Origin: a virus
Direction: 5' to 3' (one strand)
IMG/VR virus record: IMGVR_UViG_3300042549_000412
Location: 1 to 30,974 of that record
DNA: 30,974 nucleotides
In this document: piece after piece, positions 1-30,974 of the stretch
Position numbering within the stretch: the first letter of the stretch is position 1
Layout: every line of letters begins with the position of its first letter
Notes under the pieces: generated by a model
What the model was told of the DNA's origin: nothing
Database searches by the model: none
What the model saw: the letters and a program-made list of their open reading frames with translations, nothing else
Made by a program: the position numbers and the translations under genes

Positions 1-47
1 AAAAGGATGTTTATTATAATTTTGAAACCAAAACATTTTATATCTAA
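1..47 (+). CDS. 3' end of an upstream gene (partial)
   Basis: The third forward frame is open from the window's edge (codons begin at base 3) and ends at the TAA at 45-47. It gives only a 14-residue tail (KDVYYNFETKTFYI). The stop shares one base with the next ATG at 47-49, the TAATG junction used repeatedly in this window, which supports it being a real gene end. Function cannot be told from so little sequence; by position it would belong to the tail-fibre region. Confidence 0.45.
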   Translation, partial: KDVYYNFETKTFYI

Positions 48-133
48 TGGCATATAAAAACACTGGAGAATTCAACATCCTTTATCCTACAAGACGGAAG
101 GTTGCTAATAAAACACCATTCAAAAATGATTAA
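47..133 (+). CDS. 28-residue hypothetical protein
   Basis: A short reading frame starts at the ATG at 47-49, overlapping the previous stop by one base, and ends at the TAA at 131-133, 15 bases before the next start. It encodes MAYKNTGEFNILYPTRRKVA followed by NKTPFKND, a basic peptide with no membrane segment or recognisable motif. The only support is the tight junction with its neighbours and the lack of any better reading of this stretch. It could be a minor tail-associated peptide or a chance frame. Confidence 0.35.
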   Translation: MAYKNTGEFNILYPTRRKVANKTPFKND

Positions 134-148
134 ATACGGCTAACTATT

Positions 149-958
149 ATGAGTTCTTACTACAATTTATTAGCATCAAAGAAGAGAAGCCAATCAGCTG
201 TTGACCCTGATGCACAAGCGTTCATCACAGCGGCTGCTATTACTGATAACACCCAAAAGAATGCTATTAATACTTTAGTACTTGACTTAAAAAGTTATTC
301 TATTTGGACTAAAATGAAAGCTATTTATCCAGTAGTAGGTGGTACAGCATCACAGCATAAATTTAATTTAAAAGACCCTAGAGATTTAGACGTAGCTTTT
401 AGATTAACTTTTTTTGGTGGGGTAACACATTCTAATAATGGGATTCAAGGGAACGGGACTAATGGTTATGGTGACACATTCTTTAATCCAACAACTCAGG
501 GAATAAACATTGATAATTTTGGATTGACAGTCGTGTCAAGAACAGACCAAGCAAGAAGTGAAGTTGAAATCGGTAGTAGAGATAATAATTTTGTTGGTGT
601 TTCTCAAATGCTAATTAGAAGTGCTTCAAATATATCACAACATCAAATTAATTCGACAGCAACTGGAACAATTACCGAAGTTGGAATAACTACTTCTTTA
701 GGCTTTTTTAGCCAAAATAGAACAAATGGTACACAATTGAAAATTAATAGAAATGGAGTTGTTGCAACTTTTGCTCAAAATTCATCTACTGTAACAAATA
801 GAAAAATAGCAATTATGGCACTTCTTACTAATACAGCATACGGTTCATTTTCATCAAAGCAATATTCAAGTATGGCAATTCACGAAGGCTTAAGTGATGT
901 TGAAGTAGAAAATTTCCGTACAGCAATAACAAATTTTAATACATCATTAAGCAGATGA
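149..958 (+). CDS. Tail fibre / receptor-binding-type structural protein
   Basis: This 269-residue protein has no signal peptide and no membrane segment. After a helical N-terminus (about residues 1-50) the rest is rich in Asn, Thr, Ser and Gly with alternating hydrophobic residues (for example NGTNGYGDTFFNP near residue 103), as in beta-rich adhesion domains, possibly a LamG/concanavalin-like jelly roll. Similar C-terminal domains are recalled from tail-fibre proteins of Bacteroidota phages. It sits directly before a small fibre-associated protein and the lysis cassette, a usual place for adhesion genes. Its ATG lies 15 bases after the 28-residue frame, and its TGA overlaps the next ATG by four bases (ATGA). 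Receptor contact is inferred, not shown; it may be one subunit of a fibre whose shaft is encoded upstream. Confidence 0.55.
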   Translation: MSSYYNLLASKKRSQSAVDPDAQAFITAAAITDNTQKNAINTLVLDLKSYSIWTKMKAIYPVVGGTASQHKFNLKDPRDLDVAFRLTFFGGVTHSNNGIQGNGTNGYGDTFFNPTTQGINIDNFGLTVVSRTDQARSEVEIGSRDNNFVGVSQMLIRSASNISQHQINSTATGTITEVGITTSLGFFSQNRTNGTQLKINRNGVVATFAQNSSTVTNRKIAIMALLTNTAYGSFSSKQYSSMAIHEGLSDVEVENFRTAITNFNTSLSR

Positions 959-1173
959 TAGAAGTAGGTTTATTAACAATAGAACAAAAGTATAGCTTAG
1001 TAGAACAATTATACGCTCCTGATAGCTATTTCAACCCTATTCAAGATGCTCAAGATAATTGGGTGATTTCAGTTGAAGAAATGGAGCAGTGTGTAAATCC
1101 TGACTATCTTTGGGTGAAAGATTTACCACTGATTGAATACGTACCAAAACAAACACCGATTAATGAAAACTAA
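955..1173 (+). CDS. Small conserved tail-associated protein
   Basis: This 72-residue acidic protein starts inside the stop of the fibre gene (ATGA overlap, 955-958), so the two are probably translationally coupled. Its middle reads YAPDSYFNPIQDAQDNWVIS and its end KDLPLIEYVPK. That pattern (a tyrosine/asparagine-rich NPIQD..NW core and a C-terminal LPLIEY) is recalled from small proteins that follow fibre genes in many Bacteroidota phages, where no function is established. A role as a fibre chaperone or small tail component is only a guess from position. Its last 11 bases overlap the start of the spanin gene. Confidence 0.6.
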   Translation: MIEVGLLTIEQKYSLVEQLYAPDSYFNPIQDAQDNWVISVEEMEQCVNPDYLWVKDLPLIEYVPKQTPINEN

Positions 1174-1636
1174 ACTACTAGTAATAATACTATTGTTATC
1201 ATCTTGTTCTTTAGAGCGTAGATTAGAAAAGTATTGTCCTCTATGTGTTCAAGAAACTAAAACAATTACAGAATATAGAGACACTACTATTGAAATACCT
1301 GGTGAAACAGTTACAGTAGTAGACTCATTATATTGCGATAGTTTAGGAAATGTAGTGTCTAGGTTTGGAGATATATTAAAAGATAAGAATGGTAAGATAT
1401 TAAGTTTAGAGACAAGGTTAAGAAACAATGTTTATTATTCGAGAGCTAAAGTAGATACTGTCTATAAAACAATAAAAGGTAATACAATATACAAGAAAGA
1501 AGTTATCTATCTGAAGGGCAAGGATATAAAGTACATACCTTCGTGGGTTATCTTCCTATCTTATTTAGGAGGAATTTTATTAACTTTGTTACTAATATAT
1601 ATCGTTTACAGAATCATTAAAGCGTACACACTTTGA
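1163..1636 (+). CDS. Candidate unimolecular spanin (u-spanin)
   Basis: From the ATG at 1163 this encodes 157 residues. The N-terminus is a lipoprotein signal (MKTKLLVIILLLSSC, lipobox cysteine at residue 15), and the C-terminus holds one long hydrophobic segment (about residues 128-150, WVIFLSYLGGILLTLLLIYI) followed by a short basic tail. Between them is a roughly 110-residue, beta-prone periplasmic region with few helices. A lipoprotein anchor plus a C-terminal inner-membrane anchor in one chain is the architecture of u-spanins such as phage T1 gp11, which join and fuse outer and inner membranes at the last step of lysis. The next genes are a holin and an endolysin, which fits. An upstream ATG at 1133 is less likely because it would put ten polar residues before the signal sequence. 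The gene ends in TTGA, overlapping the holin's TTG start. The sequence itself was not recognised as a known family; the call rests on topology and context. Confidence 0.7.
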   Translation: MKTKLLVIILLLSSCSLERRLEKYCPLCVQETKTITEYRDTTIEIPGETVTVVDSLYCDSLGNVVSRFGDILKDKNGKILSLETRLRNNVYYSRAKVDTVYKTIKGNTIYKKEVIYLKGKDIKYIPSWVIFLSYLGGILLTLLLIYIVYRIIKAYTL

Positions 1637-2061
1637 AAACAAAACTTATACTAATAGCTGCTTCATTTTTATCTATATTATCCCCAGTAATGCCTATGAT
1701 TTATATAGCGTTATTTGTTATATTAATAGATACTGTATTTGGTATTTGGAGGTCTGTTAAAAAGGGAGGATGGAAAGCATTTAGAAGTAGACGTTTGAGC
1801 CATACGTTAAGTAAGGCATTTTTATATTCAGGAGCGATATTAATGGTATTTTTAATAGAAAAGTATATTGCTGGGGATTTAATAGGTCACTTTATATCTG
1901 TTGATTTAGTAATGACAAAAATGATAGCATTCTTTTGTGTCGCTACAGAGATTAAGTCAATCAATGAGAGCTATGAGGATGTAACTGGAAAGAATATGAT
2001 CAAAGCAGTTCGTGAGTTTGTTACGAGAGCAAAAGAAGAAGCAAAAGATTTAACCGAATAA
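1633..2061 (+). CDS. Holin (phage_holin_4-like)
   Basis: This 142-residue membrane protein has three or four hydrophobic segments: about residues 4-20, 20-35 (MIYIALFVILIDTVFGIW), 60-78 (AFLYSGAILMVFLIEKYIAG) and 85-105. A basic loop (RSVKKGGWKAFRSRR) lies between the second and third, and the C-terminus is charged and helical. The IDTVFGIWRS..KGG pattern and the C-terminal SINESYEDVTGKN are typical of the toxin-secretion/phage-lysis holin group. Holins form lesions in the inner membrane that set lysis time and release the endolysin. The TTG start at 1633 overlaps the spanin stop by four bases and keeps the whole first segment; an ATG start further in would remove it. The amidase follows after seven bases. 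Confidence 0.8.
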   Translation: MKTKLILIAASFLSILSPVMPMIYIALFVILIDTVFGIWRSVKKGGWKAFRSRRLSHTLSKAFLYSGAILMVFLIEKYIAGDLIGHFISVDLVMTKMIAFFCVATEIKSINESYEDVTGKNMIKAVREFVTRAKEEAKDLTE

Positions 2062-2068
2062 TAAGAAA

Positions 2069-2716
2069 ATGAATTTAGATATATCTAAAATAGTTCAAAG
2101 TAGACTTAAAAAAACTCAGTATTTTCAGGAAAATACTCCTAAGAATCAAATATATTTACACCATACGGCTGGAGGCGGTAATGCTGTCGCTGTGTCTAAA
2201 TGGTGGGATAGCACGAAGGATAGAGTAGCTACTGCATTTATTATTGGTAGCAAAGGTACTATTGTTCAATGCTTCTCATCAAAAGAATGGGCGTATCATT
2301 TAGGATTAAAGAAAGTTAATTTCTCAAGTATGGGATTACCATATAAGGCACTTGATAAAAATTCAGTTGGGATTGAGGTGTGTAATTATGGACCACTTAA
2401 AGAGGTAGATGGGAAGTTTTACAATTATGTAGGTGGTTTGGTTGACCCAAGTAAAGTGACTAAATTAGACAAACCATTCAAAGGGCATTTCCTTTGGGAG
2501 AAATACACTGACGAACAAATTGAAAGTTTACGGCAATTGGTTGTTTATTTATGTGAGACCTATGGCATATCAAAAGAATACAATGATGATATTTGGAATC
2601 TATCAAAAAGAGCTTTGAGTGGTGATGATGGTATATTTACTCACAACTCTGTTAGGAAGGATAAGTCTGACATGTACCCATGTCCACGAGTAATTGATAT
2701 GTTAAAAAGTTTGTAA
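2069..2716 (+). CDS. Endolysin: N-acetylmuramoyl-L-alanine amidase (Amidase_2)
   Basis: This 215-residue protein carries the zinc amidase fold that cuts the bond between N-acetylmuramic acid and L-alanine in peptidoglycan. Visible signatures are LHHTAGG with the first zinc ligand at His31, a central ATAFIIGSKGTIVQ strand pair, NSVGIEVCNYG near residues 100-110, and a late FTHNSV..DKSDMYP stretch with His192 and Asp201 as the expected remaining ligands. The lysine just before that Asp is the usual partner residue. There is no signal peptide, so it needs the holin for export. The length is normal for a single-domain endolysin with extra C-terminal residues; no separate cell-wall-binding domain is visible. 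Its TAA shares one base with the following ATG. Confidence 0.9.
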   Translation: MNLDISKIVQSRLKKTQYFQENTPKNQIYLHHTAGGGNAVAVSKWWDSTKDRVATAFIIGSKGTIVQCFSSKEWAYHLGLKKVNFSSMGLPYKALDKNSVGIEVCNYGPLKEVDGKFYNYVGGLVDPSKVTKLDKPFKGHFLWEKYTDEQIESLRQLVVYLCETYGISKEYNDDIWNLSKRALSGDDGIFTHNSVRKDKSDMYPCPRVIDMLKSL

Positions 2717-2844
2717 TGAAAAAAGAAGGAAATATAAAGGTAGATAAATCAATTGATAGACCAGGTGTACATTCTAAGACCAAGGCATCTAAATTGAAGA
2801 GTTCTAAGAATTATAAGAAAAAATATCGTTCACAAGGTAGATAA
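2716..2844 (+). CDS. 42-residue basic conserved phage protein
   Basis: This short frame starts at the ATG that overlaps the amidase stop by one base (TAATG) and ends with TAA at 2842-2844. The peptide is strongly basic: MKKEGNIKVDKSIDRPGVHS, then KTKASKLKSSKNYKKKYRSQ and a final GR. The GVHSKTK..KLKSSKNYKK..RGQG-like pattern is recalled as a recurrent small protein of Bacteroidota phages next to lysis genes, with no known function. The charge suggests nucleic-acid or lipid-phosphate contact, which is inference. It is not long enough for a folded enzyme. Confidence 0.65.
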   Translation: MKKEGNIKVDKSIDRPGVHSKTKASKLKSSKNYKKKYRSQGR

Positions 2845-2891
2845 TTATAACTACTGTATCATTTATTATATTTTTTTATTACATTTACTAT

Positions 2892-3575
2892 ATGTTAGTA
2901 TATATAGCAATAAATAAAATAAACAGTAAAAAATACATTGGCTATACCACCAAAGCATTACACGAAAGAATAAAAACTCATGTAATAAAGGCTTATAGTA
3001 AATCATCAAAACATTATGATTATAATTTTCAAAGAGCTATAAGAAAGTATTCTATAGATAGTTTTACATGGGAAGTATTATATAATTGTTGCAGTAAAGA
3101 AGAATGTATTCAAAAAGAAATTGAATGTATTAAGCACTATAATTCCATATCTCCTAATGGTTATAATTTAACTCATGGTGGGGAAGGTGGTGTACAATCA
3201 GAAGAAACTAAATTAAAGATTTCAAATTCTGTTAAAGAATATATTAGGTTAAATCCAGATAAGTACAATAGGATACTTAATATGACATCAGAATCCAGAA
3301 AAAATGTAGCTAAAAAAGCATGGGATACAAAAAGAAAAAATGGATATAAATATCCATCAGGGTTTAAAATAAGTGATTTGTCAAAACAAAAAATGAGTAT
3401 AACTAAAAATAATAAAAATAAATGTGGTTGGATAAATATTAATACTAATGAAATATTATATAAATCCTTAACCGATATGTCAAAATATACAGGTTTAAGT
3501 TCAGGCGTATTCAATCACCTTAAACAAGGAAGACAGCAAAAAACTAAATGTGGATGGATGTTTTATGTAAAATAA
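2892..3575 (+). CDS. Free-standing GIY-YIG homing endonuclease
   Basis: This 227-residue protein begins with a GIY-YIG nuclease domain (residues 1-95). YIAINKINSKKYIGYTT supplies the paired Tyr motifs, ALHERIKTH the catalytic Arg region, and IECIKHYNS the conserved Glu and following tyrosines. NGYNLTHGGEGG marks the domain end. Next come short NUMOD3-like DNA-binding repeats (EETKLKISNSVKEY; LSKQKMSITKN), then a C-terminal helix-turn-helix module of the IENR1 type (residues about 180-227, SLTDMSKYTGLSSGVFNHL). Such enzymes nick or cut DNA at intron-free sites and spread by repair of the break. It stands between two intact genes and has AT-rich flanks. The upstream 47 bases and downstream 33 bases hold no intron-like structure that I can see. 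It is probably a selfish insertion in the lysis-to-tail region. Confidence 0.9.
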   Translation: MLVYIAINKINSKKYIGYTTKALHERIKTHVIKAYSKSSKHYDYNFQRAIRKYSIDSFTWEVLYNCCSKEECIQKEIECIKHYNSISPNGYNLTHGGEGGVQSEETKLKISNSVKEYIRLNPDKYNRILNMTSESRKNVAKKAWDTKRKNGYKYPSGFKISDLSKQKMSITKNNKNKCGWININTNEILYKSLTDMSKYTGLSSGVFNHLKQGRQQKTKCGWMFYVK

Positions 3576-3596
3576 ATATATAATATTTTTTTTTAG

Positions 3597-3604
3597 TAAA
3601 TTTG
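3597..3604 (+). promoter_or_regulatory. Bacteroidota-type -7 box TAAATTTG before the lectin-like gene
   Basis: TAAATTTG matches the Bacteroidota -7 consensus TAnnTTTG exactly and lies only four bases before the ATG at 3609. A clear -33 TTG is not present at the normal spacing. If transcription starts about five bases after the box, the message would begin at or beside the start codon, giving a leaderless transcript. Confidence 0.5.
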
Positions 3605-3608
3605 TCTT

Positions 3609-4220
3609 ATGAAAGTAAATAATTATCCGTTAAAGACACCAGCTGCTGGAGATAGACTATTTGGTAGCGATTCAAATGGCGACCAGAAGCAGTTTGATAT
3701 GTCAGCTGTTAGTAATAACGTATTTCAATATGAGATAGGGGAATATGCTGCTGACCAAGGCGGTGTGATTTTTCATAGATATTTAGATGGAGACACTCAG
3801 AATTATTTAGTAGTTGGCTTGACTAACTTATCAACTTCTCAAGCATGGAGTAATGTTGCGTCTACTCTAATAGGTTCTACTGCTCAGAGTACTTGGGATG
3901 GATTATCTAATAGTAATGCAATAGTGACTCAAGTAGGGCAAACAAGTAGTGCTGCAAAATTATGTTTAGATTCAACCGATAATAGTCAAACAGATTGGTA
4001 TTTACCAGCTATTCAGGAGTTAAATTTATTATGGACTAATAGGTTTGATGTTGATAAATCTATAAGCTCTATTGTAGGCTCAACCGCTATGGGAACTGAT
4101 ACTTTCTGGAGTTCAACAGAAACAACAAGTACATTTGCAACAACTTTTAATATTCAATACGGAACATCTTTAAAAAACGCATCTAATTACGTAAGAGCTA
4201 TTAGGAAGTTTAGTATTTAA
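3609..4220 (+). CDS. Tail protein with DUF1566/C-type-lectin-like domain
   Basis: This protein has 203 residues. The N-terminal 30 residues (PLKTPAAGDRLFGSDSNGDQ) match the short attachment segment recalled at the start of many phage tail-fibre proteins. From about residue 45 the chain fits the DUF1566 (Lcl) fold: a GGVIFHRYLDGD strand near the start, an alpha/beta stretch rich in Ser, Thr and Gln, then the diagnostic TDWYLPAIQELNLLW, DTFWSSTET and YVRAIRKF motifs at the end. This fold is related to C-type lectin domains used as variable receptor binders. It is likely a host-contact protein at the virion surface, an inference from fold and N-terminus. A -7 box lies directly before it, so it may be expressed apart from the upstream homing endonuclease. 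No reverse transcriptase or template repeat is present nearby. Confidence 0.7.
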   Translation: MKVNNYPLKTPAAGDRLFGSDSNGDQKQFDMSAVSNNVFQYEIGEYAADQGGVIFHRYLDGDTQNYLVVGLTNLSTSQAWSNVASTLIGSTAQSTWDGLSNSNAIVTQVGQTSSAAKLCLDSTDNSQTDWYLPAIQELNLLWTNRFDVDKSISSIVGSTAMGTDTFWSSTETTSTFATTFNIQYGTSLKNASNYVRAIRKFSI

Positions 4221-4224
4221 TTAC

Positions 4225-4232
4225 TATATTTG
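4225..4232 (+). promoter_or_regulatory. Bacteroidota-type -7 box TATATTTG before 4250 gene
   Basis: TATATTTG matches TAnnTTTG and ends 17 bases before the ATG at 4250, leaving a leader of about a dozen bases. It lies right after the stop of the lectin-like gene and would drive the run of small genes leading to the terminase. No TTG -33 element is evident at standard spacing. Confidence 0.5.
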
Positions 4233-4249
4233 TTGTAAAATTAAATACA

Positions 4250-4486
4250 ATGAATAAAATTAAACAAGAAGAATTATCAAGATTAACGGAATTAAACCGT
4301 AATTTCAGAGACCTTAAATTTCAGGTAGCTGACATCGAACTATCATTCGATAGATTAAAAACCCAAAAAGTATCAACCATGGCAAACCTAGAGTTTGTCG
4401 TTCATGATATGGCTAAGTACCAAGAGGAACTTACTGCTAAATATGGTGATATAACTGTTAATCTTCAGACTGGTGAGTATAATTAG
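4250..4486 (+). CDS. 78-residue coiled-coil hypothetical protein
   Basis: The protein is almost entirely predicted helix with heptad-like hydrophobic spacing (LSRLTELNRNFRDLKFQVAD, then IELSFDRLKTQKV), and it ends in a short polar tail. There is no membrane segment or catalytic motif. It is the first gene after a promoter box and overlaps the next gene by 14 bases. Short coiled-coil proteins at this place, before the terminase genes, occur in related phages without known function. It may be an assembly factor, which is a guess. Confidence 0.6.
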   Translation: MNKIKQEELSRLTELNRNFRDLKFQVADIELSFDRLKTQKVSTMANLEFVVHDMAKYQEELTAKYGDITVNLQTGEYN

Positions 4487-4691
4487 AAAAATATCTGTCG
4501 GTCCTGACTACATGAAGAGTATGAATTATACTGTAGGTCAGGAAGTTCTTGATAAAACATATTGCATTTACCAGATTATTAAAAGTGATGAAGGTATAAA
4601 ACTTTATATTATTAAGGACGATGAAATTACGTTATGGAAAGAATTTTCTATAACCATGCCTATTTCTATTGAATTTAATATAAATTTTTAA
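4473..4691 (+). CDS. Conserved small crAss-like phage protein (GPDY..MNYxVGQ motif)
   Basis: This 72-residue protein starts with GTG at 4473. The motif IRKISVGPDYMKSMNYTVGQ at the N-terminus, followed by alternating strands (CIYQIIKSDEGIKLYIIKDD) and a C-terminal LWKEFSITMPISIEFNINF, is recalled from a small protein found before the terminase in many crAss-like genomes. The first part of that motif would be lost with the ATGs at 4512 or 4521, which is why the GTG is preferred. Function is unknown. The predicted structure is a small mainly beta fold. Its TAA overlaps the next ATG by one base. Confidence 0.65.
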   Translation: MSIIRKISVGPDYMKSMNYTVGQEVLDKTYCIYQIIKSDEGIKLYIIKDDEITLWKEFSITMPISIEFNINF

Positions 4692-5251
4692 TGTTTGCTC
4701 CAAACTATTTTATAGTTAAACCTGTTGACGGCAGGCGATACAATAATATCCGTAATTATGGTGGTGTTGAGTTTATTATAAGTACTTCTCAAGAAGACCA
4801 TACTGTATCTAATCGTTTTGCTGAGGTGGTGTCTTTACCAAGATACTATGTAGGTGATGTTAATGTTGGAGATATAGTTGTAGTTCATCACAACGTGTTT
4901 AAGTTTTATTACGACATGAAAGGAAACCAAAAGAGTAGCTGGCATCATTTATTTGATGATTACTTTATCTTGGAGGAAGCTCAGTTGTATCTATACAAAA
5001 CTTCTGACGATAAATGGACTGCTCCTTTCCCTTATTGTTTTGTTAGACCTATAAAGTCAGAGGAGAAGGTTATCAACACTTTAGGTAAGCATGAGGAGTT
5101 ATGGGGGGAATTGGTATTTAAGAATGGCAATATGGGTAATGTGAATGAAGGAGATGTAGTTTCTTTTACTCCAGATAGTGAATATGAATTCGATATTGAT
5201 GGTGAGATTTTATACAGAATGTACGATAGAAATATATGTCTAAAAAGGTAG
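4691..5251 (+). CDS. Possible tandem GroES (Cpn10)-like protein
   Basis: The 186 residues seem to form two copies of one beta-barrel pattern. Copy one (about 4-100) has NYFIVKPVDG, a mobile-loop-like stretch (GGVEFIISTSQEDHTVSNRF), AEVVSL and then VGDVNVGDIVVVHH. Copy two (about 112-186) has YCFVRPIKS, LWGELVFKNG and GNVNEGDVVSFTP, ending in YDRNICLKR. The order I-V-K-P, G-E-V-V, V-G-D-I-V and a closing strand is that of GroES-type co-chaperonins, which cap the GroEL chamber; phage T4 gp31 is a phage example that helps fold the capsid protein. Its place just before terminase, portal and capsid genes fits such a role, but the GroES match is by eye and distant. It could equally be another small barrel protein. 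The gene overlaps the next one by 16 bases. Confidence 0.45.
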   Translation: MFAPNYFIVKPVDGRRYNNIRNYGGVEFIISTSQEDHTVSNRFAEVVSLPRYYVGDVNVGDIVVVHHNVFKFYYDMKGNQKSSWHHLFDDYFILEEAQLYLYKTSDDKWTAPFPYCFVRPIKSEEKVINTLGKHEELWGELVFKNGNMGNVNEGDVVSFTPDSEYEFDIDGEILYRMYDRNICLKR

Positions 5252-5505
5252 AAATATTAGAGGCTGCAAAGGTAGCTATTGATGAATTGATAAAGGTATT
5301 AAGAGAACCTATTATTACTCACATGGAGGATGACATCTCAGCTGATAAGTTAAAGAATGCTGCATCTGCTAAGCGTTTAGCTTTTGACGATGCATTAAAT
5401 ATGTTGGCTAAGATAGAGGAAGAGGAAAATAGAGCTAATAATACTTCTACGGAGGTTATGGCTGGCACAGGTGGCTTTGCTGAGGGTAGAGCTAAAAAAA
5501 AGTAA
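5236..5505 (+). CDS. Terminase-adjacent small protein (possible small terminase subunit)
   Basis: This 89-residue protein is largely helical: residues 1-25 (KKVEILEAAKVAIDELIKVL), a short linker, then DDISADKLKNAASAKRLAFD continuing into a helix ending in KIEEEE, and a disordered tail ending in GGFAEGRAKKK. Proteins of this size and pattern directly before the large terminase gene are recalled from crAss-like phages. A small terminase (DNA recognition for packaging) is the obvious candidate from position, but no helix-turn-helix is clear. The start overlaps the previous gene by 16 bases and the terminase follows after 25 bases. Confidence 0.55.
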   Translation: MSKKVEILEAAKVAIDELIKVLREPIITHMEDDISADKLKNAASAKRLAFDDALNMLAKIEEEENRANNTSTEVMAGTGGFAEGRAKKK

Positions 5506-5530
5506 ATACTTTTTACAAAATCATATATAA

Positions 5531-7753
5531 ATGGAAAATAGTCTTTACAAACTTATTACAAACCATATACATAAATCAGCACTTACCACCAAGAATTCAA
5601 AAAAGTCGTGGACTTATGGTTATCATTCTGAGTACGATTTAGTTGTTATATCAAAGGATGGAACTATAGGTGATATATATGATATAAATGGAGTCAAGGT
5701 TGCATTACCAGCAACTCCAAAAAAAATAGAAATCACTAACAATAGATGGGTTGCAACTGATTATCCACAAGAGCTGCAAAAGATAAAAAGCATATTCGAT
5801 TGGAATAGAAGAGACAATTCATTTAAGTCTAAATATGTTGATTATATTGAGACTGAATTTGATAGACGTGACAATGGTTATTGGTTCATGAATAATGGAG
5901 TTCCTACTTATATCACTGGAACTCATTATATGTACTTGCAATGGACTAAGATTGATATTGGTCTACCAGACTTTAGAGAATCCAATAGAGTTTTTTATAT
6001 ATATTGGGAGGCATGTAAGGCTGACAATAGGTCGTTTGGGATGTGCTATCTAAAGAATAGACGTTCTGGGTTTTCATTTATGTCTTCAGGTGAGGTGTCT
6101 AATACTGGTACTATAGTTCGTGACTCCAGGATAGGTATATTATCTAAGACAGGTCCAGATGCAAAGAAGATGTTTACAGATAAGGTAGTGCCTATTGTTC
6201 GGAATTATCCTTTCTTTTTTAAACCAATACAAGATGGGATGGACAATCCTAAGACTGAGTTGGCGTTTCGTGTGCCTGCTAGTAAGATTACTAGAAAGAA
6301 CATGGATGAAGAAAAGAATGATGAGATTGACGGACTAGATACTACTATTGACTGGAAGAATACAGCTGATAACAGTTATGATGGTGAGAAGTTATTGTTG
6401 CTTGTTCAAGATGAAGCAGGGAAATGGACGAAGCCAGAGAATATTTTAAATAACTGGCGTGTAACTAAAACTTGTTTACGTTTAGGTAGTAGGATAGTAG
6501 GTAAGTGTATGATGGGTTCAACCTCAAATGCATTATCCAAAGGTGGTGACAATTTCAAGCACTTATACAACGATAGTAACCCTAGGAATCGTTCTGCTAA
6601 CGGTCAAACTAAAAGTGGATTATATTCTTTATTTATTCCTATGGAGTGGAATATAGAGGGTTATTTAGATGAGTTTGGTCATCCTGTTTTCGCAGATCCT
6701 AAAAAGCCTATTATTGGCATTGATAGGGAAAAAATAAATCAAGGTGTAATTACTTGGTGGAATAACGAGGTTGCTGCATTAAAGTCTGATTCTGATGCCT
6801 TGAATGAATTCTACCGTCAGTTTCCTAGAACTGAATCTCACGCATTTAGAGATGAATCGAAGCAATCTGTGTTCAACTTAACAAAGATATATCAGCAGAT
6901 TGACTATAATGATTCTTTAATAAAGGATCATGTATTAACTAGGGGTCATTTTCATTGGAAGAACGGCAAGAAAGATACTGAGGTTATTTGGACTCCAGAC
7001 GCAAAGGGTAGGTTTTTGGTTTCTTGGATTCCAGATAGTAAAATGAGAAATAATGTAATAGATAGAAATGGTAAGAAATTTCCTGGTAATGCTGAGTTGG
7101 GTGCTTTTGGTTGTGACCCTTATGATATTTCAGGTGTTGTTGGTGGCGGTGGTTCAAACGGTGCTTTGCATGGAAAGACTAAATTCCATTTATCAAAAGA
7201 TGCTCCAATTAATGAGTTCTTTCTTGAGTACATAGCAAGACCACAAACGGCAGAGATATTCTTTGAAGACGTTCTAATGGCTTGTATATTTTACGGTATG
7301 CCTATATTAGCAGAGAACAATAAGGCTAGATTACTTTATCACTTTAAGGATAGAGGATACAGAGCCTTTTCTTTAAATAGACCAGACAAAGACAAAAGTA
7401 AGCTATCTAAGACGGAGCTAGAGTTAGGTGGGATACCTAATACATCTGAAGATGTAAAACAAGCTCATGCCTCATCTATAGAGACTTACATTGAGGAATA
7501 CGTTGGTCTTGATACCGAGGGAACTTATAGGGATTCCGATATTATGGGGTCTATGTATTTTACTAAGACATTAGAGGACTGGGCTAAATTTGACCCTAAC
7601 AATAGAACAAAGCATGATGCTTCCATTAGTTCTGGATTAGCTATTATGGCTACTAGAAAGTATTCTTTTGAAACAGAGAAGAAAGAATCGAAAATAAGTA
7701 TTAAATTTGTAAGATACGATAATAGTGGAACAAGGAGCACAATAATAAAATAA
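5531..7753 (+). CDS. terL: Terminase large subunit
   Basis: The 740-residue protein is the ATP-driven packaging motor and headful nuclease. In the ATPase domain the Walker-A-like loop is NRRSGFS (residues 176-182, without the classical GK[ST]), as in crAss-like terminases. The Walker B strand is LLLLVQDEAGK with Asp294-Glu295. The RNase H-like nuclease domain shows FGCDPYDISG (Asp529), AENNKARLLYHF (Glu595) and TKHDASISSGLAIMAT (Asp696), the expected three acidic metal ligands. The length is normal for the family. An N-terminal region of about 150 residues with GTHYMYLQWTKI precedes the motor. The TAA overlaps the portal ATG by one base, so motor and portal are coupled. Confidence 0.95.
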   Translation: MENSLYKLITNHIHKSALTTKNSKKSWTYGYHSEYDLVVISKDGTIGDIYDINGVKVALPATPKKIEITNNRWVATDYPQELQKIKSIFDWNRRDNSFKSKYVDYIETEFDRRDNGYWFMNNGVPTYITGTHYMYLQWTKIDIGLPDFRESNRVFYIYWEACKADNRSFGMCYLKNRRSGFSFMSSGEVSNTGTIVRDSRIGILSKTGPDAKKMFTDKVVPIVRNYPFFFKPIQDGMDNPKTELAFRVPASKITRKNMDEEKNDEIDGLDTTIDWKNTADNSYDGEKLLLLVQDEAGKWTKPENILNNWRVTKTCLRLGSRIVGKCMMGSTSNALSKGGDNFKHLYNDSNPRNRSANGQTKSGLYSLFIPMEWNIEGYLDEFGHPVFADPKKPIIGIDREKINQGVITWWNNEVAALKSDSDALNEFYRQFPRTESHAFRDESKQSVFNLTKIYQQIDYNDSLIKDHVLTRGHFHWKNGKKDTEVIWTPDAKGRFLVSWIPDSKMRNNVIDRNGKKFPGNAELGAFGCDPYDISGVVGGGGSNGALHGKTKFHLSKDAPINEFFLEYIARPQTAEIFFEDVLMACIFYGMPILAENNKARLLYHFKDRGYRAFSLNRPDKDKSKLSKTELELGGIPNTSEDVKQAHASSIETYIEEYVGLDTEGTYRDSDIMGSMYFTKTLEDWAKFDPNNRTKHDASISSGLAIMATRKYSFETEKKESKISIKFVRYDNSGTRSTIIK

Positions 7754-10182
7754 TGGAGAAATTGTCAGTTGTAATTAATCAATCACCCTTCCCTAATCAG
7801 ATGGCTTCGGATGAAGAAAAAGCTACATTTGCTTATGGGCTAAAAGTAGGTAAATCTATTGAAGGTGAATGGTTTAAGAGAAAAGTAAATACATGTAGGT
7901 TTTATGACCAATGGGGTGAGTTTCATAGATTGAGACTATACGCTAGAGGTGAGCAGCCTGTTCAAAAATATAAAGACGAGTTATCTATTAACGGAGATAT
8001 GTCTATGTTAAATTTAGACTGGACTCCTATTCCTATTATCCCCAAGTTCGTTGACATTGTTGTTAACGGAATGAATGACAGGTTGTTCACAATCAAAGCT
8101 GAATCTCAAGATGTTATGTCGGCAGAGAAAAAGAATGTATTTCAAGATATGATTGAAGCTGATATGATAGCTAAAGATTTTTTGAAATTAACACAAGAGG
8201 AGTTTGGTATAAACGCTTTTGATGTTGACCCATCTGAACTACCAGAGAGTGACGAAGAGTTGTCATTATATATGCAACTTAAATATAAACCTAGCATTGA
8301 GATAGCCGAGGAAGTCGCTATTGATACAATGTTGAAAATGAACGACTATTCTAAGATAAAAAAAATGGTTGACTATGACCTTACTGTATTAGGCAAGGCA
8401 GCGTTGAGACATACATTTTTACCTAATGATGGTTTAAAGATTGATTATGTTGACCCATCTAATCTTATTCATAGCTATACTGAGAAGCCAGACTTTTCAG
8501 ATTGCTATTATTTTGGCGAAGTTAAGCAAGTACATTACACTGAATTATTAAAAATAAACCCTAATCTAACTAATGAGCAATTAGATGAGATTAGAGGAGC
8601 TTCTTCCGCATGGTATGATTATTTCCCTATTATTAGAAATTATCAAGATAGTGCATTTTTAAACGAAGTGGTTACATTGTTGTATTTTAACTATAAGACT
8701 GATAAACGTTTTGTTTGGAAGAAAAAGATACTTGAGAACGGTGGTGAGCGAGTAATCAGAAAAAACGATACATTTAATCCTCCTATTGAGGATGGTATGC
8801 AATTTGAGAAAGTAGAAGCTGTTCGTGATGTTTGGTATGAGGGTATTTTAGTTGGAGGTTCTAACATTATGATTAAATGGGAAATGATGAGAAACATGGT
8901 TCGTCCAAAATCAGCAAGTCAAAAGGCACTCCCTAATTACGTAGTTTTTGCTCCGAGAATGTATAAAGGTAATGCAGAGTCTTTAGTTAGACGTATGATT
9001 CCTTTTGCAGACCAGATACAATTAACTCATTTGAAGCTACAACAAGTAATGGCTAGAGTTGTACCTGATGGTGTATTTATTGATGCAGATGGTATCAATG
9101 AGGTTGATTTAGGTACTGGTGCTGCATACAATCCAGAGGATGCTTTAAAGTTGTACTTTCAAACTGGTAGTGTTATCGGTAGGAGTTATACTCAAGATGG
9201 TGAATTTAACAATGCTAGAATACCTATTCAAGAATTAAATTCTAATAGTGGACAATCCAAAATGGCTGCTTTAATAGGTAATTATAATCACTACTTAAAT
9301 ATGATACGTGATGTGACAGGTATAAATGAGATTAGAGATGGCTCTACTCCAAATCCTGACGCATTGGTTGGAGTTCAAAAGTTAGCCGCTTTAAGCTCAA
9401 ATACAGCTACTAGACATATATTAGAAGGTGGTTTATCTATGACTAAAAGTATAGCTGAATGTATATCTGTTAGGATTGCTGATATTCTTGAATACGCTGA
9501 TTTTGCAGAAGAGTTTGCTATGCAGATAGGAAAATACAACGTAGCTATACTTAATGATATTAGAGAGCTTTATTTGCATGACTTTGGTATATTCATAGAG
9601 GTTTCTCCTGACGAGGAACAACGACAAATGCTTGAGGCAAACATACAAGTTTCACTACAACAACAAACTATTGATTTGGAGGATGCTATTGATATTAGAA
9701 TGATTAATAATATCAAGGTTGCTAATGAGTTATTAAAGGTTAAAAGAAAGAAAAGAATAGAGCAAAAGCAGAAAGAACAAGAAATGCAGTTCCAAATGCA
9801 GATGCAAAGTAACATTCAATCTCAACAGGCGGCAGCTGAGAGTAAAGCTCAGATGGTTCAATTGGAGGCTCAAAGTAAGATACAAATTAGAGAGGCTGAA
9901 ATGAACTATGCGGTTCAGCAAATGCAAGCAGAGGCAGCTATAAAGGCTCAGTTAATGGACAGAGAGTTTCAGTATAATATGCAGTTGAAAGGTATAGAGA
10001 CTGACAATTTAATGAGAAGGGAAGATAAAAAAGAAGTTGCTAAAGATAAACGTGTTGACCTTCAAGCTACAAGACAATCTGAGTTAATAAACCAAAGAAA
10101 GAACAATCTACCTCCATTGAATTTTGAATCTACAGAGGATTCTTTGGATGGTTTTGACTTAGAATCTTTTGGACCAAAGTAG
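7753..10182 (+). CDS. Portal protein
   Basis: This 809-residue protein lies directly downstream of the terminase with a one-base overlap. It has the length and layout of crAss-like portals: an N-terminal wing region (WTPIPIIPKFVDIVVNGMND near residue 90), a clip/stem region, a conserved late-middle stretch (RDVTGINEIRDGSTPNPDAL near residue 520), and a C-terminal coiled coil from about 665 to 770 that is very rich in Gln, Glu and Met. The acidic tail ends in SFGPK. Portals form the dodecameric ring at one capsid vertex through which DNA enters and leaves. The long Gln-rich helix would lie in the barrel. Identification rests on order, length and family memory. Confidence 0.92.
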   Translation: MEKLSVVINQSPFPNQMASDEEKATFAYGLKVGKSIEGEWFKRKVNTCRFYDQWGEFHRLRLYARGEQPVQKYKDELSINGDMSMLNLDWTPIPIIPKFVDIVVNGMNDRLFTIKAESQDVMSAEKKNVFQDMIEADMIAKDFLKLTQEEFGINAFDVDPSELPESDEELSLYMQLKYKPSIEIAEEVAIDTMLKMNDYSKIKKMVDYDLTVLGKAALRHTFLPNDGLKIDYVDPSNLIHSYTEKPDFSDCYYFGEVKQVHYTELLKINPNLTNEQLDEIRGASSAWYDYFPIIRNYQDSAFLNEVVTLLYFNYKTDKRFVWKKKILENGGERVIRKNDTFNPPIEDGMQFEKVEAVRDVWYEGILVGGSNIMIKWEMMRNMVRPKSASQKALPNYVVFAPRMYKGNAESLVRRMIPFADQIQLTHLKLQQVMARVVPDGVFIDADGINEVDLGTGAAYNPEDALKLYFQTGSVIGRSYTQDGEFNNARIPIQELNSNSGQSKMAALIGNYNHYLNMIRDVTGINEIRDGSTPNPDALVGVQKLAALSSNTATRHILEGGLSMTKSIAECISVRIADILEYADFAEEFAMQIGKYNVAILNDIRELYLHDFGIFIEVSPDEEQRQMLEANIQVSLQQQTIDLEDAIDIRMINNIKVANELLKVKRKKRIEQKQKEQEMQFQMQMQSNIQSQQAAAESKAQMVQLEAQSKIQIREAEMNYAVQQMQAEAAIKAQLMDREFQYNMQLKGIETDNLMRREDKKEVAKDKRVDLQATRQSELINQRKNNLPPLNFESTEDSLDGFDLESFGPK

Positions 10183-10236
10183 GCTATAACTAGCATTATG
10201 CGTAAAAATTGTTGTAATAACGGTTATAACCAGCAT
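10182..10236 (+). repeat. 15-base direct repeat pair, 40-base spacing
   Basis: GGCTATAACTAGCAT (10182-10196) and GGTTATAACCAGCAT (10222-10236) agree at 13 of 15 positions; both differences are C/T. The second copy contains the perfect palindrome GGTTATAACC. The first copy also pairs with it as an imperfect inverted repeat. The centre-to-centre distance of 40 bases is close to four helical turns, as for a protein binding twice on one face. The first copy begins within the portal stop codon. Confidence 0.55.
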
Positions 10237-10237
10237 A

Positions 10238-10272
10238 TTTTGTCGCAAAAATAGTATATATTTGCGACAAAA
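10238..10272 (+). promoter_or_regulatory. Perfect 12-base inverted repeat over a promoter box (operator or hairpin)
   Basis: TTTTGTCGCAAA (10238-10249) is the exact reverse complement of TTTGCGACAAAA (10261-10272), with an 11-base spacer. No uridine run follows, so it is not a standard intrinsic terminator. The right arm includes the TTTG of the box TATATTTG at 10257-10264, so a protein bound here, or RNA folding here, would directly affect that promoter. Confidence 0.65.
10257..10264 (+). promoter_or_regulatory. -7 box TATATTTG inside the inverted repeat
   Basis: This box matches TAnnTTTG. A TTG at 10240-10242 lies upstream, but only 14 bases separate it from the box, shorter than the usual 19-21. 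It is followed by the hairpin at 10278-10332, which would therefore lie in the 5' part of the transcript. Confidence 0.45.
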
Positions 10273-10277
10273 CTATT

Positions 10278-10332
10278 TAGTATTTCGTAGCGCAATATAC
10301 CAAAAAATGGTAATAAACGCACTGAAATACTA
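10278..10332 (+). ncRNA. Symmetric hairpin in the putative leader
   Basis: TAGTATTTC (10278-10286) pairs with GAAATACTA (10324-10332). Inside it GCG pairs with CGC, and TACCA with TGGTA, around an AAAAA loop. The unpaired stretches are equal on both arms (three and three, then five and five bases). A long, evenly interrupted stem suggests a folded leader RNA or a processing site more than an operator. It is not a terminator, since no T-run follows. Confidence 0.4.
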
Positions 10333-10357
10333 GAATTAAATACGGCTTAATATATTA

Positions 10358-10365
10358 TACATTTG
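10358..10365 (+). promoter_or_regulatory. -7 box TACATTTG
   Basis: This is an exact match to TAnnTTTG in AT-rich DNA, about 100 bases before the scaffold gene. No TTG at the expected -33 position. It could be a second start site for the capsid unit. Confidence 0.35.
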
Positions 10366-10437
10366 AGCTGTATTTATATGTTTTTGCATATTATATTAGC
10401 TATAAATGGTATTTTATACGTAATAAAATATAATTAT

Positions 10438-10445
10438 TATCTTTG
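10438..10445 (+). promoter_or_regulatory. -7 box TATCTTTG before the scaffold gene
   Basis: TATCTTTG ends 20 bases before the ATG at 10466. Position and leader length resemble the boxes before 4250 and 14257 (the last is the same octamer), so this is the most probable proximal promoter of the scaffold-capsid unit. Confidence 0.55.
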
Positions 10446-10465
10446 TAAAAAATAAATTAAATATA

Positions 10466-11572
10466 ATGACAGAAGAGTTTAAAGTAAGAGCAGTTGATTT
10501 TGAGGAAAAATCAGTTGCTGAAATAGAGGAGAAGTTACTAAAAGAACACGCTGAGAAAACAGGGACTGCTGAAGTTGAGGCTGAACCTGAAAAGGTTGTT
10601 ATTGAAGATACTTCTCAAAAGGTTGAACCTCAAGAGATTGAGATAGACGACAATAGAGTTCTTTCATATATTGGAAAAAGATATAACAAAGAGATTAGTA
10701 ATCTTGACGAATTATTTCAAGAAAGGTCTAACAATGAAGAGTTAGACCCAGAGGTTGCTAGTTATTTAAAATATAAGAAAGACACTGGTCGAGGGATTGA
10801 GGATTTTATTAAGTTAAATAAAGACTTCAGTTCTATGGACCAAGACCAATTGTTATTTGAGTATCGAAAAAACATCGACAAAGACCTTGACGATAGTGAT
10901 ATTAAATTTGACTTGGATTCTGAGTTTTCAATAGACGATGTTTATGATGACGAGAAAACAGCAAAGAAAAAACAATTGGCAAAGAAAAAAGAACTTTCTA
11001 AAGCTAAGGAATATTTTAATCAACTAAAAGAACAGTATAAAGTTCCTCTTGAGTCAAGAGAATCTTTTGTTCCTACGGATGAGAAAGAAGCTTACGAGGC
11101 TTATAAAGGTTATAAAGAAAATGCTACTAAGGCGGATGATGAGCAACTCAAAAAGTCTAAGTACTTCACTGACAAAACGTCTGAGTTATTTTCAAGCAAT
11201 TTTGAAGGTTTCAATTTTAGCTTGGATGATAATAAAAAGATAGTGTATAAGCCAGCTGAAGCACCAGACTTACTGAAAGAGCAATCTAATTTACAGAATT
11301 TTGTATCAAAGTTCTTGAATGATGAAGGCTACTTGAAGGATGCAGAAGCATTTCACCGTTCTATTGCAGTGGCTTCAAACCCAGAGAAATTCGCTAAATT
11401 CTTCTATGAGAAGGGGATGGCAGAGGCAGTTGGTAATGTTGCTAGAGAGTCTAAAAATATTGACATGACTCGACAAGCACCACAATTAACTCCTACTTCT
11501 GGTTTTAAAGTTACAGCTATAGATGACGGACGTGGCAATAGGTTAGTAATTAAAAACAATAACAAAAATTAG
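10466..11572 (+). CDS. Scaffold-like head assembly protein
   Basis: This 368-residue protein is very rich in charged residues and nearly all predicted helix, with an acidic N-terminal half (EAEPEKVVIEDTSQKVEPQE) and a Lys/Glu coiled coil near residues 165-195 (EKTAKKKQLAKKKELSKAKE). The last 100 residues are more compact and include KFFYEKGMAEAVGN. No enzyme motif or membrane segment is present. A long charged helical protein immediately before the major capsid gene is the usual place and character of a scaffolding protein, the temporary core around which capsids assemble. No protease motif is visible in it. The capsid ATG follows five bases after its stop, consistent with one transcription unit from the control region upstream. 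Confidence 0.7.
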   Translation: MTEEFKVRAVDFEEKSVAEIEEKLLKEHAEKTGTAEVEAEPEKVVIEDTSQKVEPQEIEIDDNRVLSYIGKRYNKEISNLDELFQERSNNEELDPEVASYLKYKKDTGRGIEDFIKLNKDFSSMDQDQLLFEYRKNIDKDLDDSDIKFDLDSEFSIDDVYDDEKTAKKKQLAKKKELSKAKEYFNQLKEQYKVPLESRESFVPTDEKEAYEAYKGYKENATKADDEQLKKSKYFTDKTSELFSSNFEGFNFSLDDNKKIVYKPAEAPDLLKEQSNLQNFVSKFLNDEGYLKDAEAFHRSIAVASNPEKFAKFFYEKGMAEAVGNVARESKNIDMTRQAPQLTPTSGFKVTAIDDGRGNRLVIKNNNKN

Positions 11573-11577
11573 AAAAA

Positions 11578-13005
11578 ATGGCTGGAACATTAAACGTAAC
11601 CCCTGGAGTTAGTATTACTCCGAGTGCTGTAAAGGCAACTTTGCCTTCAAACTACATCACTAATTTTGATTTCTTGAATCAGTATCTTCCTGATACTTAC
11701 GAGCAAGAATTTGAACGATATGGAAATCGCTCTATCGCATCATTCCTTAGAATGGTAGGAGCTGAGCTTCCTTCTACATCAGACTTGATTAAATGGGCTG
11801 AGCAAGGTCGTTTGCATACTAAATATGCCAATGTTACTACTGCTATTACTGCTGGTAATGATACAGCTATTTGGACAGTAAATGACACAGACTCTAATGG
11901 TAATTATTTGAATTGTAACTTTAGAGTAGGTCAAACAGTTTTCTTGTCTTCAAAATCTTCAAGTGCTTCTGATAAGGCTATTATCACAGACGTTACTGCA
12001 TCCGCAACAAGTGTAACTGCAGCAACATTTACTGTTGCTTATTATGCCGCTGGTGGTCAAACTATTGCTGCTAGTACTGCATCAAATGCATTTGTTTATG
12101 GCTCTGAGTTTAAGAAAGGCTCAAGTGGTATGGTTGGTTCTTTAGAGGCGCAAGACGATTTCTTTGAAGTATCACCTATTATTATTAAAGACAAATACAC
12201 TGTATCTGGTTCTGACATGGCTCAAATCGGATGGGTTGAAGTGACTACTGAAAACGGTGCTACAGGTTACTTGTGGTATATGAAATCAGAGCACGAAACA
12301 CGTTTGCGTTTTGAAGACTATATGGAAATGGCTATGGTTGAGGGAGTTCCTGCTGAAGCGAACTCTGGAGCTATTGCTGCAACTGGTGATGTAGGTAATA
12401 AAGGAACTAAAGGTTTATTTCACGAAATTGAAGACAGAGGTAATGTATGGTCTGGAGGTAATCCAGCTACATTAGCTGACTTTGATACAATCGTACAAAG
12501 ATTGGATAAACAAGGTGCTATCGCTGAGAATGCATTGTTCTTGAATCGTCAGTTCTCTTTTGATATTGATGATATGTTAGCTACACAAAACTCTTACGGA
12601 GTTGGTGGTACGTCTTACGGTTTGTTTGACAACAGTGAGCAAATGGCTCTTAATTTAGGATTCACAGGATTCCGTAGAGGTTATGAGTTCTACAAAACTG
12701 ACTGGAAATACTTGAATGACGCTACATTGCGTGGTGGTCTAGTAGGTGGTGCTGTAAACGGAGTGTTAGTTCCAGCTGGAACAACTACTGTTTATGACCA
12801 AGTATTAGGTAAAAACGCAAAACGTCCATTCTTACACGTACGTTACCGAGCTTCTGAAACAGAGAACAGACGTTACAAAACTTGGATGACTGGTTCAGCT
12901 GGTGGAGCACAAACAAGCGATTTGGATGCAATGGAGGTTAACTTCTTGTCTGAAAGAGCTTTGTGTACATTAGGAGCAAACAACTTCTTTATCTTCAAAG
13001 GATAA
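11578..13005 (+). CDS. Major capsid protein (HK97 fold, crAss-like)
   Basis: The 475-residue protein is recognised by the N-terminal block FDFLNQYLPDTYEQEFERYG followed by RSIASFLRMVGAELPSTSDL, characteristic of crAss-like capsid proteins. Residues about 85-185 are rich in Thr, Ser, Ala and Val and look like an inserted beta domain. The later part contains the long helix region (RLRFEDYMEMAMVEG) and a C-terminal beta region ending in ALCTLGANNFFIFKG. Codon choice is slightly richer in C-ending and G-containing codons than in neighbours, as often seen for the most abundant protein. It forms the icosahedral shell. A strong terminator lies 12 bases downstream. Confidence 0.93.
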   Translation: MAGTLNVTPGVSITPSAVKATLPSNYITNFDFLNQYLPDTYEQEFERYGNRSIASFLRMVGAELPSTSDLIKWAEQGRLHTKYANVTTAITAGNDTAIWTVNDTDSNGNYLNCNFRVGQTVFLSSKSSSASDKAIITDVTASATSVTAATFTVAYYAAGGQTIAASTASNAFVYGSEFKKGSSGMVGSLEAQDDFFEVSPIIIKDKYTVSGSDMAQIGWVEVTTENGATGYLWYMKSEHETRLRFEDYMEMAMVEGVPAEANSGAIAATGDVGNKGTKGLFHEIEDRGNVWSGGNPATLADFDTIVQRLDKQGAIAENALFLNRQFSFDIDDMLATQNSYGVGGTSYGLFDNSEQMALNLGFTGFRRGYEFYKTDWKYLNDATLRGGLVGGAVNGVLVPAGTTTVYDQVLGKNAKRPFLHVRYRASETENRRYKTWMTGSAGGAQTSDLDAMEVNFLSERALCTLGANNFFIFKG

Positions 13006-13016
13006 GAATAAATATT

Positions 13017-13052
13017 AACAGAGTGTCATCAGTGACACTCTGTTATTTTTTT
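13017..13052 (+). terminator. Intrinsic terminator after the capsid gene
   Basis: AACAGAGTGTCA and TGACACTCTGTT form a perfect 12-base-pair stem with a TCAG loop, followed by ATTTTTTT. It lies directly after the major capsid gene and is the strongest terminator in the window. Confidence 0.93.
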
Positions 13053-13074
13053 AGTAAAAATTAAATTATATAAA

Positions 13075-13857
13075 ATGGAAAAATTAAAAATCAAGAAAGT
13101 AAATCTTGAACCTAAAGACAGAATCTATCTGTTAAAAACTAACAAACAACCTTTAGCTTATTATGTTTCTTCAAGAGACACACCAAGAAAACGTCTTCTT
13201 TATTATGATGAAGAGACAAACACTAATCACCCATTACGTTACGCTAGAAATTCTAACTCACCTTTTCAAGAGGAACAAGACCAGAATGTTATAGTAGAAC
13301 CTATTATATTTGAGGATGGTGTATTAAATGTTCCAAAAACAAACCCAGTATTACAACAATTTTTACATTACCATCCTGATAATGGTTTTGAATTCTATGA
13401 GTTTGACAACCAGAAAGATGCCGAAGAACATGTTCAGTCAATGTATTCCGAGCTTGACGCTCAATTAGCAGCTAGAGATTTAGCAGCAAACGAATTCGGT
13501 ACTTTAGAAGCTGTTGCACGTATCTTAATTGGTGGTACAGTTGATAAGATGAGTAGCTCTGAAATCAAAAGAGATATGATGATTTACTCTAAAAAATATC
13601 CACAAGATTTCTTAGAAGCAATAAATGATCCATCGTTAAAAGTAAATAATATTGCCGCAAGAGCAATCTCTGATGGATACTTAACTCTTAGAAATAATGG
13701 CAAGGATATATATTACAATCTAAAAGAAAACAAGAAAAAACTATTATCAGTTCCGTTTGGAGATAACGCTACATCTGTCTTATCGTCATATTTACAATCT
13801 AATGATGGTATTGAGTTGTATGAGTTTTTAGAAGAACGAATGTCTAATAATAATTAG
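13075..13857 (+). CDS. Conserved capsid-adjacent structural protein
   Basis: This 260-residue protein follows the capsid gene, as in crAss-like and some other Bacteroidota phages. The N-terminal 90 residues carry a recalled signature: YLLKTNKQPLAYYVSSRDT, RKRLLYYDEETN, LRYARNSNSPFQEEQ, then a strand pair and VPKTNPVLQQFLHYHP. The rest is helical (DAEEHVQSMYSELDAQLAAR), and its C-terminus resembles a small folded domain. The N-terminal part resembles proteins found next to capsid genes in several large phages; a virion role is likely, the precise one unknown. No promoter box is evident in the 22 bases between the terminator and its start, so it may depend on read-through or on a weak, unrecognised promoter. 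Confidence 0.7.
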   Translation: MEKLKIKKVNLEPKDRIYLLKTNKQPLAYYVSSRDTPRKRLLYYDEETNTNHPLRYARNSNSPFQEEQDQNVIVEPIIFEDGVLNVPKTNPVLQQFLHYHPDNGFEFYEFDNQKDAEEHVQSMYSELDAQLAARDLAANEFGTLEAVARILIGGTVDKMSSSEIKRDMMIYSKKYPQDFLEAINDPSLKVNNIAARAISDGYLTLRNNGKDIYYNLKENKKKLLSVPFGDNATSVLSSYLQSNDGIELYEFLEERMSNNN

Positions 13858-13865
13858 TATATTTG
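13858..13865 (+). promoter_or_regulatory. -7 box TATATTTG before the 94-residue gene
   Basis: This TAnnTTTG match begins one base after the previous stop codon and lies 31 bases before the ATG at 13897. Together with the terminator at 14203 it would make a single-gene transcript of the 94-residue protein. Confidence 0.5.
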
Positions 13866-13896
13866 TATCATTATTAACCCATTAAATTTTTGAACA

Positions 13897-14181
13897 ATGG
13901 AAAAATTTTTATCTATCCCTGTAACTTCTCAGGGCGTACAATTGGTATCAGCTAACAACATCGTTTTAGTTGAAGCTGCGGCTGACTCAGCAACAGCAGT
14001 AACAACTTTGATTACTTATGCTGGTGGTAAAGTAGTAACACTAACTCATGCAGCTCAAGTAGCTTTCAGTATGAAGTTAGCTATCCAAACAGCTATTGTT
14101 GCAGCTTTGCAGACATCTTGGGCTAATGTTGTTTATGACGTTACAGTACCACAAGCAGTTAGTGACATTGATGTAGCTTAA
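13897..14181 (+). CDS. 94-residue small virion-type protein
   Basis: This protein is small, neutral, Ala/Val/Thr-rich and probably beta plus one helix: KFLSIPVTSQGVQLVSANNI, TTLITYAGGKVVTLTHA, then the helix AFSMKLAIQTAIVAALQTSW and a final NVVYDVTVPQAVSDIDV. Similar KFLSIPVT...Q.VS.NN proteins are recalled from several marine and flavobacterial phages, where they are small structural or hypothetical proteins. It has its own promoter box and its own terminator and codons like those of the capsid gene, so high expression is likely. A decoration or auxiliary capsid protein is the most reasonable inference. It stands where some crAss-like genomes carry IHF-like genes, but it is not IHF-like. Confidence 0.6.
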   Translation: MEKFLSIPVTSQGVQLVSANNIVLVEAAADSATAVTTLITYAGGKVVTLTHAAQVAFSMKLAIQTAIVAALQTSWANVVYDVTVPQAVSDIDVA

Positions 14182-14202
14182 TAAGCAATCAAACTAAAAA
14201 AT

Positions 14203-14229
14203 AAGCCACTTTAACGAGTGGCTTTTTTT
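14203..14229 (+). terminator. Intrinsic terminator after the 94-residue gene
   Basis: AAGCCACT and AGTGGCTT form an 8-base-pair stem with a TTAACG loop, running into seven T residues. An A-run precedes the stem, so it could also act on the other strand. Confidence 0.9.
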
Positions 14230-14232
14230 ATT

Positions 14233-14240
14233 TATCTTTG
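14233..14240 (+). promoter_or_regulatory. -7 box TATCTTTG before the ring protein gene
   Basis: TATCTTTG lies directly after the terminator and 16 bases before the ATG at 14257; it is the same octamer as the one before the scaffold gene. It would drive the neck-tail-internal protein unit. Confidence 0.6.
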
Positions 14241-14256
14241 TATAAAAGACAATACA

Positions 14257-14979
14257 ATGATTAATGAGGTTCGTAATACTGTCCTATCTATACTATCTAA
14301 AGACAATCGTGGCTACATAACTCCGTTTGAGCTCAATCTGTATGCAAAACAAGCTCAATTAGAAGTATTTGAGAGCTACATATATAATTATAGTAATGCA
14401 ATAATAAAACAAAATGCTAGAATGCATGGCGAAGGTTATTCAGACATTCCTAAAAAAATAGCTGAGGTGTTAGATACTTTCTACACTATTGATTCTATTA
14501 ATTATGTATCTCCATATTTTGAATTACCGCCTGACTTTTATTTTATACAAAAGTTAGTATTTAATAATAAAGAGGTAGAGAAGGTTAGTCATCAAAAAAT
14601 ACTTAACTTATTATCTTCTAATTTAACAATGCCTAATGTTTATTATCCAGTATATACAATGACTGATAATTATGATGGTATTGCTGCTACTAAGAATATT
14701 ATTCAAGTGTATCCTAACACTATTGATAGTAATGTAACACTTCATTATTTAAGGTTTCCAAAAGATCCTAAATGGACTTATGTAGCTATGGGAACAGGTG
14801 ATTCAGACCCATTATTTAATCCATCAGCTAATGATTATCAAGACTTTGAATTGCCATTGAGTGATTTTAATAATTTAATTGTTAAGATACTTCAATACTG
14901 CGGTATTACAATTAGAGAGCAAGATATTGTAGCGGCTGCTAAGAGTGAAGAAATACAAGACATACAACAAAAACAATAA
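14257..14979 (+). CDS. Ring/adaptor protein of the neck (crAss-like)
   Basis: The 240-residue protein starts at the ATG at 14257; an upstream in-frame ATG at 14218 would lie inside the terminator stem and put the promoter box within the gene. The N-terminus (INEVRNTVLSILSKDNRGYI, then PFELNLYAKQAQLEVFE) is the signature recalled for a crAss-like head-tail ring protein. This is followed by an ELPPDFYFIQKLVF strand block, a beta region, and a C-terminal helix with IVKILQYCGITIREQDI. Such proteins stack beneath the portal to extend the DNA channel. It is followed after three bases by the second adaptor. Confidence 0.78.
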   Translation: MINEVRNTVLSILSKDNRGYITPFELNLYAKQAQLEVFESYIYNYSNAIIKQNARMHGEGYSDIPKKIAEVLDTFYTIDSINYVSPYFELPPDFYFIQKLVFNNKEVEKVSHQKILNLLSSNLTMPNVYYPVYTMTDNYDGIAATKNIIQVYPNTIDSNVTLHYLRFPKDPKWTYVAMGTGDSDPLFNPSANDYQDFELPLSDFNNLIVKILQYCGITIREQDIVAAAKSEEIQDIQQKQ

Positions 14980-14982
14980 TAA

Positions 14983-15891
14983 ATGGCATATATGACTAAT
15001 TTTCAATATTACACTAATGGTGGTGTAATACCTGAAGACAAGAATTGGGGTTCTTACCAATATGTTAGCTTAGCTGATATAGTTAATAATTTTATGCTTA
15101 TCTATGTAGGGAATGATAAATTAGTTAACAATGTAGAAAGATATACTGTTTTGTTTCACGCAAAACGAGCTATACAAGAAATTAACTATGATGCTTTAAA
15201 AAACATTAAGGTATTGGAATTACAATTAGGTAAGCAGTTGAAAATGGTACTGCCTCCTGATTATGTAAATTACGTTAGAATATCTCTTTTAAGAAATGGA
15301 TTATTGTTACCGCTTACCGAGAACAGAAGTGCTTTATCAGCTACTGCTTACTTACAAGACAATAATTTAGATATTATATTCGACTTAAATGGAGAGGTAG
15401 TGACTGGAACTTCTAAACTAGATATATTACGTCAGAACGCTGAGCTATACACAGGTCCAGGTCCTTACAATGGTAGTTTAGGTTGGGAGTATGGTGGCGA
15501 TTGGTATTTTGGTTATTCTATAGGTGGTAGATACGGCATGGAGACTGATGAAGCTAATAGAAATCCGAAATTTAAGATAAACAAGATGGCTGGAGTTATA
15601 GACTTTTCTTCTGGTGTTGAAGACGGATACATTGTTCTTGAATATATTTCTGATGGTATGGAGAATGGAGATGATTCTTTAATCACAATCAATAAATTAG
15701 CTGAGGAGTATATTTATAATTATTTAAAATGGGCTATACTTAGCAACAAAACAGGAGTTCAAGAATACATAGTTAATAGAGTTCAGAAAGCTAAATCATC
15801 AGCTTTAAGAAACGCAAAGATTAGATTAAGTAATTTGCATCCAGCTAGATTATTAATGAGCCTTAGAGGCAGAGATAAACAAATAAAATGA
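14983..15891 (+). CDS. Head-tail adaptor / tail tubular protein (P22 gp4-like)
   Basis: This 302-residue protein has a helical core typical of gp4-type adaptors: VSLADIVNNFMLIYVGNDKL, NNVERYTVLFHAKRAIQEIN, then LELQLGKQLKMVLPPDYVNY with the conserved proline pair. A middle region rich in Gly, Tyr and Trp (GPGPYNGSLGWEYGGDWYFG) looks like an inserted beta loop, and the C-terminal helices (KLAEEYIYNYLKWAILSN) end in a basic stretch. These adaptors form a twelve-fold ring on the portal. Start at ATG three bases after the previous stop; the end overlaps the muzzle gene by four bases (ATGA). Confidence 0.82.
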   Translation: MAYMTNFQYYTNGGVIPEDKNWGSYQYVSLADIVNNFMLIYVGNDKLVNNVERYTVLFHAKRAIQEINYDALKNIKVLELQLGKQLKMVLPPDYVNYVRISLLRNGLLLPLTENRSALSATAYLQDNNLDIIFDLNGEVVTGTSKLDILRQNAELYTGPGPYNGSLGWEYGGDWYFGYSIGGRYGMETDEANRNPKFKINKMAGVIDFSSGVEDGYIVLEYISDGMENGDDSLITINKLAEEYIYNYLKWAILSNKTGVQEYIVNRVQKAKSSALRNAKIRLSNLHPARLLMSLRGRDKQIK

Positions 15892-18800
15892 TAAAAATAG
15901 ATAAGACTTTTATTGCTGGTAAAATGAACAAGGACATTGATGAGCGTCTTGTTCCAGAGGGTGAATATTTAGATGCTCTTAATGTAACGATAGATACAAC
16001 AAGAGGTTCTACTATTGGCTCTGTTCAGAATTCACCTGGTAATGAAGTTGTTAGTGATATTGATATTTTAACTGGTATTACTGCAACAAATTCAACTACT
16101 ATCGGCTCTATATCTTACGAGCCTAGCAATCTTATTTATTGGTTTGTTACTTGTGATGAGTATGATGCTATATTTGAATATAACCAGGTAACAGATATTA
16201 CTGAGAGAGTTATTTTAAGCACTACTAATCAGTTGAGTTTTAATAGAAATTATGCTATAACAGGTGTTGATTATATACCTGGGTTAGCTGGAGATGGTCC
16301 GTTCTTGTATTGGACAGATAATGTTAATCCACCTAGAAGAATAAATATAGCTAGAGCTAAAAGTTATTCTGACGATGACAGTAGAATTGATTTAGATATT
16401 AACGTTATATTAGCTCCTCCGCTATACGCTCCTAAGATTAAGTTGCACTTTGAGGAGTCTATAGATGTATCAAATAATATTGAGGATAAGTTCATATACT
16501 TTTCATATAGATATAAATACCACGACAATCAGTATAGTGCTTTATCTCCATTTTCAGCTGTAGCATTTCATGCCAATTCATTTTTGTATGACTACTTGAC
16601 TGGTGACAACAAAGGAATGTTAAACAAATTTAACATGGTTGATGTGACGTTTGACACTGGCAATGAATTCGTTGAGGAGATACAAGTGTTATATTTTGAC
16701 ACTTACAAATTAAACGTTTACATAATTGAAAATTATAATAAAGAAGAATTAACGATCCAGGATGATTTTAAGTATTCTATTACATTTAGTGCAAATAAGA
16801 TATACACTCCTATTGAATCTAGCGAGGTTACAAAATTATTTGACAATGTTCCTTTATTAGCTAGAACTCAAGATATAGTTGGGAACAGATTGATATATGG
16901 GAATTATACTCAGTTTAGAGATATTGTTGATAGTAACTTGCAGAATATCGTTCCAAATTATACTTTGGCGTTGGAGTCGACTGCTATTACTACTCAACCA
17001 AAGAAAACATTTAGAAGCGATAGAGACTATGAGGTGGGTATTATCTATACGGATGAATACGGAAGAATGACAAGTGTTCTTACATCTAAAAATAATGAGC
17101 TTTATATACCATCTACTAATTCAGATACTGCTAATTCAATTAGGTTAGAATTAACTAACAATCCCCCTTTTTGGGCTACCAACTATAGGTTTGCAATCAA
17201 ACAAGCTCAAGGTGACTATTACAATATATTTCCAAGAACTTTTGCTGTTGATGGATTATTTAGATATTTTTTGATAAATGAAGCTGATAGAGATAAGATT
17301 ACCATTGGGGGGTATGTTATATTTAAAACATCTAACGGTTTAGCGACTCATTCAAATAAGCAATTTAAAGTTCTTGAGCTGGAGTACAAACCAGTGTCAA
17401 CCGTATTTATTATAGAGGGTTTGTATTTTAAAATAAAATCAGACCCTGCTGATGTATTTTTAGATAGCCCTACAATAACAACACGTAGCGATAGTGGTTC
17501 AGGGCGAGGCATAAATAGCAGTGGCTTTTCTCCTACAAACCCAGTACGAAATAGAGGCTCAATTGTTAATTTTGAGTATGCGTATTATGCCAATAATGGA
17601 GATAATACACTAGAAAATCCTAATCAAAATAATTCAGGAAGTGTAACGGCTGATTACAATGGACCTATATCTAATAATGATATTGATTATAGAATAAGTG
17701 TTCAAATATTAAACCCAGCAAACCCATCATCAAATACTGGGACTCACTTTAGATGGACATATAGACTGAATGGAACTAATTACAGCTCTCCTATTGCAAT
17801 ATCTAATTTTGTAGATATAACTGTATTTCCTCCATTCACAGATGACTTTAGGTTGTATTTTGACACATCAAGTAATTACAATGTAGGAGATTTACATATT
17901 ATAAATGTTAGAGGTGCTATTCGAGACGTATTACTTACACCTAGATTTAGTTCTACTGTATATAGTAGATTTGTAAGCGTTTTTGAAAGGGGTCTTTTCC
18001 CTTATAATTCAACTACTGGTGCAATAGGTGGCTACGAGGGTCATGCTATATTATTATATAACGAACCAATATATCCTGGTGCTGTTATCAATATAAATAT
18101 ATTAAGAGACGTATCCCCTGACTCTTCAAGTCCGAATAGAGCTATCAATAACACTTGGACAAGTAATGATTATTACAAAAATATTGAGGAGTGGTTTTGG
18201 CAATCTGGTGCTTATAATTCATTCCAATATATTGCAAATGATTATACTACTCAGACATCTCCAATAAATATTATATTCAGGAGAGCTGATGTCCCTCCTG
18301 GTAAACAATCAACAGTTGCTCCGTATGTTACTCAATACATAGATGAAGATACTGATGTTAATTCTGGACGTTTATGTCTTTTAATAAGAGGTGTAGGTGA
18401 TTATGATGGTAGTTCCCCTAATGAAATACTAGCTGAGTTAAAAGTGACACAAACTCCTACAGTTAGATTAACAGCAGAAACAGTACCTTTAAACGTAGAC
18501 ATTGATATATTCTACGAGATGAGAAAGACGTACGCAATTAAAAATGGCTATCACACAACATCTTGGCGTTATGCTGATTACACTTCGGCTGGTGGTACGT
18601 TTGCTGGTAAAACAGTATTAGGACCAGTAAATCCAAGTATTCCAGTATCAACAGATTTGATGCATTCGTTTAATGTTGGAGAAAGAGTATGGGTTCAAAA
18701 TTCAGACACTATTATACCGATAGTTGGTCCTATTAGCGATTATTACGACATATTAGCGGTTACAGAGTATTCAATAACAATTGACTTAACATTCCCAGGA

Positions 18801-19829
18801 GATGGAGCACCAACCCCAGGTAATGTGTTCTACCAATCATGGGAGAAAGACCAATCAAGTACTGATAATTTAATTGTAGAGTTGAACAACATAACTTCAG
18901 ATAACTCAGACTTTAATTCTTTTGCTTTCGGGAATGGTGTTGAGTCATATAGAATTTATGATAACTTCTTGAGACCTACAATGAAATATAGCCCTAGAGC
19001 TAGCAGTGTTATAGAGGATTATCAGCAGCAAAATAAATATGCATCACTTTGCTATAGTGGTATATATAAAGGAGACACATCAACAAATAGATTGAACTCT
19101 TTTAATTTATCTCAAGCTAATTTTAAGAATTTAGATATAAAGTATGGTCCTATTGAGAAGATTTTTGCTAGAGACACTGATTTATTGGTGTTACACCAAG
19201 ACAAAATAACTAAAGTTCTTTATGGTAAAAATTTATTGGTTGATGCCGTAGGTGGTGGTCAAGTTGCCTCCGTTCCAGAGGTCCTAGGTAATCAAATTGC
19301 TCATCCATCTGAATATGGTATTAGTAATAATCCAGAGAGTTTCGCTAAGCACGCTAACATTTTATTTTTCTCAGATGCTAGAAGAGGTGCTGTATTGCAA
19401 ATGCTAGGAGATGAGGTAGTTGAAATATCTGATAGTGGTATGCGAAACTACTTTAGGGATATAATGAAAGATAATCCAAACACACAAAAGCTAGGTTGTT
19501 TTGACCCTTTTAATAATACTTATGTAATTGCGTTTAACGATCAAAATGTAGTCCCTTGTTCTTTACAAATATCGCCTATTAAACTATCTTTAAATAAAGA
19601 CGCAAAGGGATTGTTATTATTCAGTATAGTATCTAATGGACCTTGGTCTATTTCTTATTCTTCTGACTGGCTCTATATAAACACCACTTCAGGATTTGGG
19701 AATCAAAATATATTTGGTTCGGTTACTGAAAATGACACTGAAGACATAAGGACAGAGAACGTTGAAATTTCTTACTGTGATGGTAGTGCTAGTTTAGAAT
19801 TTTTATTAACTCAAACAACAAAAGATTAA
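15888..19829 (+). CDS. Muzzle / tail stabilization protein with C-terminal BACON domain
   Basis: The 1313-residue protein opens with FIAGKMNKDIDERLVPEGEY, then DALNVTID, the classic signature of crAss-like stabilization proteins, distant relatives of the P22 gp4/gp10 tail region. A long beta-rich body follows, including a propeller-like repeat with TDEYGRMTSVL near residue 385, an inserted region around 540-900 rich in Asn, Ser and Pro, and then the conserved block LNSFNLSQANFKNLDIKYGP, with LLVLHQDKITKVLYGKNLL and FDPFNNTYVIAFND up to residue about 1218. From about 1225 to the end the sequence fits a BACON domain: SPIKLSL, SNGPWSISYSSDWLYINTTS (Trp1253 and Trp1261), G.G...I..SVTEN and a final LLTQTT. 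BACON domains are small Ig-like modules thought to bind glycans or mucin. The usual continuation of the family (GW.SF.SYEPD.M..LNN.FYTFKNG) is missing here and found in the next gene. Confidence 0.88.
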   Translation: MIKIDKTFIAGKMNKDIDERLVPEGEYLDALNVTIDTTRGSTIGSVQNSPGNEVVSDIDILTGITATNSTTIGSISYEPSNLIYWFVTCDEYDAIFEYNQVTDITERVILSTTNQLSFNRNYAITGVDYIPGLAGDGPFLYWTDNVNPPRRINIARAKSYSDDDSRIDLDINVILAPPLYAPKIKLHFEESIDVSNNIEDKFIYFSYRYKYHDNQYSALSPFSAVAFHANSFLYDYLTGDNKGMLNKFNMVDVTFDTGNEFVEEIQVLYFDTYKLNVYIIENYNKEELTIQDDFKYSITFSANKIYTPIESSEVTKLFDNVPLLARTQDIVGNRLIYGNYTQFRDIVDSNLQNIVPNYTLALESTAITTQPKKTFRSDRDYEVGIIYTDEYGRMTSVLTSKNNELYIPSTNSDTANSIRLELTNNPPFWATNYRFAIKQAQGDYYNIFPRTFAVDGLFRYFLINEADRDKITIGGYVIFKTSNGLATHSNKQFKVLELEYKPVSTVFIIEGLYFKIKSDPADVFLDSPTITTRSDSGSGRGINSSGFSPTNPVRNRGSIVNFEYAYYANNGDNTLENPNQNNSGSVTADYNGPISNNDIDYRISVQILNPANPSSNTGTHFRWTYRLNGTNYSSPIAISNFVDITVFPPFTDDFRLYFDTSSNYNVGDLHIINVRGAIRDVLLTPRFSSTVYSRFVSVFERGLFPYNSTTGAIGGYEGHAILLYNEPIYPGAVININILRDVSPDSSSPNRAINNTWTSNDYYKNIEEWFWQSGAYNSFQYIANDYTTQTSPINIIFRRADVPPGKQSTVAPYVTQYIDEDTDVNSGRLCLLIRGVGDYDGSSPNEILAELKVTQTPTVRLTAETVPLNVDIDIFYEMRKTYAIKNGYHTTSWRYADYTSAGGTFAGKTVLGPVNPSIPVSTDLMHSFNVGERVWVQNSDTIIPIVGPISDYYDILAVTEYSITIDLTFPGDGAPTPGNVFYQSWEKDQSSTDNLIVELNNITSDNSDFNSFAFGNGVESYRIYDNFLRPTMKYSPRASSVIEDYQQQNKYASLCYSGIYKGDTSTNRLNSFNLSQANFKNLDIKYGPIEKIFARDTDLLVLHQDKITKVLYGKNLLVDAVGGGQVASVPEVLGNQIAHPSEYGISNNPESFAKHANILFFSDARRGAVLQMLGDEVVEISDSGMRNYFRDIMKDNPNTQKLGCFDPFNNTYVIAFNDQNVVPCSLQISPIKLSLNKDAKGLLLFSIVSNGPWSISYSSDWLYINTTSGFGNQNIFGSVTENDTEDIRTENVEISYCDGSASLEFLLTQTTKD

Positions 19830-19830
19830 T

Positions 19831-20808
19831 ATGTGTGATTGTATAAAAGTTACCTATGAAATAAACGGTGTAACGTCTACTATTGAAGTAAATAGTCCAT
19901 TTGAGTTTGTAGTTGGTGAGCAAGAGTTTTCTATTAATCTCGTTGATGGCGTATGGGAATTAGATGCAGGTAATACAACTATTGGAACTATTGACACACC
20001 TGATTGTCCACTGGGAGATTTCGACCTAAATGAAGATTCTACTTTCTCTATGTTCTCAGTTGGTAAATGCGATGATGATTATAAAACAGTAACATATTCT
20101 ACAGTTAGTCAAGGTTGGAATTCATTTTGGTCATACGAGCCTGATTGGATGATTGAGCTAAACAATGTTTTTTATACATTTAAGAATGGTAATATATGGA
20201 GGCAAAATACTAATACAACAAGGAATAACTTTTATGAAACTCAATACACCTCCAAAGTTAAAACAATATTCAATAATAGCCCATTAGAGAATAAGGTGTT
20301 TAAGTCTATATCCATTAATAGTACTAAACCTTGGTCTGTTGTTATTGATACCAACTTAGAGACATCGAATACGCCAAGTGTTTATTTCGTTGAGAAAGAA
20401 GGTTTTTGGTTTTCATACATAAGAAGACAAGACAATACTATTGCTGTTAAAGCTTTATCTACTCAAGGTGTTGGGAATGTACTGTCAGTAACATCTCCTA
20501 ATATATTAAATTTTTCTTTTAATTTAGACCTATCATCTATAAGTATTGGCGATAAGTTATATAAGAATAACTTAGGGTCTTTAATGTACTTAGGCGAGAT
20601 AATAGATATATCTTTAAATAACATAACTATAGATATAACTTTTGGAGGCACTCCTTCTGTTGGTGACTTCATTATTTGTGTTAAAAATTCACAAGTAGAG
20701 TCTTACGGAGCAAGAGGTGTATATATGAATATAGAATTAGAGAGCGATAGTACTGAAGAACTAGAATTATTTTCAATAAGTTCTACAGTATTCAAAAGTT
20801 TTCAGTAA
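19831..20808 (+). CDS. Second muzzle-type protein (split-off C-terminal part)
   Basis: This 325-residue protein starts one base after the muzzle gene. Residues about 1-85 form a Cys-containing beta region (MCDCIKVTYEING near the start, DTPDCPLGDFDL and FSMFSVGKC at 55-80) of unknown fold. Residues 86-205 contain SQGWNSFWSYEPDWMIELNN, then VFYTFKNGNIWRQN and PLENKVFKSISINSTKPWSV, which I recall as the C-terminal block of crAss-like stabilization/muzzle proteins in one chain. The remainder is beta-rich (GDKLYKNN, FGGTPSVGDFIIC). It therefore probably assembles with the upstream protein in the muzzle. The split is clean: stop, one base, ATG, no frameshift signature. Confidence 0.65.
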   Translation: MCDCIKVTYEINGVTSTIEVNSPFEFVVGEQEFSINLVDGVWELDAGNTTIGTIDTPDCPLGDFDLNEDSTFSMFSVGKCDDDYKTVTYSTVSQGWNSFWSYEPDWMIELNNVFYTFKNGNIWRQNTNTTRNNFYETQYTSKVKTIFNNSPLENKVFKSISINSTKPWSVVIDTNLETSNTPSVYFVEKEGFWFSYIRRQDNTIAVKALSTQGVGNVLSVTSPNILNFSFNLDLSSISIGDKLYKNNLGSLMYLGEIIDISLNNITIDITFGGTPSVGDFIICVKNSQVESYGARGVYMNIELESDSTEELELFSISSTVFKSFQ

Positions 20809-20813
20809 ATTTG
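20806..20813 (+). promoter_or_regulatory. -7 box TAAATTTG before the GNAT-like gene
   Basis: TAAATTTG matches TAnnTTTG, begins at the last bases of the preceding gene and ends three bases before the ATG at 20817. The context AGTAAATTTG just before an ATG is the same as at 3595-3604. A transcript started here would be leaderless or nearly so. Confidence 0.4.
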
Positions 20814-20816
20814 CGT

Positions 20817-21218
20817 ATGGAAGTTAGATTCTTGAAAGAGAACGATTACGATACGTTATCTAAATGGTGGAAGGACTGGAGATGGACACCTCCCCCAGCT
20901 GATATGTTGCCTCAGAACGGTATAGGCGGAGTAATGGTTTATAAAGGAGATACTGAGATATGTGCTGGCTTTGTTTACTTTACGAACTCTAAAACTGCAT
21001 GGATAGAATTCATAGTATCTAATTTCCAATATAAAGATAAAGATAGACACGAAGCTATAGAGATGCTTATAAATGTGCTTACTAAGATGGTTCAAGATAT
21101 GGGCGAATATAAGTATATTTATACATCACTAAAAAGCAAAAGTCTAATTGATAGATATGCTAATTGTGGATACCAGCTTGGTAGCACTAATTGCAACGAA
21201 ATGATTAAAGTATTATAA
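20817..21218 (+). CDS. GNAT-like acetyltransferase-fold protein
   Basis: This 133-residue protein starts at ATG 20817; a TTG at 20811 in frame would add only two residues and overlap the promoter box. The chain follows the GNAT order: strand and helix MEVRFLKENDYDTLSKWWKD, the strand pair GGVMVYKGDTEICAGFVYFT, the long strand TAWIEFIVSNFQYKDKDRHE which leads into the acetyl-CoA pyrophosphate loop and helix (EAIEMLINVLTKMVQDM), then YIYTSLKSKSLIDRYANCGY. The usual Q/RxxGxG/A loop is reduced to KDKDRHEA, so activity is uncertain. A very similar protein is recalled from crAss-like genomes at this place among tail genes. It may modify a virion or host protein, or have lost catalysis and be structural. 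Confidence 0.65.
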   Translation: MEVRFLKENDYDTLSKWWKDWRWTPPPADMLPQNGIGGVMVYKGDTEICAGFVYFTNSKTAWIEFIVSNFQYKDKDRHEAIEMLINVLTKMVQDMGEYKYIYTSLKSKSLIDRYANCGYQLGSTNCNEMIKVL

Positions 21219-21220
21219 AT

Positions 21221-21844
21221 ATGGCAGCAGTAACATCAACAATAGTGGCATTAGGAGGCTTAGGATTAAGTGCCGCACAAGCAATTAATTCTCAAAAGAG
21301 AATGAATGATGCATCAAAAGCAGCAGCAGGTGCTGTTAATGAGTTAAAAAATGTAAAAGAATTTAACGCATTTAAGCAAGTTCAAGTACCTACTCTTGGT
21401 TTTAATTTAGCCCAAGAGTCAAAAGCTCAAGGAACTGCTCAAGCACTACAGTCTTTACAAGGAGCTGGAGCTGAGGGTGTTATAGGTGGTGTAGGTAATA
21501 TTGTACAAGCTGGAAATGAGCAAGACTTGCAATTAGCAGCACAAGCACAAGAGGCACAATTCAAAAGAGATGCAATGCAAGCAGAGGCTGAGCAAGGAAT
21601 TCAATCAAGAAAAGCAGAAAGAGATTTTTCTTTAGGTGCATATAAATTAGAAGGAGCACAAGCAGCAAGAACAGCCGCTGAAGAAGCTAGAAATAGTGCG
21701 ATAGAAGGTATGTTTTCATCCGCAGCAGGTGCTTTAACAAGTGCATCAGGATTACTTCCAACATACAAAAGCCAAGGTACGAACACAAATTCAGCAAATG
21801 ATATATCTGGCTCATCCTCTATGTTTAATAATCAATTTGCATAA
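21221..21844 (+). CDS. Internal virion (ejection/cargo) protein, Ala/Gln-rich
   Basis: This 207-residue protein has one N-terminal hydrophobic, Gly/Ala-rich segment (VTSTIVALGGLGLSAAQAIN), then a long helical region made mainly of Ala, Gln, Glu and Lys (DLQLAAQAQEAQFKRDAMQA, EAEQGIQSRKAERDF), and a Ser/Asn-rich tail. Size, composition and the N-terminal hydrophobic segment resemble the smallest ejected internal protein of podoviruses (T7 gp14/P22 gp7 type), which enters the cell envelope to form a DNA channel. The position after muzzle genes and before two larger internal-type proteins agrees with that. No sequence family was recognised. Confidence 0.6.
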   Translation: MAAVTSTIVALGGLGLSAAQAINSQKRMNDASKAAAGAVNELKNVKEFNAFKQVQVPTLGFNLAQESKAQGTAQALQSLQGAGAEGVIGGVGNIVQAGNEQDLQLAAQAQEAQFKRDAMQAEAEQGIQSRKAERDFSLGAYKLEGAQAARTAAEEARNSAIEGMFSSAAGALTSASGLLPTYKSQGTNTNSANDISGSSSMFNNQFA

Positions 21845-21858
21845 ACTAGTAAGATAAT

Positions 21859-23304
21859 ATGGAATACGCAGGATTTAAAGCAGCAGCACCAATTGATTGG
21901 GCTAAGCTAACAAGCGGTCTAACTACTACCATACAAGGTATTGGAGAGAAAAGAGAAGTAGAGAGACAAGAGCTTGATAAGCTTCAAACTGAGAACGCCA
22001 AAATATTAGATAATACTGAATTAGGTAAAAGTCAAAGTTTTAATGAGTTACTACTTGGAGGAGCTGGAAACGGTAAAGAAAACTTGGTGCTTTGGAATAA
22101 GCAATTAAAGTCTGGTATTATAAAGCCACTAGAATATAGAAATAAGGTAAATAACTTAATGTCTAACTGGTCAACATTAGCTAAAACAGCTAAATCATTT
22201 GACCAGCAAATTCAAGAGACAATTAAATTACAGCAAGAAGGAAAAGGTTCAGGATTTAGTTTGTTTACTAATGGACTAATATCTGAGATTGGCGATTTAA
22301 AATCAAAAAAAATACAGATAGACCCAAACACAGGTAACGTCCTTATTGGGAGATTAGATGATAAAGGCATGTTTGACCCAAATTCAATTGTGGACGTTAG
22401 AACTCTTTCTCAGCCAGGAAATATGATAGATTATAAATTAGATTTAACTGGTGCTGTGGATGTTGGAACAAAAAACATTAAGTCATGGGTTGAAGAAAAA
22501 GGAATAACAACTGTTACAGACCCAAGAAAAAATCCAGCTGTTAAGCAAGCGATGTTTGACTTAGCTAAATCAATTGCATCAAATCCTAGAGCTATCACTA
22601 GTGTACTTGTTGATAATACTTCTAAGCAATATGACTTTTATTATAAAGAGCAAGATTTAAAAAATAAATTAGATGAAAGAGCTAACTATAGAAATGAGTT
22701 CTTGAAAAGTGACGGTAAAAGTCCTATGACTGCATCAGAAAGAGAAGCTTATATAAATGAACAAAAGAAACTATTTATACCTGTTTTACTTGATGCAAAT
22801 GGCACATTCCAACCTAATCCAACTCCAGAGCAACAAGATGAGGCTTTAAAGACTGTATCTAATACTATTGAGACTAGATTAGAGTACAAAAAAGAATTAG
22901 ACGAACCTCAGTCATCTGGCGGAGGTGGCGGAGGTAGAAGCGATAACGATAGTAAAGAAAAACCTGATAATGTAGCAATAACAGCTAAAAGAGTATATAA
23001 TGCTATTAGAAATTCTGGTAACGACCCAGTTGGTTCAGCTAATGAATTAAGCAAAGCTTCAGGTGGTAAATATGTTTTTAAGAACGAACCAGATGGATTA
23101 AATGTTTACGAAAAAGGGGATAGGGATGAATTAGTTAAAGTCAATACAGTTCCATTTAAAGGCAGTGGCATAGCAGATGACTTGTATGGTTTTTTTACAA
23201 CAGAAGGTAACCAAGAAAAATGGAAAGCTTCATTGAAGAAAATAAGACAAGGTGGTGGTGGTTCAGGCTCAGGAGGTGGTGAAGGAGATAATATATTTAA
23301 TTAA
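21859..23304 (+). CDS. Internal virion / cargo protein with Gly-rich linkers
   Basis: This 481-residue protein has no membrane segment. The N-terminal half is helical with LTSGLTTTIQGIGEKREVER at the start. The middle (residues 150-245) has a more compact DLKSKKIQIDPNTGNVLIGR region and PRKNPAVKQAMFDLAKSIAS. Two glycine-rich linkers stand at about 352-358 (SSGGGGGGRS) and near the C-terminus (RQGGGGSGSGGGEGD), separating a roughly 90-residue domain with AKRVYNAIRNSGNDPVGSAN and LYGFFTTEGNQEKWK. Flexible linkers fit a protein packed inside the head and threaded through the portal. Its neighbours on both sides look like ejection proteins. Function is not recognised. Confidence 0.6.
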   Translation: MEYAGFKAAAPIDWAKLTSGLTTTIQGIGEKREVERQELDKLQTENAKILDNTELGKSQSFNELLLGGAGNGKENLVLWNKQLKSGIIKPLEYRNKVNNLMSNWSTLAKTAKSFDQQIQETIKLQQEGKGSGFSLFTNGLISEIGDLKSKKIQIDPNTGNVLIGRLDDKGMFDPNSIVDVRTLSQPGNMIDYKLDLTGAVDVGTKNIKSWVEEKGITTVTDPRKNPAVKQAMFDLAKSIASNPRAITSVLVDNTSKQYDFYYKEQDLKNKLDERANYRNEFLKSDGKSPMTASEREAYINEQKKLFIPVLLDANGTFQPNPTPEQQDEALKTVSNTIETRLEYKKELDEPQSSGGGGGGRSDNDSKEKPDNVAITAKRVYNAIRNSGNDPVGSANELSKASGGKYVFKNEPDGLNVYEKGDRDELVKVNTVPFKGSGIADDLYGFFTTEGNQEKWKASLKKIRQGGGGSGSGGGEGDNIFN

Positions 23305-23313
23305 TAAAAACAA

Positions 23314-26300
23314 ATGAACGATAAACTACAACAACTTTACGATTTATACAAATCAAAGGGAATTATTAACACAGTTGATTTTAACACATTCTCTACATCT
23401 GATGATAGTCAGAGACAAAAATTATATGATTTAGGTAGGAAAAATGGATTATTTAAAACGACTGATTACGGAGTTTTTAGTTCGGTATTTACACCTGTAA
23501 AAAAAAAAGAGGTTTCACAATCAACACAAAGAGAAGAAGATATTTCATCGGCTACATCAAAGATGGCTCAAAATCAGCATTTGGTATCTTCTGCTCCAAA
23601 AGATGAAAATGTATATACAGGATTTCCTGGGAAAGAGAGCAAAAAATATAAGCTAGACCAATCTACTGGAGTAGAAGTTTGGAAAGAATATAGCTCTACT
23701 AATTACAATCAGAAAACAGGTAAACAAGAAGATGTATTTGATAAAACAATTACAGACCCATCAAGAGTGAATGCGCTTAATAAGCAATTCAACGCTAAAG
23801 CATCTACTAATGAAGTAGAAAAAGTTTTTGTTGGTTATCCTGGTAAAGAAAAAAATGAGTATAGAGTAAAGGATAATTTATGGCAAAGAAAAGAGAAAGG
23901 TCAAAGTGATTGGACAACAATTACTAATGAAGGTTCTATAAAAGCATTAAATTATGAATTTGGTAAAACTATAAATGTGCTTGCTCCTGAAGAGGCATTA
24001 AGAATATCTAAAAATGAATCATCTTTATCAAAAATAAATAATACAATAAATAAAGACTTAATTGGTCAAGACGAAGAAGATGCTATATCTAAAATAAATA
24101 AAGCAATAAAAAGTTATGATTACCTTGAGGCTGAGCAAATTGGTGCTGGTTATGATGCTATAAGAGTAAAAAATAAAGTGACTGGGGAATACAAAGACAT
24201 TAGCCTTGATAACTGGTCTTCAGATAGAGATAAGGAAGAGTCAGAAATACTCAAAGGATTCTTGTCTGTAAATATCGGCAACAGTGAATACACTGAAAAA
24301 TACAAGAAAATACAAGACTTAGAAAACAAAATAAAAACTGCTCAACCTTACAAAGTTCCTCTTATTCAGAAAGAAATAAATGAAGCCAGAGAAGAACTTA
24401 AAGACATAGATAGAAAAAGAAAGAACGATTCAAGAGAGAATAAATATAAAGCAACAGCTGTATTTGATAAGTATGCTGTTGATGACATTAATCTAAATAT
24501 ATCTAAGACTATTGTAAAAACAGAGGACCTGAAAAAGAAAGCGGCTGAGTTTTCTGAATATGCGAATACAGTAAATGAAGCCTATAGAAATGGTAAGATA
24601 ACTGAAGAGGATTATAAAAATAACTATGCTGTAGTTATCGAGAATAATAAAAAAGAAATTTCATCAGAAATAAATGCTATCAAGCAAGACTACAATGATG
24701 TAAAGAAAGACTCTATTTTAGTTGACGATATAGCTGGATATAATTACAAGGTAGAGTCTCAAAGAGGTAACGTTTTAACTGGTACTACATCTGCATTTCT
24801 AAGAGGATTTGAAGGCGCTACTAGATTTGCTCTTGAAGGTATATCTGAAGAAGCAGGCGGATTAAAAGAAGGTTCGTTTCAAGGCGTAATGTCTGAGCAA
24901 TTAGCACCATCAACTGTAAGTTCTATATACACATCTTCAGAAGGTAAGAACACATTTGAACAGATTGTATTTGGTCTTGCTGAGTCTGGCGGTGCGGCTA
25001 TGGCTGGAGTATTAACAGGTGGTCCTCAAGGGGGTGTATTTGGCTTATATGCATCTAGTTATGTTCAGTTGAAAGACCAAATGAATACACCTGAGTTTCA
25101 GGATGTTCCAGAGTATCAGAAGGTTTTATTGTCAGGTGTATATGGTGCTTCTGTGGCGTTGCTAGAAAAGTACGGTATAACAAAAGGCTTTAGTAAAAAT
25201 CCAGTTGGTAAGAGGTTCTTAAATTCTTTCTTATCTAAAATGGTGAAAGAGCTTCCTTCTGATGCAACAGCTGAAGTTATTGAGGCTTATGTAAATAAAA
25301 ATGTCAAAACTCTTATTGCTAAAAAAGCAATAAATTTAACAGGTGCTGGTCTTATTGAGTATTCAACTGAGGCTGGACAAGAGGCTACTGATATTGGATT
25401 AAAGTCTTTATTTAACGGATTACAAGGTAAAAAGTATTTTGAAACTCCTGAGACATGGGGTGAGGTATTTTCTCAAATCAATGAGGCTGGTAAATTAGGG
25501 TTTATAGGTGGTGCTGGAATGCAGTCAACAAGTATAGCTTTGAACACAACTAAAGACGCTCTAACTAAATACCAATTAAATAACATAGAGAACACTATCA
25601 ATAATGAGGACATTAAAAATATATATGTACTAAACATTAAAGATAGAATATTATCTGGAGAGATTACTAAAGCTCAAGGACAAAAGGAACTCAACAAATT
25701 AAAAGAGTCTGAGGGTTTATTGAATAAAATACCAGTAAACATAACTGGTGATAGTAGATATGAGGCATTTCAATTAATAAATGAAAGAGACGAGCTTCAG
25801 AAAGCAACAGAAGGTAAAGAGGCAGCTTTAATTACTCCTATTACAGATAGAATTACAGAGATTAATAACAGATTAAAAACAATAAGTAAAAATGCCGTTC
25901 AAGTCGAAACAACAGGTGAAGTTCCTGTACAGCCAGAAGCCAGAGTTGGCGAAGAAGTGGTCCAAGGAGAATCCAAAACAGAACCTCAAAGCATTACCGA
26001 AGAAGGTCAAAAAGAAGTAGAGACATTAAGAGCTAAAGAGATTGCTGAATTTAAGGAAGAGATAGATAATGCAGATGACTTCATTACAGATGGCAAGATA
26101 GATGCAAAAAAAATAGAGGCTTCTGATAATTTAAAAGCCAAAGAGATTTACGCTAAGTACGACAAACTAATTAGTCCTTTATTGAAGCCTACCGAAATAA
26201 CAATAGATAAACCAGTCATTGCATCAAATGCTGCTGTTGAAGTAGATAGAGTAAAAGCTCTTCCTATTGAGTCAGAAGACGGAGCTACATTTAATCTTGA

Positions 26301-29300
26301 CGGAGCTAAATACGAAGGGGTTGGATTGGTTGTTCCAGTTGATAGCATGAATACAACAATAGAAGAATTAACCCCAGAGATGGTAGCTGATTTTGTTGAA
26401 GAACGTCAGAAGATGATTGGCGATACTGGGGTTGTAAAGGCTGGTATATATAAATTCCCTAATAGCAATCAAGTGTCAATAGACTTGAGTATAGTAGTTC
26501 CTGAATCATCAAGAGAACAAGCTATTGAATTCGGAAGACTTTCCGATCAAGAGTCTTTATTTGATTTAGCTACATTTGAAAATGTAAAAACTGGTGGTAC
26601 TGGAAATAACCCAATGAAATTTACTCCAGAGCAGCATAGGGAAATAGCGAAAGCATTAAAAGAGGGTAGAGTTCCAAATGTATTTTCAGAACAAGATAAA
26701 CGGACAGAATCCGATCAAGATAACTTAATTACGCAAGATAACTTTGAAGCACAGAGAGCTAAACAAACCACAACTGTAGGACAAAAAATAGTTACAGCTG
26801 CTAAGTTAGTTATGAAGGCATTACCTAGTGTTAAGATATATGTTCATCAAACAACGGCTGACTTTGAGATTGGTATTGGAGAGAAATCTGAAGAAAACGA
26901 TAGAGGTGCTTACATTAATGGAGAAATTCATATCAACCTAGAGAATGGTGCTAATTTGGCGACACTATATCACGAAGCAATCCACCACGCATTAGAAGTT
27001 AAAGGAATGCAGTCAGGTGCGATACTTGATCTTGCCAAAGGATTAAGAGCTATTGTATCTGGTAAATACACTAAACAATACTTAGATAACTTCATTAGTA
27101 ATTATGACGAGAATGCTCAAGCTGAAGAATATATAGCTGAGCTTGGAGCTATAATGGCTGAAGACAAGATGGAGCTGACTGCATCTAAGTTTATACAGTT
27201 TAAGGCGTTGCTTGGTAAGATAGCTAAAAAGCTTGGCATACCTGCATTTAGTGATGCAATGCAAGCTAAAGATGCTGCTGACTTTATTAATAACCTTACT
27301 AAAGCTATACGTACTGGTGAGGAGATTAAGACTGAAGGATTTCAATCAGAAATAATTAAGCCTAAAGAAATTAAAAAACAGGTAAAGGTTCGTGATAATT
27401 ATAAGTTATCATTTGTAAAACAATCTGATATTATTGATATTGATTCACTTATAAAAGAAATAGCTAATAAAGGTCAAAAGGTTTGGTTCTGGATGGCAGA
27501 TCAGTTAGGAATAGGTTATGTTTATGATGAAGTATCTGGAGAAAACAATTACTTAGATGCTGGACCTTCTTTTGCTTTAGATCCTGAGAATAGAAGCGAG
27601 CGAATAGTATGGGCTTCAGGGTTGAAAAAGAAAACTCTTAAACGTTTAATAGATAATTCTGACTATATATTCTTAGTAAGTGGATCTCCAGATACAGCTA
27701 AATTATTTAATAAAGCAGTGTTTGATTTATATGTTAAAAAAATAGGCGACTATAATTCATTTAAGAAAGAGGTGTTAAACAACACTCCAACTAAAGGAAT
27801 AAAAGAAGTTTTAGAAAAGTATAATTCATGGGAGGAAATAAAAGAAAGTGGTGACAGAAAAAAAATACTTTCTGAATTTAACAACTCATTTAATAAACCT
27901 AATGGTAAGCTAAATAAAATACTATCAAGCAAGAATGCACTTATTGATGTAAATTCAATTAAGGATGATTTTTACTCTGAAAATAACTTTCAGCAGAATG
28001 ATATTATGATGGTTTTAAAACCAGAAAAAATAGGAGGAAAGTCAAAGCATTCTACGTATGAAAATGATCTTATTGGAGATGTAGTAGGAGTTCCTGATAA
28101 GATAATAAATGCTTATGATATTTTATCAGATGAGGATAAATCAAGATATAAGGATGTATCTAATTCAGACAGAGTAAAACAGCAAGCTGTCACTGCGCCA
28201 TTCGGAAAAGGAATTAGAAGCGTTATTAAAAAACAAATGATATCACCTGAGAATTCATCCAACTATGCCAATTTAACTGAAGATGATAAAGGTAATTTTG
28301 TATTTTTCCATATAGGTGAAAAAAATTATGATGTAATAAAAACAAGTTCTGGAGCTAGCCTAAAAACAAGTTTAACAGAAGGATCTGCCATAGGAAGAGT
28401 TGGCGGTGTTGCAATGTATTACACTAGACCATCTGATGGTGAAAGAATGGTTACTAGTCCATCAAGATATATTGTAAAAATACCAAAAAATGAAGTTTAT
28501 GATTTCAATTCAGATCCATTAAAATTAATAGATGAAGCAGAAAAAAGATTTAATGAGGAATTTTCTGGATTAGCATTTACACCTAATGACCAATTAGCTT
28601 ATATAACTAAAATAGCAGATGAGAATGGTTATGGTATGACAGTTGCACAATGGGGAGATAGAACAAGGGCGCAGACAGTTCAAGAATACAAACCTGATGA
28701 TGTTGAAATTTCAGAAGGTAGTAGAATTGTAAAACCATTTGATGAAAAACATATAAGCAATACTGAAAAAGGATTTGTATCTGTTATACCTGAATCAAAA
28801 AGTAAAAAAATCAATGATTTATATGATAAGATTTATAAAATAAGAAATTCTGAAGGAAAATATGATGATCTATATAGAATTCAAGAAGAGTCAAGCAAAA
28901 TGACTCAAGATCAGATAACTGATATGATAATGAATTCAGATTTACCTAAAAGTGTTAAAGATGAATATCAAGAAATATTATCTTATAAACCTGAGAAAAG
29001 AAGATCTATTAAAAAGCAGAAAGCTCCATCAGTTGGTAAAGTATTAGGTAAGCCAAAAGCAAAACAGGTTTCAGTTAATGAGATGTCAGCATTGAAGGAC
29101 CAAATTAGATTGGAAGCTCGTGCTGCTCGTGATGCAAAAGGAGATTTGAATACTAAACGTAAAATGCTGGCTGCTGCCATTAGTAATATGGTTAAGCTTG
29201 GTAAAATAAAAGCATCTCAAGCTGGTGTATTAATCAAGAGGATTAGTAGTATAAACTTAGACAATCCTGTAATTGTAGATAGATTTGCTAACTATGCTGA

Positions 29301-30974
29301 GAAAGTATTTAACAGAGCTGACTATCAGAAAAGATTGGATGATGCATTTGCATTAAGAAAAAGTATCCGAAAATTATTGAATACTGAAAACCAAGCTGAG
29401 GTTGTTGGTATGGCTAAAGAATTTGCCAATATTGACCCATCATTAGTTGAAGACATTGATGCCTATATTGAGATGGCTGAGAAAGTTAAAAATGCCGTTA
29501 AACCGTCAAGAATAAAAGGCTTTGACGTAATAATGAAGGAAGCGGCAAATATCGCTATGGTATCTGAATTCTCAAAAGCCGAACTAGAAAGACAAGAGGA
29601 TATAAAAAAGCAAGAATTACTGGCTATACATGACTATTTAAAAGATATATCAAAAGACATGTCTTTAAAAGAGATTCAAGATATAATCAATCTGCTAAAA
29701 GAAAACTCAGAAGAAACTGCCGATAAAGAAGGTAAAGTAATGGAGTTCTTGAAAAATAGATTCGACTTTATGTCTGGTATAATCGACACAATGATTAATA
29801 CAGGTGTTGACCCTATGACTGGTGAGGATATTCAATTTGATGAAAAGCAAAATAGCTTAATGAAAAAAGTTCTAAAGATTGACTTGAATCAGATGTCAAT
29901 TAGAGAAGCTATTAAGATTGTTGAGAGTGTAAATAACTTTCTGACTAACCAAATAACTAGTGGTCTTGAAGCAGCTGTAAACTCTTACGAAGGTGCTACA
30001 AACGCACAAAGCTTAGTAGATAATGGTACTAAAGCAAAAGATGTATCACTATTCTTTTCTAAAAAAGCAGGTCAAGCATATACCAATCAATTGTTCTCAT
30101 TACCATTGTTAATGGAGAGAATGTTCAATGGAACGAAAGCTGCATTGAATATAATGACTGAAATGGGATTAAACACCGTCATTAATGGAGTGAATTTAGC
30201 GAACAAGCTACACGATAATATCATAACATCATACTCAAAAGAAGCGTTCTATGGTAAGAAAGGATTCATGGACCAGAAGAATGTTTTTGAGAGAGGAATG
30301 TTAGCTTTCTTAAAAAGAAACCTTACTGGTAGCGAAACAATGGTAAAAGCAGAATTCGAGAGAAGAGCTAGAATCATTGAGCAAAGTATTGAATCATTAA
30401 AAAATTCTGGAGACAAAAAGCTAGTTGAGTTAGGTGAAGCATACCAAGAGGTATATGACAAATTAGGAGTTGCTAAAAAAGACCTTGATGTAATTAATTC
30501 AAGAGCTGAATCAATGAATAAAGAAGCTGTCGATTGGTGGATTAAAGAATGGTCGAAGCACTACAAAGATTTATCAGATGTAAGTTTATCAGTATATAAC
30601 GCTATGTTAGGTAGTGATACAAACTATACACCTGATAAATTTAAAAAAATAGTACAGACAAGTGGAGTGATTGAAGACGCTGACAGTATCGGTGGGATTG
30701 ACTATACAGACAAGAACAAGACAGGAGTATTGATAGAGTCATCCAGACCAAATAATGCGCCTTCAGGCAGATATATTAGTCTTGATTTTGATAGTAATAA
30801 TTCAAACGCATTGAAGGGTGCATTGGTTGACATTAACACAGCAGCTGGAATTAGACAAGTAGATGGGTTTATGAGTTCAAAAGCATTTAACTCATTAGTT
30901 CCTAATGCTAAAGATAGAGCATACTTAGTTGAGCGCATTAATAACTATATAAGACGTGCTAAAGGAAAGAGGAT
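23314..30974 (+). CDS. Giant multidomain virion protein with zincin domain (partial, open at the window edge)
   Basis: An uninterrupted frame of at least 2553 codons starts at ATG 23314, nine bases after the previous stop, and runs past the edge. Parts in order: two 20-residue repeats at 8-27 and 37-56 (LYDLYKSKGIINTVDFNTFS and LYDLGRKNGLFKTTDYGVFS); a diverged pair at 100-159 and 171-216 sharing GFPGKE/GYPGKE; charged helices; a Gly/Ala-rich hydrophobic stretch at 548-589; a region at 990-1122 with FNLDGAKYEGVGLVVPVDSM and GGTGN that resembles a domain of polyvalent proteins; a zincin at about 1165-1280 with YHEAIHH (His1220, Glu1221, His1224) and EEYIAELGA as source of the third ligand; a 250-residue domain from 1390 (KVWFWMADQLGIGY, GPSFALDPENR); a possible ADP-ribosyltransferase-like region at 1660-1800 (FFHIG, YYTRPSDGE, IPKNEVYDFNSDPL); and long helices from 1919 on. 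Size and order fit a head-packed, ejected protein that may open the cell wall or act on host proteins. No RNA polymerase active-site motif was found in this part. Confidence 0.75.
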   Translation, partial: MNDKLQQLYDLYKSKGIINTVDFNTFSTSDDSQRQKLYDLGRKNGLFKTTDYGVFSSVFTPVKKKEVSQSTQREEDISSATSKMAQNQHLVSSAPKDENVYTGFPGKESKKYKLDQSTGVEVWKEYSSTNYNQKTGKQEDVFDKTITDPSRVNALNKQFNAKASTNEVEKVFVGYPGKEKNEYRVKDNLWQRKEKGQSDWTTITNEGSIKALNYEFGKTINVLAPEEALRISKNESSLSKINNTINKDLIGQDEEDAISKINKAIKSYDYLEAEQIGAGYDAIRVKNKVTGEYKDISLDNWSSDRDKEESEILKGFLSVNIGNSEYTEKYKKIQDLENKIKTAQPYKVPLIQKEINEAREELKDIDRKRKNDSRENKYKATAVFDKYAVDDINLNISKTIVKTEDLKKKAAEFSEYANTVNEAYRNGKITEEDYKNNYAVVIENNKKEISSEINAIKQDYNDVKKDSILVDDIAGYNYKVESQRGNVLTGTTSAFLRGFEGATRFALEGISEEAGGLKEGSFQGVMSEQLAPSTVSSIYTSSEGKNTFEQIVFGLAESGGAAMAGVLTGGPQGGVFGLYASSYVQLKDQMNTPEFQDVPEYQKVLLSGVYGASVALLEKYGITKGFSKNPVGKRFLNSFLSKMVKELPSDATAEVIEAYVNKNVKTLIAKKAINLTGAGLIEYSTEAGQEATDIGLKSLFNGLQGKKYFETPETWGEVFSQINEAGKLGFIGGAGMQSTSIALNTTKDALTKYQLNNIENTINNEDIKNIYVLNIKDRILSGEITKAQGQKELNKLKESEGLLNKIPVNITGDSRYEAFQLINERDELQKATEGKEAALITPITDRITEINNRLKTISKNAVQVETTGEVPVQPEARVGEEVVQGESKTEPQSITEEGQKEVETLRAKEIAEFKEEIDNADDFITDGKIDAKKIEASDNLKAKEIYAKYDKLISPLLKPTEITIDKPVIASNAAVEVDRVKALPIESEDGATFNLDGAKYEGVGLVVPVDSMNTTIEELTPEMVADFVEERQKMIGDTGVVKAGIYKFPNSNQVSIDLSIVVPESSREQAIEFGRLSDQESLFDLATFENVKTGGTGNNPMKFTPEQHREIAKALKEGRVPNVFSEQDKRTESDQDNLITQDNFEAQRAKQTTTVGQKIVTAAKLVMKALPSVKIYVHQTTADFEIGIGEKSEENDRGAYINGEIHINLENGANLATLYHEAIHHALEVKGMQSGAILDLAKGLRAIVSGKYTKQYLDNFISNYDENAQAEEYIAELGAIMAEDKMELTASKFIQFKALLGKIAKKLGIPAFSDAMQAKDAADFINNLTKAIRTGEEIKTEGFQSEIIKPKEIKKQVKVRDNYKLSFVKQSDIIDIDSLIKEIANKGQKVWFWMADQLGIGYVYDEVSGENNYLDAGPSFALDPENRSERIVWASGLKKKTLKRLIDNSDYIFLVSGSPDTAKLFNKAVFDLYVKKIGDYNSFKKEVLNNTPTKGIKEVLEKYNSWEEIKESGDRKKILSEFNNSFNKPNGKLNKILSSKNALIDVNSIKDDFYSENNFQQNDIMMVLKPEKIGGKSKHSTYENDLIGDVVGVPDKIINAYDILSDEDKSRYKDVSNSDRVKQQAVTAPFGKGIRSVIKKQMISPENSSNYANLTEDDKGNFVFFHIGEKNYDVIKTSSGASLKTSLTEGSAIGRVGGVAMYYTRPSDGERMVTSPSRYIVKIPKNEVYDFNSDPLKLIDEAEKRFNEEFSGLAFTPNDQLAYITKIADENGYGMTVAQWGDRTRAQTVQEYKPDDVEISEGSRIVKPFDEKHISNTEKGFVSVIPESKSKKINDLYDKIYKIRNSEGKYDDLYRIQEESSKMTQDQITDMIMNSDLPKSVKDEYQEILSYKPEKRRSIKKQKAPSVGKVLGKPKAKQVSVNEMSALKDQIRLEARAARDAKGDLNTKRKMLAAAISNMVKLGKIKASQAGVLIKRISSINLDNPVIVDRFANYAEKVFNRADYQKRLDDAFALRKSIRKLLNTENQAEVVGMAKEFANIDPSLVEDIDAYIEMAEKVKNAVKPSRIKGFDVIMKEAANIAMVSEFSKAELERQEDIKKQELLAIHDYLKDISKDMSLKEIQDIINLLKENSEETADKEGKVMEFLKNRFDFMSGIIDTMINTGVDPMTGEDIQFDEKQNSLMKKVLKIDLNQMSIREAIKIVESVNNFLTNQITSGLEAAVNSYEGATNAQSLVDNGTKAKDVSLFFSKKAGQAYTNQLFSLPLLMERMFNGTKAALNIMTEMGLNTVINGVNLANKLHDNIITSYSKEAFYGKKGFMDQKNVFERGMLAFLKRNLTGSETMVKAEFERRARIIEQSIESLKNSGDKKLVELGEAYQEVYDKLGVAKKDLDVINSRAESMNKEAVDWWIKEWSKHYKDLSDVSLSVYNAMLGSDTNYTPDKFKKIVQTSGVIEDADSIGGIDYTDKNKTGVLIESSRPNNAPSGRYISLDFDSNNSNALKGALVDINTAAGIRQVDGFMSSKAFNSLVPNAKDRAYLVERINNYIRRAKGKR

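Follow-up and report, generated by a model that had tools for sequence, protein, structure and literature searches.

A phage inverted repeat as the probable operator of a host AbiE antitoxin-repressor (DUF6088), carried without the gene

A perfect inverted repeat on a promoter box, with no gene start close behind it, raises the question of what reads it and why a phage should carry it. The window, i.e. the whole stretch of DNA analysed here, is a 30,974-base IMG/VR virus record with the gene content of a tailed phage, whose kin are the Flavobacterium elemo phages, Maribacter phage Panino and Cellulophaga phages. Sequence comparison indicates that the repeat is probably the operator of DUF6088, an AbiEi-type antitoxin-repressor of the host AbiE type IV toxin-antitoxin system, carried here without the gene.

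The repeat and its surroundings

The features of the repeat and its neighbours were as follows (window positions; where no strand is given, none was assigned):

7753–10182, plus strand: portal protein, upstream neighbour (PHROG 6547, E=2e-151)
10183–10465: intergenic stretch of 283 nt, with the dyad and several other stem-loops
10238–10272: whole perfect inverted repeat with 12-bp arms and an 11-bp spacer
10238–10249: left arm, TTTTGTCGCAAA
10241–10249: putative left operator half-site TGTCGCAAA, like a DUF6088/AbiEi operator half-site, with the variable dinucleotide CG at 10244–10245
10246–10253, minus strand: -7 box TATTTTTG, predicted start near 10241, antisense to the end of the portal gene
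10250–10260: core AATAGTATATA, 11 bp, asymmetric and AT-rich
10257–10264, plus strand: -7 box TATATTTG (TAnnTTTG), predicted transcription start near 10269
10261–10269: putative right operator half-site TTTGCGACA
10261–10272: right arm, TTTGCGACAAAA
10438–10445, plus strand: separate -7 box TATCTTTG of gene 10466–11572, with a like box at the same place in relatives with a 31–33 nt intergenic stretch
10466–11572, plus strand: conserved protein of unknown function, between the portal and a virion structural protein (PHROG 16786, E=1.9e-7)

The first-pass annotation had described perfect 12-base arms around an 11-base spacer at 10238–10272, the right arm sharing TTTG with a -7 box. The sequence check found the arms and spacer exact, and TATATTTG overlaps the right arm in TTTG. 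The consensus and position used for -7 boxes were taken from the available text of PMC6847099. The TAnnTTTG box formed by core and right half-site is present on both strands of the dyad; the minus-strand TATTTTTG (10253–10246), which the annotation did not mention, is equal in quality to the plus-strand box. When the window core was scored as a gene-oriented core, the minus strand reached 9.05 versus 2.46 for the plus strand. Inspection of the sequence upstream of the window -7 box found no -33 TTTG at the usual spacing. The next gene start, that of gene 10466, lies 193 nt past the dyad, and the plus strand has none within 190 nt. At DUF6088 operators the antitoxin gene begins about 16–20 nt downstream, and the window dyad has no such gene there; rather than an abiE promoter, it is an orphan site.

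Inverted repeats are not rare in the window, where a repeat search returned eight pairs of at least 11 nt within 100 nt, and the arm motif has no occurrence above chance elsewhere in it. The dyad stands above chance because the TGTCGCAAA/TTTGCGACA unit recurs in other genomes, not because of any rarity of inverted repeats. Other observations in the window were a homing endonuclease gene upstream of the packaging genes (2892–3575; PHROG 314, E=1e-30), a 19-nt near-perfect inverted repeat with a 4-nt loop (13010–13051) 3' of structural gene 11578–13005, and a single open frame of 2553 codons (23314–30972) that leaves the record at its right end.

Relatives were sampled as 80 loci retrieved via gene 10466. 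The annotation had made its reading depend on conservation in relatives, which held for L002 and L003 and failed at this place for the rest of the 80; since only these two share the dyad here, the feature is young and belongs to one lineage. The intergenic stretch of L002 is identical to that of the window, and L003 has 94 percent protein identity. Intergenic lengths in relatives, measured with a simple script, ran from 31 to about 1100 nt. In the other relatives the stretch either amounts to 31–33 nt, hardly longer than a promoter, or spans several hundred nt that include other small genes and stem-loops. Varied inserts occupy the place of 10183–10465 in L004–L081, including one gene of 210–213 aa that starts MAYIEHNFFPLK and one of 71 aa.

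Between the window and L003, half-site bases were kept in 18/18 positions, hairpin 1 in 38/55 and the core in 5/11. The L003 core matched that of the window at 10/11 bases when inverted (5/11 direct), and the promoter orientation that scores higher runs antisense in the window but sense in L003; for hairpin 1 the match was 38/56 direct and 39/63 inverted. The loop between conserved arms appears flipped between two close relatives (L003:3777–3805 versus window 10241–10269). L003 differs from the window among the three outermost positions of the 12-base arm, and the conserved unit is therefore 9-11-9. The earlier suggestion of a late-gene switch was not supported by this comparison: gene 10466 has its own -7 box, kept in relatives that have no dyad, and the nearest relative to diverge has the core in inverted orientation.

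Recurrence in viral contigs and at DUF6088 promoters

The inner 29 bp of the repeat, TGTCGCAAA-N11-TTTGCGACA (10241–10269), is a recurrent DNA site. It matches exactly the DUF6088/AbiEi operator pattern TGTNNCAAA-N11-TTTGNNACA with symmetric NN, where NN is CG, and TGTAACAAA is a variant form contrasted with this CG class. Four arm variants (CG, CA, CC and AA) were scanned at any spacer. The pattern TGTCGCAAA-N{1,30}-TTTGCGACA was found in 117 viral stretches, and the spacer was exactly 11 in 75 of 116 CG sites (loci L082–L197), with 37 distinct cores. A reversed-arm control returned 36 stretches with a flat spacer distribution (3/36 at 11). Spacer 11 likewise formed a peak in the other arm forms, with 76/118 viral sites of the CA form and 65/124 of the AA form (both among the matches listed), and 16/77 of the CC form. 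Arms were symmetric in 149 of 150 distinct viral sites, which is mostly selection because the scans demanded symmetric arms, and this count was not used as evidence.

A spacer-12 class occurred in phages (CA 26/118, L352–L469; AA 23/124, L547–L666; among the matches listed), and none of it in bacterial DUF6088 loci. A separate dyad, TGTCCCAAA-N22-TTTGGGACA, was seen 22 times in 77 sites (L470–L546) with 12 distinct cores. Among the cultured phages searched, only Tenacibaculum phage pT24 had most of the site, in its TGTCACAAA class. Each phage carries one or two sites, and the idea of a phage regulon was dropped on that count. All six two-site phages have two specificities, but they represent four lineages at most and the count was not considered significant.

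In bacterial genomes the site was found in at least 119 stretches, mostly of Bacteroidota, of which 80 were used as loci. It precedes genes of about 200 codons, and the one scanned was DUF6088 (PF19570). PADLOC called the DUF6088 protein AbiEi (E=2.2e-70), and the NCBIfam AbiEi equivalog matched it only below the cut-off. DUF6088 was present within 600 nt of 53 of the 82 pattern-found bacterial sites, with a profile built from these proteins and among the matches listed; the 29 others, some outside Bacteroidota or in coding DNA, had none within that distance. Bacteroidota copies of this latter kind include L225, L249, L268, L279 and others, and orphan copies may exist in hosts too. A Pfam scan of one gene following DUF6088 identified an AbiEii nucleotidyltransferase (PF08843, E=3.8e-38); in 76/94 cases DUF6088 was directly followed by an ORF on the same strand with a length of 120 aa or more, mostly 320–348 aa.

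For a sample independent of the site, strong DUF6088 genes were picked by Pfam alone, from genomes of the family, phylum and order to which one Flavobacterium genome belongs. An upstream dyad scoring at least 20/23 (consensus plus palindromy) was present at 39 of these 45 genes, two of which come from the central Flavobacterium genome, itself reached through the site. By a second count, 31/45 had at least 8/9 complementary arm bases and at least 13/14 consensus bases. Six loci fell under the threshold (L706, L707, L720, L722, L724, which is near a contig end, and L738). No match at 20/23 was obtained in 286,849 shuffled bases, and at up to four mismatches from the CG form no dyad was present at eleven loci whose Pfam matches were weak.

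The arm forms at DUF6088 genes are CG, CA, CC and AA. Position 17 is T and position 18 is A in 87/88 bacterial sites each, as in a -7 box formed from the core and the right half-site. Across Bacteroidota the dyad covers the -7 box of DUF6088 promoters, and the end of the element coincides with the predicted transcript start. The part of the annotation that read the repeat as an operator on a promoter box is supported by this position and by the covariation described below. A recombinase or dif-like site, suggested by the asymmetric core, was dropped, as the bacterial copies are DUF6088 promoters.

Operator dinucleotide and recognition helix

Covariation was calculated on 88 protein-site pairs; 47 of the 94 gathered proteins came from loci selected by a CG site. 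The operator dinucleotide covaried most with residues 40, 33, 36, 53 and 37 (top five columns). Residue 40 is mostly E with CG, H with AA, L or F with CC, and Q, V, S or D with CA. It differed in 910/921 pairs with different dinucleotides versus 134/714 with the same one, the pairs being 55–90 percent identical in the C-terminal part and not independent of each other. On a tree of the C-terminal part, the dinucleotide label changed 12 times.

In an AlphaFold2 model of DUF6088 (pLDDT 92.6), residues 33–40 fall within helix 32–44, the second helix of the helix-turn-helix of a winged helix-turn-helix (wHTH) domain and the predicted recognition helix, and residue 53 lies at the wing. Foldseek with this model gave the AbiEi antitoxin 6y8q as best match (E=1.9e-4), followed by Rv2827c (1zel). 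Nothing significant was found when solved structures were searched by DUF6088 sequence, and none of the predicted viral structures searched matched at E≤0.001. Because the dinucleotide covaries with recognition-helix residues 33, 36, 37 and 40, DUF6088 very probably reads the dyad.

Phage copies and their possible function

DUF6088 was encoded by two of 431 site-bearing viral loci (L403 and L493; four arm forms at any spacer, among the matches listed) and by none of 50 whole records. Its DNA-binding domain was found at E<0.001 in 0/43 phage records and not in the window, the bacterial control being positive; the single weak match, in phage record G976, had E 0.03. Scanning viral contigs with a DUF6088 pattern returned 14 loci. 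The absence of DUF6088 covers the 31-kb fragment, which carries a single site, and the gene may lie elsewhere in the genome of the window phage. Computationally, the site groups with the operators of DUF6088 promoters, its dinucleotide tracks the recognition helix, and phages carry the site as an orphan.

Distinct spacer-11 phage sites lay outside ORFs in 160/195 cases (35/195 inside), versus 229/969 shifted positions. The reversed-arm control sites were likewise outside ORFs in 30/36, and the intergenic contrast alone is therefore no proof of function. In 42 of the 195, a gene starts 8–26 nt behind a dyad bearing TAnnTTTG, and in L493 that gene is DUF6088. Genes behind phage sites encode GroEL, UvsX/RecA-like proteins, HNH endonuclease, primase-like proteins, 2OG-Fe(II) oxygenase, pyrophosphohydrolase-like proteins and peptidase M15; NrdB (L105) starts 39 nt behind its site. 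Among genes assigned to one type by eye, on their first residues, the preceding form differs from phage to phage (HNH by CG, CC and AA; RecA by CG and CA; primase by CA and AA).

Relatives of the window phage yielded 15 GroEL promoters, and the -7 box was in register in 14 of them. Five of 12 distinct promoters had perfect outer arms, in five different sequences, and most others had no dyad; the outer-arm test gave a cross-match rate of 1.5 percent (permutation p 0.034 on the mean). Arms TGTCG, TGTCA, TATCA, TACCA and ATTGC interchange over one -7 box 5' of GroEL in L753–L767, with none in some relatives. TATCA, TACCA and ATTGC were never seen at DUF6088 genes, and other repressors may therefore be involved.

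What the window copy does can be read in several ways. It could be a promoter-operator for a phage transcript from 10269 (or antisense from 10241), switched by host AbiEi and not acting as a decoy. The layout shared by those 42 sites with DUF6088 promoters and the -7 boxes on both strands speak for it, but the plus strand offers no nearby gene start, gene 10466 owns a box that relatives keep, the better orientation is antisense here and sense in L003, and the -33 TTTG is missing; this is a tentative, less likely reading. Between use as a decoy and use as a promoter the balance is about even. A site that binds is likelier than a fixed promoter, because no gene start is near, gene 10466 has its own box and the orientation is not kept. 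A different reader, phage-encoded or another host regulator that shares the DUF6088 operator sequence by coincidence, would fit the ordinary replication and chaperone genes behind phage sites, the GroEL arms unseen at DUF6088 genes and the spacer-12 class confined to phages. We consider it unlikely: one or two sites per phage make no regulon, 18 site-bearing bacterial genomes have the site only 1–3 times each (up to two mismatches), and the phage records lack the DUF6088 DNA-binding domain apart from the weak match.

An RNA hairpin, processing or termination signal between the portal and the next gene is highly improbable, although the intergenic DNA gives a better fold than its shuffled versions (z -5.1 on the plus and -5.5 on the minus strand) and relatives have other stem-loops at this place. 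The 11-nt spacer is fixed across many phages, no intrinsic terminator (GC-containing stem plus T run) was called in 9900–11000, no Rfam family was matched, and the bacterial element stops at the predicted transcript start. With variable bases that follow the protein and no terminator-like tail, the hairpin at the start of the transcript proposed by the first-pass annotation is unlikely. A relic of a former phage abiE module, or a strong host promoter captured by chance and now functionless, would agree with the youth of the site here and its unkept core orientation; it is improbable given that the half-sites are fully kept while hairpin 1 is not, that the window has no trace of DUF6088, and that phage sites lie outside ORFs more often than shifted positions do.

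Under the preferred reading, an operator of host AbiEi, two wHTH domains of that host protein would occupy the pair of 9-bp half-sites in the DNA of an infecting phage. A phage promoter that carries the site (GroEL, UvsX/RecA, primase, HNH) would be shut while antitoxin is plentiful and open once it is lost. As AbiEi of Streptococcus agalactiae represses its own operon by binding inverted repeats, its C-terminal domain sufficing for antitoxicity (available text of PMC3985639), multi-copy phage DNA could titrate such a repressor. For the window copy, replicating phage DNA would offer many copies and might pull AbiEi off its own promoter; the host operon would then be transcribed and the supply of labile antitoxin kept up during infection. 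Which way AbiE would be affected is a guess: titration might help the phage by renewing antitoxin or might serve sensing, and depletion of antitoxin by a decoy could be harmful to the phage. It is possible, at somewhat less than even confidence, that Bacteroidota phages widely carry gene-less AbiE antitoxin operators as a DNA-level counter-defence, wiring early genes to the repressor or titrating it and switching specificity as host antitoxin alleles change.

If DUF6088 binds these sites, a repressor of toxin-antitoxin defence acts in trans on many phage genomes, and AbiE is tied to phage gene control by a DNA code, residues 33, 36, 37 and 40 against one dinucleotide. Phage sequence would then predict the AbiE alleles of hosts, a way would open to ask how AbiE senses phage, and DUF6088, a family of unknown function in Pfam, would gain a DNA target and a function. 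AbiEi autoregulation is already known; among the listed articles of the open PMC literature, no description was found of AbiEi or DUF6088 operators in phages or of a DUF6088 operator code.

Phage promoters that carry the operator of a host repressor, such as LexA boxes, give control of phage genes to that repressor. The present case differs in that the repressor is the antitoxin of a toxin-antitoxin system, and related phages switch among its specificity classes. One close parallel is the abiE promoter of S. agalactiae (IR1/IR2), where, in the available text of PMC3985639, an antitoxin of the AbiEi fold represses itself through inverted repeats over the promoter and the outer bases TGTTGC resemble TGTCGC here. 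Those arms are 11 bp with N27, extending to two 23-bp repeats, whereas the DUF6088 site has 9-bp half-sites, N11 and a Bacteroidota -7 box, and its phage copy has no antitoxin gene. Rv2827c of Mycobacterium tuberculosis likewise autoregulates through repeats, and its structure (1zel) is related to the DUF6088 model, but its operator has two pairs of 23-bp repeats with 13-bp gaps and negative cooperativity (available text of PMC7319586). As in DarTG antitoxin mimicry and ToxIN escape (PMC11481870 and PMC5377504, in their available text), a phage here would imitate or evade part of a host toxin-antitoxin system; the DarTG mimic imitates the antitoxin molecule, whereas here only the DNA target of the antitoxin-repressor would be carried.

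Follow-up and report, generated by a model that had tools for sequence, protein, structure and literature searches.

In crAss-like phages, the muzzle is thought to act as the gate for ejection, sensing the cell surface and opening. In crAss001, the muzzle protein gp44 is one 1371-residue chain (PDB 7qok and 7qol; PMC10172136), with the distal part, i.e., IG2 and the crass fold, occupying residues 318-1021; that paper describes insertions for the crass and IG2 domains, and not for the position discussed below. We analyzed a window of 30,974 bases, the whole length of a virus record, in which both halves of gp44 have counterparts that match in sequence, fold, and order of parts, but in two ORFs, here called chains A and B. 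Relatives of this locus occur in Cellulophaga, Flavobacterium, Tenacibaculum, and Maribacter phages and in many metagenomic contigs, with none found in host genome contigs. Among these, the Cellulophaga phages phi18:3 (gp114 and gp115), phi46:3, phi13:2, and phi19:3 have a two-gene muzzle with the same break point as the window. Unlike the window protein, chain A of phi46:3 carries a different Ig-like domain and an adhesin base with no BACON domain, as do the homologous ORFs of the other three phages, and chain B of all four lacks N85, the N-terminal domain found in the window. The two gene products are annotated there only as "structural protein", and public phage records list chain B as an unrelated structural or hypothetical protein, an annotation that is corrected here. 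No description of the split was found in the literature, for which open papers were covered.

The two ORFs (P0001 and P0002) lie at the positions given in a preliminary description of this DNA, separated by a stop codon, one base, and a start codon (Table 1). Chain A contains the N-terminal part, the IG/crass region, the propeller up to the break, and a C-terminal BACON domain; chain B contains N85, the resumed muzzle sequence, and a small beta-barrel followed by the final muzzle strands.

Table 1. Features of the two-gene muzzle locus, with positions in the window
Feature	Position	Strand	Basis
Muzzle chain A gene (P0001), 1313 aa	15888..19829	+	PF25731 1.2e-11; phrog_14478 2e-200; gp44 mapping; 7qol_P fold match
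BACON domain, chain A residues 1225-1313	19560..19826	+	PF19190 27.6 bits when scanned alone; 3zmr Z 12.6
Stop/start junction TAA-T-ATG	19827..19833	+	Single T between the ORFs
Muzzle chain B gene (P0002), 325 aa	19831..20808	+	PF25729 3.3e-15; predicted model of residues 95-322 vs 7qol_P, Z 9.1
N85, Cys-containing N-terminal domain, chain B residues 1-85	19831..20085	+	Clade-specific; all-beta model
Resumed muzzle sequence, chain B residues 86-200	20086..20430	+	gp44 1202-1290 plus MUZ_C
Small beta-barrel, chain B residues 205-286	20443..20688	+	Several unrelated small barrels matched, Z 6-7.6

A small acetyltransferase-like gene (phrog_17252; 20811-21218) directly follows chain B, and a homologue is present in 62 of the retrieved loci. 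Elsewhere in the window, a GIY-YIG homing-type endonuclease with a weak NUMOD3 motif (2892-3575) adjoins the lysis amidase gene (2069-2716), and an ORF of over 2553 aa (23314-30974), open at the window end, carries a zinc-protease-like HEAIHH motif; its product, which had no match in Pfam or NCBIfam, is perhaps an ejected cargo protein.

Chain A matched the Pfam model crAss_MUZ (PF25731) with 43.9 bits, and chain B matched crAss_MUZ_C (PF25729) over residues 130-200 with 56.7 bits, each above the cut-off of 27. A direct sequence search of the PDB returned no match, whereas profile and fold comparisons succeeded. A profile of the chain A family, built from relatives, mapped to residues 28-160 and 1050-1167 of crAss001 gp44, and the corresponding chain B profile, taken from residue 85, mapped to gp44 1202-1290 (1.8e-15). 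Residues 1003-1219 of the predicted chain A model aligned to 7qol_P with a Z score of 11.0, the aligned range ending at gp44 1200, and the chain B model matched the same structure chain; a BFVD search with the chain B model returned crAss "stabilization proteins". Muzzle sequence resumes in the second protein at residues 86-200, corresponding to gp44 1202-1290 and PF25729. Altogether, one crAss-like muzzle protein is divided between the two ORFs, its front part in chain A and its back part in chain B: both families are recognized, and colinearity and fold agree with gp44, yet the protein is encoded in two ORFs in different frames and not as a single polypeptide. The proposal that the muzzle is encoded as two chains and was ancestrally one chain is borne out, the muzzles of crAss001 and phi38:1 being single chains. 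The phrog_14478 profile (1474 positions) ends in the Ig-like and adhesin-base extension of phi46:3-like phages and leaves chain B to other families, so the split is hidden in automatic annotation.

On gp44, the front side ends at residue 1200 and the back side starts at 1202, with two residues (HC) between them in the stretch NNNDVYFTYKDHCLCYSELINQFTSF; the equivalent gap is five or six residues in phi38:1, Maribacter phage Panino, L052, and L004. Strands are predicted at the break in chain A at residues 1199-1206 and 1211-1220, and the partner side in chain B, residues 83-107, has low model confidence when modeled alone. From these models we infer that the break would fall at a turn joining two strands of a single propeller blade. 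Because gp44 1200-1202 lies outside the IG2/crass segment, the break is on the propeller side and not at the crass tip, and the earlier suggestion of a module exposed at the tail tip is not supported.

The stop at the junction is not a sequencing error, because independent contigs with 44-73% identity show the same stop/start arrangement. Where the two genes are adjacent, chain B starts -1 to +27 bases from the chain A stop, apart from a single TTG call at -7. Of 33 such stops, 31 are TAA; frame offsets of 0, 1, and 2 all occur, and in 26 records the frame of chain B is closed where chain A stops. Such varying and closed frames exclude a conserved frameshift or read-through, and the junction layout fits ordinary coupled translation of two proteins. 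It is extremely improbable that the ORFs are nevertheless joined into one chain, whether through a frameshift, read-through of the stop, or splicing of an intron or intein: in the window the chain B frame does open 20 bases upstream of the chain A stop, and read-through in late genes of crAss-like phages is known, but besides the frame data, up to 3.8 kb of other genes separate the halves in a dozen records and the window has no Rfam match. Frameshifting and read-through were rejected on the missing conserved frame relation and the frames closed at the stop; an intron or intein was rejected on the lack of an Rfam match in the window, the single base between the ORFs, and the lack of a Pfam intein domain.

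At this junction, 109 of the 126 contigs that contain both sides are split and the other 17 are intact; removal of near-copies left 73 non-redundant relatives (59 split and 14 intact rows), plus the intact gp44. Panino (L003) was counted as intact at the studied junction only; its muzzle (3001-6914) lies in two ORFs broken further upstream, either at a second break point or by a frameshift in the record. Chain A extends 6 to 991 residues beyond the muzzle core, and 0 to about 3.8 kb of DNA lies between the halves. The tree requires four changes between split and intact states, or three with the longest branches omitted; its root is unsure, and the gp44 branch is very long. Because a tree uniting the intact rows in one clade is not rejected (p-AU 0.07), we make no claim about the number of split or re-fusion events. 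The window clade has support of 100/100, and its grouping with the L027 sister clade has support of 99/89. On the tree, the two-chain state precedes the window clade, and it did not arise newly in this phage.

In agreement with the preliminary description, chain A ends in a true BACON domain (residues 1225-1313). The PF19190 model scored 22.3 bits on the whole protein, below its cut-off of 25, which was passed when the 104-residue region was scanned alone (Table 1). The best structural match was the BACON domain of BoGH5A (3zmr), at 1.8 Å over 87 residues with 25% identity, compared to Z scores of 9-11 for other Ig-like folds. Of 47 homologous domains, 21 match PF13004 and 13 match PF19190 at E ≤ 0.01, that of L136 passing both models, and the family has a conserved Cys pair. 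A BACON domain occupies the same chain A position in about 80 contigs, which are partly redundant. The 3zmr domain, the sole BACON with both a structure and binding tests, bound no substrate tried and is regarded as a linker according to two papers; accordingly, glycan binding cannot be assumed, and of the "glycan-binding module" proposed earlier the BACON fold stands while the binding does not find support.

N85, at the other side of the break, is a new Cys-containing region as first described, with conserved Cys residues and an all-beta model (pLDDT about 91 for residues 1-80); tandem copies occur in L015, L017, L026, and L041. It matched no known family, and the BFVD search with the chain B model gave nothing informative on it. 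Sought in other genes, it was present in chain B of the window clade alone, the matches in L009 and L075 coming from that same gene in broken or duplicated form. Mean identity is 0.43 for BACON and 0.45 for N85, compared to 0.84 and 0.75 for the two core sides of the junction, a faster divergence that would be expected of exposed or weakly constrained parts.

The preliminary description held that a BACON domain had inserted into an intact muzzle in this lineage, breaking the chain, and that the tail tip now displays it as a glycan-binding module. The BACON domain is real and sits exactly at the break, and intact muzzles are known; nonetheless, close relatives all carry the same two-gene arrangement, an outcome that the preliminary description had itself listed among its refuting conditions, far lineages are also split, and on the tree the split predates the window clade. 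Other domains or none are found at the break in split muzzles without BACON (L040, phi46:3, L049, and L069), with chain A of L040 ending six residues past the core. In the sister clade, BACON and a stop are already in place, and other genes spanning 3.5 kb come before chain B. Together with the position outside the crass tip domain and the non-binding behavior of the tested BACON, these data make the insertion account highly unlikely and largely refute it.

Most split muzzles carry a further conserved domain of about 120 residues, the adhesin base, first seen at the start of an intervening gene in L027 and its kin. When fused to chain A, it lies about 125-190 residues past the core; in separate genes, it occupies residues 11-145. 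Of the 59 split rows, 45 have this domain, and all 15 intact ones (14 phages and gp44) lack it. The other 14 split rows comprise the window clade, with 11 rows, and the clade of L157, L163, and L184, which has BACON after the core. Supported independent contrasts linking the split with the adhesin number only three (p = 0.25). Fused (L136) and separate (L119) adhesins are homologous, with 37% identity over 655 aa (2e-116). The protein is named adhesin for its position and modular architecture, with predicted Ig, cadherin-like, and Big_9 domains and Thr-rich linkers, and its host-binding role is predicted from these features only.

In the L027 clade, the order is core-BACON-stop, adhesin, a conserved gene of about 305 aa (phrog_4417), and chain B, and both the adhesin base and the 305-aa gene are present in all three genomes of this sister clade tested. 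Because the window itself is a 31-kb fragment, absence was judged on near-complete contigs: neither feature was found throughout seven 60-63 kb genomes of the window clade. Relocation of the adhesin elsewhere in the genome was rejected on the same seven genomes. Loss of the intervening genes is the simplest reading, and the muzzle of the window was most likely split before its adhesin was lost, the direction of change being inferred. It is possible, though unlikely, that the window clade never had an adhesin, a BACON-only split having come early and adhesins having been added later elsewhere, once or several times; the uncertain root and the adhesin-less, BACON-bearing clade of L157, L163, and L184 point that way. 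However, nearly all other split lineages, on both sides of the window clade in the tree, have a homologous adhesin base at the same place, so that several independent gains at one site would be needed.

Several other features of the intervening DNA were observed. The adhesin-like genes of L027 (8948-12510), L028, L033, L036, L114, L119, and L130 encode proteins of 850-961 aa that contain runs of 6-24 Thr residues, and the phrog_4417 gene that directly follows them encodes a protein that looks glycosyltransferase-like by eye only and could modify the adhesin Thr linkers. In L069 (8511-10478) and its kin, the chain A extension carries a von Willebrand-A-like metal-site motif (FDASGSMD) with no Pfam match. 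A second family of intervening genes, in L148, L182, L153, L132, and L185, begins with YLNG..L..ATA...D...A.DG.Y, varies in length from 167 to 588 aa, and has no family match; it is another candidate receptor-binding cassette.

Our preferred reading, to which we assign a probability of roughly three in four, is that the muzzle is made of two chains, that the break serves as a dock for modules, and that the window clade lost the adhesin, kept BACON, and gained N85. Chain A would supply the N-terminal part, the IG/crass region, and most of the propeller, and chain B the remaining propeller and the C-terminal parts; the two polypeptides would form one muzzle subunit, meeting at gp44 1200/1202 and completing the propeller in trans. 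This trans assembly rests on colinearity and on the annotation of one relative, phi18:3, in whose record gp114 and gp115 both carry an annotation from experimental MS/MS of virions. The insert at the blade turn would have consisted of an Ig-like or BACON domain followed by an adhesin, with the chain becoming split at this insert or past it; the adhesin would have stayed fused to chain A in some lineages and been freed as its own gene by a second break in others. In the window clade, the adhesin and the adjoining gene of about 305 aa would have been lost, BACON remaining as a spacer or residual dock, and a new Cys-containing domain would be borne on the other new end, that of chain B.

Alternatively, chain B may no longer complete the muzzle and instead act as a separate tail protein or chaperone, as might be suggested by the separate N-terminal domain that it carries in the window clade and by its distance of up to 3.8 kb in relatives. 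We consider this very improbable: chain B holds sequence needed for the gp44 fold, of which no second intact copy was found in the window, its propeller-side residues are conserved (0.75), and its phi18:3 homologue is a virion protein according to the MS/MS annotation.

A conserved natural break with adhesins placed at it suggests how host recognition could be wired to the muzzle gate, and intact muzzles, split muzzles with or without an adhesin, and split muzzles without BACON are natural variants for testing it. We give even odds to the broader view that a large group of flavobacterial phages has a previously undescribed architecture, a two-chain propeller broken within a blade, with the break as a hot spot where receptor-binding modules are inserted, swapped, freed as genes, or lost with the ring undisturbed, and with the window clade as a stripped form that has BACON on one new end and a new domain on the other.

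Compared to known systems, the BACON domain shares its fold with that of the Bacteroides ovatus GH5 xyloglucanase (3zmr), which is N-terminal in a cell-surface enzyme, whereas here it is C-terminal on a tail protein and belongs to a family with a conserved Cys pair. In crAssphage, gp64 (PMC6949934) is likewise a viral BACON protein encoded near tail genes, but it consists of eight tandem repeats in a separate protein, in contrast to the single domain fused to the muzzle here. The nozzle of phage SU10 (PMC9509320) is a hexameric propeller carrying fibers, and chain A residues 1003-1221 align to its residues 537-800 with a Z score of 8.9. SU10 docks its short tail fibers on a loop (Trp 839-857) of one chain, whereas in phages of the window type the chain itself is broken, with the module lying within the new end or coded beside it.
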